Assembly (NCBI RefSeq): GCF_025822765.1
Contig: NZ_JACKUK010000014.1
Span: forward strand, 217,490 to 281,489
Direction: 5' to 3'
DNA length: 64,000 nt
From: Mycobacterium barrassiae
GTDB lineage: Bacteria > Actinomycetota > Actinomycetes > Mycobacteriales > Mycobacteriaceae
Shown: positions 1-64,000 of the stretch, in pieces
How the letters are laid out: every line of letters starts with the position of its first letter
Position numbering within the stretch: the first letter of the stretch is position 1
Translations under genes and position numbers: made by a program
The notes under the pieces: model-generated
What the model saw: the letters and a program-made list of their open reading frames with translations, nothing else
What the model was told of the DNA's origin: nothing
Database searches by the model: none

Positions 1-230
1 TCGGCGTCATCCTCGGGCCGCGCATCGAACGCCAGCTTCGGCAGAGCCTGCAACTGGGCGGCGGCGACTGGACCAGCCTGTTCACCGAACCCGTCGCGAT
101 CATCGTGTACGTGCTGATGATCGTGCTGCTGCTGATGCCCCTGGTGCTGCGGCTCATGCACCGCAGCGAGGAGACGCTCCTGATCGTCGAGGACGACACG
201 GACCAGCGGGAAAAGGCGGCCCAGGCATGA
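1..230 (+). CDS. TctA-family tripartite tricarboxylate transporter large membrane subunit, C-terminal fragment
   Basis: The window opens inside a gene; the first complete codon is at position 3 and 75 residues remain before the TGA at 228-230. The fragment begins GVILGPRIERQLRQSLQ, followed by a Gly-rich DW segment, one strongly hydrophobic membrane helix and a charged cytoplasmic tail. This GP-x-E-x-x-L-R-Q arrangement is typical of the end of TctA permeases, which import citrate-like carboxylates with TctB and a periplasmic TctC. The stop overlaps the ATG of the next gene (ATGA), suggesting one operon. Family call is from the C-terminal signature only; the substrate cannot be inferred. Confidence 0.75.
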   Translation, partial: GVILGPRIERQLRQSLQLGGGDWTSLFTEPVAIIVYVLMIVLLLMPLVLRLMHRSEETLLIVEDDTDQREKAAQA

Positions 231-619
231 TCGTCGTCGGATACAGCGCAGACCCGTTCGGCCGGGCCGCCCTCGAGCACGGCATCGCCGAGGCGAGACG
301 GCGTAACACCACGCTCTTGGTCATCAACTCCACCTCAGGAGAGGCGTACTCCGACCCCCGGTTCGCTCAATCCGGCGAGGTGCACGACGTTGAACGGCAT
401 CTGGCCGAATGCGGCGTCGAGTTCGAGCTCACCCAACCCGTCGGGGTGGACACCGCTGAAGAGCTGCTCAAGGCCATGGATCGCGACGACGCGGAACTGC
501 TGGTGATCGGGATCCGGCACCGCAATCCGGTCGGCAAGCTGCTGCTCGGCAGTGTGTCGCAGCAGGTGCTGCTCGAATGTCCCAAGCCGGTCCTGGCGGT
601 CAAACCCGACGAAAGTTGA
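227..619 (+). CDS. Universal stress protein (UspA) family, single domain
   Basis: 130 residues, the normal size for a one-domain Usp. It starts MIVVGYSADPFG (beta-1 and the usual Asp) and ends with an ATP-binding-type loop, GIRHRNPVGKLLLGSVSQQV, matching the G-2x-G-9x-G(S/T) pattern, then a KPVLAVK strand. The start overlaps the upstream TctA stop by 4 bp, so it is probably translated with the transporter; small Usp genes often close tctCBA operons. Expected role is an adenine-nucleotide-binding regulator or stress protein in the cytoplasm. Partner and trigger are unknown. Confidence 0.85.
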   Translation: MIVVGYSADPFGRAALEHGIAEARRRNTTLLVINSTSGEAYSDPRFAQSGEVHDVERHLAECGVEFELTQPVGVDTAEELLKAMDRDDAELLVIGIRHRNPVGKLLLGSVSQQVLLECPKPVLAVKPDES

Positions 620-628
620 CGTGGCGCA

Positions 629-654
629 GGTCACGTATGTTTCGGTTGCGTTTC
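629..654. promoter_or_regulatory. Possible GlnR nitrogen-regulator binding site upstream of the nitrate genes
   Basis: The + strand shows GTTTC at 639-643 and again at 650-654, so the - strand reads GAAAC-N6-GAAAC, followed after six more bases by GACC (629-632). This gives the AC-N9-AC spacing of actinobacterial GlnR sites. It lies about 100 bp before the narK-type start at 751. A TTGACG at 696-701 could be a -35 element, but no convincing -10 is spaced from it. Nitrate assimilation genes are known GlnR targets in mycobacteria; assignment here is inference from spacing and context. Confidence 0.45.
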
Positions 655-750
655 GTCGACCGCGCACGCAGCCATCACAGTGAAGTGAGCGGGTGTTGAC
701 GTTTCGGACATGACGGTGCAATCGGTAGGGAATGGCCGCACGCGAACCTA

Positions 751-2178
751 GTGCTCGTGAAAACCTTGAGCCGAAGCCGCACGATCGAGCACTGGGACGC
801 CGAAGACGTCGAGGCATGGGAAGCCGGCGGGAAACGGATCGCCAAGCGCAACCTGATCTGGTCCATTTTCGCCGAGCACGTCGGTTTCTCGGTGTGGTCG
901 ATCTGGTCGGTGATGGTCCTGTTCATGCCGCAGAGCGTTTACCACATCGATGCCGCAGGAAAGTTCTACCTGGTCGCGGTGCCCACCCTGGTCGGCGCCG
1001 TCATGCGCATCCCGTACACCATCGCGCCTGCCAAGTTCGGTGGCCGTAACTGGACGATCGTCAGCGCCCTGCTGCTGCTCATCCCGACGGTCCTCACCCT
1101 CTGGGTGATGAAGAGGCCCGACACGTCCTACACGACGTTCATGGTCGTCGCGGCATTCGCGGGCTTCGGCGGCGGAAACTTCGCCTCCTCGATGACCAAC
1201 ATCAACGCGTTCTACCCGCAGCGCCTCAAGGGCTGGGCGTTGGGTCTGAACGCCGGTGGCGGCAACATCGGCGTTCCGGTGATCCAGCTGATCGGCCTGC
1301 TCGTGATCGCCGCGGTCAGCAACACCGCGCCCGAAATCGTCTGCGCCATCTATCTTGTGCTCATCGCCCTCGCTGCGATCGGTGCCGCACTGTTCATGGA
1401 TAACCTCGGCAACCAGCGCTCGAACCTCGGCGCGATGGCAGAAGCGTTGCGGTTCAAGCACTCCTGGGTGATGAGCTTTCTCTACATCGGCACCTTCGGC
1501 TCGTTCATCGGCTTTTCGTTCGCCTTCGGTCAGGTGCTGCAGATCAACTTCCTCGCCGGGGGAGACACGCCTGCGCAGGCGTCGCTGCACGCCGCCCAGA
1601 TCGCCTTCATCGGACCGCTTCTCGGCTCGATCTCCCGTCCGTTCGGCGGCAAGATCTCCGATCGGATCGGTGGCGGCAAGGTCACGTTGTACACGTTCGT
1701 CGCGATGATCTTCGCCGCGGGAATCCTGGTGGCAGCAGGTGTGATCGACGACGGTATGGCCGGCGCCGCGACGAGCGGCCAGATGATCGCCTACGTCACC
1801 GGCTTCATCCTGCTGTTCATCCTGTCGGGTATCGGCAACGGGTCGACGTACAAGATGATCCCGTCGATCTTCGAGGCCAAGGCCCAGGGCCGCGACGAAT
1901 GGAGCCGCGAGGAGAAGGCGGCGTGGTCACGCAGCATGTCCGGCGCACTCATCGGCTTCGCCGGCGCGATCGGTGCACTGGGCGGCGTGTTCATCAACGT
2001 CGTGTTGCGCGCGTCCTACGTCAGCGATGCCAAGTCCGCGACCAACGCGTTCTGGGTGTTCCTCGGCTTCTACGTGATCTGCGCCATCGTCACCTGGGTG
2101 GTCTTCCTGCGAGTCCACACTGCGCGGGCCGGCGCGGGCGAGCAGATCGGCCGCACACCGGCGCCGGTGCCCGCCTGA
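751..2178 (+). CDS. narK: Nitrate/nitrite transporter of the NNP family (NarK-like MFS)
   Basis: 475 residues beginning at GTG 751, with about 12 hydrophobic segments. The first nitrate-signature loop is visible around residues 137-165 (FAGFGGGNFASSMTN, then LNAGGGNIGVP) and the second near 360 (GIGNGSTYKMIP). Both Gly-rich signatures mark nitrate/nitrite porters rather than sugar or drug MFS proteins. The next gene, a nitrate reductase, follows after only 5 bp, so this protein probably imports nitrate for assimilation. A GTG start is preferred because it precedes the conserved EHWDAEDVEAWEAGG N-terminus. Several mycobacterial NarK paralogues exist, so the symbol marks the family, not a specific orthologue. 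Confidence 0.9.
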   Translation: MLVKTLSRSRTIEHWDAEDVEAWEAGGKRIAKRNLIWSIFAEHVGFSVWSIWSVMVLFMPQSVYHIDAAGKFYLVAVPTLVGAVMRIPYTIAPAKFGGRNWTIVSALLLLIPTVLTLWVMKRPDTSYTTFMVVAAFAGFGGGNFASSMTNINAFYPQRLKGWALGLNAGGGNIGVPVIQLIGLLVIAAVSNTAPEIVCAIYLVLIALAAIGAALFMDNLGNQRSNLGAMAEALRFKHSWVMSFLYIGTFGSFIGFSFAFGQVLQINFLAGGDTPAQASLHAAQIAFIGPLLGSISRPFGGKISDRIGGGKVTLYTFVAMIFAAGILVAAGVIDDGMAGAATSGQMIAYVTGFILLFILSGIGNGSTYKMIPSIFEAKAQGRDEWSREEKAAWSRSMSGALIGFAGAIGALGGVFINVVLRASYVSDAKSATNAFWVFLGFYVICAIVTWVVFLRVHTARAGAGEQIGRTPAPVPA

Positions 2179-2183
2179 CGCCG

Positions 2184-5100
2184 ATGGTGACCCGTACGGC
2201 GTGCTCATACTGCGGTGTCGGCTGCGGTATCGAAGTTCACAGCGTCGTGAGCTCCGATACCGGCCGACCCGTCATCGCCAAGGTCACCGGAGACAAGCTG
2301 CACCCCGCCAACTTCGGCAGGCTGTGCACCAAGGGTGCGACGCACGCCGAGATGATGGCCGCCGACGACGGACGGCTGACCTCCGCACTGAGGCGACCCG
2401 CCCGCGGCGACGAACTGGTGCCCGTACCCGTCGATGACGCGGTCGTCGAGGCGGGTCGACGGCTGCGTGCCATCGTCGACGAGCATGGACCGGACGCCGT
2501 CGCGCTGTACGTATCGGGCCAGATGTCCATCGAGGCGCAGTACCTGGCCACCAAGCTGGCCAAGGGCTTCCTGCGGACCGTGCACATCGAGTCCAACTCA
2601 CGGCTGTGCATGGCAAGCGCCGGAACCGGTTTCAAGCAATCGCTCGGCGCCGACGGCCCACCGGGCTCGTACGCCGACTTCGACTGCACCGACCTGTTTT
2701 TCGTCATCGGTTCGAACATGGCCGACTGCCATCCGATCCTGTACCTGCGCATGGCGGACCGGCTGAAGGCCGGAGCGAAGCTGATCGTCGTCGACCCCCG
2801 CCGGACGGACACCGCCGAACGCGCCGACCTCTTCCTCCAGATCAAGCCCGGCACCGACCTCGCTCTGCTCAACGGACTGCTGCACCTGCTCGTCGAAAAC
2901 GGTGACATCGACAAAGCTTTCATCGCCGAGCACACCAACGGCTGGGACACCATGCCCGCGTTCCTCGCCGACTACACGCCCGAGGTCGTCGCACAGATCA
3001 CCGGCCTTTCCGAATCGGACATCCGCACCGGCGCCCGCATGATCGCCGAGGCCGGCGAGTGGATGAGCTGCTGGACGATGGGCCTCAACCAGAGCACCCA
3101 CGGCACCTGGAACACCAACGCCATCTGCAACCTGCACCTGGCCACCGGCGCGATCTGCCGACCCGGCAGCGGCCCGATGTCACTGACCGGACAGCCCAAT
3201 GCGATGGGCGGCCGCGAAATGGGTTACATGGGGCCGGGACTGCCCGGCCAGCGCTCGGTGCTCTCCGCAGACGACCGCACCTTCGTCGAACAGCAGTGGG
3301 ACCTGGAACCCGGCACCATCCGCCCCGACGTCGGACCGGGCACCATCGACATGTTCGGCCAACTCGCCGACGGACGCATCAAGGCGTGTTGGGTTATCTG
3401 CACCAATCCCGTTGCCACCGTGGCGAATCGGAGCACGGTGATCGCCGGGCTGGAAGCCGCCGAGCTCGTCATCACCCAGGACACCTACCGCAACACCGCA
3501 ACCAACTCGTACGCCGACATCGTGTTGCCCGCGACGCTGTGGGCCGAGGCCGATGCCGTGATGGTGAACTCCGAGCGCAACCTCACGCTGCTCCAGCAGT
3601 CGGTGCCGCCGCTCGGCGCAGCCCGCCCCGACTGGCAGTTGATCTGCCAGGTCGCCGCGCATCTGGGTTATGGCGAGCACTTCGCGTACGAGTCCAGCGA
3701 GCAGATCTTCGACGAAATCCGTCGCTTCTGGAATCCCAAGACCGGCTATGACATTCGCGGCGCGACCTATGCGCGGCTTCGTGAAACCTCGCTGCAGTGG
3801 CCCTGCCCGCCCGACGACGACAACGACCGCCACCCGATCCGCTACCTCAACGACGGCGTCAGCCAGGACTACTTCGTCGACGAGGATGGTCATGCGCCCC
3901 GGCTGGCCTTCGGGACCCCGACGCGGCGCGCCAACTTCTTCGCCCGGCCGCACTTGGACGCTCGCGAGCTGCCCGACGACGACTATCCGCTCGTGCTCAA
4001 TACCGGTCGGCTGCAACACCAGTGGCACACCATGACGAAGACCGGCCTCGTCGACGCGCTCAACCGGCTGAACCGCGGACCGTTCGTGGAGGTCCACCCG
4101 GCCGATGCTGCGGCACTGGACATCTCCAACGGCCAGGACGTCGAGCTCACCACCCGGCGCGGCCGTGCGGTACTTCCCGCGGTGGTGTCCGACCGGGTCC
4201 GCCAGGGCACCTGCTTTGTGCCCTTCCACTGGAACGACGACCACGGCGAGTACCTGGCCGTCAACGCGCTCACCAACGACGCCGTCGACCCCGACTCGCT
4301 GCAACCGGAATTCAAGGCGTGCGCGGTGAGCCTGCGCCCACTGGCCATGCCGGTGCGCGAGACTGCAGTGCTGTCGCGCCCGAACCTCACCGAAGGGCCG
4401 CTGGTCCTGTGGGCGTCACAGACCGGCACCGCCGAGGAGTTCGCGGGCAAGCTCGCCGCCGGCATCGGTGTGCCGAACCTGGTGAACATGAACGATATCG
4501 ACCTCGCCGACCTCGTCGCCCGCGACGTGTTGGTTGTCACCAGCACGTTCGGCGACGGCGGACCGCCCGACAACGGCGCGGAGTTCTGGAACCGTCTCAG
4601 CGCCCCCGACGCCCCGACGTTGACCGGTGTGCGGTACGCGGTTCTCGGTATCGGCGACCGCACCTACGACAACTTCTGCGGCCATGCCAGATCGATCGAC
4701 TCCCGGTTGTCCGCGCTGGGCGCGGCCCGGCTGCTCGACCGTGTCGAATGCGAGGCCTACGACGACGAGCCGATGGGCCGATGGGTCGACCAGGTCGCCG
4801 CGCTGCTGGGTCGCTCGGTGTCCGCGTCGCCCGCGACTGCCGCCGAGCCGTTCACCCGCGCGAATCCGATCGTCGCGCCGCTGAGTCGAAATCTCCTCAT
4901 CAGTGCGCCGTCGGCACGAAAGGAGGTGCGGCAGTTCGGGTTTGACATCTCCGAATTCGACGTCAGCTACTCCGCGGGCGACTCGCTCGGGGTGTTCCCG
5001 ACGAATGACGCGGCCGCCGTCGATGCCTGGCTGACCGCCACCGGGATGCGTGGTGAGCACATCGTCGTGGTCGACGGCACCGAGCAGACCCTGCGGGAAG

Positions 5101-5936
5101 CCCTGACATCGCGCTACGACTTCTGCCGCGTCACCCCCGACCTGCTCCGGTTCATCGCCGAGAACAGCCGCGATGCGAAGGTACTGCGCGCCCGCAAGGA
5201 CAAGCTCGACAAGTGGCTCCACGGGCGCAACGGGCTCGATCTCGTGCAGGAGTTCGTCGTTCACGCCGACCCCGATCAGTGGCTGGATGTCCTGGTGCGG
5301 CTGACACCGCGCAGTTACTCGATCTCATCCAGCCCGCTCGTCAGTCCGCACGAGATCCAGCTGACGGTGTCGGTGGTGCGCTACGGACACCAGCGTGGCG
5401 GGGTGTGCTCGACGTTCCTGGCCGATCGCGCGACGTCGGCCCCGGTGTTCCTGCAGCGCTCGCCGCACTTCCGGCCGCCCGAGGACGGCGATGCGTCGAT
5501 GATCATGGTGGGTCCCGGCACGGGCATCGCGCCGTTTCGGGGCTTCCTTCAGGAACGTCGCGCTCTCGGGCACGCCGGCCGCAACTGGTTGTTCTTCGGC
5601 GACCAGCACCGCAACGAAAACTTCTATTACCGAGACGATTTGGAGGATATGGCCCGCGACGGCTTCCTCAACAGACTCGACCTCGCGTTCAGCCGCGACC
5701 AGAAGGACCGCGTCTACGTGCAGCACAAAATGCTCGATCGCGGCGCCGACGTATGGCGCTGGCTCGACGACGGCGGCCACTTCTACGTCTGCGGTGACGC
5801 AAACCGGATGGCCCGCGACGTCGATCACGCGTTGACGACGATCATCGAGACCCACGGGAAGATGTCTCGCGAACGGGCGCGCGATTTCAAACGCGAACTC
5901 GTCGCCGCGAAGCGATACGTGCGCGACGTGTACTAG
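2184..5936 (+). CDS. nasN: Single-chain assimilatory nitrate reductase: molybdopterin oxidoreductase fused to flavodoxin/FAD/NAD(P)H reductase (NasN type)
   Basis: 1250 residues from ATG 2184. Residues 1-730 are a bis-MGD molybdoenzyme of the NarB/NasA type with a [4Fe-4S] motif at C7, C10, C14 and C48 and a molydopterin-dinucleotide C-domain. Around 735-880 is a flavodoxin domain (VLWASQTGTAEEF, TSTFGDGGPPDN). The rest is a CysJ-like FAD/NAD(P)H module (RSYSISSSP, GGVCSTFLAD, GPGTGIAPFRGFLQER, YVCGDANRMARDV) ending in Tyr. Electrons can therefore pass from NAD(P)H through FAD and FMN to Mo within one polypeptide. This matches the diflavin-containing monomeric NasN that I recall from M. smegmatis. 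An open frame extends upstream inside narK, but this start gives the conserved N-terminus. No nitrite reductase is nearby. Confidence 0.88.
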   Translation: MVTRTACSYCGVGCGIEVHSVVSSDTGRPVIAKVTGDKLHPANFGRLCTKGATHAEMMAADDGRLTSALRRPARGDELVPVPVDDAVVEAGRRLRAIVDEHGPDAVALYVSGQMSIEAQYLATKLAKGFLRTVHIESNSRLCMASAGTGFKQSLGADGPPGSYADFDCTDLFFVIGSNMADCHPILYLRMADRLKAGAKLIVVDPRRTDTAERADLFLQIKPGTDLALLNGLLHLLVENGDIDKAFIAEHTNGWDTMPAFLADYTPEVVAQITGLSESDIRTGARMIAEAGEWMSCWTMGLNQSTHGTWNTNAICNLHLATGAICRPGSGPMSLTGQPNAMGGREMGYMGPGLPGQRSVLSADDRTFVEQQWDLEPGTIRPDVGPGTIDMFGQLADGRIKACWVICTNPVATVANRSTVIAGLEAAELVITQDTYRNTATNSYADIVLPATLWAEADAVMVNSERNLTLLQQSVPPLGAARPDWQLICQVAAHLGYGEHFAYESSEQIFDEIRRFWNPKTGYDIRGATYARLRETSLQWPCPPDDDNDRHPIRYLNDGVSQDYFVDEDGHAPRLAFGTPTRRANFFARPHLDARELPDDDYPLVLNTGRLQHQWHTMTKTGLVDALNRLNRGPFVEVHPADAAALDISNGQDVELTTRRGRAVLPAVVSDRVRQGTCFVPFHWNDDHGEYLAVNALTNDAVDPDSLQPEFKACAVSLRPLAMPVRETAVLSRPNLTEGPLVLWASQTGTAEEFAGKLAAGIGVPNLVNMNDIDLADLVARDVLVVTSTFGDGGPPDNGAEFWNRLSAPDAPTLTGVRYAVLGIGDRTYDNFCGHARSIDSRLSALGAARLLDRVECEAYDDEPMGRWVDQVAALLGRSVSASPATAAEPFTRANPIVAPLSRNLLISAPSARKEVRQFGFDISEFDVSYSAGDSLGVFPTNDAAAVDAWLTATGMRGEHIVVVDGTEQTLREALTSRYDFCRVTPDLLRFIAENSRDAKVLRARKDKLDKWLHGRNGLDLVQEFVVHADPDQWLDVLVRLTPRSYSISSSPLVSPHEIQLTVSVVRYGHQRGGVCSTFLADRATSAPVFLQRSPHFRPPEDGDASMIMVGPGTGIAPFRGFLQERRALGHAGRNWLFFGDQHRNENFYYRDDLEDMARDGFLNRLDLAFSRDQKDRVYVQHKMLDRGADVWRWLDDGGHFYVCGDANRMARDVDHALTTIIETHGKMSRERARDFKRELVAAKRYVRDVY

Positions 5937-6553
5937 AGACCGGGTTCCATCGCAGCGGCCACTTCGGCGGCCTCGTAGTGCGGTTCCGTCCGTAGGCCGT
6001 CGACGACGCCGCGGCGATCGGCCGCTGAGCGGTTCTGGCTCAGTTTGGCCTTGCCCTCGACGCGGCTGACGGTGATCTCGAGCCCGACGATGCCCGCGAG
6101 TTGACCCTCGATGTAGCGCTCGGGTGCGTCACTCGGTTGCCACGGCTCACTGCGCCCGTCCTCGTGCATCGCGGTCAGCCGGGTGACCACGTCGCGCAAC
6201 CATTCCCGGTCCTCGTGCACCCGCACCGTGCCGGACAGGTGCACGGCGCTGTAGTTCCACGTGGGTACGACCCGGCCGTGTTCGGCCTTCGCCGCGTACC
6301 AAGACGGGCTGATGTAGGCCTGCGGGCCTGAACAGATCAGCAGTGCCGGGCTGTCGGGTGCGATGGCCTTCCACTGTGGGTTTGCCCGCGCCATGTGGGC
6401 CACGACGACGTTTCCGTCCCAGATCACCGGCAGCAGGGTGGCGACGGGAGTCCCATCCGGTTCGACCGAGATGAACTGCGCCGATCGCGCCTCGGCGACG
6501 AAGCGCCGAATTTCGTCCTCGTCGTCGATCCGGTTGAAAGACGGGGTGTACAT
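5933..6553 (-). CDS. PaiB-like FMN-binding split-barrel protein
   Basis: 206 residues. The N-terminus MYTPSFNRIDDEDEIRRF and later motifs (GTPVATLLPVIW, HMARANPQWKAI, YISPSWYA, VPTWNYSAVHLSG) are those of the PaiB / FMN-binding negative transcriptional regulator family; Bacillus PaiB represses protease and sporulation genes, but family members may simply be flavoproteins. Its 3' end overlaps the convergent nitrate reductase stop by 4 bp. The ATG at 6553 lies only four bases after the 3' end of the tRNA-Leu on the same strand, leaving no room for a Shine-Dalgarno site, so translation may start on a tRNA-processed, nearly leaderless message. Actual function unproven. Confidence 0.82.
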   Translation of the reverse strand: MYTPSFNRIDDEDEIRRFVAEARSAQFISVEPDGTPVATLLPVIWDGNVVVAHMARANPQWKAIAPDSPALLICSGPQAYISPSWYAAKAEHGRVVPTWNYSAVHLSGTVRVHEDREWLRDVVTRLTAMHEDGRSEPWQPSDAPERYIEGQLAGIVGLEITVSRVEGKAKLSQNRSAADRRGVVDGLRTEPHYEAAEVAAAMEPGL

Positions 6554-6557
6554 GCTG

Positions 6558-6643
6558 TGTCCGAGGGGGGACTTGAACCCCCACGCCCGTTAATAGGGCA
6601 CTAGCACCTCAAGCTAGCGCGTCTGCCATTCCGCCACTCGGAC
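6558..6643 (-). tRNA. tRNA-Leu (anticodon GAG)
   Basis: On the - strand an 86-nt cloverleaf can be folded: acceptor stem GTCCGAG/CTCGGAC with discriminator A, anticodon stem CTAGC/GCTAG enclosing loop TTGAGGT (anticodon GAG), a long class II variable arm (TGCCC..GGGC) and a T arm GGGGGTTCAAGTCCCCC. CCA is not encoded. The long variable arm and GAG anticodon give leucine. The PaiB-like gene starts four bases downstream. Confidence 0.97.
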
Positions 6644-6717
6644 CCGTTGTGGGCAGCTAAGGCTATCGGATCAGCGAGGCCGGACCCAAACCCAGGGGAG
6701 TCGGCAATGGTACGAAT

Positions 6718-8058
6718 GTGACTGTGACCGCATCCTCAGCAGCCGAAGCCGAGGTGGTTGATCTCGTCAGCGCCCTCATCCGCTTCGATACGTCGAACAC
6801 CGGTGAGCCCGAGACCACCAAGGGCGAGGCCGAATGTGCCCGCTGGGTGGCCGAACAGCTGCAGGAGGTCGGCTACACCACCCAATACGTCGAGGCGGGC
6901 GCCCCCGGCAGGGCCAACGTGTTCGCGCGGCTCAAAGGCGCCGACCCCGAACGCGGCGCCCTGATGCTGCACGGCCACCTCGACGTGGTGCCCGCCGAGG
7001 CCGCCGACTGGAGCGTGCATCCGTTCTCCGGCGCCGTCGAGGACGGCTATGTCTGGGGCCGCGGTGCGGTCGACATGAAGGACATGGTCGGCATGATCAT
7101 CGCGGTCGCCAGGCACTTCAAACGCTCGGGAATCGTGCCGCCGCGCGACCTCGTCTTCGCCTTCGTGTCCGACGAGGAAGCCGGTGGAAAGTACGGCTGC
7201 AAGTGGCTGGTCGACAACCGTCCGGACCTGTTCGAGGGCGTCACCGAGGCGATCGGGGAGGTCGGCGGGTTCTCGCTGACGATTCCGCGCCGCGAGGGCG
7301 GTGAGCGGACGCTGTATCTCATCGAGACGGCCGAGAAGGCGATGATGTGGATGCGGCTCACGGCGCGCGGCCGCGCGGGCCACGGGTCGATGATCCACGA
7401 CAACAACGCGGTCACCGCGGTCGCCGACGCGGTGGCCAAGCTGGGCCGACACCAATTCCCGGTGGTCATGACCGATTCGGTCGAGCAGTTCCTGACCGCC
7501 GTCGCCGAGGAGACCGGCTACACCTTTGACGTCGACTCCCCGGATCTGGAGGGGGCGATCGCCAAGCTGGGGCCGATCGCGCGGATCGTGGGCGCCACGC
7601 TGCGCGATACCGCCAATCCGACGATGCTCAAGGCCGGCTACAAGGCCAACGTCATCCCCGCGACGGCTGAGGCCGTCGTCGATTGCCGCGTGCTGCCGGG
7701 CCGGCTCGCCGCCTTCGAGCGCGAGGTCGACGAGATCATCGGCCCCGACGTCACCCGCGAGTGGATCACCGAGCTGCCGCCGTATGAGACCGGCTTCGAC
7801 GGTGATCTGCTCGAGGCGATGAACGCCGCGATCCTGTCCGCCGATCCGGAGGCCCGCACCGTCCCGTACATGCTCTCGGGCGGGACCGACGCAAAACACT
7901 TCGCGCGCCTCGGGATTCGCTGCTTCGGATTCGCACCGCTTAAGCTGCCGCCGGACCTCGACTTCGCTGCACTGTTCCATGGCGTGGACGAACGGGTACC
8001 CGTTGACGCACTGACGTTCGGCACCAGAGTTCTCGAGCATTTCCTGTTGCACTGCTGA
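6718..8058 (+). CDS. M20-family metallopeptidase (ArgE/DapE/carboxypeptidase-like; Rv2141c-type)
   Basis: 446 residues from GTG 6718. Metal-ligand motifs of the M20 family are clear: [10 protein letters not shown] (first His at about 85-87, Asp 89), the AVDMKDM motif near 118, [10 protein letters not shown] near 151-160 with the catalytic Glu pair, and a late His in [10 protein letters not shown] near 390. A lid/dimerisation domain lies in between (GRAGHGSM). The enzyme hydrolyses an amide or peptide bond of a small substrate in the cytoplasm using two metal ions; the substrate is not shown by the sequence. The order peptidase-PEBP-pyrD(reverse) matches the M. tuberculosis Rv2141c-Rv2139 block. 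Confidence 0.88.
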
Positions 8059-8074
8059 CGACGAAAGGATCGCG

Positions 8075-8605
8075 ATGCCTTTTCCCTACAACCCCTACGA
8101 TTTTCTGCCGAAGCTGCCGACGTTCGAGCTGACGTCGCAATCGGTGACCGACGGACAACCGCTGGGCAATGACCAGGTCAGCGGAATCATGGGTGCCGGC
8201 GGGTCCGACATCTCGCCGCAGCTGTCGTGGTCGGGTTTCCCCGAGGAGACGCGCAGCTTCGCGGTGACTATCTACGACCCCGACGCGCCGACTGCGTCCG
8301 GCTTCTGGCACTGGGCCGTCGCGAATCTGCCCGCGACCGTGACGGATCTACCGGCCGGCGCCGGCGATGGCAGCGTATTGCCCGGTGACGCACTCACTTT
8401 GGCCAACGACGCCGGGTTGAAGCGCTACGTCGGCGCTGCGCCGCCCCCAGGCCACGGCGCACACCGGTACTTCATCGCGGTACATGCCGTCGGTGTGGAG
8501 AAGCTCGAGCTGCCCGGCGATGCCACTCCGGCCTACCTGGGATTCAACCTGTTCCAAAACGCGATCGCGCGCGCGCTGATCCACGGCACCTATGAGCAGA
8601 ACTAG
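8075..8605 (+). CDS. PEBP-family protein (YbhB/YbcL; Rv2140c-type)
   Basis: 176 residues. The phosphatidylethanolamine-binding-protein fold is indicated by [18 protein letters not shown], the ligand-pocket motif [13 protein letters not shown] near 69-81 and [12 protein letters not shown] near 128. A good ribosome site (GAAAGGA) precedes the ATG, 16 bp after the peptidase stop, so the two are probably co-transcribed. Homologues bind phospho-compounds and can inhibit proteases or kinases; the role in mycobacteria is not settled. The gene's final bases are part of a 14-bp sequence repeated again at the end of pyrD. Confidence 0.9.
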
Positions 8606-8694
8606 TCGCGGATAGGCGCTAACGGGTTGATTGCACGCATCAGGTGCATGCGATCAACCCCTTAAGCGCACAGAAGCCAGGAGCAGAACTAGTC
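8594..8694. repeat. 14-bp direct repeat flanking a 73-bp hairpin segment
   Basis: GAGCAGAACTAGTC occurs at 8594-8607 and again, identical, at 8681-8694. The first copy contains the stop codon of the PEBP gene and the second contains (on the other strand) the stop codon of pyrD. Between them lies the large hairpin at 8616-8669. The layout resembles a small palindromic element bounded by a target duplication, but a local duplication is equally possible. Confidence 0.8.
8616..8669. terminator. Long hairpin, likely bidirectional terminator between convergent PEBP and pyrD genes
   Basis: GGGTTGATTGCACGCA (8624-8639) pairs with TGCATGCGATCAACCC (8645-8660) over 16 positions with two G-T pairs in one sense, closed by loop TCAGG, and an outer GCGCT (8616-8620)/AGCGC (8665-8669) adds five pairs. 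It sits exactly between two convergent genes. There is no poly-U tract, as is common for mycobacterial terminators. Confidence 0.7.
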
Positions 8695-9756
8695 ACGCAC
8701 GGCCGAGCCGACGGCGTCTGCCAGCGAGGTGAATCCCTCGGCGCGTAGACGCCGGGCCAGGCCGTCGTGGATGCGCTTGGCCCACAACCCGCCGCCGTAG
8801 ATGAATCCGGTGTAGCCCTGCAGCAGTGAGGCGCCGGAAACGATGCGCTCCCACGCGTCGTCGGCCGTTTCAATGCCCCCGACGCTGATCAGCACGAGGC
8901 GGTCACCGACGCGGCGGTACAACCGGCGCAACACCTCCAGCGAGCGTTGTGCGACCGGCGGCCCGGAGATGCCGCCCGGGCCGAGCTCGTCGACACCGGG
9001 GGTGGCCAGGCCGTCGCGCGACACGGTGGTGTTGGTCGCGACGATACCCTCCAAACCCAATTCGATTGCCAGGTCAGCGATCTCGTCGACATCCTGATCC
9101 GACAAGTCTGGTGCGATCTTGACCAGTACGGGCGTCGTCGTCTGCGCGCGGACGGCGCGAAGGATAGGCCGCAAAGACTCCACTGCTTGCAGGTCCCGCA
9201 ACCCCGGTGTGTTCGGGGAGCTGACGTTGACCACCAGATACGAGGCGAGCGGCCCCACCAGCCGAGCACTTTCGGCGTAATCGTGGACGGCGGCCTCGGG
9301 CGCGACGGTCTTGGTTTTGCCGATGTTGACCCCGATCGGTACATCGGGCGTATGCCTGGCCAGCTGCAGCGCCAACTCGCCGGCGCCGTGGTTGTTGAAC
9401 CCCATCCGGTTGAGCAGTGCGCGATCGTCGCGCAGCCGGAACATCCGCGGCGGCGGATTGCCCGGTTGCGCCTTCGCGGTGACGGTGCCGACCTCGGCAT
9501 AGCCGAACCCGAGTGCGCCCCATGTCTGCAGCCCCAGGCCGTCCTTGTCGAAGCCCGCCGCGAGGCCGAGTGGACCCGGGAAGGTCACCCCGAAGAGCGT
9601 GCTGGACAGGATCGGATCACGCGGCGCCAGCCACCGCGCCAACGTGCGGCGCGTGACGGTGAGCGCGGTGACGGCCCGCAGCAGCGCGAAAACCCAGGTG
9701 TGAATGCGTTCGGGCGCGAAGAGGAAGAGCACCCGCTGCAGCGCGCGGTACATCAT
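8689..9756 (-). CDS. pyrD: Dihydroorotate dehydrogenase (quinone), class 2
   Basis: 355 residues. An N-terminal amphipathic/hydrophobic stretch typical of membrane-associated class 2 enzymes is followed by the FMN barrel: [29 protein letters not shown], the active-site region [14 protein letters not shown] with the catalytic Ser, ATNTTVSR, and the FMN-phosphate loop [15 protein letters not shown]. It oxidises dihydroorotate to orotate in pyrimidine synthesis, passing electrons to menaquinone. It is the last gene of the leftward group lppL-DUF5703-pyrD, starting 4 bp after the DUF5703 stop. Confidence 0.96.
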
Positions 9757-9760
9757 GAGC

Positions 9761-10018
9761 TCACAGCGCGGGCTGCTCGGGGATCGCCGCCTCGTGGAGG
9801 GCCGATTTCTTGCGGCGCAGCAACACGCGCCGCGATCCGTCGGTGTACAGGCGCACGCGGGTGAGCTCCCAGCCGCGATATTCGGCCTCGATGGACAGCC
9901 GCGTCGACGCGTTGATCCTGGTCAGATCGGGCGGTAGCCGCAGCGGAATCCACTCGTAGTCGTCGGACAGGTCCTTATCCCAGCCCTCAGGCATCCGGCC
10001 ACGGTGCATCGTCGTCAC
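9761..10018 (-). CDS. DUF5703 family small protein
   Basis: 85 residues from a GTG at 10018 that overlaps the lppL stop by 4 bp (GTGA), so translational coupling supports this start over a longer open frame that would run into lppL. The motif core is [10 protein letters not shown], then [20 protein letters not shown] and a basic RRVLLRRKK end, a pattern I recognise from the actinobacterial DUF5703 family. No signal peptide or membrane helix. Function unknown; location between a lipoprotein gene and pyrD gives no clear clue. I do not recall an annotated gene at this spot in M. tuberculosis. Confidence 0.7.
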
Positions 10019-11019
10019 GAACCCACCGCCGCATCCGGGATCACCTGGACACCCGCACCTGAGCCCGACACCACATAGAGGGTGCCGGATGACTCGTCGT
10101 AGATCAGGGAGTTCGGCTGCTGCACGGTTCGATAGCGCACCTTCTCGACGGGAATGCCGGTTGACAGATCGTAGCCAACCACCGAGTTCGACGCCGTCTG
10201 CGACACCCATGCCAGCGTCGGCGATCCGGCCAGCCCGTAGGGCGCATCTCGCACCGGATACTTCTGGCGCAGGATCAGCGGGTCGGTGCCGAAGACCAGC
10301 AGCTGGCCGCCGCGAGTGTCGGCAACGAGCACCCGGCCCATGCTATCGGCGGCCATGGTCGTCGCCCCTTCGCCTGCGCGCAACGCTTGTTCGGCCTTCT
10401 CGCCATCCTCGGAAAGTGCGGTCACCGACGTCTGGCCCCGGTCTAGCACGACGACGGTATTTCCTTGCGCCACAAGGTCATCCACTCGAGCAAAGATCTT
10501 CAGATGCGCACCGACGGCGGTTTCGGAACTCAGGGTGAATACCGTGCCGTCGGCGCTGCCCAGCGCCAGCCTGCCGTCTGCGCGACGCGTGATCGCGGTG
10601 AACTCCGTCTCCTCCTGCCCTTCAACGCGGATCGGCGTTGCGGTGCCCTCGGCGAGGTCGATCCGGAAATAGCCGCCGCGGGTCGACGCATACGCCCGGC
10701 CTTCGCCGTCTCCGGTGATCGCCGTCGCGGCCGCCGGCAACGTGACCGACCTGGTCCTGCCCGGCTCGCCGAGGGTGGTGATCTCCGACTCGCTCAGCAC
10801 CGCCAATGACCTGGTTTTCGCGTCGAATACCGCGCCTTGGGCATGGGTTGTCAGCGGGCGCACGGTACCGGCAGGTTCGCCTGCCACAGGGGGCGAAACA
10901 GCCGCCTGAGCAGGTGTGATGGTCGGCGGCGGGGCATCGACGGGGTTCGACGAACATCCCGACAATCCGATCGCCAGCGCGGCCAGCGCCACCTGAATGG
11001 TGTTTACGCGGATCGGCAA
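10015..11019 (-). CDS. lppL: LppL-like lipoprotein, probable beta-propeller
   Basis: 334 residues with a lipoprotein signal: hydrophobic ALAALAIGLSGC with lipobox LSGC (Cys at about 22), so it is predicted to be acylated and anchored on the outer face of the cytoplasmic membrane. After a Pro/Ala linker, the mature part has repeated short strands (AVLSESEITTLG, ATAITGDGEGRAYAS, RVLVADTRGGQLLVFG, GTLYVVSGSGAGVQVI) in NHL/YVTN-propeller style. It heads the lppL-DUF5703-pyrD group, matching the position of M. tuberculosis Rv2138. Ligand unknown. Confidence 0.85.
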   Translation of the reverse strand: MPIRVNTIQVALAALAIGLSGCSSNPVDAPPPTITPAQAAVSPPVAGEPAGTVRPLTTHAQGAVFDAKTRSLAVLSESEITTLGEPGRTRSVTLPAAATAITGDGEGRAYASTRGGYFRIDLAEGTATPIRVEGQEETEFTAITRRADGRLALGSADGTVFTLSSETAVGAHLKIFARVDDLVAQGNTVVVLDRGQTSVTALSEDGEKAEQALRAGEGATTMAADSMGRVLVADTRGGQLLVFGTDPLILRQKYPVRDAPYGLAGSPTLAWVSQTASNSVVGYDLSTGIPVEKVRYRTVQQPNSLIYDESSGTLYVVSGSGAGVQVIPDAAVGS

Positions 11020-11149
11020 GGGGTAGCTCTCAGGATGTGCGAATTGGAAATCGGTCGACCAGCAAGTCTAGGCAGACCGCTCATCGTGAAATGCAGACCG
11101 CTCGCCGTGCCCCCACCATCGGCGGCATGAGTCGAGTTATGGTCATCTC

Positions 11150-11461
11150 ATGACCATCGCCGCAGACCGGGAATTGGGCGGGCAAGAGTTTGCTATCGAA
11201 GACATTTCCACTGGTCTTCACGCTAGCGGGTTTGGCCAAGTCGGCGACGGCCGGAGCTTCTCCTTCCACGTCGAGCGGCAGATGCTGATCGTCGAGGTGT
11301 ATCGCCCCCGCCTGAACGGGCCCGTCCCGCAGGCAGAAGACGTCGTCGCGGGTACCACCCGCAAGCTCACCGGCATCGACCTCAACGACGAGCGCAGCGT
11401 TGCGGCTGCGGTGCGTGACGCAGTGGCGGCCGCCCAACCGGTTTCGCGCAGCAACCGCTGA
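11150..11461 (+). CDS. Conserved hypothetical protein upstream of uppP
   Basis: 103 residues starting MTIAADRELGGQEFAIEDIS. No signal peptide or membrane segment; a beta-rich middle (SFSFHVERQMLIVEVYRP) is followed by a helical Ala-rich end. It occupies the position of M. tuberculosis Rv2137c (between lppL and uppP) and is 24 bp upstream of uppP on the same strand. I do not recognise a characterised domain. The 130 bp between this gene and lppL is the divergent promoter region; I see no clear operator there. Confidence 0.65.
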   Translation: MTIAADRELGGQEFAIEDISTGLHASGFGQVGDGRSFSFHVERQMLIVEVYRPRLNGPVPQAEDVVAGTTRKLTGIDLNDERSVAAAVRDAVAAAQPVSRSNR

Positions 11462-11485
11462 CCCGGCCCAGGTACGGTCGTCGTC

Positions 11486-12334
11486 GTGACGGACATGGCG
11501 GCGATGTCGTGGGTCCAGGTGATCGTTCTCGCGATTCTGCAGGGGCTGACGGAATTTCTGCCCGTGTCGTCGTCGGGACACCTGGCAATCGCGTCGCGGG
11601 TGTTCTTCGCCGACGACGCAGGAGCATCGTTCACCGCGGTCACCCAGCTCGGCACCGAGGTGGCGGTGCTGGTCTACTTCGCCCGCGACATCGCCCGCAT
11701 CATCAAGGCGTGGTTCAACGGCCTCTTCGTGACCGCGCACCGCACCTCCGACTACTGGCTGGGCTGGTGGGTGATCATCGGCACGATCCCGATCGGTGTG
11801 TTCGGCCTGTTGTTCAAGGACCAAATCCGAACGGGCGCACGCAATCTGTGGTTGATTGCGATCGCGCTGATTGTATTTTCGGCGGTCATCGCCGCGGCGG
11901 AGTACTACGGCCGGCAGACGCGCCGCGTCGAACAGCTCACGTGGAAGGACAGCATCATCGTCGGTCTCGCACAGTGTCTGGCGCTGATTCCCGGTGTGTC
12001 GCGATCGGGCGCGACCATCAGCGCCGGGCTTTTTCTCGGTATGGAGCGTGAGCTCGCCGCGCGGTTCGGCTTCCTGCTCGCCATTCCGGCGGTGTTCGCA
12101 TCGGGGCTGTACTCACTGCCCCACGCCTTTAATCCCAACGGCGAGGGGATGAGCGCCAGCGGTCCGCAGTTGTTCGTCGCGACGGTCATCGCGTTCGTGG
12201 TCGGATTCGCCGCCGTCGCCTGGTTCCTGCGATTCCTGGTGCGCCACAGCATGTACTGGTTCGTCGGCTACCGCGTGCTGCTCGGCACCGTCGTGCTGAT
12301 CCTGCTCGGCACCGGGGTGGTGGCGGCGGTATGA
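11486..12334 (+). CDS. uppP: Undecaprenyl-diphosphatase (BacA/UppP)
   Basis: 282 residues from GTG 11486, with about eight membrane helices. Both family signatures are present: [16 protein letters not shown] near residues 18-33 (Glu and Ser active site) and [14 protein letters not shown] near 170-183 (Arg). The enzyme dephosphorylates the C55 (in mycobacteria decaprenyl) diphosphate carrier to recycle it for peptidoglycan and arabinogalactan assembly, and loss gives bacitracin sensitivity. It begins a four-gene overlapping set with a histidine phosphatase, DUF3090 and SCO1664-family genes. Confidence 0.95.
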
Positions 12335-13035
12335 CAGTCATCTTGTTGCGCCACGGCCGGTCGACATCGAACACCGCCCACACCCTCGCCGGCCGCAGCG
12401 AAGGCGTCGACCTCGACGACAAGGGACAGCAACAGGCCGAGGGGCTGGTCCGGCGGATCGGAATGCTGCCGATCAAGGCGATCGTGCGCTCACCCCTGCT
12501 GCGTTGCGAACGCACCGTGCAACCGCTGGCCGCGGCATTAGGTCTGGAGCCGGTCGTCGACGAGCGCATCTCCGAGGTCGACTACGGCTCCTGGACGGGC
12601 CGCAAGATCGGCGAACTGGTCAAGGAACCGCTGTGGTCGGTGGTGCAGCAGCAGCCCAGCGCGGCGGTGTTCCCCGAAGGGGAGGGACTCGCCGCGGTCC
12701 AGTCGCGGGCTGTGGCCGCCGTGCGCGAGCACGACCGCAGGCTCGCCGAAGAGCACAACGGCGACGTGCTGTGGCTCGCATGCACCCACGGCGATGTCAT
12801 CAAGGCGATCGTGGCCGACGCGCTGGGCACGCATCTCGACAGCTTTCAACGCATCACGGCGGACCCGGCATCGATGAGTGTGATCCGTTACACCGCGGTG
12901 CGCCCGTTCGTCATCCACGTCAACCACACCGGCGACCAGTTGACAGCCGGACTGCTCGCAAAACCGCCGAAGGACGCATCGGAAGACGGTGAAGTGCCGC
13001 CCGACGATGCGGTGGTCGGCGGCTCGACCGGTTAG
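12331..13035 (+). CDS. Histidine phosphatase superfamily protein (phosphoglycerate-mutase-like; Rv2135c-type)
   Basis: 234 residues; ATG overlaps the uppP stop (ATGA). The phospho-histidine motif LLRHGRS lies at residues 5-11, [10 protein letters not shown] near 52-61, and the second catalytic His is in [11 protein letters not shown] near 150. These are the essential residues of the branch-1 histidine phosphatases, so an acid or metabolite phosphatase activity is expected rather than glycolytic mutase. The MSMEG/Rv2135c-type genes always sit beside the DUF3090 and SCO1664 genes in the actinobacteria I remember, so a joint role is likely but unknown. Confidence 0.85.
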
Positions 13036-13093
13036 CGGACGCGCCCCCGGGATTGCGGCTGACGCCGCCATAACCGGTATTTTGGAAAGTGCC

Positions 13094-13681
13094 ATGGCCC
13101 GCGCAATTCACGTCTTCCGCACACCCGACCGCTTCGTGGCCGGGACCGTTGGGCAACCCGGCAACCGGACGTTCTACCTACAGGCCGTCCACGACAAACG
13201 CGTGGTGTCAGTGATCTTGGAGAAGCAGCAGGTTGCCGTGCTCGCCGAGCGGATCGCCGCGCTACTGCTCGAGATCAACCGCCGTTTCGGCACTCCGATA
13301 CCGCCGGAGACCGGTGAAGTCGAGGATCTGAGCCCGCTGATCACCCCGGTCGACGCCGAGTTCCGGGTCGGGACCATGGGCCTGGGCTGGGACTCGGAGG
13401 CGCAGACCGTCGTCGTCGAACTGCTCGCGGTCTCCGATAGCGAATTCGACGCCTCCGTGGTGCTCGATGACGCGGAAGAGGGACCTGACGCGGTCCGCGT
13501 CTTCCTGACGCCCGAATCGGCGCGCGAATTCGCGACGCGATCCAACCGGGTGATCTCGGCGGGCCGACCGCCCTGCCCGCTGTGCGACGAACCGCTCGAC
13601 CCCGAGGGCCACATCTGCGTGCGGACGAACGGCTACCTGCGCGGCGCCATCGCCGGTTCCGACGATGACGCCGACGGATAG
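13094..13681 (+). CDS. DUF3090 family protein (Rv2134c-type)
   Basis: 195 residues from ATG 13094, chosen because the family begins ARAIHVFRTPDRFVAGTVG. A C-terminal zinc-ribbon-like knuckle, CPLCDEPLDPEGHIC, is near residues 163-177 and a negatively charged tail ends the protein. It lies 58 bp after the phosphatase gene and its 3' end overlaps the next gene by 17 bp. The family is widespread in actinobacteria and uncharacterised; constant linkage to the flanking phosphatase and kinase-fold genes suggests a three-part pathway. Confidence 0.85.
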   Translation: MARAIHVFRTPDRFVAGTVGQPGNRTFYLQAVHDKRVVSVILEKQQVAVLAERIAALLLEINRRFGTPIPPETGEVEDLSPLITPVDAEFRVGTMGLGWDSEAQTVVVELLAVSDSEFDASVVLDDAEEGPDAVRVFLTPESAREFATRSNRVISAGRPPCPLCDEPLDPEGHICVRTNGYLRGAIAGSDDDADG

Positions 13682-14510
13682 CGGATCAGATTCCGCTCGT
13701 GACTCCGATGAGGTGCTGCGGCGCGGCGAACTGACTGTCATCGGACGTATCCGCTCGGCGAGCAATGCCACCTTCCTGTGCGAAGCGCATCTCGGTGAGC
13801 GGCAAGCACATTGCGTGTACAAGCCGATCGCGGGGGAGGCACCGCTGTGGGACTTTCCCGACGGCACCCTTGCGGGTCGTGAACGCGGCGCATACCTGGT
13901 GTCGGAGGCGCTGGGCTGGAACGTCGTGCCCTACACGATCATTCGTGATGGGCCGGCCGGGCGGGGCATGCTGCAGCGGTGGGTCGATCAGCCCGGCGAG
14001 AGCCTGACCGAGGTAGGCGACGAACCTGCGGAAGGACCGGATCTCGTCGATCTGCTGCCCGCCGGCGAGGTCCCACCCGGCTTCCTACCGATCCTGCAGG
14101 CGTACGACTACGCGGGCAACGAAGTGACTCTCGTGCACGCCGACGACGTCCGGTTACGCCGGATGGCGGTCTTCGACGTGTTGATCAACAACGCCGACCG
14201 CAAGGGCGGGCACATCCTGTGCGGCGTCGACGGCCGGGTATACGGCGTGGATCACGGGGTGAGCCTGCACGTCGAGGACAAGCTCAGAACCGTGCTGTGG
14301 GGCTGGGCGGGCAAGCCGGTCGACGATCAGACCATGGAAGCCGTTGCCGGCCTGCGTGATCAGCTGCGCAACGGCCTGGGGGAGGCGCTGGGCGAACACA
14401 TCACCGAGCGGGAAGTCGCCGCATTGCTGGCGAGAATTATTGCACTGCTTGATGATCCGGTTATGCCGACACCGGATCGGCGACGCCCGATCCCGTGGCC
14501 GGCGTTCTAG
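13665..14510 (+). CDS. SCO1664 family protein with PI3/4-kinase-like fold (Rv2133c-type)
   Basis: 281 residues; start overlaps DUF3090 by 17 bp. The arrangement ATFLCEAH...AHCVYKPIAGEAPLWDFP (putative phosphate loop and Lys), then DVLINNADRKGGHIL (catalytic-loop-like Asn-Asp) and VYGVDHGVSLH (metal-binding Asp) is reminiscent of the phosphatidylinositol 3/4-kinase and HipA-like fold. Whether it is an active kinase is not known. The 3' end overlaps the convergent Crp/Fnr gene by 50 bp, so the two transcripts are antisense over their ends. Confidence 0.8.
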   Translation: MTPTDSGSDSARDSDEVLRRGELTVIGRIRSASNATFLCEAHLGERQAHCVYKPIAGEAPLWDFPDGTLAGRERGAYLVSEALGWNVVPYTIIRDGPAGRGMLQRWVDQPGESLTEVGDEPAEGPDLVDLLPAGEVPPGFLPILQAYDYAGNEVTLVHADDVRLRRMAVFDVLINNADRKGGHILCGVDGRVYGVDHGVSLHVEDKLRTVLWGWAGKPVDDQTMEAVAGLRDQLRNGLGEALGEHITEREVAALLARIIALLDDPVMPTPDRRRPIPWPAF

Positions 14511-15267
14511 CGCCCCAGGCGCGTTTGGCCAGCTGCTGCGGTCGGTGAATGACCGTCGTCTTGGCATCGGTCGTGATCCATCCGCGCTGCACGAAATCGC
14601 ACAGCGCCTTGTTGACGCTCTCCCGAGTGGCGCCGACCAACTGAGCGATCTCGGTCTGAGTCAGATCGTGCGTCACCCGCCAGGATTCCCCCTGCTGAAC
14701 TCCGAAGCGCTGTGCCAGGCTCAGCAGTTCCTTGGCGACCCGACTGGGCACATCGTCGAAGATGACGTCGAGCCGGTGATTGCGGGCCATTCGCAGCTGT
14801 GCGGCCATGAAGCGCAGCAGCTGTTGTGCGATCTGCGGATGCTCGGTCATCCACCCCTGCAGGGTTTCGCTGTCCACGACGGCCGTACAGACGTCCGTGA
14901 CCGCGGTCGCCGTCGCGGTGCGCGGACCCGAGTCGAGCACCGAGACCGCGCCGAAGATGTCACTGGGTCCGCGGATCGCCAGCAGCTGCTCCCGGCCGTC
15001 GGCGGAGTGACAGCAGATCTTGACCTTGCCTTCCAGCACGATGTGTAGCCCGTCGGCGGGCTCACCCTGGCGGTAGACGGTGTCGCCACGCGACATCTGC
15101 ACCTGCCGCAGCTGTTGGGCAAGGGCGAAGGTGACACTGGCGTCGAGCCCGGCGAGGAACCCCACCCGGGCCAGCACCGCGGCGGCGCGCTGGGGCGGCG
15201 CGAACTTGATCGGCTGTTTCACCCTGCGGTCTACCTTCCGCGCAATCGACGACGCACAGGATTCCAC
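14461..15267 (-). CDS. Crp/Fnr-family transcriptional regulator
   Basis: Up to 268 residues. A cyclic-nucleotide-binding-type beta barrel spans roughly residues 30-150 (RGDTVYRQGEPADGLHIVLEG, GPSDIFGAVSVLDSGPRTATATA with an Arg at the cAMP phosphate position), followed by the dimer helix and a winged HTH (LTQTEIAQLVGATRESVNKAL). Only one Cys pair lies in the barrel (KICCHS), not the N-terminal cluster of Fnr, so an oxygen-sensing Fe-S role is unlikely. GTG 15267 gives the longest form; GTG 15222 (VKQPIKFAPP) is an alternative start. Targets unknown. Confidence 0.87.
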   Translation of the reverse strand: MESCASSIARKVDRRVKQPIKFAPPQRAAAVLARVGFLAGLDASVTFALAQQLRQVQMSRGDTVYRQGEPADGLHIVLEGKVKICCHSADGREQLLAIRGPSDIFGAVSVLDSGPRTATATAVTDVCTAVVDSETLQGWMTEHPQIAQQLLRFMAAQLRMARNHRLDVIFDDVPSRVAKELLSLAQRFGVQQGESWRVTHDLTQTEIAQLVGATRESVNKALCDFVQRGWITTDAKTTVIHRPQQLAKRAWGARTPATGSGVADPVSA

Positions 15268-15305
15268 GGCCGGGCCGAACTAAACCTTCATGATCTACTG
15301 AGCCG

Positions 15306-16106
15306 GTGAGCCTGACCGATGCGGCGCTGGCCGCCGAGGTGGCCCGAGAAGCCGGCGAGATGTTGGTGGCCATGCGGGAGGAGATCGGCTTCTACGATCC
15401 GTACGACCTCGGGGACGCGGGAGACCGCCGTGCCAACACCCTGATCCTCAACCGGCTGCGTGCCGAGCGCCCGAACGACGCCGTGTTGTCGGAGGAGGCG
15501 GTCGACGACATCGCCCGCGTGCAGGCCGACCGGGTCTGGATCGTCGACCCCGTCGACGGCACCCACGAGTACTCGATGCCCGGCCGGGCGGACTGGGCCG
15601 TGCACATCGCGCTGTGGCAGCGCTTTGGTGCTCCGGGAGCGACGGCCTTTCACACCCGTGGACCGAACGGCGGCATCACCGACGCGGCCGTCGCGCTGCC
15701 CGCCAGGGGTGAGGTGTACCGCTCCGACACCGTGACCCCGCCGCCGCGCCGCAAGGAGGGGCCGATCCTCATCACGGCGAGCGCCAACCGGCCGCCGCCG
15801 GTGCTGTGGTGGTTACGCGAGCGGCTCGACATCCAGCTCGTGCGGATCGGCTCGGCGGGTGCCAAGGCGATGGCCGTGGTCCGCGGCGACGTCGACGCCT
15901 ACGTCCACGCCGGCGGGCAGTGGGAGTGGGATTCGGCTGCGCCCGCCGGTGTGGTGGCCGCGGCGGGCTTGCATGCGTCGCGGCTGGACGGCTCGCCGCT
16001 GATTTACAACCGGCCCGATCCGTATCTGCCCGACCTTCTGATGTGCCGGGCGGAGCTCGCGGACGTGCTGCTCGAGGGCATCCTGTCGGCGTACCGGAAC
16101 CGCTGA
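15306..16106 (+). CDS. cysQ: CysQ-like 3'-phosphoadenosine 5'-phosphate / inositol monophosphatase family phosphatase
   Basis: 266 residues from GTG 15306. The Li-sensitive phosphatase motifs are present: LSEEAVDD near 62 (metal Glu), [10 protein letters not shown] near 83 and [14 protein letters not shown] near 213. M. tuberculosis CysQ (Rv2131c), in the same position next to mshC, hydrolyses PAP/PAPS and also inositol phosphates and fructose 1,6-bisphosphate. The role is to control the sulfate-activation pool and remove the inhibitory by-product PAP. Divergent from the Crp/Fnr gene with only 38 bp between starts. Confidence 0.9.
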
Positions 16107-16173
16107 CCCGAGATTGACGGGAATGAAACAGCCCCTCGCGGTGTCGCATCCCCTGATGCTTAAAGTCGACGCT

Positions 16174-17412
16174 ATGAAATCGTGGCCGGCGCCCCCCGTT
16201 CCGGCACTTGACGGCCGCGGCCCGCAACTGCGGCTCTACGACAGTGCCGACCGGCAGGTCCGTCCGGTGACAGCCGGCGAAACGGCCACCATGTACGTCT
16301 GCGGCATCACCCCGTACGACGCCACCCACCTCGGCCACGCCGCCACCTACCTGACCTTCGATCTGGTCCACCGCGTGTGGCTGGATTCGGGACATCAGGT
16401 GCACTACGTGCAGAACATCACCGACGTCGACGATCCGCTTTTCGAACGCGCCGACCGCGACGGCATCGACTGGCGCCAGCTGGCCGACCGGGAGACAGAC
16501 CTGTTCCGCGAGGATATGGCCGCCCTGCGGGTGCTGCCGCCCCATGACTACGTGGCGGCCACCGAGGCGATCGCCGAGGTCATCGAGGTCGTCGAGAAGC
16601 TGCTGGCCGCGGGCTCGGCCTACATCGCCGATGATGCCGAGTACCCGGACGTGTACTTCCGCGCCGACGCCACGCCCCAGTTCGGCTACGAATCGGGATA
16701 CGACCGCGACACCATGATGCGGCTGTTCGCCGAGCGTGGCGGCGACCCCGACCGCCCGGGTAAGGGCGACGCGCTGGACGCCCTGCTGTGGCGGGCGCAG
16801 CGCCCTGGAGAGCCGAGCTGGCCGTCGCCATTCGGGGCCGGCCGGCCCGGCTGGCACGTCGAATGCGCCGCGATCGCCTTGAGCCGCATCGGCACCGGTC
16901 TGGACATCCAGGGCGGCGGCTCGGACCTGATCTTCCCCCACCACGAGTTCTCGGCCGCCCACGCCGAATCGGTGACGGGGGAGCGCCGATTCGCGCGCCA
17001 CTACGTGCACGCAGGCATGATCGGCTGGGACGGCCACAAAATGAGCAAGAGTCGCGGCAACCTCGTGCTGGTTTCCACCCTGCGCACCGAGGGCGTCGAT
17101 CCGGCGGCCATCCGGCTGGGTCTGTTCGCGGGCCACTACCGCGCCGACCGGTCATGGAGCGCCGCGGTTCTCGACGAGGCCAACGAGCGGTTGCAGCGGT
17201 GGCGCAGCGCGGTGGCCTTGCCGGCCGGACCTGATGCGGGCGACGTGGTGGCCCGCGTCCGCCGCTATCTGGCGGACGATCTGGACACCCCGAAAGCGCT
17301 TGCCGCACTTGATGGCTGGACGACGGATGCGCTGACCTACGGCGGCCACGACGCGCAGGCGCCGCAGACGGTGGCGACCGCGGTCGACGCACTGCTCGGC
17401 ATCAAGCTGTAG
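16174..17412 (+). CDS. mshC: Cysteine:1D-myo-inosityl 2-amino-2-deoxy-alpha-D-glucopyranoside ligase
   Basis: 412 residues from ATG 16174, chosen because the family starts MxSWxxPPVPxLxGRGPQL; in-frame codons further upstream are not conserved. A class I tRNA-synthetase-like fold is shown by the [11 protein letters not shown] (HIGH) motif, HKMSKSRGN (KMSKS), and zinc-ligand region with CGITPY, HVECAA and PHHEF. The enzyme ligates cysteine to GlcN-Ins with ATP, the committed step toward mycothiol. The neighbouring cysQ links it to sulfur metabolism. Distinguished from cysteinyl-tRNA synthetase by its shorter length and the [19 protein letters not shown]-terminus. Confidence 0.95.
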
Positions 17413-17452
17413 ACCCACCCGGCGTCGCAATCGGGTGGAGTACGTTTCGCCC

Positions 17453-18331
17453 ATGGGATCTGTAAACGGAAAAGTCGTCCTGATCACCGGCGCGGGGAAC
17501 GGCATCGGGGCTGAGGTGGCCCGCCGTCTGCACGACAAGGGCGCCAAGCTGGTGCTCACGGATCTGGACGAGGCCGCGCTGAAAAACCTGGCCACCAGGC
17601 TCGGTGAGGACCGCGTGTGCACCGTCGTGGCGGACGTCCGCGACCTGGCGGCCATGCAAACCGCCACCGATGCCGGTGTCGACCGGTTCGGCGGCATCGA
17701 CGTCGTGATGGCCAATGCCGGCATCGCGACCCACGGATCGCTGTTGGCCGTCGACCCCGAGGCCTTCAAGACCCTGATCGACGTGAACGTGCTTGGCGTG
17801 TTCCACACAGTGCGGGCCGCGCTGCCCTCGATCATCGAGCGGCGCGGATACGTGTTGGTCGTGTCCTCGGCGGCCGCCTACGCGCCCGCGGCGGGCATGG
17901 TGCCCTATGACACGTCCAAGGCCGCCGTGGAGCAGTTCGCCAACGCCCTTCGCCTCGAGCTCGCATACCGGGGCGTCGACGTCGGGTCCGCGCACATGCT
18001 GTGGATCGACACGCCGATGGTCCGCGATGCCAAGGACGAGTCGGCGACCTTCCAGGAGATGCTGCGCAAGCTGCCGGGTCCCCTCGGCAAGACCACCTCC
18101 GTCGAGAAGTGCGGTGAGGTGTTCGTCAAGGGCATCGAAGAGCGTAAGCGCCAGATCAACTGCCCGGGCTTCGTCGGAGTCCTGCGTTGGCTGAAACCAC
18201 TGCTGTCGTCCCGGATCGGTGAGTCGCTGACGCTGAAGGACGTTCCGGAGATGCTCCCGAAGATGGATGCGGAGGTAGCCGCGCACGGCCGGTCGATGAG
18301 CGCCCGCACCGAAGCGCTCGAGAAGCACTGA
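17453..18331 (+). CDS. Short-chain dehydrogenase/reductase (Rv2129c-type)
   Basis: 292 residues from ATG 17453. Classical SDR motifs: cofactor loop TGAGNGIGAEVA near 13-24, DLDEAALKN after beta-2 suggesting NAD(H) preference, NAGIA at about 90, Ser in VVSSAAAYAP and the catalytic YDTSK near 160. An extended C-terminal 60-residue helical part (KTTSVEKCGEVFVKGIEERKR onward) could contact a membrane or lipid. Substrate unknown. Located 40 bp after mshC on the same strand, as in M. tuberculosis. Confidence 0.88.
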   Translation: MGSVNGKVVLITGAGNGIGAEVARRLHDKGAKLVLTDLDEAALKNLATRLGEDRVCTVVADVRDLAAMQTATDAGVDRFGGIDVVMANAGIATHGSLLAVDPEAFKTLIDVNVLGVFHTVRAALPSIIERRGYVLVVSSAAAYAPAAGMVPYDTSKAAVEQFANALRLELAYRGVDVGSAHMLWIDTPMVRDAKDESATFQEMLRKLPGPLGKTTSVEKCGEVFVKGIEERKRQINCPGFVGVLRWLKPLLSSRIGESLTLKDVPEMLPKMDAEVAAHGRSMSARTEALEKH

Positions 18332-18362
18332 GCGACGAAACCCACTGTGTCCCAAGGAGTGA

Positions 18363-18388
18363 TGGCCTGACCCTCGTGGGTCAGGCCA
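18363..18388. terminator. Perfect 11-bp hairpin terminator
   Basis: TGGCCTGACCC (18363-18373), loop TCGT, GGGTCAGGCCA (18378-18388). It lies 31 bp after the SDR stop and before the convergent PAC2 gene, so it can serve both transcripts. No U-tract follows. Confidence 0.85.
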
Positions 18389-18390
18389 CC

Positions 18391-18448
18391 GCTGGTTCAA
18401 CGGGGGCTACCGCCCACAGTGCTGGTCCATCGGGCTACCGCCCGAAGC
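18391..18448. repeat. Imperfect tandem duplication over the end of the PAC2 gene
   Basis: Two adjacent units of about 30 bp start GCTGGTTCAACGGGGGCTAC (18391) and GCTGGTCCATCGGGCTAC (18421) and share the CTACCGCCC core. The second unit contains the stop codon and last codons of the PAC2-family gene (on the - strand); the first is a diverged copy just downstream of that stop. Confidence 0.6.
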
Positions 18449-19328
18449 CTGGCCCGCGTCGACGCAGATACCGCTCGAACTCGGCGGCCAGCGCGTCGCC
18501 GTCGATCTTGCCGATCGCCTCATGCATGTCCACCTCGGCGTCGCCACGTTCCTCCAGTGACTGCACGTATTCGGCGATGTCGTCATCCTCGGTGGTCATC
18601 TCGGTGACGGCCATCTCCCACTCTTCGGCCTGCGTCGGCAGGTCGGCGAGCGGCACCTCGATGTCGAGTACGTCTTCGACCCGGCGCAGCAGCGCCACGG
18701 TGGCCTTGGGGTTCGGCGGCTGCGAGACGTAATGGGGCACCGCCGCCCAGAACGTCACCGCCGGGATACCGGCTTGCACACACGCATCCTGGAACACCCC
18801 GGCGATGCCCGTCGGTCCTTCGTACCGCGTCTCCTCCAACCCGAAGACCCTCGCGGATTCGGGGGAGTACGCCGCGCCGGACACCGGCACCGGACGGGTG
18901 TGCGGCGTGTCGGCCAGCAGCGCACCCAGGATGACGACCGTCTGCACGTTGAGCTTGTCGGCGATCGCGAGCAACTCCGCGCAGAAGGTGCGCCAGCGCA
19001 TGTTGGGCTCCACGCCGTGCATCAGCACGATGTCGCGGTTCGATCCCGGCGGCCTGCAGTGCGAAATCCGCATCGACGGCCACACCAACTCCCGGGTCAC
19101 GCCGTCGACCTGCCGAATCACCGGCCGGTTCACCTGATAGTCGTAGTACGCCTCGTCGTCGATCTCGATGATCGGCTCGGCTTCCCAGATCGCGTCCAGG
19201 TGCTCCAGCGCGTCACTGGCCGCGTCACCTGCGTCATTCCAGCCCTCGAAGGCCGCGACGACGATCGTCTCGCTCAGTTTGGGCAGGTCGGGCGGTTTGG
19301 GGTAGCCGCTCGCATCCGACGGGGTCAC
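18435..19328 (-). CDS. PAC2-family protein (Rv2125-type)
   Basis: 297 residues from GTG 19328. The PAC2 (proteasome assembly chaperone 2-like) family is indicated by ETIVVAAFEGWNDAGDAA near residue 20, LMHGVEPNMRWRTF, ALLADTPHTRPVPV and EGPTGIAGVFQDAC, plus an acidic C-terminus ending RRRGPGFGR. Bacterial PAC2 proteins are not proven proteasome chaperones, but proteasome genes do lie about 15 kb away. Cytosolic, no membrane segment. The gene is convergent with the SDR gene and divergent from the metH leader region. Confidence 0.87.
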   Translation of the reverse strand: MTPSDASGYPKPPDLPKLSETIVVAAFEGWNDAGDAASDALEHLDAIWEAEPIIEIDDEAYYDYQVNRPVIRQVDGVTRELVWPSMRISHCRPPGSNRDIVLMHGVEPNMRWRTFCAELLAIADKLNVQTVVILGALLADTPHTRPVPVSGAAYSPESARVFGLEETRYEGPTGIAGVFQDACVQAGIPAVTFWAAVPHYVSQPPNPKATVALLRRVEDVLDIEVPLADLPTQAEEWEMAVTEMTTEDDDIAEYVQSLEERGDAEVDMHEAIGKIDGDALAAEFERYLRRRGPGFGR

Positions 19329-19409
19329 AAGGCCAGCGTAAGCCCTGTATGGCGGCTAGGAGCGGCATCGCCACACGGGTTGATTCGCCAAAACGACTAC
19401 CCTGGCTTT

Positions 19410-19556
19410 GTGACTGTTGTGAACGATCGCACCGACGACGCCGATTTGGTCGGCGCCGCCTCGACGCGGGTCCCGGTGGGCGGTTACAACCAGCTCCTCA
19501 GCGCCACGTATGCCGGCGTGGTCGAAACGAAATACGTTCGGCTGCAATCTGGTTAG
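19410..19556 (+). CDS. Possible 48-residue leaderless small protein
   Basis: An open frame GTG 19410 to TAG 19554-19556 encodes VTVVNDRTDDADLVGAAS then a GGYNQLLSATYAG middle and ends YVRLQSG. About three quarters of third codon positions are G or C, as in real genes here. A TACCCT (-10, TANNNT form) at 19398-19403 places the expected transcript start on the GTG itself, the usual arrangement of mycobacterial leaderless messages. No ribosome site is visible. No family is recognised. It lies between the divergent PAC2 gene and the metH promoter. Could also be chance. Confidence 0.45.
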   Translation: MTVVNDRTDDADLVGAASTRVPVGGYNQLLSATYAGVVETKYVRLQSG

Positions 19557-19658
19557 GCCTGGTGACGACGACTGATCCGACGGGACTCTGCTCTGCAGCG
19601 GGGTCGCTGCCGGTCGCGGCGATGACATGGGCGTCCACACGTCGATCCGAAGACGACG

Positions 19659-19664
19659 TAGACT
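19659..19664 (+). promoter_or_regulatory. Probable metH promoter -10 element (TAGACT)
   Basis: TAGACT fits the mycobacterial TANNNT -10 rule. Seven bases downstream is G19671, which is exactly the first base of the riboswitch's pseudoknot strand, so transcription would begin with the aptamer. No good -35 is seen at the usual spacing, which is common for mycobacterial SigA promoters. The rest of 19557-19658 shows nothing I can name. Confidence 0.5.
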
Positions 19665-19670
19665 TTTCTG

Positions 19671-19757
19671 GTCGAGAGGCGTTGCAACGGTTCCCGGTGA
19701 CAACCGGTGACCGCCACGCTCGGCAGAGACAAGGACGCCTTCCGTTAAGGAAGGAAC
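19671..19757 (+). promoter_or_regulatory. S-adenosylhomocysteine (SAH) riboswitch controlling metH translation
   Basis: The leader folds like the SAH aptamer class. P4 pseudoknot: GTCGAG (19671-19676) with CTCGGC (19719-19724). P1: AGGCGT (19677-19682) with ACGCCT (19735-19740). P2: CGGT (19688-19691)/ACCG (19710-19713) with inner CCGGT/ACCGG (19694-19698/19703-19707). Conserved single-stranded parts TGCAACGG and CCGCCA-GCTCGG resemble the known consensus. The expression platform is visible: CCTTCC (19738-19743) can pair with GGAAGG (19749-19754), which is the metH ribosome site. P1 and this stem share bases 19738-19740, so SAH binding should free the site and turn metH on. Confidence 0.85.
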
Positions 19758-19761
19758 GTAC

Positions 19762-23508
<3,747 letters not shown>

Positions 23509-23531
23509 GAGTCAACGGCCACAAGGCTTTT

Positions 23532-23572
23532 CGTGTGGCGCCGCGATCGTGGACTGTGGTCCCGGCCACACG
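23532..23572. terminator. Hairpin after metH
   Basis: CGTGTGGC (23532-23539) and GCCACACG (23565-23572) are perfect complements separated by a 25-nt loop. The stem begins 24 bp after the metH stop and precedes the HAD gene, so it may end the metH transcript. Confidence 0.45.
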
Positions 23573-23611
23573 GATTTCGTGCTCGCAGTCGATGAGTGAG
23601 ACAATTCGGTT

Positions 23612-24295
23612 ATGCGTGCGGTGCTGTTCGACATGGACGGCACCCTCGTCGACTCCGAAAAGCTCTGGGACATCTCGATGCACGAGCTCTACGCGCGCCT
23701 CGGCGGTGTCCTGACCCCTGAGGTGCGTGAGTCGACGGTCGGCGGTTCAGCGGAGAGTGTCATGACGACCGTCTACAACGATCTCGGTCTGGACCCCGAC
23801 CCCGCGGCCATGGCTGAGTCCGCGGACTGGTTGCACGACAGAACTGGTGAACTGTTCGAAGCCGGTCTGCCTTGGCTGCCGGGCGCACGTGAGCTGCTCG
23901 ACGCGCTTCTCGCCGACGGCGTCCCGATGGCGTTGGTGACCAACACCCGCCGCGTTCTCACCGAGCAGGCGCTGAAAAGTATTGGTCGGCATTACTTCTC
24001 CGCATCGGTGTGCGGTGACGAGGTGCGCCGCGCCAAACCCGAACCCGACATCTACGCCCGTGCCGCGGAGCTGTTGGGCTTCGCTCCGGCGCAATGTCTG
24101 GCGATCGAGGATTCGGTGACCGGCACGGCTGCGGCGGAGGCCGCGGGATGCCCGGTGCTGGTGGTGCCCAACGACGTTGCTGTGCCGTCCGGTCCGCGGC
24201 GCCGGCAAATCCCGTCGCTGGCCCACGTGTCGGTCTCTGACCTACGGATTGCACATACCGAACTGAGTTCACAGTTGGGGGAACGCACCGCCTGA
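23612..24295 (+). CDS. HAD-superfamily hydrolase (phosphatase/phosphomutase-like)
   Basis: 227 residues. Motif I FDMDGTLVDSE at residues 5-15 (two Asp), motif II Thr in ALVTNTRRVL near 110, Lys in RRAKPEPDIY near 143 and motif IV in AIEDSVTG near 165 complete the catalytic set; a helical cap lies between motifs I and II, as in beta-phosphoglucomutase and sugar phosphatases. The ATG at 23612 is six bases after GACAAT, so a leaderless message is possible. It precedes a sugar-porter gene, which may hint at a sugar phosphate substrate; this is a guess. Confidence 0.87.
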   Translation: MRAVLFDMDGTLVDSEKLWDISMHELYARLGGVLTPEVRESTVGGSAESVMTTVYNDLGLDPDPAAMAESADWLHDRTGELFEAGLPWLPGARELLDALLADGVPMALVTNTRRVLTEQALKSIGRHYFSASVCGDEVRRAKPEPDIYARAAELLGFAPAQCLAIEDSVTGTAAAEAAGCPVLVVPNDVAVPSGPRRRQIPSLAHVSVSDLRIAHTELSSQLGERTA

Positions 24296-24353
24296 CAACG
24301 GCATAAGTGATTGAATGTGAAGCCGGTCACGCACAGCTGCGGAAGGCGGTCAT

Positions 24354-25820
24354 ATGACTCACGGGCCCGTCGGGGATTCATCGGCAGGACTGGATTACGA
24401 GGAATCCGAGCACAGCGGTCGCGTGGTCCGCATCGCCGCGGTCGCCGCTCTCGGCGGCCTGCTGTTCGGCTACGACAGTGCGGTCATCAACGGCGCGGTG
24501 TCGGCCGTGGAACACCACTTCGGCATGAGCAAGCTCGCGTTGGGTATCGCGGTCGCAGCAGCGCTCATCGGAGCGGCGGCAGGCGCCGTGGTCGCGGGCC
24601 GGCTGGCGGACAAGATTGGACGCCTGGCGGTCATGAAACTCGCCGCGGTGCTGTTCCTCATCAGCGCCTTCGGCACCGGTCTGGCGACCGGGGTCTGGAT
24701 GTTCGGCCTGTTCCGGGTGATCGGCGGGCTGGGTGTCGGCGTGGCATCCGTCATCGCGCCCGCATACATCGCCGAGACCTCGCCGCCGCGGATCCGGGGC
24801 CGGCTCGGGTCGCTACAGCAGCTCGCGATCGTGACCGGCATCTTCGTGTCGCTGGCTGTCGATGCGCTGTTGGCGCGCCTCGCGGGTGGGGCGCGCGAAG
24901 AGCTGTGGCTGGGTTTGGAGGCATGGCGCTGGATGTTCATCGTGATGGCGGTGCCTGCGGTCCTGTACGGCAGCCTCGCCTTCACGATTCCCGAGTCGCC
25001 GCGTTATCTCGTTGCCACCTTCCGCATTCCGGAGGCCCGCAGGGTGCTGACGAAGTTGCTGGGGGAGAAGAACCTGGAGCTGACGATCACGCGCATCCAG
25101 GAGTCGCTGAAATCCGAGAAGCCGCCGTCATGGTCGGATCTGCGTAAGCCGACCGGAGGCATCTACGGAATCGTCTGGGTGGGCGTATTCCTGTCCGTTT
25201 TCCAGCAATTCGTCGGCATCAACGTGATCTTCTACTACTCGAACGTGCTGTGGGAGTCCGTCGGCTGGGAGGAAAGCCAGGCGTTCACCATCACCGTCGT
25301 CACGTCGGTGACCAACATCGTCACGACCCTCATCGCGATCGCGTTGATCGACAAGATCGGCCGCAAGCCGCTGTTGCTGGTCGGATCGGCGGGCATGGCC
25401 ATCACGCTCGGAACCATGGCGGTGATCTTCGGCACCGCTCCGGTGGTCGACGGCCAACCGGATCCGTCGGCGACGGCGGGGGTGATCGCATTGATTGCGG
25501 CCAACCTGTTCGTCGTCTCGTTCGGCATGTCCTGGGGCCCGGTGGTGTGGGTGCTGCTCGGCGAGATGTTCCCCAACCGCATCCGCGGCGCCGCGCTCGG
25601 ACTGGCCGCCGCAGCCCAGTGGATCGCCAACTGCGCGATCACGGCGTCGTTCCCCGCGCTCGGCGACTTCTCGCTCGGTATCGCGTACGGCTTCTATGCG
25701 ATCTGCGCGGTGCTGTCGTTCCTCTTCGTGTGGCGCTGGGTGGCTGAAACCAAGGGCAAACACCTCGAGGACATGGGCACCGATGTCGTGCACCACCAGG
25801 CGGGTCCGGCCGGACACTGA
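24354..25820 (+). CDS. Sugar porter family MFS transporter
   Basis: 488 residues with 12 predicted membrane helices. Sugar-porter signatures are clear: GGLLFGYDSAVINGA in TM1, GRLADKIGRLAVM after TM2, PESPRYLVA before the central loop, QQFVGINVIFYYS in TM7 and a second DKIGRKPLL in the C-half. The protein probably co-transports a monosaccharide or polyol with protons across the cytoplasmic membrane. Together with the upstream HAD phosphatase gene (58 bp away) it forms a small unit inserted between metH and hisE relative to the M. tuberculosis order I recall. Confidence 0.92.
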   Translation: MTHGPVGDSSAGLDYEESEHSGRVVRIAAVAALGGLLFGYDSAVINGAVSAVEHHFGMSKLALGIAVAAALIGAAAGAVVAGRLADKIGRLAVMKLAAVLFLISAFGTGLATGVWMFGLFRVIGGLGVGVASVIAPAYIAETSPPRIRGRLGSLQQLAIVTGIFVSLAVDALLARLAGGAREELWLGLEAWRWMFIVMAVPAVLYGSLAFTIPESPRYLVATFRIPEARRVLTKLLGEKNLELTITRIQESLKSEKPPSWSDLRKPTGGIYGIVWVGVFLSVFQQFVGINVIFYYSNVLWESVGWEESQAFTITVVTSVTNIVTTLIAIALIDKIGRKPLLLVGSAGMAITLGTMAVIFGTAPVVDGQPDPSATAGVIALIAANLFVVSFGMSWGPVVWVLLGEMFPNRIRGAALGLAAAAQWIANCAITASFPALGDFSLGIAYGFYAICAVLSFLFVWRWVAETKGKHLEDMGTDVVHHQAGPAGH

Positions 25821-25859
25821 CCGCAGCGGGTAAACCGGCGTGACCGCACCACGCGCGAC

Positions 25860-26141
25860 GTGAAACAATCGCCTGCCGTGAAGACCTTCGACGCCCTGTT
25901 CGCTGAATTGAGCGAGCGTGCCCGCACCCGGCCGCCCGGCAGCGGCACCGTGGCCGCGCTGGACGGCGGTGTACACGGGCTCGGCAAGAAGGTTCTGGAA
26001 GAGGCCGGCGAGGTATGGCTGGCGGCCGAACACGAGGGCGACGAACAGCTGGCCGAAGAGATCAGCCAGTTGCTGTACTGGACGCAGGTGCTGATGATCT
26101 CCCGCGGCCTCACCCTCGATGACGTGTACTCGAAACTGTGA
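25860..26141 (+). CDS. hisE: Phosphoribosyl-ATP diphosphatase
   Basis: 93 residues, the same length as the M. tuberculosis protein. Helical MazG-like fold with [16 protein letters not shown] and [15 protein letters not shown], whose Glu and Asp-type residues bind metal. It removes pyrophosphate from phosphoribosyl-ATP in step 2 of histidine synthesis. GTG 25860 is used; GTG 25878 is a shorter alternative. Its stop overlaps the hisG GTG by 4 bp (GTGA), so the pair is translationally coupled. Confidence 0.95.
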
Positions 26142-27007
26142 GCGCCACGCTGCGCGTCGCCGTGCCCAACAAGGGGACGCTTTCCGAATCGGCCGCCGAG
26201 ATCCTGTCGGAGGCCGGCTACCGGCGCCGCACCGACCCCAAGGATCTGACGGTCATCGATCCGGCGAACAACGTCGAATTCTTCTTCCTGCGGCCGAAGG
26301 ACATTGCGATCTACGTCGGTTCCGGACAGCTGGATTTCGGTATCACGGGCCGCGATCTGGCGTGGGAATCCGACGCTCCGGTGCGGGAGCGACTCGCCCT
26401 TGGCTTCGGGTCGTCGACGTTCCGTTACGCGGGACCTGCCGATGCGCAGTGGAGTGTCGAGGATCTTGCGGGTAAGCGAATCGCGACGGCGTTTCCCAAC
26501 CTGGTGCGAAAAGACCTCGCCGCAAGGGGGATTGAGGCGACGGTCATTCGACTCGACGGTGCGGTGGAGATCTCTGTGCAGCTCGGCGTTGCCGATGCGA
26601 TCGCAGACGTGGTCGGCTCGGGTCGCACTCTGCGGCTGCACAACCTCGCGGCCTTCGGGGAACCCCTGTGTGATTCGGAGGCGGTGCTCATCGAGCGCAC
26701 CGACGTCGACGACGAGCCGGCCGAAATCACGCTTGCCCGCGACCAACTGGCAGCGCGTGTCCAGGGCGTCGTGTTCGGACAGCAATATCTGATGCTCGAC
26801 TACGACTGTCCGCGCACCGTGCTCGAAGAAGCCAGCGCGGTCACCCCGGGTCTGGAGTCGCCCACCATCGCGCCGCTCGCCGATCCGGCGTGGGTGGCGG
26901 TGCGGGCGCTGGTGCCTCGACGCGACGTCAACGACATCATGGACAAACTCGCGGCGATCGGCGCCAAGGCGATACTGGCGTCGGACATCCGGTTCTGCCG
27001 CTTCTGA
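26138..27007 (+). CDS. hisG: ATP phosphoribosyltransferase, long form
   Basis: 289 residues. Starts [17 protein letters not shown] after a short leader; contains [17 protein letters not shown], the PRPP-binding region [14 protein letters not shown] and the C-terminal ACT-like regulatory domain (VALGE-type end [21 protein letters not shown], then SDIRFCRF). The long form is feedback-inhibited by histidine without HisZ. It catalyses the first step of histidine synthesis; the order hisE-hisG is the usual mycobacterial pair apart from the main his operon. Confidence 0.97.
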
Positions 27008-27076
27008 TTCGGCAGGTCATGCCCAGCTAACCGTGTTAGCGTCCGGGGATCGTCTTCTCCCGGTACGGAGGTTGGC

Positions 27077-27559
27077 ATGACGCATTTCCTCGTTCTCGTG
27101 CTCGCTCTGCTGATCGGCGTGATCGCCGGGTTGCGGGCGATGACCGCCCCGGCGGTAATCGCCTGGGGGGCTCTGCTCGGGTGGATCAACCTCGACGGCA
27201 AGTGGTCGGAATGGGTGGCGCACCCGATCACCGTCACCGTCCTCACAATCTTCCTGCTCGTCGAACTGGTCACCGACCAGCTTCCGAAGACGCCCAGTCG
27301 TAAGACGGCACCGCAGTTCATCACCAGGCTCATCATGGGTGGGTTCGCAGGTGCGGTGATCGGCAGCGCGTTCTTCCACACTTTCAGTGCACTCGGCGCC
27401 GGCATCGTCGGCGCGGTGTTGGGCACACTGGGCGGAGCGGCGGTCAGAACGAAGCTCTATGAAGCCAACAACGGCAAGGACCGGCCGGGCGCCTTCCTCG
27501 AGGACGTGGTGGCGGTGGGCGGCGGCTTCCTGATCGCCTTCCTGGTCAGCTTCGTCTGA
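27077..27559 (+). CDS. DUF4126 family membrane protein (Rv2120c-type)
   Basis: 160 residues with four hydrophobic helices. The family pattern is visible: LALLIGVIAGLRAMTAPAV at the N-terminus, LVELVTDQLPKTPSR in the middle and GAVLGTLGGAAVRTKLY, ending in a GGGFLIAFLVS helix. A strong ribosome site (ACGGAGG) precedes the ATG. The TDQLPKTPSRK segment is strongly conserved among DUF4126 members. No known function; position after hisG matches M. tuberculosis. Confidence 0.85.
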   Translation: MTHFLVLVLALLIGVIAGLRAMTAPAVIAWGALLGWINLDGKWSEWVAHPITVTVLTIFLLVELVTDQLPKTPSRKTAPQFITRLIMGGFAGAVIGSAFFHTFSALGAGIVGAVLGTLGGAAVRTKLYEANNGKDRPGAFLEDVVAVGGGFLIAFLVSFV

Positions 27560-27569
27560 ACCGCGTTCT

Positions 27570-28940
27570 ATGACCGAAACATTCGACGCAATCATCATCG
27601 GCGCCGGCCAGGCCGGGCCGCCGCTGGCAGGCCGGTTGACCGAAGCCGGTCACACCGTCGCCGTGATCGAACGCAAGCTCGTCGGCGGGACCTGCGTCAA
27701 CTACGGCTGCATTCCCACCAAGACACTGGTAGCCAGTGCGCACGCCGCCCACGTCGCACGCCGAGGAGCCGAATTCGGCATCGGCACAGGCGATATCAGC
27801 ATCGATATAGCCGCAGTCAAGGCACGCAAGGACAAGATCGTGCGCGGTGACCGCGAGGGCGTCGAGTCCTGGCTGGAGGGCATGAAGGGCGCGACGTTCA
27901 TCCGCGGTCACGCCCGCTTCGAAAGCCCGCACACGGTGAGGGTGGACGACCGGTTGCTCGAGGCCGACAAGATATTCCTCAATGTCGGCGGCCGGGCGGT
28001 GGCCCCGTCCATGCCGGGGCTCTCCGAGATCGACTACATGACGAATATCGGCATCCTCGAACTCGACACCGTGCCAGAACATCTGGCCATCGTCGGCGGG
28101 AGCTACATCGCCTTGGAGTTCGCCCAGATGTACCGCCGCTTCGGTGCCCGGGTGACGGTGATCGAGAAGGGTCCGCGACTGACCTCCCGGGAGGACGAGG
28201 ACGTTTCCGCGACCATCAAGGAGATCCTGGAGGCCGAGGGCATCGACGTGGTCGTCGACGCCACTGATATCCGATTCGCCAAGCGCGGCAACGGCTTCGA
28301 GGTCACTCCGCGCGATGGTGCACAGCCGATCGCCGGCACCCATCTGCTGATGGCCGTCGGACGTCAACCCAACACCGACGACCTGGGCCTCGACGCGGCG
28401 GGTGTGGAGACTGACCACCGCGGTTACATCGTCGTCGACGACCAGCTGCGCACGAACGTCGAACACATCTGGGCGATGGGGGACTGCAACGGTCGCGGAG
28501 CGTTCACCCACACCTCCTACAACGACTTCGAGATCGTCGCGGCGAATCTGCTCGATGATGATCCGCGGCGGGTGAGCGATCGAGTCACCACGTACGCGCT
28601 TTACATCGACCCGCCTCTGGGGCGCGCCGGTATGACGGTCGACGAGGTTCGCAAATCGGGACGAAAGGCGTTGGTGGGCAAACGGCCGATGACGCGCGTC
28701 GGCCGCGCTGTCGAGAAGGGGGAGACGCAGGGGTTCATGAAGATCGTCGTCGACGCGGAGTCCGAGCAGATCCTCGGCGCAGCGATCCTCGGCGTCGGCG
28801 GTGATGAGGTCATCCACTCAATCCTCGACATCATGACCGCCAAAAAGCCCTACACCGCGATATCCCGGACCATGCACATCCATCCGACCGTCAGTGAGCT
28901 GGTGCCGACGATGCTCCAGGAACTGAAGCCGCTGGACTAG
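27570..28940 (+). CDS. FAD-dependent pyridine nucleotide-disulphide oxidoreductase (Mer/Lpd-like)
   Basis: 456 residues. FAD loop GAGQAGPPLAGRLTEAG at 11-27, redox pair Cys42/Cys47 in GGTCVNYGCIPTK, NAD(P) loop VGGSYIALEFAQMY near 177, second FAD motif IWAMGDCNGRGAFTH near 303 and the catalytic HIHPTVSE near the C-terminus. It lacks both the N-terminal metal-binding domain and the C-terminal Cys pair of true mercuric reductases, so mercury reduction is unlikely; it is probably a disulphide or small-thiol/quinone reductase. Its end overlaps the convergent flavodoxin-like gene by 50 bp. I do not recall it at this place in M. tuberculosis. Confidence 0.85.
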   Translation: MTETFDAIIIGAGQAGPPLAGRLTEAGHTVAVIERKLVGGTCVNYGCIPTKTLVASAHAAHVARRGAEFGIGTGDISIDIAAVKARKDKIVRGDREGVESWLEGMKGATFIRGHARFESPHTVRVDDRLLEADKIFLNVGGRAVAPSMPGLSEIDYMTNIGILELDTVPEHLAIVGGSYIALEFAQMYRRFGARVTVIEKGPRLTSREDEDVSATIKEILEAEGIDVVVDATDIRFAKRGNGFEVTPRDGAQPIAGTHLLMAVGRQPNTDDLGLDAAGVETDHRGYIVVDDQLRTNVEHIWAMGDCNGRGAFTHTSYNDFEIVAANLLDDDPRRVSDRVTTYALYIDPPLGRAGMTVDEVRKSGRKALVGKRPMTRVGRAVEKGETQGFMKIVVDAESEQILGAAILGVGGDEVIHSILDIMTAKKPYTAISRTMHIHPTVSELVPTMLQELKPLD

Positions 28941-29538
28941 CGGCACGTCCGACGTTGAGCTGCCGCGTGACGTGCGCGACGCGCCATCCGAGATGGCGAC
29001 ACGTCCGAACATCGGAGGGATGGACCGCATCCGAGTTCGCGTCGATGTTGGTCTGTGCGCCCGCACCGATGAAGAAACCCAGGCGATTGAGGTCGTCCTC
29101 GCTGCTGGTCGAGCTGTTCCAGCCGGGAGGAAGGCCGAGATTGACCCAGTGCATGTGGTGCTGGGCCGCGAAAACCGCCAGGGACAGCAGGGTATTCAGC
29201 TTGTCGCCGCTCTTGCCCCCGGAGTTGGTGAACCCCGCCGCAACCTTGTCGCGCCAGGTGCCCTCGATGCAGCGACGACCGGTCTGCTCGGCGAACGATT
29301 GAAACGCCGCCGACACGTTGCCCATGTAGGTTGCGGAGCCGAACACGATGCCGTCCGCCGAGTCGAGTACGTCCCAATCCGTTTCGCCCATCCGGTCGAC
29401 GGCGATCATCGTCACGTCAGCGCCGGCCTCCGATGCGCCGGCAGGGACGGCTGCGGCGAGCGTCGCGGTGTGTCCGAACCCTGAGTGGTATGCGATCGCC
29501 AAGCTGGGTGCGGCGATATCGAACCCGTTGTGTGTCAT
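28891..29538 (-). CDS. Flavodoxin/NADPH-dependent FMN reductase family protein (WrbA-like)
   Basis: 215 residues from ATG 29538. The FMN-phosphate loop is AYHSGFGHTATLA near residues 15-27; DGIVFGSATYMGNVSAAFQ and FTNSGGKSGDKLNTLL are the other FMN contacts of flavodoxin-like NAD(P)H:quinone reductases, and AAQHHMHWVNLG follows. A Pro/Ala/Ser tail overlaps the oxidoreductase gene in the other strand. The start overlaps the SRPBCC stop (ATGA), so it is the third gene of an arsR-SRPBCC-flavodoxin operon. Possible quinone or FMN reductase acting in the cytoplasm. Confidence 0.83.
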   Translation of the reverse strand: MTHNGFDIAAPSLAIAYHSGFGHTATLAAAVPAGASEAGADVTMIAVDRMGETDWDVLDSADGIVFGSATYMGNVSAAFQSFAEQTGRRCIEGTWRDKVAAGFTNSGGKSGDKLNTLLSLAVFAAQHHMHWVNLGLPPGWNSSTSSEDDLNRLGFFIGAGAQTNIDANSDAVHPSDVRTCRHLGWRVAHVTRQLNVGRAASPAASVPGASSAPAH

Positions 29539-30044
29539 GTGTGTTCGCCTCCGGTGTTCAGTGATGAGATGACCTCGAGGCGGCGTTGCGTCCAGTCGGG
29601 CAGCTCGTCGCCGGCGAGGTAGGCTTCCAGGCGATCGAGGAAAGCGTGTGTGCCGCCGCGGAATCCGCCGGCATTGCGCACACCGAGCCCGCGATGTGTA
29701 AAGCGCAGCAGGGTGCCGTCGCCGTCGGCGGTGAGCTCGTAGCGCACGACACCGTCCTCGACGATGGGTTGCTTCCATTCGTGTTCGAGCACGTGGGGCG
29801 GATCCCACACCAGGATGCGGCCCGTCATTCGTTTGCGCTCGGGCGGCAGCGGCGGGGCTGTCGCCACCATGTCGATGCTTCCGCCTTCGCGACCGTCGAT
29901 CGTCGTGACGCCGAACCACTGCTCGCGTTCGGCGGGATCGGTGATCGCCGACCACACCGCCTCGACGGGGAAGGGCAGTCGGCGTTCGAAGGTGAGCACC
30001 GCCCGGTCGCCGTCGACCGTGAGTCGTCCTTCGCGACCGGTCAT
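29535..30044 (-). CDS. SRPBCC / AHSA1-type ligand-binding protein
   Basis: 169 residues from ATG 30044, which overlaps the arsR stop (ATGA); the coupling fixes the start. Helix-grip features: RRLPFPVEAVWSAITDPAER near 24-43, GRILVWDPPHVLEHEW near 78, and GTLLRFTHRGLG near 110, then a long C-terminal helix (FLDRLEAYLAGDELPDW). AHSA1-like genes are very often coupled to an ArsR gene like this one; their ligand or client is generally unknown. Cytosolic. Confidence 0.85.
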   Translation of the reverse strand: MTGREGRLTVDGDRAVLTFERRLPFPVEAVWSAITDPAEREQWFGVTTIDGREGGSIDMVATAPPLPPERKRMTGRILVWDPPHVLEHEWKQPIVEDGVVRYELTADGDGTLLRFTHRGLGVRNAGGFRGGTHAFLDRLEAYLAGDELPDWTQRRLEVISSLNTGGEHT

Positions 30045-30358
30045 GTTGGCTCTCCGTGCTTGGTTTCCAGATGCCGTTCCAGGGCGTCGAGGTGGCCGGC
30101 CCAGTACCGGCGATAGCGGTCGATCCATTCGTCGATCGCGACGAGTCCGTCGGCCCGCAGTGCGTAGATGCGGCGCTGCGCGTCGGGGCGGACCTCGACG
30201 AGGCCGACCTCGCGCAGCACGCGCAGATGGCGTGACACCGTCGGCTGGGTCAATGCCGGCAGGGTGGCGACAAGCTCGCCCGCCGTCCGCTCACCGTCGG
30301 CGAGCGCGTCCAGCAGCGCGCGCCTGCTCGGTTCGGCGACGGCTTCGAAGACGTCCAT
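30041..30358 (-). CDS. ArsR/SmtB-family transcriptional regulator
   Basis: 105 residues. Winged HTH: EAVAEPSRRALLDAL, then ERTAGELVATLPALTQPTVSRHLRVLREVGLV and the wing EVRPDAQRRIYALR. It has no Cys residues, so the metal-binding sites of ArsR, SmtB and CmtR are absent and the signal is probably not a thiophilic metal. It heads an overlapping operon with the SRPBCC and flavodoxin-like genes and likely represses itself from the AT-rich region just upstream. Confidence 0.92.
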   Translation of the reverse strand: MDVFEAVAEPSRRALLDALADGERTAGELVATLPALTQPTVSRHLRVLREVGLVEVRPDAQRRIYALRADGLVAIDEWIDRYRRYWAGHLDALERHLETKHGEPT

Positions 30359-30361
30359 GCC

Positions 30362-30404
30362 TGCAAGTATTGCAATTTATCTATATAGACGCAAGCACAT
30401 ATAG
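30362..30404. promoter_or_regulatory. AT-rich operator/promoter region of the arsR operon
   Basis: Two inverted repeats sit directly before the arsR start at 30358: TGCAA-GTA-TTGCA (30362-30374) and CTATAT-N12-ATATAG (30381-30404). The stretch is far richer in A and T than its surroundings. These are plausible sites for an ArsR dimer overlapping the promoter. No -35/-10 pair can be fixed by eye. Confidence 0.5.
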
Positions 30405-30413
30405 AGCCCGGTT

Positions 30414-30469
30414 CGAGACTGCTCACAGATCGCCCCTGAGCCTGAAAACGCGATCTATGCACAGTCTCG
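30414..30469. repeat. Dispersed palindromic repeat, copy 1
   Basis: Left arm 30414-30433 begins CGAGACTG and ends CAGATCGC; right arm 30450-30469 begins GCGATCT and ends CAGTCTCG. Arms pair at 17 of 20 positions around a 16-nt loop. The same layout and end sequences recur at 63814-63869. It lies between the arsR promoter and the thioesterase stop, where it could also act as terminator for the thioesterase group. Confidence 0.8.
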
Positions 30470-30481
30470 ATCGACTGGCGG

Positions 30482-31276
30482 CTAGCGGCGCATCACGAGC
30501 AACGTCTGCGCCGACGTCCCGATGAACCCACGACGATCGAAAAGCTCTGCGGTCGTCACACCCATGCCATCGGGTCCGATCGAGGCGCGCGAGCGAAGCG
30601 CGAAGTCGGCGCCCTCCGGCAGCCGATGCAAGTGCACCGCGGTGTCGGTGTTCATGAAGATGAATTGCTCGGGATCCAACGCCGCGCCGGCGCCGTTCGC
30701 GGAATCCACCACCATCGCGAGGCGCTGCAGTGCGGTCGTCGGCTCCGAATCCACCAGCGGCACAAGGGGACCGAGCCAGACCACGTTTCCGGACTCACCG
30801 GTGTCGTGCTGGCGACGCCAGCTCACCGTCTCCAGATAGCCCTTCGCGCCCGCCCAGCTGTGCGGCACCTCGACCGCCTCACCCTCGACCAGCGCGGGAT
30901 ACCGGTCGGTGGCCGCATCGGAGGTGTCACTGGTGGCCAGCAGCCACGCCGCGACTCGCGCGACCACCCGCTCGGTGCCGTCCTCGCGGTGCGCCGACAT
31001 CTCGGCTGCCCACAGGCAGATTCGCGCACCCGGCCGTTGCACCCAGCTGCGCACCCGCACGCGGGTGACCGGGATGGCGCCGAGGATGTCCAGCGTCGTC
31101 CGGGCGATTCGCAGCCCGGAGTCGGCGGTCGCTTCCTCGATCAGCTTGGTCATCAGCGCGAGAGGCGGTGACCCGTGCTGAATTTCGGGGTCCCAGTTGC
31201 TGCGCGTGCCGTCGGTGGATTCGAAGATCTGCGAATCGCCGTCGGTTCCGGCTCGCCGGTAGTAGCAGTCGATCAC
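30482..31276 (-). CDS. Acyl-CoA thioesterase family protein (TesB-like double hot-dog)
   Basis: 264 residues from GTG 31276, which overlaps the nuclease stop (GTGA). First hot-dog half: GSPPLALMTKLIEEA and RTTLDILGAIPVTRVRVRS; second half: FIFMNTDTAVHLHRLPEGADFALRS, ending GVTTAELFDRRGFIGTSAQ. This is the usual layout of mycobacterial acyl-CoA thioesterase-like proteins with a C-terminal hot-dog carrying the conserved Asp/Ser-Thr/Gln elements. Probably hydrolyses acyl-CoA; chain-length preference unknown. Co-translated with the RecB-like nuclease, an unexpected pairing. Confidence 0.82.
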   Translation of the reverse strand: MIDCYYRRAGTDGDSQIFESTDGTRSNWDPEIQHGSPPLALMTKLIEEATADSGLRIARTTLDILGAIPVTRVRVRSWVQRPGARICLWAAEMSAHREDGTERVVARVAAWLLATSDTSDAATDRYPALVEGEAVEVPHSWAGAKGYLETVSWRRQHDTGESGNVVWLGPLVPLVDSEPTTALQRLAMVVDSANGAGAALDPEQFIFMNTDTAVHLHRLPEGADFALRSRASIGPDGMGVTTAELFDRRGFIGTSAQTLLVMRR

Positions 31277-32163
31277 GCAGCCGTCCCCGAGGCGCGCAGG
31301 ACGACCTCGTCCTCAGCGCCGGAGCCCTCGTCGGGAACCGTCGGCCAACCGGGGTAGGGCGGTGGCGTGCCGCCGAACACCGGACAGCGGGCGTGGTGTG
31401 CACACCAGTCGCACATGCGTGACGGGCTTGGTCGGAAATCGCCTGTGGCACCGGCAGATTGGATGGCTGTCCAGATCGCCATCAGCGTCTTCTCGAAGCG
31501 CAGCAGCTCGTCGAGATCGGGGGAGTAGTCCAGCACGGTGCCGTCGGACAGGTACAGCAGACGCAGCCGCGCGGGCAGCACACCGCGGGACCGCAGCAGT
31601 GCGACGGCGTAGAACTTCATCTGGAACATGGCCTTGAACTCGGCCAGCGCCCGCGCCTCTGGCGGCGCCTTACCGGTCTTGTAGTCGACGATCCGAAGCT
31701 CACCGGTGGGCGCGACGTCGATACGGTCGACGAAGCCGCGCAGCAGGGTGCCGTCCTCCAGTTCGACCTCGACGCGCTGCTCGCAGCTCTGCGGCTCGAA
31801 CCGGGTCGGATCCTCCAGGCGGTAGTAACCCGACAGCAGTGCGCGTGCCTCATCGAGCAGGACAGCCCGCAGGTCCGGTTCGAAGGCGTCGGCGAGGTCG
31901 GGTTGTGCCGCCACCAGGCGCTGCCACGCCGGGTCGACGAGCGACATCGCGGTGGTGGGCCCGCGCTGGTCCGCAGGGAGCGCGTACAGCTGCTCCAAGG
32001 CGGCATGGACGACCGAGCCGCGGACCTGAGCCGTGGAGGACGGTTCGGGCAGCCGGTCGATGGCGCGGAACCGGTACAGCAACGGACACTGCTTGAAGTC
32101 GGCGGCCCGGGACGGCGACAGCGCGGGACGCCGGACGGCGGCGGATTCCGGCGTATCTGTCAC
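31273..32163 (-). CDS. RecB-family exonuclease with Fe-S cluster (Rv2119-type)
   Basis: 296 residues from GTG 32163, chosen because the conserved part starts ALSPSRAADFKQCPLLYRF. PD-(D/E)XK nuclease motifs: GSVVHAALEQLY near 48 (His), GFVDRID near 137 (Asp), and LRIVDYKTGKAP near 150 (Asp-x-Lys). Cys26 in FKQCP plus the C-terminal MCDWCAHHARCPVF cysteines form the four-Cys set of Cas4/AddB-like [4Fe-4S] nucleases. It is stand-alone, without helicase domain. Divergent from trmI with an 84-bp gap; no CRISPR genes nearby. Confidence 0.87.
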   Translation of the reverse strand: MTDTPESAAVRRPALSPSRAADFKQCPLLYRFRAIDRLPEPSSTAQVRGSVVHAALEQLYALPADQRGPTTAMSLVDPAWQRLVAAQPDLADAFEPDLRAVLLDEARALLSGYYRLEDPTRFEPQSCEQRVEVELEDGTLLRGFVDRIDVAPTGELRIVDYKTGKAPPEARALAEFKAMFQMKFYAVALLRSRGVLPARLRLLYLSDGTVLDYSPDLDELLRFEKTLMAIWTAIQSAGATGDFRPSPSRMCDWCAHHARCPVFGGTPPPYPGWPTVPDEGSGAEDEVVLRASGTAA

Positions 32164-32241
32164 GGTCTCAGCGTATGGCGACACTCCGACAAAATTTGGC
32201 AACCCCGCGCACCCGTCGCGGCGCGTTGACTGGCAGGCTGA

Positions 32242-33380
<1,139 letters not shown>

Positions 33381-33392
33381 CCGAGTTCGCGG

Positions 33393-33980
33393 TCAGCGCG
33401 GAGGCTCTGGGGGAGCGGGCGGTGCAGGGGCGGCCGAACTCGGGCTTGGCGCAGGCGAGTCCTCGCCCAGCAGCTCATCGGCAGTGCGACGGGCGAGCTG
33501 CCAGGCGCCGCCGGTCAAGGTGAACTCCATCGGATACGTGAAATCGCCGGCCTGGGGGTTCTCGGTCTTGAGGGTCACCAGCGCCGACACCCTTTCCGTC
33601 GAGCCTTGGACCCAGCGCAGATCCCTGGCCTCGAAGCTGACGGGGTCGTAGCCGGCCTGGCGCAGCGCCACCCCGAACTTGTCCATCGCGGCGGCGTCGG
33701 CCGGCGCGGCGGATTCGATCAGTGCAGTCTTCTCCGCGCCGGGGACGGCGGAGTCGGCGATCCTGTTCATCACGTCGGACAACGCCGTCGGTGGGGGCAG
33801 CGGCTCCGCAGGCGCCACCGGCGCAGGCGCGGGCACGATGGGCGGAGGAGCGTCGGCCACCGATTCAGACGGCGATTCAGACGGTGCGGCGGGCTTCTCC
33901 TCGCGCTCGGCGCCACATGCGCCAAGCCCGAACGCCGCCGCGACTGCGACGGCGCTCAGGATTACGACACTTCGGTGCAA
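33393..33980 (-). CDS. lppK: LppK-like lipoprotein with MTB12-type C-terminal domain
   Basis: 195 residues. Signal peptide with lipobox LGAC (Cys at about 22) predicts an acylated extracytoplasmic protein. A Pro/Ala/Ser linker (residues 27-65) precedes a folded part of about 100 residues (IADSAVPGAEKTALIESA ... YPMEFTLTGGAWQLARRTADEL) resembling the MTB12-like C-terminal domain, and a Pro-rich tail ends it. It sits 7 bp after the MTB12-like gene, which carries a related domain, suggesting a diverged tandem pair. Confidence 0.85.
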   Translation of the reverse strand: MHRSVVILSAVAVAAAFGLGACGAEREEKPAAPSESPSESVADAPPPIVPAPAPVAPAEPLPPPTALSDVMNRIADSAVPGAEKTALIESAAPADAAAMDKFGVALRQAGYDPVSFEARDLRWVQGSTERVSALVTLKTENPQAGDFTYPMEFTLTGGAWQLARRTADELLGEDSPAPSPSSAAPAPPAPPEPPR

Positions 33981-33987
33981 AGGCTGC

Positions 33988-34479
33988 TTAGCCGACAGCA
34001 GACATCAAGGCCATGAGCGACTGCTTGGACATCTGCCAGCCAGTGGGGCTGGGGCCGGGCACGAACGCGATGCTCTGGCTCGCGACCCCGCCGTTGGCTG
34101 CGGTCGCGGTGACGTCGGCGGTCACCACGGGGCCGTTCTGGTCGATGTTGGCGAGCGTGAACGACAGCGGGAACTTGCCCTCGGCCTGTGCCTCACGCAG
34201 CTTCGTGTCGGCGACGCGGCCCTCGATGCGGCCGATGCCGCCCTGGATGTACGGCGCCTTGCCTGCGGACAGACCCGGTCCGCCGAGCGCCTGAAGCGTC
34301 GCGAGCAGTGCGCCCTCCAGATCGGGTGCGGGCGTCTCGGGCATCGGAATGTCCCAGGAGACCGGCGCAACGCGCGGCGAGTTCATCACATCTGAGGATG
34401 CAATGGACGTCACACCCACCGCGGCTCCGGCGATCACCGCGGCGGCTGCCGTGCCGCTAACGAGGGCTTTCAGGGTCAC
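33988..34479 (-). CDS. Low-molecular-weight antigen MTB12-like secreted protein
   Basis: 163 residues with a hydrophobic N-terminus (ALVSGTAAAAVIAGAAVGV) acting as Sec signal or anchor and no lipobox. The mature part GALLATLQALGGPGLSAGKAP ... FPLSFTLANIDQNGP ... TGWQMSKQSLMALMSAVG matches the MTB12/CFP2 domain, a small surface or secreted antigen fold in mycobacteria. It is divergent from mpa, with 146 bp between the starts, and followed by lppK. Function unknown. Confidence 0.83.
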   Translation of the reverse strand: MTLKALVSGTAAAAVIAGAAVGVTSIASSDVMNSPRVAPVSWDIPMPETPAPDLEGALLATLQALGGPGLSAGKAPYIQGGIGRIEGRVADTKLREAQAEGKFPLSFTLANIDQNGPVVTADVTATAANGGVASQSIAFVPGPSPTGWQMSKQSLMALMSAVG

Positions 34480-34625
34480 GATTGTCCTTTCGATAGGCCC
34501 AACTCAGGAATGAGGCTAACAAGTGCTGCTGGTGTGTCGAATTCCTAGAGCGCACACAATGGCTGAATCGCCGGTAGCGTTGAAGTTGTTACTGCACCAA
34601 CATCCGGTGCGGGGAGGAGCGCACA

Positions 34626-36455
34626 ATGAGCGAGTCCGAGCGTTCTGAAGGGTTTGGTACACCCCGCGAGTCCGGCATGTCCAGCGACGATGCCGCAGAA
34701 CTCGAAGAGCTGCGCCGTGAGGCGGCCATGTTGCGTGAGCAGCTGGAGAGTGCCGTAGGACCGCAGAGCGGTCTGCGCAGCGCGCGAGATGTCCACCAGC
34801 TCGAGGCCAGGATTGATTCGCTCGCGGCCCGAAACGCCAAACTGATGGAGACCCTCAAGGAAGCGCGGCAGCAATTGCTGGCGCTGCGTGAGGAGGTCGA
34901 CCGCCTTGGTCAGCCGCCGAGCGGATACGGCGTGCTGCTGTCAGTTCAGGACGACGAGACCGTCGACGTGTTCACCTCCGGGCGCAAGATGCGGCTGTCA
35001 TGCTCGCCGAACATCGACACCAAGACTCTCAAGCAGGGCCAGACGGTCCGGCTCAACGAGGCACTGACCGTGGTCGAGGCGGGCCACTTCGAAGCCGTCG
35101 GTGAGATCAGCACACTGCGCGAGATCCTCTCCGACGGGCACCGCGCGCTCGTGGTCGGCCATGCCGACGAGGAGCGCATCGTCTGGTTGGCCGAACCCCT
35201 GGTGGCGGCCGAGGGGCTGTCCGACGACGAGACCGGCGACGGGAACGACGACCGTCCGCGCAAGCTGCGTCCGGGCGACTCCCTGCTGGTCGACACCAAG
35301 GCCGGGTATGCGTTCGAGCGCATCCCGAAGGCCGAGGTCGAGGATCTGGTCCTCGAAGAGGTCCCCGACGTCAGCTACAACGACATCGGCGGCCTTGGCC
35401 GGCAGATCGAGCAGATCCGCGACGCCGTCGAGCTGCCGTTCCTACACAAGGAGCTCTACCGGGAGTACTCACTGCGCCCGCCCAAGGGCGTGCTGCTGTA
35501 CGGCCCGCCCGGCTGCGGCAAGACGCTGATCGCCAAGGCGGTGGCCAACTCCCTGGCCAAGAAGATGGCCGAGGTCCGCGGCGACGACGCCCGCGAGGCC
35601 AAGAGCTACTTCCTCAACATCAAGGGTCCCGAGCTGCTCAACAAGTTCGTCGGTGAGACCGAACGTCACATCCGGTTGATCTTCCAGCGGGCGCGCGAGA
35701 AGGCGTCCGAAGGCACCCCCGTGATCGTGTTCTTCGACGAGATGGACTCGATCTTCCGCACCCGCGGCACGGGTGTCAGCTCCGATGTGGAGACGACGGT
35801 GGTCCCGCAGCTGCTGTCGGAGATCGACGGCGTGGAGGGGCTGGAGAACGTCATCGTGATCGGCGCCTCCAACCGTGAGGACATGATCGACCCGGCGATC
35901 CTGCGGCCCGGCCGACTGGACGTCAAGATCAAGATCGAACGTCCGGATGCCGAGGCGGCCCAGGACATCTTCAGCAAGTACCTCGTCGAGGATCTGCCGG
36001 TGCACGCCGACGATCTCGCCGAGTTCGGCGGCGACCGGGCGGCGTGCCTGAAGGCGATGATCGAGAAGGTCGTCGACCGGATGTACGCCGAGATCGATGA
36101 CAACCGGTTCCTGGAGGTCACCTACGCCAACGGTGACAAGGAAGTCATGTACTTCAAGGACTTCAACTCCGGGGCCATGATCCAGAATGTCGTTGACCGC
36201 GCGAAGAAGAACGCGATCAAGTCGGTGCTGGAAACGGGGCAGCCTGGTCTTCGCATCCAGCATCTGCTCGACTCGATCGTCGACGAGTTCGCCGAAAACG
36301 AAGACCTGCCCAACACCACGAATCCCGATGACTGGGCACGGATTTCGGGCAAGAAAGGCGAGCGGATCGTCTACATCCGCACGCTGGTCACCGGTAAGTC
36401 CTCGAGCGCCTCACGCGCGATCGACACCGAGTCGAATCTGGGCCAGTACCTGTAG
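34626..36455 (+). CDS. mpa: Mycobacterial proteasome ATPase (Mpa/ARC)
   Basis: 609 residues. N-terminal coiled coil ([17 protein letters not shown], about residues 21-95) that captures Pup, two OB folds, then the AAA domain: Walker [17 protein letters not shown] near 293, Walker [12 protein letters not shown] near 366, and arginine finger region [16 protein letters not shown]. The C-terminus ends GQYL, the motif that docks into the 20S core. It unfolds pupylated proteins for PrcBA. A ribosome site GGGGAGG precedes the ATG, and TAGCGT at 34575-34580 may be a -10. The stop codon lies in the loop of a strong hairpin. Confidence 0.98.
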
Positions 36456-36471
36456 GGGTACCGGCCCAGAT
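36436..36471. terminator. Strong hairpin across the mpa stop codon, likely bidirectional terminator
   Basis: ATCTGGGCC (36436-36444) plus GTACC (36446-36450) pair with GGTAC (36457-36461) plus GGCCCAGAT (36463-36471); one mismatch separates the two blocks and the 6-nt loop contains the mpa TAG. It lies between convergent mpa and DUF732 genes. Confidence 0.75.
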
Positions 36472-36481
36472 CGAGCCGGCG

Positions 36482-36766
36482 TCAGCAGAGGTTGTTGGCC
36501 GCTGCTTCGTAGAACGTCTTCGCGTCCTTCGGTTCCACACCATCGGTGGTGTTGTCCGAGATCGTCTGCAACGTCTCGGACTCGGGCACACCGTTGGCGA
36601 TGTCGCTGCAGATCTGGTTCCCCAGTGCCACCGCGGCATCGACGGGTCCGTCCCAGCCGTTGTTGGCAAGGTCGACGATAAAGCTGTCCTGGTCCGCGTA
36701 GGCCGGTGCCGCGACAGCGAGGCCGAGTGCCAACGCCGCGAACGAGGCCACGATGAGCTTCTTCAT
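36482..36766 (-). CDS. DUF732 family secreted small protein
   Basis: 94 residues from ATG 36766, preceded by a GAAGGGA ribosome site. A clean signal peptide (MKKLIVASFAALALGLAV, cut after AYA) is followed by a short helical mature region of about 70 residues: DSFIVDLANNGWDGPVDAA, LGNQICSDIANGVPES and a final Cys, giving one probable disulphide. This layout is DUF732, a mycobacterial exported family of unknown role. The 262 bp between this start and the next gene contains a palindrome near the far end and nothing else I recognise. Confidence 0.85.
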   Translation of the reverse strand: MKKLIVASFAALALGLAVAAPAYADQDSFIVDLANNGWDGPVDAAVALGNQICSDIANGVPESETLQTISDNTTDGVEPKDAKTFYEAAANNLC

Positions 36767-36990
36767 GGTTGTAGATCCCTTCACCCTTTGGTTGCGCACC
36801 GTTTGCCGAGGCCTGGGCGTGGTCACGGGACCACTCGGGACGTTGCTTGGCGCAGTGTAGAACAGGGATTTTGCATTCGCACCTTGAATCGTCGTTGTCG
36901 TCAATATCCCGGCACAGGGACGTTGAGCTGGGCAAACAACGCCAGCAAACTCCGCGAACGGACCGACACGCGACCAAATACCCGCAATTC

Positions 36991-37020
36991 GCGCACGTGC
37001 GCGGGGCGCAACGCCATAAT
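36991..37020 (+). promoter_or_regulatory. Possible promoter with 12-bp palindrome for the gene at 37029
   Basis: CATAAT at 37015-37020 is a good -10 and would place the transcript start one or two bases before the ATG at 37029 (nearly leaderless). A perfect palindrome GCGCACGTGCGC at 36991-37002 overlaps where the -35 would be and may be an operator. Confidence 0.4.
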
Positions 37021-37028
37021 TTCGCGAT

Positions 37029-37670
37029 ATGCCTGAAGACCCTCAAAGCGATGTCACCCTGATCGGTGACGTATTCGGAAAGCGCTACGGCGAGGTACTT
37101 CTGGTCCGCGCCGGGGAATCGGGTCCCGAGGCGACCGTCTACAACACGTTCCCCCTCAACGATTGTCCGGCCGAACTGTGGGACAAGCTCGACGCACAAG
37201 CCATCGCCGCAGAGAACAACGCGGTGGCTGCCCTGCTCAACGGCCCGCGATACTGGTTGATGAGCGCGATCGGCAAGCGTGACCGAGAGGACTTGGAGCA
37301 CAAGACATTCGGAGGGCTGGAGATGATCCGGCAGGCTACGGTGCAGCTATCGTCGATGAATCCGGCGCCGTATCAGCCCAACCGGGTGGACCGTAAGGCG
37401 CTCTTCGTCTTCGACGCAGGCCGCGAAATCTATGAACTCATCGACCCGGACGGCCGACGCTGGGTCATGCAGACGTTCAGTCAGATCGTCGATCCGACAT
37501 TGTCGCTGGCCGACCTTCCCGGTCTCGCCAGCCGCCTCTCGCTGCCACCGGGCTGGCGGTACGAAGCGCGCACGCCTACCTCGACGCTGCGCGTCGACAC
37601 GACCGGCCAGGACGCGAGCGTCACCCAGGACGATCTGAAGAACAGCTATTCCCTGCAGTCGTCCCAGTAG
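37029..37670 (+). CDS. Hypothetical protein, unrecognised family
   Basis: 213 residues, soluble, no signal peptide, no Cys apart from one in NDCPAELW. Starts MPEDPQSDVTLIGDVFGKRYGE and has AALLNGPRYWLMSAIG, RKALFVFDAGREIYELIDPDG and MQTFSQIVDPTLSLADLPGL segments, giving an alpha/beta look. I do not recognise the family. It is co-oriented with mpa while its neighbours on both sides point the other way, so it has its own promoter. Codon use is like that of its neighbours. Confidence 0.7.
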   Translation: MPEDPQSDVTLIGDVFGKRYGEVLLVRAGESGPEATVYNTFPLNDCPAELWDKLDAQAIAAENNAVAALLNGPRYWLMSAIGKRDREDLEHKTFGGLEMIRQATVQLSSMNPAPYQPNRVDRKALFVFDAGREIYELIDPDGRRWVMQTFSQIVDPTLSLADLPGLASRLSLPPGWRYEARTPTSTLRVDTTGQDASVTQDDLKNSYSLQSSQ

Positions 37671-37684
37671 CGCAGGCGCGGAAG

Positions 37685-38854
37685 CTAATCGGAGGGCTTT
37701 ATCTTGCCATCCATCTCGAGATAGGCATCGCGCCCGGCCAGGCTCACCGCCACATCGGAGACCAACGGGTCGAAGAAACGCTCCCGATAGATCGGGTCGA
37801 CGCTGGTGCTGACGGTGAAGTACAGACCCGAAAGCACGGCGACGAACAGCGACACGTGCACGACCGTCTGCGCCACCGGAACGTGGACGCCGAACCAGGT
37901 TCCCGCGCAGGGCGGTTCACCGACCGGACACGACTCCTCCGACGACCACAGCACCGCCACGTCGTCGGGCACCGCGACGATTCCGAGCGCCACGAAAAAG
38001 GCGAAAAGGCCTCCGGTGAAGAGCACCACCTGGATGGCCTGCGCGACCACCATCACCGCGACGACGTTGACCTGTTCGGCGAGGGACAGCGGGGTGCGGG
38101 CGGGGGTGTGGCCGTCGGCGATGGCCAGCGGTGTGCCCTCGAGGAGTTTGGCCGGGTTCGTCTGTTCGGCGCGGTCGTTGCGCAACGCCATCACTTCATC
38201 GCGAATCGTGGTGACCATGAAGATGATCGCGACCAAGGCGAGGAATCCGATGGTCTGCCAGAGCCGTTGCCGCGTCATGCGCGACGCCAGCTGCCACAGC
38301 TCGCCGGTGAAGTACACCACGACGGTCAACATCAACAGCGGCAGAGCCCGGCTCATCAATGTGCCGAGCGCGCCGAACTGAAGCCATGCGAACCTGAACG
38401 CCCACAGCACAATTGAGCCGATGCCGAGGTACGTCAGCCAGACCGCCAGTACGGCGACCACCGCGAAGCCGACGATCTCCGCCGCAGCGAGCCCGGAGAA
38501 CCCGCTGTCGGCGAACGGCAGCCCGAACACGAACAGCGCCATCACGAGCAGGGCGCCCGACATCCGCCCCGCCTCACCGCGTGTCGTGCCGGAACGGTGC
38601 AGCAGGTAGAGCGCGAACGGTGCGGCGACGAGAAGCAGGGTGAGCACGCCGAGCCGGATCGCATAGCCGTAGTCCGGTTCGGCGTCCGTCAGCTCCGCAA
38701 GTGTCATCGTCAGCGCGATCAGCGCTCCGATGCCGCTGACCATCGGTGCGGACCGCTCGATCAGCGCGTGGGAGCGCACCCGCCGCGTCAGGACCAGCGG
38801 CAGTCCGCGACGGAGAAACCACTCGTGGACGCTCCGCATGTCGGACACGCGCAT
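37685..38854 (-). CDS. Integral membrane protein, Rv2113-like (paralogue A)
   Basis: 389 residues with about eight hydrophobic helices, cytoplasmic charged ends, and a Cys pair in an outer loop (SSEESCPVGEPPCAGTWFG). Conserved landmarks shared with the next gene: an N-terminal EWFLRRGLPLVL (AWFLAHGLPAVL in B), the LMSRALPLLMLTVVVYF helix (LMIRALPVMLLTFLVFF in B) and a C-terminal FDPLVSDVAVSLAGRDAYL (FLDPLSEDLRMTLVARNRY in B). No transporter motif is recognised. It lies between mpa and dop, as Rv2113 does in M. tuberculosis. Confidence 0.75.
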   Translation of the reverse strand: MRVSDMRSVHEWFLRRGLPLVLTRRVRSHALIERSAPMVSGIGALIALTMTLAELTDAEPDYGYAIRLGVLTLLLVAAPFALYLLHRSGTTRGEAGRMSGALLVMALFVFGLPFADSGFSGLAAAEIVGFAVVAVLAVWLTYLGIGSIVLWAFRFAWLQFGALGTLMSRALPLLMLTVVVYFTGELWQLASRMTRQRLWQTIGFLALVAIIFMVTTIRDEVMALRNDRAEQTNPAKLLEGTPLAIADGHTPARTPLSLAEQVNVVAVMVVAQAIQVVLFTGGLFAFFVALGIVAVPDDVAVLWSSEESCPVGEPPCAGTWFGVHVPVAQTVVHVSLFVAVLSGLYFTVSTSVDPIYRERFFDPLVSDVAVSLAGRDAYLEMDGKIKPSD

Positions 38855-38884
38855 ATTGTGCGCGAAATACGGCCGGAGAACGCG

Positions 38885-40027
38885 TCAGCGCGCCGGAACG
38901 GTCGCGCGGTAGCGATTCCGGGCGACCAGCGTCATCCGTAGGTCCTCGCTCAGCGGATCGAGAAACTGCTTGCGGTATTCGCCGTCGCCGGCGGACCTCG
39001 CGCTGACGTACATGAACGTCAGCGCGGCGAGGAACATCGTCACGTGAATCAACGGTTGCGGCACCGGGATCGTCATGCCGAGAACGGTTCCGTCGCTGGG
39101 CCCCTTGCCTTGTGTCAGGGCTCCCAGCAGATCCGGTGAGATGAGTATCAGGCCGAGGACCAAGAAGATCAGCGCGATGACGATGGCGACCGCGAAGATC
39201 TGCGCGAGTTGCGAAACGGCCAGCACGAACATGACATTGAGCCGCTCGGCACGGTTGAGGGCCTGAATCTCCGACGGGTCGGGCATCGCCGAAAACGGGG
39301 TACCGGCCAGTCGCGAATCACGAACGTCGGCGTCGGGCGCCTCGATGACCGGCTCGAACCGGTCGACGGTGACGGCGACCACGAACGCGGCCGCGATCAC
39401 GCTGAGGAACACGATCGCGCCCCACATCCGGGCGCGCGAGACGTTGGCCGCCATCAGCCATACCGGCGAATTGAAGAACACGAGAAAGGTCAGCAGCATC
39501 ACCGGTAGCGCGCGGATCATCAGAGATCCCACGGCCGCGAGATGCGAGAGGGTCATCCGCACAGTCCACGACAGGATGGAACCCAACCCGGATGCGGTGA
39601 GCGCCAAGATGGCCGCGATCACCACCGCCTCGAAGATCAGATCGGCCAGCAGCCGATGGCTGGGCCCGCCGATGATGCCGCCTGCGACCCCGACGACCAG
39701 CGCAACGGCCGCCGCCACCGTGCGGCCGCGCACGGTCGAGATTCTCGACACCAGCCAGCCGACCAGCGACGCCAGCGGCAGGACGAGGATGAGCAGCCCC
39801 AACACAAACCACTCCGTGCGCGTCGGTTCGCCCTCGATGTTGATCGTGTGCTTGCCGGTGACCTGGACGACGACCGCGGAATTGACCATGAACACCGCGA
39901 AAGCCGCCAGGGCAGGCGCGGAACGGGGCCAGAGTCGACGGACCAGCCGGCCGGGGCGCAACACGGCAGGCAGACCGTGTGCCAGGAACCAGGCATCGGC
40001 GGCCCGTCGCTGTTCGACTTCAATCAT
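38885..40027 (-). CDS. Integral membrane protein, paralogue B of the Rv2113-like pair
   Basis: 380 residues from ATG 40027, which begins MIEVEQRRAADAWFLAHGLP and overlaps the ThrE-like stop by 8 bp. Eight or so membrane helices; same landmarks as the downstream paralogue (see 37685-38854), but lacking its outer-loop Cys pair. 30 bp separates the two. The pair probably arose by duplication and may form a heteromer. Function unknown; no catalytic residues are evident. Confidence 0.75.
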   Translation of the reverse strand: MIEVEQRRAADAWFLAHGLPAVLRPGRLVRRLWPRSAPALAAFAVFMVNSAVVVQVTGKHTINIEGEPTRTEWFVLGLLILVLPLASLVGWLVSRISTVRGRTVAAAVALVVGVAGGIIGGPSHRLLADLIFEAVVIAAILALTASGLGSILSWTVRMTLSHLAAVGSLMIRALPVMLLTFLVFFNSPVWLMAANVSRARMWGAIVFLSVIAAAFVVAVTVDRFEPVIEAPDADVRDSRLAGTPFSAMPDPSEIQALNRAERLNVMFVLAVSQLAQIFAVAIVIALIFLVLGLILISPDLLGALTQGKGPSDGTVLGMTIPVPQPLIHVTMFLAALTFMYVSARSAGDGEYRKQFLDPLSEDLRMTLVARNRYRATVPAR

Positions 40028-41276
40028 GCAGCGCCCGCCGTCGTGGGTTACCGGTGAGCTGGATCGCCGCCCGCCACAACACCAGTCCGCTTTGCACACC
40101 AACCGCGATGGACATCATCGAGATCAAGGTAGCGGTGAACATGGCGGTGCTGTGTGTGCCGAGAAGCTGTGTCATGCCCATGAAGCCAAGCGAGCCGGGC
40201 ACGAGCAACCAGAAGCCCGGGAGTACCAGCGACACCGTCGGCGGGGTGTTCGGGCGGTGCGAAATCGCCAGCGCGAACAGGATCAGGGTCAACCCGCCGC
40301 CGAATCCGCTGGCGTAGCTGCCTAGCAGGGCGTTGCCGAGCCACTGGCCCGCGTAGGCGGTGTAGAGCATGAGCAGCATCCACGGCAGGAACTTCGTCGG
40401 CGGTCCGAAGTTCAGCATGGCTCCGAGGCCGTATACAGCCACCCCGAGAAACGGCGCCCACGGACCGAGCCGGTTCAGTTCGGTGGTGACCAGATTGGAG
40501 TCGGCGATGCCGGCGACCTGTGCGGCGATCAGAATGCCGAATGCCAACTGCACGATCTGCATGAAACCCGCGACGAGCCGGCTCGACCCCGACACCACAT
40601 GGCGAGTGGACAATTCGATGACCGCCAGGGTGATAGCGGCGCCTGGCAGAAAGACGGCCAGTGGAGCCGCAAGGGCACGCAGGCTGTCGATACCGACATG
40701 CCAGTGCCGATTGAAAGTGAAGACGATGAGCGCCACCAGGAACGCGCAGATCGTCGGCAGCATGTAGCCGATCGAATCGACGCGCCTGCCCACCACGGAG
40801 AGGGTGCCGACCAGCAGCCCCAGGATCGACGCGCCGACCAGGCTCCATGGTGTCGGCTGCAGGATCAGCGCCAGCCCCATGCTCTGCACCGCGTATCCGA
40901 CGATGGTCAGCCAGACCGGAAATCGCTTGTCCAGGTTGCGGATTCGACTCAGTTCGGCCATACCCTCCTTGGGGTCGACCGTTCCGGACGGTGCCCGCGC
41001 GACGAGTTTTGCCAGAGGGAACGACTGGTCGTAGCGCAGGACGAAGTCGGTGTTGGCGATGTAAAGGCTGTCACCCACCGGGCTGCCGACCTGGACGTAA
41101 TTCGGGAGAGCGAGGAAGTGGTTGTCGAGGCCGTACGCCTTCGACGTTCCCTCCATCACGGCGCGCACCATGGTCACCGGGTAGTTGGCCGCGGACATCG
41201 TGGCGCCGAGTTCGGCCACGAACCGGCTTGCGGCCGCCTTTCGGTCCGCGGCTAGGTCGTCCTTCTCAGGCGGCAC
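40020..41276 (-). CDS. ThrE-like threonine/serine exporter family protein
   Basis: 418 residues from GTG 41276. The N-terminal domain of about 250 residues (ELGATMSAANYPVTMVRAVME, then PNYVQVGSP) is the DUF1212/ThrE type with a long cytoplasmic lead, followed by about ten membrane helices including the C-terminal ThrE_2-like part. Corynebacterium ThrE exports threonine and serine; substrate here is inferred only by family. It is first in an operon with the twin Rv2113-like membrane proteins, and divergent from dop with 39 bp between starts. Confidence 0.83.
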   Translation of the reverse strand: MPPEKDDLAADRKAAASRFVAELGATMSAANYPVTMVRAVMEGTSKAYGLDNHFLALPNYVQVGSPVGDSLYIANTDFVLRYDQSFPLAKLVARAPSGTVDPKEGMAELSRIRNLDKRFPVWLTIVGYAVQSMGLALILQPTPWSLVGASILGLLVGTLSVVGRRVDSIGYMLPTICAFLVALIVFTFNRHWHVGIDSLRALAAPLAVFLPGAAITLAVIELSTRHVVSGSSRLVAGFMQIVQLAFGILIAAQVAGIADSNLVTTELNRLGPWAPFLGVAVYGLGAMLNFGPPTKFLPWMLLMLYTAYAGQWLGNALLGSYASGFGGGLTLILFALAISHRPNTPPTVSLVLPGFWLLVPGSLGFMGMTQLLGTHSTAMFTATLISMMSIAVGVQSGLVLWRAAIQLTGNPRRRALHD

Positions 41277-41315
41277 GGTCGCAGGCTACTGCGGTGCGTC
41301 ACCTAGGCTGGCCAC

Positions 41316-42812
41316 ATGCAGCGGATTATCGGAACCGAGGTCGAGTACGGCATCTCCTCGCCGTCCGATCCAACCGCGAATCCGATACTGACCTCGACGC
41401 AGGCGGTGCTCGCTTACGCGGCCGCCGCGGGGATCCAGCGTGCCAAGCGCACGCGGTGGGACTACGAGGTGGAATCACCACTTCGGGATGCCCGCGGATT
41501 CGACCTGAGCCGCTCGGCGGGACCGCCGCCGGTGGTGGATGCCGACGAGGTCGGTGCGGCCAACATGATCCTGACCAACGGTGCCCGGTTGTACGTCGAC
41601 CACGCGCACCCCGAGTACTCCGCACCCGAGTGCACGGACCCGTTGGACGCGGTGATCTGGGACAAGGCCGGCGAGCGGGTGATGGAGGCGGCCGCGCGGC
41701 ACGTGGCCAGCGTCCCTGGGGCCGCCAAGCTGCAGCTTTACAAGAACAACATCGACAACAAGGGCGCCTCCTACGGTTCCCACGAGAACTATCTGATGTC
41801 GCGTCAGACGCCGTTCTCGGCGGTCATCGCGGGGTTGACGCCGTTCCTGGTGTCCCGGCAGGTGGTCACGGGATCCGGGCGCGTCGGCATCGGCCCGTCG
41901 GGCGACGAGCCTGGGTTCCAGCTGTCCCAGCGGTCCGACTACATCGAGGTCGAGGTCGGCCTGGAGACGACCCTCAAGCGCGGCATCATCAACACGCGCG
42001 ACGAGCCCCACGCCGACGCCGACAAGTACCGGCGACTGCACGTCATCATCGGCGACGCGAACCTGTCGGAGACCTCGACCTACCTCAAGCTCGGCACCAC
42101 CGCGCTGGTGCTCGACCTGATCGAAGAGGGCATGGACCTCTCCGATCTGGCACTCGCCCGGCCGGTGCACGCCGTCCATGTCATCAGCCGCGACCCCACG
42201 CTGCGCGCGACTGTCGCACTGGCCGACGGCCGGGAGCTGACGGCGCTTGCGCTGCAACGGCTTTACCTGGACCGGGTGGCCAAGCTGGTCGACAGCCGGG
42301 ACCGCGATCCGCGGGCAGCCGACATCGTGGAGACCTGGGCCAACATCCTCGACCTGCTCGAGCGCGATCCGATGCAGTGCGCGGAGATCCTCGACTGGCC
42401 CGCCAAGCTGCGGCTGCTGGAGGGCTTCCGGCAGCGGGAGAACCTCAACTGGTCGGCGCCTCGCCTACACCTGGTCGACCTGCAGTACTCGGATGTCCGC
42501 CTCGACAAGGGCCTGTACAACCGGCTGGTGGCGCGCGGGTCGATGAAGCGGCTGGTCACCGAACAACAGGTGCTCGACGCCGTCGACAACCCGCCCACCG
42601 ACACCAGGGCGTACTTCCGCGGCGAATGCCTGCGGAGGTTCGGCGCCGACATCGCCGCGGCCAGCTGGGACTCGGTGATCTTCGATCTCGGGGGCGATTC
42701 GCTCGTCCGGATTCCAACGCTGGAGCCGCTGCGTGGGAGTAAAGCCCACGTCGGTGCCCTGCTGGACTCCGTGGACAGCGCCGTCGAATTGGTAGAACAG
42801 CTCACCAACTAA
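41316..42812 (+). CDS. dop: Deamidase/depupylase of Pup
   Basis: 498 residues. Glutamine-synthetase-like fold with [10 protein letters not shown] at residues 3-12 (ATP/metal Glu), the catalytic-base Asp95 in [15 protein letters not shown], and the flexible Dop loop region after [15 protein letters not shown]. Further conserved: [16 protein letters not shown] and [16 protein letters not shown]. It deamidates the C-terminal Gln of Pup to Glu and also removes Pup from substrates. It is paralogous to PafA. 105 bp ahead of pup. Confidence 0.98.
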
Positions 42813-42846
42813 GTGCGCTATCCACAGCAATATGCCCTTTGACCGG

Positions 42847-42881
42847 TAGGGTGGAGTAACGGCGGGGCGGGCAGTATGCCC
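42847..42881 (+). promoter_or_regulatory. Possible pup-prcBA promoter and 5' UTR hairpin
   Basis: TAGGGT at 42847-42852 fits the TANNNT -10 rule and gives a start near 42859, about 60 nt before pup. The leader holds a small perfect stem GGGCA-GTA-TGCCC at 42869-42881. No clear -35. The proteasome genes may also be read through from dop. Confidence 0.4.
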
Positions 42882-42917
42882 AACCGTCAACGGCACAGAC
42901 ATACGCAGGAGGCCTCG

Positions 42918-43112
42918 ATGGCGCAGGAGCAGACCAAGCGTGGTGGTGGCGGCGGGGAAGACGACGACCTCTCCGGCAACGCAGGCGCGGGCCAGGAGCG
43001 TCGCGAGAAGCTCGCCGAGGAAACCGACGACCTGCTTGATGAGATCGATGACGTGCTGGAAGAGAACGCCGAGGACTTCGTGCGCGCGTATGTCCAGAAG
43101 GGCGGCCAGTGA
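42918..43112 (+). CDS. pup: Prokaryotic ubiquitin-like protein Pup
   Basis: 64 residues from ATG 42918 with an AGGAGG site seven bases upstream; upstream in-frame codons are not part of the conserved protein. [18 protein letters not shown] is the disordered entry segment for Mpa, then a helix-forming middle ([20 protein letters not shown]) that binds the Mpa coiled coil, and the C-terminus ends GGQ, so Dop must deamidate it to Glu before PafA can attach it to substrate lysines. It overlaps prcB by 4 bp. Confidence 0.99.
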
Positions 43113-44014
43113 CCTGGCCCCACCGCGAACAGCCGTCCATCTCATCCCCGCTACCAGGAGCACCGCCGCTTCCCGTGGACTTGTCGTCCTTTTCTGAGCT
43201 GCTGCGCCGGCAGGCGCCCGAACTGTTGCCCGTGAACCGGTACGCCGTGCCGTCCGACGTCCCGTCCGACGCGCTGCCGCACGGGACCACGATCGTGGCC
43301 CTGAAATACCCCGGCGGCGTCGTCATGGCGGGCGACCGCAGGTCCACGCAGGGCAACATGATCGCCGGCCGCGACGTGCAGAAGGTTTACATCACCGACG
43401 ACTACACGGTGACCGGGATCGCGGGCACCGCGGCCATCGCCGTCGAGTTCGCCCGGTTGTACGCCGTCGAACTCGAGCACTACGAGAAGCTCGAGGGCGT
43501 CGCGCTGACGTTCGGCGGCAAGGTCAACCGCCTGGCGACGATGGTCCGCGGCAACCTCGGCGCGGCGCTGCAGGGCTTTGTCGCCCTGCCTCTGCTCGCC
43601 GGCTACGACCTCGACGACCCCAACCCCGAAGCGGCAGGACGCATCGTGTCCTTCGACGCGGCGGGCGGCTGGAACTACGAGGACGAGGGCTACCAGTCGG
43701 TGGGGTCGGGCTCGATCTTCGCCAAATCGTCGATGAAGAAGCTGTACTCGCAGGTGAATGATGCGGACTCCGCGCTGCGGGTCGCGATCGAGGCGCTCTA
43801 CGACGCCGCCGACGACGACTCCGCGACGGGTGGACCAGACCTGGTGCGCGGTATCTATCCGACCGCCGTGATAATCGGTGCCGAAGGGGCGGAGGAAGTG
43901 CCCGAGCAGCGCATCGCCGACTTCGCCCGGCAGATCATCGAAAGCCGTTCGCGGACAGACACATTCGGTCCGGACGCCACTCACCGGTCCACCGACGCAC
44001 GGGGTGACCAGTGA
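43109..44014 (+). CDS. prcB: 20S proteasome beta subunit
   Basis: 301 residues from GTG 43109 overlapping pup. A propeptide of 59 residues ends HG before catalytic Thr60 ([19 protein letters not shown]); Asp and Lys of the active site lie in AGDRRSTQ and GRDVQKVYI. Autocleavage yields the N-terminal threonine nucleophile. Fourteen copies form the inner rings of the core particle. Translationally coupled to pup upstream and prcA downstream (4-bp overlap). Confidence 0.98.
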
Positions 44015-44736
44015 GCTTTCCGTACTTCATCTCGCCTGAGCAGGCGATGCGTGAGCGTTCGGAGCTCGCGCGCAAGGGCATCGCCCGCGGCCGAAGCGTC
44101 ATCGCGCTCGCGTACGCCGACGGCGTGCTGTTCGTCGCCGAGAACCCGTCGCGCTCGCTGCAGAAGGTCAGCGAGCTCTACGACCGGGTCGGCTTCGCCG
44201 CCGTCGGGCGGTTCAACGAGTTCGACAGGCTGCGCCGCGGCGGCATCCAGTTCGCCGACACCCGGGGCTACGCGTACGCCAGGCGCGACGTCACCGGGCG
44301 TCAGCTGGCCAACGTGTACGCCGAGGCGCTCGGCACCATCTTCACCGAACAGGCGAAGCCGTACGAGGTCGAGCTGTGTGTGGCCGAGGTCGCCCACCAT
44401 GGTGAGTCGAAAGCCCCTGAGCTCTACCGGATCACCTACGACGGGTCGATCAACGACGAACCCCACTTCGTCGTGATGGGTGGGGCCACCGAACCGATCA
44501 CCGAGAAGCTCAACGAGAACTACACCGAGAACGCCGGACTTGCGGAGGCCGCCAGGGTGGCGATCGACGCGTTGAAGGCGGGCAGCAATGGCGAGTCCCG
44601 TCCGATCGGGCCGTCGACGCTGGAGGTGGCGATCCTGGATGCGAACCGGCCACGCCGTGCCTTCCGGCGGATCACCGGCTCAGCGCTGGAAGCGCTGCTG
44701 CCCGTCGATACGACGGATGAAAGCAAGCCGGAGTAG
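44011..44736 (+). CDS. prcA: 20S proteasome alpha subunit
   Basis: 241 residues from GTG 44011. N-terminal [27 protein letters not shown] forms the H0 helix and the gate residues; the rest is the alpha-type Ntn fold without catalytic Thr ([50 protein letters not shown]). It forms the outer rings that Mpa's QYL tail docks into. Last gene of pup-prcB-prcA; its stop is three bases from the stop of the convergent hydrolase gene. Confidence 0.98.
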
Positions 44737-44739
44737 ATC

Positions 44740-45681
44740 TCAGGCGGCGTCGCTCGGGCGAGCCCGGATGAGGATGAGCTCAGCGAACTGTTCGGGGCAT
44801 TCCACCGGCGTGAAATGGCCGGCGTCGAAGGCGAAGTGCAGCGCGACGTCGGTGAAGTAGGAGTCGAGCCGGTCGGACCACTCGGGTGGGAACACCGGAT
44901 CGTGGTGCGGCCACAGCACATCGGTGGGCACGTGGATCTTGATGGCGCGGTCCGGGGGCAGTTCAGTGAGTGACTGGGCGATGGTTCCCGCCCCGGCGCG
45001 GTACCAGGCGATCGACGCGGTGAAGGCTCCGGGAGCTCCGTAGTCGCCGACCAGCCGGTCAAGGTCATCCTCGGAAATCGTGAAATCGGGTGCGGACCAG
45101 TGCATCCAGAAGTGCCGCAGATATTCGCGGACGGCGTCGGGATTGCCGTCGAGCAACTGCGCGGCCACCGGCAACTGGTGGAAGGCCTGGTACCAGAACT
45201 CGCTCTGCGCCCGCGCCGTGAGGACCCTATCGCCGGCCCCGGGCAGCGGGGGAGAGAGCACCAATGCCGACACCAGGTCGGGTTCCATCCTGGCGATGCT
45301 CTGCGCCACCCTGCTGCCGACGTCGTAGCCCCCGAGCACCACACGGGACAGCCCGAGCTCCTTGATCAGGCCGATGATGCTGCTGGCTTGCGCCGTGGCG
45401 CTGTAGAAATGGCGGACGGCGACGGCGTGCTTGTCTGATCCGCCGAAGCCCCGCAGGTCGGGGACGATGACGTCAGCGGCGTCGCTGAGCAGGGGGACGA
45501 CGTGCCGGTAGTCGTGACGGTTGCCCGGCCAGCCGTGCAGCAGTACCACCGGAGGCGCGCCCTTGGTGCCGAAACGGTCATAGGCCAACCGGAACCCGTC
45601 CACGGGCGCGCTGCGCGACCACATCGGCCCATTCTGGCCGCCGATCGCACGCAATGGCTGGTTTTGCTTAGCGGCCTTCAC
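44740..45681 (-). CDS. Alpha/beta hydrolase, epoxide-hydrolase-like
   Basis: 313 residues. The oxyanion-hole motif LLHGWPGNRHDY is near residue 48 and the nucleophile elbow GGYDVGSRVA near 118 carries Asp instead of Ser, as in epoxide and haloalkane hydrolases; the late catalytic His is in DAGHFTPVECPEQ. A cap domain lies between. Substrate unknown. It lies in reverse orientation between prcA and pafA, and its start overlaps the DUF1023 stop by 4 bp, so the two hydrolases form one unit. Confidence 0.82.
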   Translation of the reverse strand: MKAAKQNQPLRAIGGQNGPMWSRSAPVDGFRLAYDRFGTKGAPPVVLLHGWPGNRHDYRHVVPLLSDAADVIVPDLRGFGGSDKHAVAVRHFYSATAQASSIIGLIKELGLSRVVLGGYDVGSRVAQSIARMEPDLVSALVLSPPLPGAGDRVLTARAQSEFWYQAFHQLPVAAQLLDGNPDAVREYLRHFWMHWSAPDFTISEDDLDRLVGDYGAPGAFTASIAWYRAGAGTIAQSLTELPPDRAIKIHVPTDVLWPHHDPVFPPEWSDRLDSYFTDVALHFAFDAGHFTPVECPEQFAELILIRARPSDAA

Positions 45682-47288
45682 CCGGCGCGGCGGATTCGCT
45701 CGCGGTCGCCGGTGATCACCGCGAGGATGTTGCGCCAGGAGTCCGACGGCGAATTCAGCACATCGCTGTGCGCCTGCCGGCCCGCCATCAGCCGGCCGTC
45801 GTCGTAATGTCCTGTCGCCAAGGGGATTACGCCAGGCATTTCATCCGGATCCGCGCCGTGCGGACCGCCGGGGATGCCCTGCACCGCCTGAATGAGGTCG
45901 CCGGGCGCGGTCATCGAGTACCGCACCACGTCGGGATTGCGGTTGTGCCAGTCGCCGGGATCGTCGACGCCGACGCCCGCGCCCGCGGCGGCGACGTACA
46001 TCGTCTGGTCGGCGGTCAGTCCCATGGCTTCGGCGGTGCCGAGGATCGAGCCGCCGTAGGAGTGCCCGATGTAGGTGACCGGCACGGACGGTCCGCCTGC
46101 GGCTTTCGCGTCCACTGTGCGGTCGACGTCCTCGCTGAACGCGACCAGTCGCGGCGCCATATCCAGTGCGTAGCGCGGGCTGGCCGCGTCGGCCACGCCC
46201 GCGACGAGATTGCCGCGGGGAAACGGCCCGCCCAGATAGGTGAGGACCGCGACGTCGCCGCGGGTGGCTGCGACGAAGCGGCGGGCGGTCGCGGTATTGG
46301 CGCCCGACCCCTCGATCGTGGTGTTCATCCCGGGGACAAGTATCGCGACGCTCGTCGCCGCCCGCAGGTCCCCGTTGAGTTCGACGAGGGAGGCGCGCGC
46401 CGGGTCGAAGGCCACGATCTGGCGGTCGATGCGGCGACCGCTGCCTGCCGGATCGTCGACCTCGCCGAGCAGTGTGCGGTAGAAGGCCGCCCGAACCGGG
46501 TTAGGCTCGACCAGGGCCGCCTGCGCGATATTGGTCCGGTTCGCGGCGATCCGCATGTCCCACGGCACGCCGTCGGTGTTGCCGACCTGATGGGGAAACT
46601 CGGCGACGAGTCGCTGGCGTTGTTCGGGGTTGAGCGCCGCGATCTGGTCGGCGATTTGGTCCTGGCCCGTCACCGGCCACCCGGCCACCAGCTCACCTAG
46701 CGGGATCGGTGAGGCGCCCGCGGCGACCGTCGCGGGCGGCCGCTCCGCCGGCGTAGCGAACGCCTCCTCGATGTCGGCCGCGGCATCGGCGTCCGCGGCG
46801 CCCAGCCGGTCGAGCGCGCCGGCGATCTGCGCGGTCAGTTCCATGGCGCGCAAGATCAGCAGCTCGCGGGCCACCCTGACGTCACCCCCGGAAACAGCAA
46901 TCAGCAAAGTCGTCGGGGCGTCGTGCACCGCCACGCTGCCGTCATCGGCGACCGCGAACCCCTCCGCTTGCGCTGCCGACACCAACTCCAGCACCGCGTT
47001 GCGGGCGATGCCGATCTGCTCGGCGCCGTCGCGGGCGGCGACCGCGGCGTACACCATGGCGCGCGCCAACGCGTCCGACGTGCGTCCGACAGCCAGGACT
47101 TCGGCGCGTGCCGCCTCGGCCGCGGAGCCGTTCCAGACCTTGCGCGCAACGGTCACGCCCTGCACCGTCATCGCGATGTGGGCATGCATGTCCGTGGCTG
47201 CGGCCTGCCAGCTCAGCGCCGCGTCGCGCAGCGAATCAGGTTGCCACGCTTGCGCTTCGGACACTGTCGGACGCGTCCCGCCCCCCAT
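45678..47288 (-). CDS. DUF1023 alpha/beta hydrolase with WXG100-like N-terminus
   Basis: 536 residues. The first 200 residues are Ala-rich helices (LRDAALSWQAAATDMHAH, RKVWNGSAAEAARAEVL with a Trp-x-Gly) resembling an ESX/WXG100-type or TPR-like domain. The C-terminal half is DUF1023 with nucleophile YIGHSYGGSILGTAEAMG (Ser near 400) and VAILVPGMNTTIEG. No signal peptide is seen. Mycobacteria carry several such genes, some near ESX loci. Lipase/esterase-like activity is expected but unproven. It precedes the epoxide-hydrolase-like gene and is divergent from pafA. Confidence 0.8.
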   Translation of the reverse strand: MGGGTRPTVSEAQAWQPDSLRDAALSWQAAATDMHAHIAMTVQGVTVARKVWNGSAAEAARAEVLAVGRTSDALARAMVYAAVAARDGAEQIGIARNAVLELVSAAQAEGFAVADDGSVAVHDAPTTLLIAVSGGDVRVARELLILRAMELTAQIAGALDRLGAADADAAADIEEAFATPAERPPATVAAGASPIPLGELVAGWPVTGQDQIADQIAALNPEQRQRLVAEFPHQVGNTDGVPWDMRIAANRTNIAQAALVEPNPVRAAFYRTLLGEVDDPAGSGRRIDRQIVAFDPARASLVELNGDLRAATSVAILVPGMNTTIEGSGANTATARRFVAATRGDVAVLTYLGGPFPRGNLVAGVADAASPRYALDMAPRLVAFSEDVDRTVDAKAAGGPSVPVTYIGHSYGGSILGTAEAMGLTADQTMYVAAAGAGVGVDDPGDWHNRNPDVVRYSMTAPGDLIQAVQGIPGGPHGADPDEMPGVIPLATGHYDDGRLMAGRQAHSDVLNSPSDSWRNILAVITGDRERIRRAG

Positions 47289-47429
47289 GCCTCATGCTGA
47301 CAGATCACGCCACAAACGCGCTCGAGTTATCCACAGGGCTACGCGTGACGTCGACCGCCTGGACTGTCAACCAAGCGGATCGGCGCGGCAGCCCGCCACG
47401 TTCGGTTTCCAACAAGTAGTCTCGATCTC

Positions 47430-48788
47430 GTGCAGCGTCGAATAATGGGCATCGAGACCGAGTTCGGTGTCACCTGCACGTTCCACGGTCATCGTCGGCT
47501 CAGTCCCGACGAGGTCGCCCGGTACCTGTTCCGGCGCGTCGTGTCGTGGGGCCGCAGCTCCAACGTGTTCCTCCGCAACGGCGCGCGGCTGTATCTCGAC
47601 GTGGGCAGCCACCCCGAGTACGCCACCGCCGAATGCGACAGCCTCGTCCAGCTGGTCACTCATGACCGCGCCGGTGAGCGCGTGCTCGAAGACCTGCTGA
47701 TCGACGCCGAGCAGCGGCTGGCCGACGAGGGTATCGGCGGGGACATCTACCTCTTCAAGAACAACACGGACTCGGCGGGCAACTCCTACGGCTGCCACGA
47801 GAACTACCTGATCGTGCGCGCAGGCGAGTTCTCGCGGATCTCCGACGTGCTGCTGCCGTTCCTGGTGACCCGTCAGCTGATCTGTGGCGCGGGCAAGGTC
47901 CTGCAGACGCCGAAGGCCGCGACGTTCTGCCTTTCCCAGCGTGCCGAGCACATCTGGGAGGGCGTCTCGTCGGCGACGACGCGGTCCCGGCCGATCATCA
48001 ACACCCGCGACGAGCCGCACGCCGACGCCGAGAAGTACCGCCGGCTGCACGTCATCGTCGGCGACTCCAACATGTGCGAGGCGACGACGATGCTCAAGGT
48101 GGGTACGGCGTCGCTGGTGCTCGAAATGATCGAGGCGGGCGTCGCGTTCCGCGACTTCTCACTCGACAATCCGATCCGGGCGATCCGCGAGGTCAGCCAC
48201 GACCTGACCGGACGCCGGCCGGTGCGACTCGCCGGCGGCAGGCAGGCCAGCGCCCTCGACATTCAACGGGAGTACTTCGCCCGCGCGGTCGAGTACCTGC
48301 AGAGCCGGGAACCCAACACGCAGATCCAACAGGTTGTCGACCTGTGGGGCAGGCAGCTGGACGCGGTCGAGAGCCAGGACTTCGCCAAGGTCGACACCGA
48401 GATCGACTGGGTCATCAAGCGCAAGCTGTTCCAGCGCTACCAGGACCGCTACAACATGGAGCTGTCCGACCCGAAGATCAGCCAGCTCGATCTGGCCTAC
48501 CACGACATCAAGCGCGGCCGCGGCGTGTTCGACCTGCTGCAGCGCAAGGGTCTGGCCGCGCGCGTCACCACCGACGAAGACATCGAGGCCGCGGTGAACA
48601 CCCCGCCGCAGACCACCAGGGCCAAGCTGCGCGGCGAATTCATCTACGCCGCACAGGAAGCCGGCCGCGACTTCACCGTCGACTGGGTCCATCTCAAGCT
48701 GAACGACCAGGCCCAGCGCACCGTGCTGTGCAAGGACCCGTTCCGGTCGGTCGACGAAAGGGTGAAGCGGCTCATAGCTTCGATGTAA
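47430..48788 (+). CDS. pafA: Pup-protein ligase (proteasome accessory factor A)
   Basis: 452 residues from GTG 47430 ([13 protein letters not shown]). Same fold as Dop: ATP/metal-binding [11 protein letters not shown] and catalytic-base Asp57 in [34 protein letters not shown] and [15 protein letters not shown] follow, and the shorter N-terminal region lacks the Dop loop. It links the deamidated Glu of Pup to lysine side chains using ATP. Its end overlaps the convergent methyltransferase gene by 17 bp. Confidence 0.98.
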
Positions 48789-49371
48789 CTGCCCGGTGCA
48801 CCGACACCGCGTAATCGCCGCTCTCATACGGCTGCCGGTCCCAAGTAGACCAGCGATGCACCAGTTGCAAGCCCGCCGACTCTGCCAGCCGGTCGTACTC
48901 CGTCAGCATCAGCCCGTCGGGTCGTAGCGCGAATCCTGCTACCAGCAGCGCATCGGGCCCCAGAAACGAACTCAGCTGCTCCAGGACACGGCCCTCGGTG
49001 CCCTCGGCGACGAAGATCATCACGTTCCCGGCCAGCGCGACGATGTCGAACTGCCCGGCCAGGTGCTCGGTCGCCGCCGCGAGATCGGCGTGGATCCACT
49101 GAAGTTCAGGTGCCTTGGCGCGTGCCGCCGCGAGCATGTTCGCGTCGAGATCCATGCCGACCACCGAGAAGCCACGCGCCGCGAGTTCGATCGCCACCCT
49201 TCCGGTTCCACATCCCGCGTCCAGGACACGACTCCCGCCGGTGTCGCGCAGCAGGGATTCGATCAGATCGGCCTCGCCATGAATGCTGTGACCTGCATCG
49301 GCCAGCCGTTGCCAGCGCTTGTCGTATTCGTCGCCGCGAGGCGCCCCGGTGTCCTGCCAGCGACTGCCCAC
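48772..49371 (-). CDS. Class I SAM-dependent methyltransferase
   Basis: 199 residues from GTG 49371. Motif [20 protein letters not shown] near residue 49, the acidic loop [13 protein letters not shown], then HADLAA and [11 protein letters not shown]; a compact methyltransferase without a recognisable substrate domain. Its two ends face pafA (17-bp overlap) and pafB (22 bp between starts), which puts it inside the Paf gene set but in opposite orientation. Substrate unknown. Confidence 0.85.
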
Positions 49372-49393
49372 GGCTCACCCTAAGCTGTTACGA

Positions 49394-50398
49394 GTGGCGA
49401 TTTCCAAAGTCGAACGCTTGATGAATCTTGTCATCGCCTTGCTGTCGACTCGCACCTTCATCACCGCCGAACGCATTCGCGACACCGTGTCCGGCTACTC
49501 CGACAGCGCCAGCGACGAGGCGTTTTCCCGCATGTTCGAACGCGACAAGAATGAGCTGCGCGATCTGGGCATCCCGCTGGAAACCGGCCGCGTATCGCAG
49601 TTCGACCCGACCGAGGGTTACCGGATCAACCGTGACGCCTATGCGCTACCGCCCGTCGAACTGACCGCTGACGAGGCCGCGGCCGTCGCCGTCGCGACGC
49701 AGCTATGGGAGTCTCCGGAACTCATCACCGCCACCCAAAGCGCGCTGCTCAAACTGAAGGCTGCGGGCATCGACATCGAATCCGACGACGCCGCATTCGC
49801 GATCACCTCGGCCGCCGCGCTGCCGAGCATGCGCGGATCGGAGGAGGTATTGGGAATCCTGCTGTCCGCCATCGATTCCCGGCATGCGGTGCAGTTCCCG
49901 CATCGCTCGTCGCGCAGCGATCCGTACGTCATCCGAACCGTCGAACCGTGGGGTGTCGTCACCACGAAGGGCCGTTGGTATCTGGTCGGCCACGATCGCG
50001 ACCGCGACGCCGTCCGCACCTTCCGGCTGTCCCGGATCGGGGCCGAGGTCAAGACGATCGGACCGGCCGGGGCGGTGCAGCGGCCCCACGGGGTGAATCT
50101 GCGTGAGATCGTCGAGCGCGCGGTCGAGGAATCCCCGACCGGTGGTCAGGCGAAGGTTTGGGTCGCCGACGGCCGTGCCACCGCCCTGCGACGGCGCGCG
50201 ACGGTCATCGGCCCGCGCATCTTGGGCGGCCGCGCCGGCGAGGAGATCCAGCTCGACATCGGGACGCTCGACAGGCTGGCGCGCGAGATCGCGAGCTACG
50301 GCCCCGACGCCGTAGCCCTAGAGCCCGACGTGCTGCGTGCCGACGTGGTTGAGCGGTTACGAGCGCAGGCCGGGCAGACGGACGAGGTGCGCGCATGA
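49394..50398 (+). CDS. pafB: PafB, WYL-domain transcription activator subunit
   Basis: 334 residues from GTG 49394, chosen because the family starts ATSKVERLVNLVIALLSTR. N-terminal winged HTH (ISKVERLMNLVIALLSTR, FSRMFERDKNELRDLGIPLE), then the WYL domain (VEPWGVVTTKGRWYLVGHDR near 193-212) and a WCX end. PafB and PafC act together to activate the LexA-independent DNA-damage response of mycobacteria. The next gene overlaps by 4 bp. Confidence 0.95.
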   Translation: MAISKVERLMNLVIALLSTRTFITAERIRDTVSGYSDSASDEAFSRMFERDKNELRDLGIPLETGRVSQFDPTEGYRINRDAYALPPVELTADEAAAVAVATQLWESPELITATQSALLKLKAAGIDIESDDAAFAITSAAALPSMRGSEEVLGILLSAIDSRHAVQFPHRSSRSDPYVIRTVEPWGVVTTKGRWYLVGHDRDRDAVRTFRLSRIGAEVKTIGPAGAVQRPHGVNLREIVERAVEESPTGGQAKVWVADGRATALRRRATVIGPRILGGRAGEEIQLDIGTLDRLAREIASYGPDAVALEPDVLRADVVERLRAQAGQTDEVRA

Positions 50399-51360
50399 CC
50401 GCGATATCGACCCGGCTGGTGCGGCTGCTGAACATGGTTCCCTATTTTCAGGCCAACCCGAAGATCACCTACGCCGAAGCAGCGTCGGATCTCGGCGTCA
50501 CCGTCAAGCAGTTGCGCGACGATCTCAATCAACTCTGGATGTGCGGCTTGCCAGGTTACGGACCCGGCGACCTGATCGACTTCGAATTCTCCGGCGACAC
50601 AATCGAAGTCACCTTCAGCGCAGGCATCGACCACCCGCTGCGGCTGACCTCGCCCGAGGCGACCGGGGTGCTGGTGGCGTTGCGTGCACTGGCCGACGTG
50701 CCCGGGATGGTCGACCCCCAGGCCGCGCGCAGCGCGATCGCCAAGATCGAATCGGCGGCCGGCGTGGTCGGACAGGGCGACGGCACACCGACCGCGGTCG
50801 ACGAGCCCGCCCCCATCGAAAGCGAGGCCGCCGCCGCGGTGCGGGCTGCGGCACGGGAGGGACGCGCGCTGTCACTGGAGTACTACTCGGCCTCCCACGA
50901 CATGCTGTCGAGCCGCATCGTCGATCCGATCAGGGTGCTCCTGGTCGCTGACCACAGCTACCTGGAGGCGTGGTGCCGGTCGGCCGAGGGAGTTCGGCTG
51001 TTCCGGTTCGACCGCATCGTCGACGCCCACGTCCTCGACGAACCGTCGGCGCCGCCGCCACCTGCGGTTGCGGCCGGGCCGGACACGTCGCTCTTCGACG
51101 CCGACCCCTCGCTGCCGTCGGCCACGCTGCTCATCGACCGATCGGCGTCCTGGATGTTCGACTACTACCCGCTGCGGGAGATCCGCGAGCTGCCCGACGG
51201 CGCCTGTGAGGCGGCGATGACGTACGCCTCCGAGGACTGGATGACCCGGTTTGTGCTCGGGTTCGGGTCGGCGGTGCGGGTGCTCACCCCCGAGTCGCTG
51301 GCCCAGCGTGTCAGGGACTCGGCTGCGGCGGCGCTGAGCGCGTACGGGGTCGCCGGGTAG
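50395..51360 (+). CDS. pafC: PafC, WYL-domain transcription activator subunit
   Basis: 321 residues, ATG overlapping the pafB stop (ATGA). HTH region [18 protein letters not shown] and [23 protein letters not shown] domain ([20 protein letters not shown] near 180; the WYL is represented by SYLEAWC here) and a WCX C-domain. It pairs with PafB. The DNA-damage role is known from the family; the linkage to pafA is historic, not mechanistic. Confidence 0.94.
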
Positions 51361-51389
51361 ACTGGCCCCGTCGTCTGGAGGTGACCAAA

Positions 51390-51644
51390 TTGGGCGGTCT
51401 ACAACCCTGGCATTGGGTAATCGTCATTGCGGTGTTCGTGCTGCTCTTCGGTGCTAAGAAGCTCCCGGACGCGGCTCGCTCGCTTGGCAAGTCGATGCGG
51501 ATCTTCAAGTCCGAGATCAAAGAGATGCAGTCCGACTCCAAGCAGGACGCGCCGCCCGCCACGCCCATCGCCTCGGAACGCGCCGACACCCCGGCAACGC
51601 CGGCTCCGGAGGCTGCACCGCCGCCGGACCAGCGACCGGCCTGA
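51390..51644 (+). CDS. tatA: Twin-arginine translocase subunit TatA
   Basis: 84 residues. TTG 51390 is preferred: GGAGG at 51377-51381 is eight bases upstream of it and gives MGGLQPWHW, matching the family start, while GTG 51381 would overlap the ribosome site. One membrane helix ([14 protein letters not shown]), the [20 protein letters not shown] amphipathic helix, and a Pro/Ala-rich acidic tail. It forms the Tat pore with TatC, which follows. Confidence 0.95.
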
Positions 51645-51694
51645 CCGACGCAGACCAACCGACCGCGGCGTAACGCCGCGCCATAGACATCGCC

Positions 51695-52645
51695 GTGCAG
51701 ACCCCCGGAATCTTCAAGAAGCTCGATCCTCGACGGCGTCGTTCGCGGGTCAACCCCGACGGCACCATGTCGCTCATCGAGCATCTGCACGAACTGCGCA
51801 CACGGCTGCTGCTGTCCGTGGCCGCCGTCGTGCTGATGACAATCCTCGGCTTCCTCTGGTACACCCATGGTGTCTTCGGGCTGCCCAGCCTGGGGGACTG
51901 GCTACGCGGCCCATACTGTTCGCTGCCGCCGTCGGCACGCGCCACCATCGCGCCTGACGGCGCCTGCCGACTTCTGGCCACCGCGCCGTTCGACCAGTTC
52001 ATGCTGCGCCTGAAGGTCGCGCTGACCGCGGGAATCGTGTTGTCCTGCCCCATCTGGCTGTATCACCTGTGGGCGTTCATCACCCCGGGCCTGTACAAGA
52101 AGGAACGGCGGTTCGCCGTCGCGTTCGTCACCATCGGCGCCGTGCTCTTCATCGCGGGCGCCGTGCTGGCCTACCTGGTGCTGTCGACCGCCCTCGGCTT
52201 CCTGCTGACCGTCGGCAGCGATGTGCAGGTGACGGCCTTGTCCGGCGATCAGTACTTCGGATTCCTGATCAATCTGTTGTTGGTATTCGGGTTCAGCTTC
52301 GAGTTCCCGCTGCTGATCGTGATGCTGAACTTCGTCGGCGTCCTGACGTATGCGCGGCTCAAGTCGTGGCGGCGCGGCCTGATCTTTGGACTGTTCGTCT
52401 TCGCCGCGTTCTTCACACCCGGTTCGGACCCGTTCTCGATGCTGGCACTGGCACTGGCGCTGACGGTGCTGCTCGAGTTCTCGATCCAGATCGCCCGTAT
52501 TCACGACAAGCGCAAGGCGCGTCGCGAGGCTCTCGACGAGGTTCCCGACGAACAGGCGGCGCCGATCGGGGGTGTCGAGCAGATCGACGCGCCCACCGCG
52601 GTGCCGTCGGCGTCGCGACTCGTGGTCGATGACGACGCCACCTAG
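51695..52645 (+). CDS. tatC: Twin-arginine translocase subunit TatC
   Basis: 316 residues from GTG 51695. The conserved N-terminal [14 protein letters not shown] (Glu and Arg of signal recognition), six membrane helices, and the central [20 protein letters not shown] and [15 protein letters not shown] segments. It binds twin-arginine signal peptides in the cytoplasmic membrane. Two Cys in the first outer loop (PYCSLPP and GACRLL) may form a disulphide. Its 3' end overlaps helY by 17 bp. Confidence 0.97.
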
Positions 52646-55424
52646 CGGCCCCCTTCTCGGCAGCTTCACCGAACAGCTGCCGTTCCGTCTCGATGCATTC
52701 CAAAAGACCGCGTGCGAGGCGCTGGAGAGCGGGCACGGTGTGCTGGTCTGCGCGCCGACCGGTGCAGGTAAGACGGTGGTCGGTGAGTTCGCCGTGCATC
52801 TGGCGCTCGCCGCGGGCCGGAAGTGCTTCTACACGACGCCCATCAAGGCGCTGAGCAACCAGAAGCACAACGACCTGGTGGCGCGATACGGTCCCGAGAA
52901 GATCGGCCTGCTCACCGGTGACCAGTCGATCAACGGCGACGCGGACATCGTGGTGATGACCACCGAAGTGCTGCGCAACATGCTGTATGCGAATTCTCGT
53001 GCGCTGGACGGGCTTTCGTATGTGGTGATGGACGAGGTGCATTTCCTGGCCGACCGGATGCGCGGGGCGGTGTGGGAAGAGGTGCTCCTGCACCTGCCCG
53101 ACGACGTCCTGCTGGTCAGCCTGTCGGCGACGGTGAGCAACGCCGAGGAGTTCGGCGGCTGGATCCAGACGGTGCGCGGCGACACCACGGTGGTGGTCGA
53201 CGAACACCGCCCCGTCCCACTGTGGCAGCACGTCATGGTGGGCAAGCGGCTGTTCGACCTGTTCGACTACCGGGCGAAGGGTGCGGCCAAGGCGTCGAAA
53301 ACCCCGGGTCGTGAATTGTTGGTCGATCCGGAGTTGTTGCGCCACATCGCACACCGGCTGGAAGCCGACCGGCTCGCCGACTGGCAACCGCGCGGCCGCG
53401 GCCGCAACCGCAGCCGTCCGAGCATCTACCGCACCCCGACGAGGCCCGACGTGATCGCGACGCTGGATCGGGAAGGGCTGCTGCCCGCGATCACGTTCAT
53501 CTTCTCGCGCGTCGGATGCGACGCCGCGGTCAAGCAGTGCCTGCGTTCGTCGCTGCGGCTCACCAGCAATGAAGAGCGCAAACGGATCGCCGAGGTCATC
53601 GATCGCCGCTGCGCCGACCTGCCCGAGGCCGACCTGATCGTCCTCGACTACCACGAATGGCGCGAGGGCCTGCTGCGCGGATTGGCGGCCCACCACGCCG
53701 GCATGCTGCCGGTGTTCCGCCACACCGTCGAGGAGCTGTTCGTCGCGGGACTGGTGAAGGCCGTCTTCGCCACGGAGACACTGGCTCTGGGCATCAACAT
53801 GCCCGCACGCACGGTGGTGCTGGAGCGCCTGGTGAAGTTCAACGGCGAACAGCACATGCCGTTGACGCCGGGGGAGTACACCCAGCTGACCGGGCGTGCC
53901 GGCCGCCGGGGCATCGACGTGGAAGGCCACGCCGTGGTGCTGTGGACTCCCGATATCGACCCGGCCGAGGTCGCCGGGCTGGCCTCCACACGTACCTTCC
54001 CGCTGCGCAGTTCCTTTGCGCCGTCGTACAACATGACGATCAACCTCGTGCACCAGATGGGCCCGGAGCAGGCGCACCGGCTGCTGGAGAGCTCGTTCGC
54101 GCAGTATCAAGCGGACCGGTCGGTCGTCGGGTTGGTGCGCGGCATCGAACGCGGCGAGCGGATGCTGGAGGAGATCGCCGTCGAGCTCAGCGGCGGAAAG
54201 CCGCCCGGCAAGAACGGCAAGGAACCACCGATTCTCGAGTACGTGCGGTTGCGGCAGCAGATCTCCGAACGCGAACGCGCACAGTCGAGAGCGTCGCGGC
54301 TGCAACGCCGCAGGGCGGCCAACGACGCGCTCGCGGCGCTGCGCCGCGGCGACATCATCACCATCACTCACGGCAGGCGTGGCGGTTTGGCCGTGGTTCT
54401 GGAACCCGACCGCGACAGCGACGATCCGCGTCCGCTGGTGCTGACCGAACACCGCTGGGCGGGCCGGATCTCGTCCGCCGATTATTCGGGTGCGTCCGCG
54501 GCGTTGGGCTCGATGTCACTGCCCAAGCGGGTCGAGCATCGAAACCCGCGTGCGCGGCGCGACCTCGCGTCGGCGCTGCGATCGGCGGCCGCCGGACTCG
54601 ACGTCCCGTCGGCGAAGGGCAAGCGCCGCGGCGACGCCGTCGAACGTGACGTCGACCCCGAGTTGGCGTCCCTGCGTGAGCAGGTCCGGCGCCATCCCGC
54701 ACATCAGCTGCCCGACCGCGAGGAGAAAGCGCGGCTCGCCGAGCGCTATCTGCGTATCGAGCGCGACAACGAGCAGACCAGGCAGAAGGTCGCGGCGGCG
54801 ACCAACTCGCTGGCGCGCACGTTCGACCGGATCGTCGTGCTGCTCACCGAACGCGGTTTCATCGATGCGGGATCCGATGGTGGCGACCCGAAGGTCACCG
54901 ACGATGGCCGCCTGCTCGCGCGGATCTACAGCGAGAGCGACCTGCTGGTCGCCGAGTCGTTGCGCAGCGGTATCTGGGACGGTTTGAACGCCGCGGAGCT
55001 GGCCGGAGTGCTGTCGGCAGTGCTGTACGAGTCGCGCGGCGACACGCCGACCCCGTCCGGCGGTGTCGAGGTTCCCACCGGGGCGTTGCGACGTGCCCTG
55101 AACCAGACCCGCAGGCTGTGGACCGAGCTGCGCACCGACGAACAGCGGCATCGGATCAGCCAGAGCCGCGAACCCGACGAGGGGTTCGTGTCTGCCATCT
55201 ACCGCTGGGCTTCGACCGGTGACCTCACCAGCGCACTGGCGGCATCGGATGCCGGGGGCTCGGGGTCCCCGCTGTCGGCGGGTGATTTCGTGCGCTGGTG
55301 CCGCCAGGTGTTGGATCTGCTCGACCAGGTGCGAAACGCCGCACCCAGCCCCGCGTTGCGCGCAACCGCGAAACGCGCGATCAACGATGTTCGGCGCGGC
55401 GTCGTAGCTGTTGATGCGGGGTAA
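52629..55424 (+). CDS. helY: SKI2-type DEVH-box RNA/DNA helicase HelY
   Basis: 931 residues from ATG 52629. Helicase motifs: Walker [18 protein letters not shown] near 42, [13 protein letters not shown], motif [17 protein letters not shown] near 133, motif [17 protein letters not shown], motif [17 protein letters not shown] near 390 and motif [14 protein letters not shown] near 420, followed by an arch/rRNA-processing-type insert and the DSHCT C-terminal domain. Likely unwinds RNA with 3'-5' polarity, in line with Ski2/Mtr4; bacterial role uncertain. Overlaps tatC. Confidence 0.95.
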
Positions 55425-55492
55425 TGTGTGCGCAAGCACGACTACCGAATATTCGCCGTGTGCGTGGCTCTGCCGCGTGAGCAAGGAGTGAG

Positions 55493-56287
55493 ATGAGCGG
55501 ACCGCAGGGATCTGACCCGACGCAGCAATGGCCCGGCCAGCAGCCGGACCAGCCGGCGGAGCAGCCGTCGAGCGATCCGTCGGCCAATCAACCGTGGCAG
55601 CAGCAGCCGTCGGGCAGCGAGCCGACCACAGCCGCGCCGCAGTGGCAGCCGCGGGCCTACGACCCCCAACAGCAGCAGTACGGCCAGTACCCGCAGCAGC
55701 CCGCCTACCAGCCGCCGCAGGAGTACCAGCCGCCCACGGAGTACAGCCCGCAGGCGTACCCGCAGCAGGGTCAATACGGCCAGCCCGGCTACGACCAGTC
55801 CGGTCAGTACACGGCGCCATACGGTCAGCCCGGGCAGTACAGCCAGCAGCCCGGCCAGTACGGTCAGCCGACTCAGTACGGCCAGCAGCCCGGGCAGTAC
55901 GGTCAGCCGGGCCAGTTCGGTGCCCCGACGACCGCCGACGCGGGGTCCAAGCGCTCGCTGGCGGTGATCGGCGGTGTCATCGGCCTGCTGGCGGCGCTCA
56001 TCGTCGCCGTCGTGCTGGTGCTCGGCTTCTGGAAGCCCGGATTCTTCGTCACCACCAAGCTCGACATCGACGCCGCGCAGACCGGTGTGCAGCGCGTCCT
56101 CACGGACGAGGCCAACGGCTACGGCGCCAAGAACGTGACGAACGTGAAGTGCAACGACGGTCAGAACCCCACGGTCAAGAAGGGCGGAACCTTCAACTGT
56201 GAGGTCAGCATCGACGGCACCAAGCGTCAGGTGACAGTCACGTTCCAGGACGACGACGGCACCTACGAGGTCGGCCGGCCCAAGTAG
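55493..56287 (+). CDS. DUF4333 membrane protein with Pro/Gln/Tyr/Gly-rich N-terminal region (Rv2091c-type)
   Basis: 264 residues. The first 150 are low-complexity, rich in Q, P, G and Y, with repeated QYGQP units. One membrane helix follows ([16 protein letters not shown], near 165-180), then an extracytoplasmic DUF4333 domain ([28 protein letters not shown] and FNCEVSIDG) whose two Cys probably form a disulphide. Expected as an inner-membrane protein with the repeats in the cytoplasm. Role unknown; such repeat tails can mediate phase-like or protein-protein contacts. Confidence 0.85.
55770..55923 (+). repeat. Short tandem coding repeats (QYGQP units) in the DUF4333 gene
   Basis: The DNA carries imperfect repeats of CAGTACGGTCAGCC-type units coding [12 protein letters not shown] and GQYGQ between residues about 93 and 143. 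Such repeats can change copy number by slippage. Confidence 0.75.
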
Positions 56288-56291
56288 CGGG

Positions 56292-57260
56292 CTAGCGGTT
56301 CGGCAGGTCGTCCAGGGCTTTCTGCAGGCGGCCGATCGACGACGTCACGCCGTACTGTTCGGCGAGCTTGACCACCCTGCGCGGGTGCGCGGCGGCCAGC
56401 GGGAGCTCGTCCGACGCCGTCGACCAGTCGATGTCCGCGTTCGGTGTCAAATTGCTGGCGACCCGCACCACGGGGCCCGCCTTCTCGATGTAGTCGGTGG
56501 CCGCCAGCAGTTTGGTCCGATACGCCTTGGACATCTTGGATTTCGGATCGTGCGCCGCGGCGAGGATGTTCTCCAGCGAGCCGTGCTGTGCCAACAGCGT
56601 GGCCGCGGTCTTCTCGCCGACGCCCGGCACGCCGGGTAGCCCGTCGGACGGATCACCGCGCAGCAGCGCGAGTTCGGCGTACGCGGGACCTGCGCGGTCG
56701 ACCGGCACTCCATAGGTGTCGGCCACTTCCTCGGGGCCCCATTTGGTGGCCTTCGCGAGGCCTCGGCCCAGATAGAGAACCCGGACGGGCACCGGCTCGT
56801 GGCGCACCAGCTGCAACAGGTCGCGGTCACCGCTGACCACGACCACGGGGTCGCGTGTCTCGCGGTTCGCGAGTGTGCCGAGGATGTCGTCGGCTTCGCA
56901 GTGCGGTGCGCCCGCGGTCGCGATACCGAACGCGTCCAGGATCTCGAAGATCATGTCGACCTGCGGCGTCAGATCGTCGGGCACTTCCTCGATGTCGGGT
57001 TCGTCGGCCAAGACCTCCTCGACCCGGTGCGCCTTGTACGACGGAATCAGGTCCACGCGCCACTGTGGCCGCCAGTCGTCGTCGCGGCACACCACGAGAC
57101 GCCCGGGGCGTTCTCGGGTGATGACGGTCGCGACGGCGTCGAGGAAGCCGCGCAGGGCGTTGACCGGCCGCCCGTCGGGCGCCGTGATCGACGACGGCAC
57201 ACCGAAGTACGAGCGGAACCACATGCTGGCGCCGTCGAGCAGTAACAGGGGAGCGGACAC
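56292..57260 (-). CDS. 5'-3' exonuclease (PIN/FEN-like, Rv2090-type)
   Basis: 322 residues. N-terminal [16 protein letters not shown] (first Asp), [18 protein letters not shown] (helical arch), [11 protein letters not shown] and [12 protein letters not shown] metal Asp cluster, then the H3TH region [18 protein letters not shown]. This is the exonuclease domain of DNA polymerase I/T5 exonuclease, as a stand-alone protein. It could remove flaps or RNA primers. Convergent with DUF4333, with 4 bp between stops. Confidence 0.93.
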
Positions 57261-57283
57261 GATCTCTGACAGTAGCGTGAGGT

Positions 57284-57679
57284 ATGACCTTCACCGTCGA
57301 CCGAATCGACCACGTGGTGCTCAACTGCCGCGACGTCGACCGGACCGTGGACTGGTATGTGCGGGTGCTCGGCATGCGGCGGGAGGTGTTCGGCGAGGGC
57401 CGCATTGCGTTGGCGTTCGGCAACCAGAAGATCAACGTGCGTCCCAGCGGCGCGCCGAACTGGCCGACCGGTGCCGTGGACGCGCCCGGGTCGCTGGACC
57501 TGTGCTTCATTGCCGACACCAGCGCCGAGGACGTCGGCGCTCACCTGCGGGCCTGCGGTGTGCAGATCACCGAGGGGCCGGTCGCGAAGACCGGTGCGCT
57601 CGGCCCGATGACGTCCCACTACTGCCGGGATCCGGACGGCAACCTGATCGAGGTCGCCAGCTATCTGCAGCCCGATTAG
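57284..57679 (+). CDS. VOC-family (glyoxalase/bleomycin resistance/dioxygenase fold) protein
   Basis: 131 residues. [18 protein letters not shown] (first metal His), [39 protein letters not shown], and [11 protein letters not shown]-type end ([16 protein letters not shown] with metal Glu). Likely a metal-dependent lyase or isomerase/dioxygenase; substrate unknown. It starts 23 bp from the divergent exonuclease gene and is 10 bp before the Xaa-Pro peptidase. Confidence 0.88.
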
Positions 57680-57689
57680 CCTGAAAACC

Positions 57690-58832
57690 ATGACAGCCGG
57701 CCGATTCGACACAGATGTCTACGCACAACGCCTGAGCGCGGCCGCTGCTGCGGCGGCCGACGCCGGGTTGGCCGGCCTGGTCATCACGCCCGGTTACGAC
57801 CTGCGATACCTGGTTGGCTCGCGGGCCCAAACCTTCGAGCGGTTGACGGCACTGGTGCTGCCGGCGTCGGGTGCTCCGACGGTCGTCATTCCGCGGCTGG
57901 AACTCGCATCGCTGAAGGAGTCGGCGGTGACCGAACTCGGCCTCGCGGTGCGGGATTGGGTCGACGGCGACGATCCGTACCGGCTGGTGGCCGACGCACT
58001 TGGCGGCGCACCGGTGGCGACGGCTGTGACCGACTCCATGCCCGCACTGCACCTCCTGCCGCTGGCCGACGTGCTCGGCGTCGTGCCCGTGCTCGCGACC
58101 GACGTGCTGCGCCGGCTGCGAATGATCAAGGACGCCGCCGAAATCGATGCGCTGCGCAAAGCCGGGGCCGCGATCGACCGGGTGCACGCGCGTGTGCCCG
58201 AGTTTCTGGTGCCAGGCCGCACCGAGGCCGACGTCGCCGCCGACATCGCGAAAGCGATTGTCGCCGAAGGGCATTCGGAGGCCGCCTTCATCATCGTCGG
58301 GTCCGGTCCGCACGGCGCCGATCCGCACCACGAGTGCTCCGATCGCGAATTGCGGGCCGGCGACATCGTCGTCGTCGACATCGGCGGGCCCTACGAGCCC
58401 GGATACAACTCCGACTCGACCCGCACCTACAGCATCGGCGAACCGGACCCCGAAGTGGCGCGACGCTACGCCGTTCTGCAACGCGCACAGAAGGCCGCAG
58501 TCGACGCGGTGCGGCCTGGTGTCACCGCCGAACAGGTCGACGCCGCCGCGCGCGACGTGCTGGCCGCCGAGGGGCTGGCCGAGGCGTTCGTGCACCGCAC
58601 CGGCCACGGCATCGGCCTTTCGGTGCATGAGGAGCCCTACATCGTCGCGGGCAACGACCTGCCGCTCGAGGTGGGAATGGCGTTCTCCGTCGAACCCGGC
58701 GTCTACTTCCCCGGCCAATGGGGCGCCCGCATCGAGGACATCGTGATCGTCACCGCCGACGGCGCAGAGTCGGTCAACAACCGCCCACACGACTTGGTGG
58801 TGGTGCCCGCAGGCCCGGCCGCGGCGGGTTAG
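57690..58832 (+). CDS. pepE: M24-family Xaa-Pro aminopeptidase (PepE/PepQ-like, Rv2089c-type)
   Basis: 380 residues. N-terminal creatinase-type domain ([18 protein letters not shown]), then the pita-bread domain with metal ligands: [20 protein letters not shown] (two Asp near 230-240), [14 protein letters not shown] (His), [14 protein letters not shown] (Glu) and [11 protein letters not shown] (Glu). Removes N-terminal residues before proline or cleaves dipeptides in the cytoplasm. Overlaps the convergent F420 enzyme gene by 4 bp. Confidence 0.93.
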
Positions 58833-59254
58833 TCGGCCGCGCGGTCCAGCAGGTCGGACGATCCGAGCACCCGCTCGACGCGGACCTCGATCACCACGCG
58901 CTTGGGGTTGGGCCGCGGGGTCCGGTACCGCTGTGCGTAGCGCAATTCGGCGTCGCGCACCGCGTCGGGGTCGCCGTTGACCTGTGCCTTGCCTTCCAGC
59001 GACAGCCACCGCGCACCGTCGACCTGGCTCAGCACCGCGACGCCCTGGTTCTCGGCGTTCAGCGCCTTCTGGGAGCCGCCCGAGGTGATCACCCTGGCGA
59101 TGTGCGTCTTCGGATCGAAGGTGAACCCCACGGCCACCACATGCGGCGAATTGTCCGAGCGCAGCGTGGTAAGCATGGCCAGATGCCGCTCGGTGAGAAA
59201 CGCAAGTGCATCGTTGGTGAGTCGGGTTGTTGCCCGACGACTTGACTGGGCCAT
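58829..59254 (-). CDS. F420-dependent split-barrel oxidoreductase (Rv2074-type, biliverdin-reductase-like)
   Basis: 141 residues. [55 protein letters not shown] and [13 protein letters not shown] follow the PPOX/FDOR-B pattern; M. tuberculosis Rv2074 was shown to use F420 and reduce biliverdin. It is not the PNPOx itself. Convergent with pepE and divergent (overlapping leaders) with the SDR gene, whose proposed start at 59290 is 36 bp away. Confidence 0.88.
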
Positions 59255-59289
59255 CAGCGCCCAACTTAGCGCAGGCGATAATCGCAGCC

Positions 59290-60045
59290 GTGAAGGACAC
59301 GGAGCCCGCGGCCGGGGTTGTGGTCATCTTCGGCGGGCGCAGTGAGATCGGGCTCGAGGTGGCGACGCGGGTGGCGCCCGGCGCGACCGTCGTGCTGGCG
59401 GCGCGCCGTGCCGATGACCTCGCCGAGCAGGTGGCCGCGGTGAGCGCCGCCGGGGCGGGCAAGGTCGTGGTGTGCGAGTTCGACGCCGACGCCCTCGATA
59501 CGCACCAGGCGGTCGTCGAGGCCATCGTGTCCGAGCACGGCCCGATCGGCACCGCGGTGCTGGCGTTCGGGATTCTCGGCGACCAGGCCCGCGCCGAGAA
59601 GGACCCGGCGCACGCCGCGGCGATCCTGCACACCGACTTCGTCGCGCAGGCCAGCCTGCTGACGGTGCTGACCACCACGATGCGGGCCGCCGGTTCGGGT
59701 CGCATCGTGGTGTTCTCGTCGGTCGCCGGCGTGCGGGTGCGGCGGGCCAACTACGTCTACGGTTCGGCCAAGGCGGGGCTCGACGGTTTCTGCAGCGGCC
59801 TGGCCGACGCGCTGCACGGTTCGGGGGTGCACCTGATGCTGGTGCGCCCCGGCTTCGTCATCGGGCGGATGACTGAAGGGATGACGCCCGCGCCGTTCTC
59901 CACAACGCCCGACGTGGTGGCGGCGGCGACCGTGCGGGCGCTGTCGCGAGGCCGCCGCACGGTGTGGGTTCCGTCGGTGCTGCGACCACTGTTCTGGGGG
60001 ATGCGGTTGCTGCCCCAGTTTGTGTGGCGCAGGATGCCACGGTGA
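59290..60045 (+). CDS. Short-chain dehydrogenase/reductase (Rv2073c-type)
   Basis: 251 residues from GTG 59290; an upstream in-frame ATG at 59227 lies inside the neighbouring gene and is less likely. SDR motifs: [18 protein letters not shown] (modified cofactor loop), [31 protein letters not shown] (catalytic Tyr/Lys). The TGxxxGxG loop is replaced by GGRSEIG, as in DprE2-like SDRs that act on decaprenyl-phosphoryl ribose. The C-terminus is basic/hydrophobic and may touch the membrane. Substrate is not fixed by sequence. Confidence 0.83.
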
Positions 60046-60061
60046 GTAGGAACGGACAGCC

Positions 60062-61240
60062 ATGATCGTCGTCGTCGGGATCGGCGCCGACGGAATGCCC
60101 GGATTGCCGCAGGCTTCTCGTGCCGAATTGGCCAAGGCCACAGTGATTTACGGATCGCAGCGGCAATTGGATCTGCTCGACGATACGGTCACTGCTGTGC
60201 GGCGCGCATGGCCGTCGCCGATGCTGCCCGCCCTTCACACCATCCTCGACGGCGCCGACGGTGATGTGCATGTGGTGGCCAGCGGCGATCCACTGCTGCA
60301 CGGCGTCGGCAGCTCACTGATCCGGTTGTACGGCGCCGACCAGGTCGTCGTGCTGCCACATGTGTCGTCGGTGACGCTGGCCTGCTCGCGGGTCGGCTGG
60401 GCCGTGCAGGACACCGAGATCATCAGCCTGGTGACGAATGAACCGCACACCGCAGTGCGGCGCGGCGGCCAGGCCGTGGTGATGTCCAGGGACGCGACAA
60501 GCCCTGTGGCGCTGGCGCGTGTGCTCACCGACACCGGCCGAGGTGACTCGGAGATCACTGTGCTCGAGCAACTCGGCGGACCCGCGGAGCGGCGCCGCTC
60601 GGCGACTGCACGCGAATGGTCGGCGCGCCCACCCGGTGACGTCGACGACCTCAACGTGATCGCCGTGCGCTACCTGCCCGACGAGCGCAGGAACGCCGTG
60701 CTACCCGACGAGGCGTTCTCCCACGACGGTCAGATCACCAAACAGTCGATGCGCGCCGTCACGCTCGCGGCGCTGGCCCCGCGGCCGGGCGAACTGCTGT
60801 GGGATGTCGGGGCGGGATCGGGCAGCATCGCGATCGAGTGGTGCCGCAGCGGACCCGGGTGCCGTGCCATCGCGTTCGAGCGAAACGAGCGGCGGCGCAA
60901 GCGGATCGAAGAGAACGTCGCCAACTTCGGTGCTCGTGTCACCGTGACGTTCGACGCGCCGGACAGTTTCGCGTTCGAGCCGGCGCCACAGGCCATCTTC
61001 GTCGGCGGTGGGCTCACCCAGCCGGGTCTGATGGACGCCTGCTGGGACCGGCTGCCGGTCGACGGCCGGCTCGTCGCCAACGCCGTGACCGCTGAATCCG
61101 AAGCAGTTCTGGCCCAGTGGTATTCGCGGGTGGGCGGGGATCTCCACCGCTTCCAGCACTACCGCGGCGAACCGCTTGGCGGGTTCACCGGCTGGCGGCC
61201 CGCGATGCCGGTGACGCAATGGTCGGTGACCAAGCAGTGA
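60062..61240 (+). CDS. cobL: Precorrin-6Y C5,15-methyltransferase (decarboxylating), CbiE-CbiT fusion
   Basis: 392 residues. N-terminal CbiE methylase with IVVVGIGADGMPGL, HVVASGDPLLHGVG and VTLACSRVGWAVQDTEI; C-terminal CbiT domain with HDGQITKQSMRAVTLAALAP and the SAM loop LLWDVGAGSGSIAIEWCR near residue 243. It methylates C5 and C15 and removes the acetate carboxyl in corrin ring synthesis (aerobic pathway). It begins 16 bp after the SDR stop and overlaps cobM by 4 bp. Confidence 0.95.
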   Translation: MIVVVGIGADGMPGLPQASRAELAKATVIYGSQRQLDLLDDTVTAVRRAWPSPMLPALHTILDGADGDVHVVASGDPLLHGVGSSLIRLYGADQVVVLPHVSSVTLACSRVGWAVQDTEIISLVTNEPHTAVRRGGQAVVMSRDATSPVALARVLTDTGRGDSEITVLEQLGGPAERRRSATAREWSARPPGDVDDLNVIAVRYLPDERRNAVLPDEAFSHDGQITKQSMRAVTLAALAPRPGELLWDVGAGSGSIAIEWCRSGPGCRAIAFERNERRRKRIEENVANFGARVTVTFDAPDSFAFEPAPQAIFVGGGLTQPGLMDACWDRLPVDGRLVANAVTAESEAVLAQWYSRVGGDLHRFQHYRGEPLGGFTGWRPAMPVTQWSVTKQ

Positions 61241-61992
61241 CGGTCTATTTCATCGGCGCCGGCCCCGGCGCCGCCGATCTGATCACGGTGCGCGGCCAGC
61301 GATTGCTCGCCCGGTGCCCGGTGTGCCTCTATGCGGGCTCGATCATGCCGCAGGATCTGCTGGCGGAATGCCCGCCCGACGCCCGCGTGATCGACACCGG
61401 CCCACTGACGCTGGACGCCATCATCGCCGAGATGGCCGACGCGCACGCCTCGGGTCACGAGGTCGCACGGTTGCACTCCGGGGATCCCTCGATCTACAGC
61501 GCATTGGCCGAACAGTGCCGCCGCTTGGACGCACTCGGCATCGACTACGAAATCGTACCCGGTGTACCGGCTTTCGCGGCTGCAGCCGCGGTGCTGGGAC
61601 GCGAGCTCACCGTCCCCGGGGTAGGGCAGACCGTCACATTGACTCGGGTGGCAACGCTGTCGACGGCGATGCCTGCGGGTGAGGACCTGCCGACGCTGTC
61701 GGCGTCGGGTGGCACGTTGGTGCTGCATCTCGCCGCCGCGCAGATCGACACGATCGTCCCGCAATTGCTGGAGGGTGGACGCGACCCCGAAGCACCCTGT
61801 GCGGTGGTCGCGTTCGCGACCTGGCCGCAGCAGCAGGTGCTGCGGTGCCGACTCGTCGACCTGGCCGAGCAGATGCACGCCGCCGACATCACCCGCACCG
61901 CGGTCATCTTCGTCGGTGACGTGTTGGCCGCTGAGGGATTCAGCGACAGTTACCTCTACTCCGCGCACCGGACCCGCGGGGACCGGCACTGA
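61237..61992 (+). CDS. cobM: Precorrin-4 C11-methyltransferase
   Basis: 251 residues from GTG 61237, which overlaps the cobL stop (GTGA) and gives the family start TVYFIGAGPGAADLIT; a longer ATG 61219 form is possible. Tetrapyrrole-methylase motifs: LTVRG-type RGQRLLARCPVCLYAGS, LHSGDPSIYSALAEQ, EIVPGVPAFAAAAA and CAVVAFATWPQQ. Adds a methyl at C11 in B12 synthesis. Followed immediately by cobK (1-bp overlap). Confidence 0.95.
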   Translation: MTVYFIGAGPGAADLITVRGQRLLARCPVCLYAGSIMPQDLLAECPPDARVIDTGPLTLDAIIAEMADAHASGHEVARLHSGDPSIYSALAEQCRRLDALGIDYEIVPGVPAFAAAAAVLGRELTVPGVGQTVTLTRVATLSTAMPAGEDLPTLSASGGTLVLHLAAAQIDTIVPQLLEGGRDPEAPCAVVAFATWPQQQVLRCRLVDLAEQMHAADITRTAVIFVGDVLAAEGFSDSYLYSAHRTRGDRH

Positions 61993-62723
61993 TGCGAATC
62001 CTGTTGCTCGGCGGAACGTCTGAGGCACGCGCGCTGGCCGCGCAGCTGCATCCCGACGTCGAGGTCATCAGCTCCCTGGCGGGCCGGGTACCGGATCCCG
62101 CATTGCCGGTGGGCCAGGTGCGCATCGGCGGATTCGGCGGCGCCGACGGGCTGCGGAACTGGTTGCGCGAAACCGGTGTCGACGCCGTCGTCGACGCCAC
62201 CCACCCGTTCGCGGCGACGATCACCGCCACTGCCGCCGCGGTGTGCCGCGAGCTCGAGGTGCCGCATCTGGTGCTGGTACGGCCCGCATGGACGCCCGGC
62301 GACGCCATCGTCGTCGGGTCCGACACTCAGGCCGCGGAAACCGTTGCGGACAAACAGTTCTCACGGGTCTTCCTCACCACAGGCCGCACCGGAACCGCGG
62401 CATTCAAAGACGCCGACGCATGGTTTCTGATCCGCGCGGTGACGGCACCCGATCCGCAGGACCTTCCGCGACACCATCATGTACTGCTGTCGCGGGGGCC
62501 GTACCACTACGACGGTGAACTCGCGCTGCTGCGCGAACACCGCATCGATGCGCTGGTCACCAAGAACAGCGGTGGCGAGATGACCCGGCCGAAGCTCGAC
62601 GCCGCGGCGGCACTCGGGGTGGCGGTGGTCATGGTCGACCGTCCGCCCTTGCCAGCGGGCGTGCGCACCGTTGCGACGACCGACGAGGCCGCCGCGTGGG
62701 TCAGCGCGATGCGTACTCGTTGA
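61992..62723 (+). CDS. cobK: Precorrin-6A reductase
   Basis: 243 residues. MRILLLGGTSEARALA (NADPH loop), VVDATHPFAATITATAAAV, LTTGRTGTAAFKDADAWFLI and VTKNSGGEMTRPKLDAA are CobK/CbiJ motifs. It reduces the macrocycle with NADPH between CobF/CobI/CobM and CobL steps. Last of cobL-cobM-cobK; its stop overlaps the convergent kinase-like gene by 23 bp. Together with metH it supplies a B12-dependent pathway. Confidence 0.95.
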   Translation: MRILLLGGTSEARALAAQLHPDVEVISSLAGRVPDPALPVGQVRIGGFGGADGLRNWLRETGVDAVVDATHPFAATITATAAAVCRELEVPHLVLVRPAWTPGDAIVVGSDTQAAETVADKQFSRVFLTTGRTGTAAFKDADAWFLIRAVTAPDPQDLPRHHHVLLSRGPYHYDGELALLREHRIDALVTKNSGGEMTRPKLDAAAALGVAVVMVDRPPLPAGVRTVATTDEAAAWVSAMRTR

Positions 62724-63780
62724 TCAGTTCGAGCGTGTCCAACTCGCGGATCGCCTGGCAGCCGCGGCTGAGCATGGCGAGCATCATCTCGTCGCCGCGC
62801 TCGGTCGTCGATGCGAAAGCGGTGCCGAGCGCGACGAGCAGCGGCACCTGCACCGCGCCGAGTCGGTAGTCGCGCCAGCAGGTGTCGGCGTCGTAGTCGG
62901 CGATGCCGTAACCGAGCAGTGCCTGGTGATAAGCCGTGACCAGGTCGCGCTCGACGGCCGACCGCAAGCCCGGTTCGAGGCTGGTGCCGGTGAAGTAGGC
63001 GAGGTCGCGGCCAGGCAGCCCGATTCCCACGGTCTGCCAGTCGACGACGGTGACGCGGGTGCGATCCGGGTCGAACAGCATGTTGTCGAGCCGGTAGTCG
63101 CCGTGCATCAGCGCGTACCGATTCGGCTCCGCGCGCAGCCAAGGCGTCACCAAAGACATTGAGGCAACCAGAGTTTCCTGATCCTCGGTGCTGATATGCG
63201 CACCGAGCCTGTCGATCACGATGTCGGCCGCCATCTTCGAGATGTCGCCAAGGCCTTTGGCGGCGTCGTCATCACCGGGTTTCGGCATCGCGATCGCAGC
63301 GAGATCGAACCACTGGGGATCGCACCAGCTGGGGCCGTGCAGACCCGCGAGGGCCTCGACCGCGAGCCGGGCCTCCTGTTCACTGCAGCCGGCGATCTGG
63401 TCGCCCTGGACCGCGGGCGCCATGTCGCCGAGCAGCAGTACGACGTCGGCACCGTCGGCGGAGATGTCGCAGTAGAAGTTGCGGGGGACCGGGATTCGCA
63501 TCCGCTCGGCGATGCGGGAGTAGAACTCGACCTCTGACCGGTAGCCCAGTGCGACGCGTTCGCGGACCGCGTCATCCTGCGCGGACAGCTTCACCGCGAA
63601 CGAGTTCGGCAGGTCCGGCTGAGGCGACGAATACGTCGCGGCCACCCGATACGTCGCGCCGGTCTGACCGGTGCCGATCGCGGTGACGTCGACCGCACCC
63701 ACGTCGACGTTGAGCACTGATGCCAACCAGGCCGGCGTTACATCTTCGGGTCCACGTGGAATGGCCGCAGTCACAGTCAC
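62701..63780 (-). CDS. Aminoglycoside phosphotransferase (APH)-fold kinase-like protein
   Basis: 359 residues from GTG 63780 (VTVTAAIPRGPEDVTPAWLAS). Protein-kinase-like lobes: IGTGQTGATYRVAAT (phosphate loop), FAVKL with the ATP-binding Lys, the catalytic LMHGDYRLDNMLFD (Brenner motif) near 250, and VVDWQTVGIGLPGRDLAYF. Members near this branch (ecdysteroid/choline/aminoglycoside-like) have many small-molecule roles. No aminoglycoside resistance is implied. An upstream in-frame ATG at 63813 touches the palindromic repeat. Confidence 0.83.
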   Translation of the reverse strand: MTVTAAIPRGPEDVTPAWLASVLNVDVGAVDVTAIGTGQTGATYRVAATYSSPQPDLPNSFAVKLSAQDDAVRERVALGYRSEVEFYSRIAERMRIPVPRNFYCDISADGADVVLLLGDMAPAVQGDQIAGCSEQEARLAVEALAGLHGPSWCDPQWFDLAAIAMPKPGDDDAAKGLGDISKMAADIVIDRLGAHISTEDQETLVASMSLVTPWLRAEPNRYALMHGDYRLDNMLFDPDRTRVTVVDWQTVGIGLPGRDLAYFTGTSLEPGLRSAVERDLVTAYHQALLGYGIADYDADTCWRDYRLGAVQVPLLVALGTAFASTTERGDEMMLAMLSRGCQAIRELDTLELINEYASR

Positions 63781-63813
63781 GCGGCGGACATTACCAATCC
63801 ACCCCAGCTCCAT

Positions 63814-63869
63814 CGAGACTGCGGGCAGATCGCGAAATCGCGTCGAATCGCGATCTGTACGCCGTCTCG
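63814..63869. repeat. Dispersed palindromic repeat, copy 2
   Basis: Left arm 63814-63834 begins CGAGACTG and ends CAGATCGCG; right arm 63849-63869 begins CGCGATCTG and ends GTCTCG. Total span 56 bp, the same as copy 1, loop 14 nt. It lies 34 bp upstream of the kinase-like start. Confidence 0.8.
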
Positions 63870-64000
63870 GCGCGTTGCTAGACGGTATGGGTGACCGTCG
63901 GCGTTGAGTCGGGGGTTGCGGGCCGGGGCCCCACTCACCCATGTTCGTGGGTTACCGAGTAGGAAGTCGCCTGCCCGGTCTATCCGACAGTGGTGGGAGG
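63870..64000. other. Window end, no gene recognised
   Basis: 131 bases after the repeat hold no convincing coding frame. GGGGCCCC-type GC palindromes and a short open frame near 63889 are seen, but nothing that I can name. Confidence 0.5.

Follow-up and report, generated by a model that had tools for sequence, protein, structure and literature searches.

A putative SAH-type riboswitch ahead of metH in Mycobacterium barrassiae and many other actinobacteria, with the P4 pseudoknot as the candidate switching helix

The leader of metH in a 64,000-nucleotide stretch of Mycobacterium barrassiae DNA (hereafter the window; contig NZ_JACKUK010000014.1, positions 217,490 to 281,489) appears to consist almost entirely of an SAH-type aptamer. 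In our reading, to which as a whole we assign a probability of roughly 85%, a riboswitch of the RF01057 kind would bind SAH and thereby open the ribosome binding site of metH, i.e., it would act as a translational ON switch. From sequence and its comparison across genomes we infer that SAH is the ligand, that it turns metH on and that control is exerted at translation. SAH is a toxic by-product of methylation, and mycobacteria probably tie methionine synthase to the methylation load in this way. The leader is flanked by an ORF on the minus strand (18435-19328) and the GTG start codon of metH at 19762. The gene itself (19762-23508, plus strand) encodes a B12-dependent methionine synthase of 1248 amino acids, which scores 2165.6 bits against NF007024 (NCBIfam cut-off 1497) and carries the Pfam domains S-methyl_trans, Pterin_bind, B12-binding and Met_synt_B12.

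All elements of the aptamer lie on the plus strand. As read from the letters, P1 is formed by GTCGAG (19671-19676) and CTCGGC (19719-19724), and the P4 pseudoknot by AGGCGT (19677-19682) and ACGCCT (19735-19740), which make six Watson-Crick pairs. The conserved joining segment TGCAA of the core (19683-19687) equals the RF01057 consensus UGCAA and leads into P2 (19688-19713 with its loop), where CGG (19688-19690) pairs with CCG (19711-19713) around a variable hairpin loop. The strands follow one another as P1-5', P4-5', P2, P1-3', P4-3', which is the order of RF01057, and in the alignment to that family the window element has both the core GCG-Y-UGCAA and the joint CCA-N-GC. The initial annotation of this DNA, which had drawn all three stems and judged the joining bases to fit the SAH class, is borne out in both respects, since the pairs are present in the sequence and in every one of 48 aligned leaders, and core and joint match the RF01057 alignment. 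In some non-mycobacterial relatives TGCGA replaces TGCAA, whereas the parsed mycobacterial leaders retain UGCAA. RNA folding of the leader gave z = -1.96, a value that by itself is not decisive and too weak to serve as an argument. Two oddities were seen among the relatives. Four loci (L269, L270, L280 and L282) have a second GCAACGG in the P2 loop that resembles the adjoining core and looks like a partial duplication of the aptamer. Two others (L106 and L109), with otherwise normal mycobacterial leaders, have 15 inserted bases, the same in both, between P1 and the conserved AAGG.

The RNA would begin roughly where P1 begins. A -10 box, TAGACT, lies at 19659-19664 on the plus strand and predicts a start near 19670-19671; all of 76 leaders have a -10-like box 15-17 nt upstream of the aptamer GAG, with the exact letters TAGACT in 68. 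Since a strict sigma-70 consensus scan of 19560-19860 detected no promoter, it is solely the conserved box that points to this start. The earlier proposal that the promoter start coincides with the first aptamer base agrees with the position of this box.

Against the SAH riboswitch model RF01057, positions 19668-19747 gave a full-length match (model positions 1-78) with 28.4 bits, obtained under permissive settings (E 0.0016 over 341 bases and all 4227 families). This is below the gathering score of the family of 37 bits, which is a curation threshold and not a functional feature. Hence, the covariance search that had been suggested as a check returned the whole aptamer, but under the cut-off. 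The structure line of RF01057 includes P1 and P2 without P4. Other families, RF01727 included, had no match in 19560-19900 at E up to 10, and the sole match in a scan of the window at gathering thresholds was a tRNA gene (6558-6643, minus strand, 54.4 bits). Within its own 5.9-Mb genome, the window element is the top RF01057 match (E 0.0064); with the limit set at E 0.001, no match was obtained. Because none of the 148 sampled genus genomes reaches the gathering score (best 36.6 bits), annotation by the present Rfam cut-off would overlook the regulation of metH in the genus. Seven of 20 relatives do pass the threshold (L242, L264, L277, L283, L287, L297 and L305), and RF01057 matched in 18 of 18 loci tested at an E-value limit of 1. 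At E up to 10, 147 of 148 genus genomes matched but also 9 of 14 controls; this tally was set aside, and the scan served only to show where the fetched loci lie: in 30 of 30 of them (one from each of the best-scoring of the 148 genomes), metH is directly downstream. Some genus genomes have a second RF01057 match that scores like the window element (e.g., 29.3 bits in G084) and by its position is not before their metH.

The SAH element occurs in most of the sampled genus genomes and in many other actinobacteria. A search with the N-terminus of MetH yielded 575 relatives, and the closest 80 were kept, which are hence mostly close kin. In 75 of these best 80 of 575 loci the aptamer motif GAGAGGCGTTGCAA lies 66-153 nt upstream of the MetH match, and each of the 75 can be parsed in full from P1 through the ribosome site. 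The five loci without the aptamer are one whose leader looks decayed (L071), three from Nocardioides (L075, L085 and L090) and one from Jatrophihabitans (L089). A core pattern, GAGNNGCGYTGCRACNGN{4,34}CNGCCANGCTC, which includes neither the P4 3' strand nor the ribosome site, was found in 55 of 401 family genomes (49 of the 52 from the genus, i.e., all except G029, G861 and G897, and six others), in 70 of 384 class genomes (17 of 136 genera) and in 10 of 396 phylum genomes, these samples overlapping one another. The reversed control pattern had no match in the family, phylum and class samples.

A covariance model trained on 27 leaders (R1) finds the element as a single copy in its own genome (95.3 bits), this being the only match above 22 bits. 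The next match, with 21.4 bits (L169, L182), was considered as a second copy and rejected: by eye it looks like coding sequence, and it fails the P1/P2/P4 descriptor. Marginal R1 matches of about 20-28 bits in the family and phylum scans were likewise put to the descriptor, leaving out G266 and G425 in the family and 16 phylum matches, and among the fetched loci that of G169 alone passed. The match in G158 (36.6 bits) passes as well. The descriptor alone is no proof, because it has 18 chance matches in 14.5 Mb of shuffled sequence. Mycobacterium-like metH leaders, together with a mycobacterium-like MetH, were also seen on contigs labelled Bifidobacterium breve and Acidobacteria (L053, L068), which are probably misassigned metagenome bins.

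How well the pairing is kept was assessed in two sets. In 48 of 76 leaders, the window's included, P1, P2 and P4 have standard pairs in 720 of 720 cells; P4 is invariant, and since there is only one pair in which both partners have changed, this set attests conservation rather than covariation. The wider set holds 158 parsed elements, 147 of them unique; the class and family scans contributed 46 of the unique ones from outside the genus. Elements outside the loci found by MetH were selected by a pattern that fixes the core and P2 letters, and the six bases that follow the first AAGG downstream of P1 were taken as the P4 3' strand. Counting G-U as a pair, P4 is perfect in 146 of 147 elements, as against a mean of 117.8 and a maximum of 127 in 1000 shuffles, a contrast inflated by the relatedness of the sequences, as kinship was uncorrected. 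Its last pair is U-A in 104 elements, C-G in 39, U-G in three and a mismatch in one, its first pair A-U in 138 and G-U in nine. P1 pairs perfectly in 145 of 147 elements (at most 142 in the shuffles), and its outer pairs vary between G-C, G-U and A-U and between U-G, C-G and U-A. P2 is invariant, its CGG/CCG being present in 147 of 147 elements, which is in part dictated by the search pattern. P2 and most P4 pairs contribute little covariation because they hardly vary. The covariation in homologous leaders on which the initial annotation had staked its case is nevertheless present across the 147 elements, in P4 and in the stem described next.

The ribosome binding site GGAAGG (19749-19754, plus strand) lies 7 nt before the start codon and can pair with an anti-SD strand, CCTTCC (19738-19743, plus strand), whose first three bases, CCT at 19738-19740, are also the last three of the P4 3' strand. 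The original proposal had the P1 3' strand share bases with CCTTCC, but that strand ends 13 bases short of it, and P1 as the switching helix is ruled out, having no bases in common with the anti-SD strand. What survives of the proposal is the mutual exclusion as such: a helix of the aptamer and the stem that hides the ribosome site do exclude each other, but this helix is P4, through the shared CCT. A stem of at least five pairs, running from the fourth base of the P4 3' strand to the ribosome site, was found in 147 of 147 elements, as compared with a mean of 24.6 and a maximum of 39 when the downstream bases were shuffled. The letters of the two strands change together (CCTTCC/GGAAGG, CCTCCC/GGGAGG, CCTCCG/CGGAGG, TCTCC/GGAGA and others). 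In one locus (L294) a shared base has changed from C to T, and P4 holds as G-U while the anti-SD stem holds as U-A; because both are kept after a change in a shared base, this is the strongest sign that the two exclusive helices are both used. As bare helices, which leave out pseudoknot and ligand, the P4 duplex (-8.3 kcal/mol) and the anti-SD hairpin (-8.6 kcal/mol) of the window are about equal, as a switch requires. We thus seem to be dealing with a bistable RNA, the two exclusive helices of which are both kept across 147 distinct leaders.

The ON direction is inferred from the fact that P4 and the anti-SD stem exclude each other. In the absence of SAH, CCTTCC would pair with GGAAGG, and translation of metH would be low. 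Accumulating SAH would bind the pseudoknotted fold of P1, P2 and P4 and stabilise P4, which would withdraw CCT 19738-19740 from the anti-SD strand and leave no more than three pairs covering the ribosome site. The site would then be free, metH would be translated, and homocysteine derived from SAH could be remethylated to methionine. The class, the metH target and the ON sign, all of them proposed at the outset, are supported by the similarity to the Rfam family, the wide conservation ahead of metH, the covariation of P4 and the anti-SD stem, and the relatives above the threshold.

No terminator-like site was found in 19560-19860, so that the ribosome site remains as the visible output. A closed ribosome site, however, exposes untranslated RNA to Rho, and the same aptamer with the same ligand might control mainly transcription, Rho terminating the untranslated metH message and translation being only an intermediate. 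The scan for intrinsic terminators is silent about Rho, but it is the ribosome site itself, just before the start codon, with which the anti-SD strand has kept its pairing, and we regard a mainly transcriptional output as unlikely. The ligand is a separate matter, as the actinobacterial branch could have kept the fold and drifted to another or a broader ligand, such as SAM, adenosine or a related nucleoside. This would be in line with a core in which three P4 pairs and the joining strand (CCACGC where Rfam has CCAGGC) deviate from the consensus, with the TGCGA of some branches, and with an adenosine deaminase target in two genomes. A change of ligand appears improbable to us, since the pairs that differ in P4 are compensated ones, the parsed mycobacterial leaders retain UGCAA, and ahcY is the gene downstream of one element.

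It could also be asked whether a metabolite is read at all. Conservation and an anti-SD hairpin would, taken alone, fit a leader controlled by a protein or a small RNA just as well, but the full-length alignment to a known aptamer and the seven of 20 relatives above its threshold make such a leader very improbable. That the conservation merely reflects a coding sequence or a promoter deserves hardly any credence: a mechanical ORF of 138 amino acids (19349-19765) does span the leader, but the P2 loop varies from 7 to 34 nt with all three lengths modulo 3 represented (49, 35 and 63 of 147), which argues against coding, and it is the pairing that is kept. A translational ON switch responding to SAH is thus the reading that we retain.

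With respect to the genes controlled, the targets lie in or beside the SAM cycle. Downstream of the element in 47 loci from outside the genus (L175, L196, L242 and L264-L307) are metH in 43 cases, adenosine deaminase in two, ahcY in one and a methyltransferase in one; 41 of the metH calls were made by blastp against the window MetH, and those of L175 and L265 by tblastn or NCBIfam. The two adenosine deaminases score 584.1 bits (L242) and 587.0 bits (L296; cut-off 530 for both), and the elements at 1495-1570 of L242 and at 3744-3818 of L296 (minus strand) directly precede them. These loci belong to genomes of different families (G175 and G1174), and both show the overlap of P4 and the anti-SD strand. 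With adenosine deaminase, the SAH regulon would gain a new type of target. The ahcY gene of L288 scores 573.5 bits (cut-off 497.6), with the element at 1465-1541 on the minus strand. Its start is unusually far downstream of the element, and for this reason the ribosome site may be outside the hairpin. In L196 (genome G169), the element (2264-2340, minus strand) is followed by a gene (1421-2236, minus strand) for a class I SAM-dependent methyltransferase that matches Pfam PF08241 and reaches no NCBIfam cut-off, and then by a flavin-oxidoreductase-like gene.

As to a B12-riboswitch counterpart before metE in the M. barrassiae genome, metE was not located there, and the best B12-type match precedes a membrane protein gene. 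This match is an AdoCbl riboswitch (L112, C17:70477-70602; RF01482, 51.0 bits, cut-off 50), which adjoins a Clp ATPase-like gene and stands before the gene of a 267-amino-acid membrane protein that resembles a cobalt transporter.

The occurrence of the switch appears to follow the type of MetH. The window MetH is about 63% identical to E. coli MetH over the full length and about 33% identical to a Streptomyces plasmid MetH. Among 12 hand-picked genomes, four (G158, G198, G254 and G426) have a strong MetH together with the switch, and the other eight have a MetH of only 36-42% and no switch. Three single genomes were observed in this context: G029 (L188), from the genus, has the distant MetH only and no switch; G426 (L185), from the family, has both types, with the switch only at the close one; and G169 has the distant MetH only, without a switch, its own switch preceding the methyltransferase gene. 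In a tree of 60 N-terminal MetH rows, the rows with the switch form two groups. One (23 rows, 20 with the switch) joins gamma-proteobacterial rows with moderate support (93/96), and the other (17 rows, all with the switch) lies near alpha-proteobacterial rows with weak support (81/90); a third group comprises 12 distant MetH rows, all without the switch. The proportions of switch-bearing rows are not estimates, because rows beyond the MetH-only search, and so most rows with the switch, were selected for having it; proteobacterial sampling was small, with six rows from plasmid records. The 12 distant and eight non-actinobacterial tree loci hold no core pattern and no SAH match at gathering level. 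As the proteobacterial, Deinococcus, Leptospira and plasmid MetH loci have neither the pattern nor an SAH match within their 400-base flanks, no switch-bearing donor was found.

The tree suggests, as a lead, a horizontal transfer of metH with its switch. Taken jointly, we consider it somewhat better than an even bet that the actinobacteria harbor a distinct and widespread branch of SAH riboswitches that is marked by the CCU overlap of P4 and the anti-SD strand, is centred on metH rather than ahcY, and extends to adenosine deaminase. This branch would follow two separate MetH lineages, both of them closer to MetH of proteobacteria than to the distant type seen on Streptomyces and Rhodococcus plasmids, as though gene and switch had travelled together. 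If this were true, SAH would also call up the removal of adenosine, which blocks SAH hydrolysis.

The papers by Wang (2008) and Edwards (2010) are reportedly those of the discovery and the crystal structure of the SAH riboswitch class. According to the available text of PMC7057144, published SAH riboswitches bind SAH at 32 nM, about 1000-fold better than SAM, and raise the expression of ahcY. The initial annotation knew of no studied mycobacterial case that controls metH; the occurrence in mycobacteria is not new, as Sun et al. (2013, PMC3766115, in the part available) state of SAH riboswitches that they "were also identified in Mycobacteriaceae". Those elements are almost certainly the same as the present ones; the main text, as far as available, names no target gene, alignment or mechanism, and the operon lists of the supplements may already name metH. 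The literature searched, which was mostly open and without supplements, contained no experimental study (binding, transcript start, expression) of a mycobacterial SAH riboswitch, no paper that joins an SAH riboswitch to adenosine deaminase, and no account of a metH-centred actinobacterial group with ahcY, adenosine deaminase and methyltransferase targets. Hence, the sensor class is known, its occurrence in the family is foreshadowed, and the novelty is modest; the fresh parts are the P4-based mechanism, the actinobacterial range and the unusual targets. Loss of metH renders M. smegmatis more sensitive to sulfonamide (PMC5070874, available part), and metH therefore matters for mycobacterial folate metabolism.

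Of the known systems, the SAM/SAH riboswitch RF01727 belongs to the same ligand family and likewise forms a pseudoknot (PMC7367207, in the text available), but its fold differs, being an H-type pseudoknot, and its gene is metK in Rhodobacterales (PMC2864571, likewise in part). The elements described here share the order of P1, P2 and P4 and the lengths of the joints with RF01057, which comes from proteobacterial ahcY leaders. They differ from it in P4, where AGGCGU/ACGCCU stands against GAGCGC/GCGCUC in the Rfam consensus, so that three of the six pairs deviate, and since these have changed on both sides, the pairing is kept. They further differ in their usual target, which here is metH, whereas the proteobacterial core comprises ahcY and metF and the presence of metH in the SAH regulon is specific to the Comamonadaceae (PMC4239095, from whose main text, as far as available, the term "adenosine deaminase" is absent).
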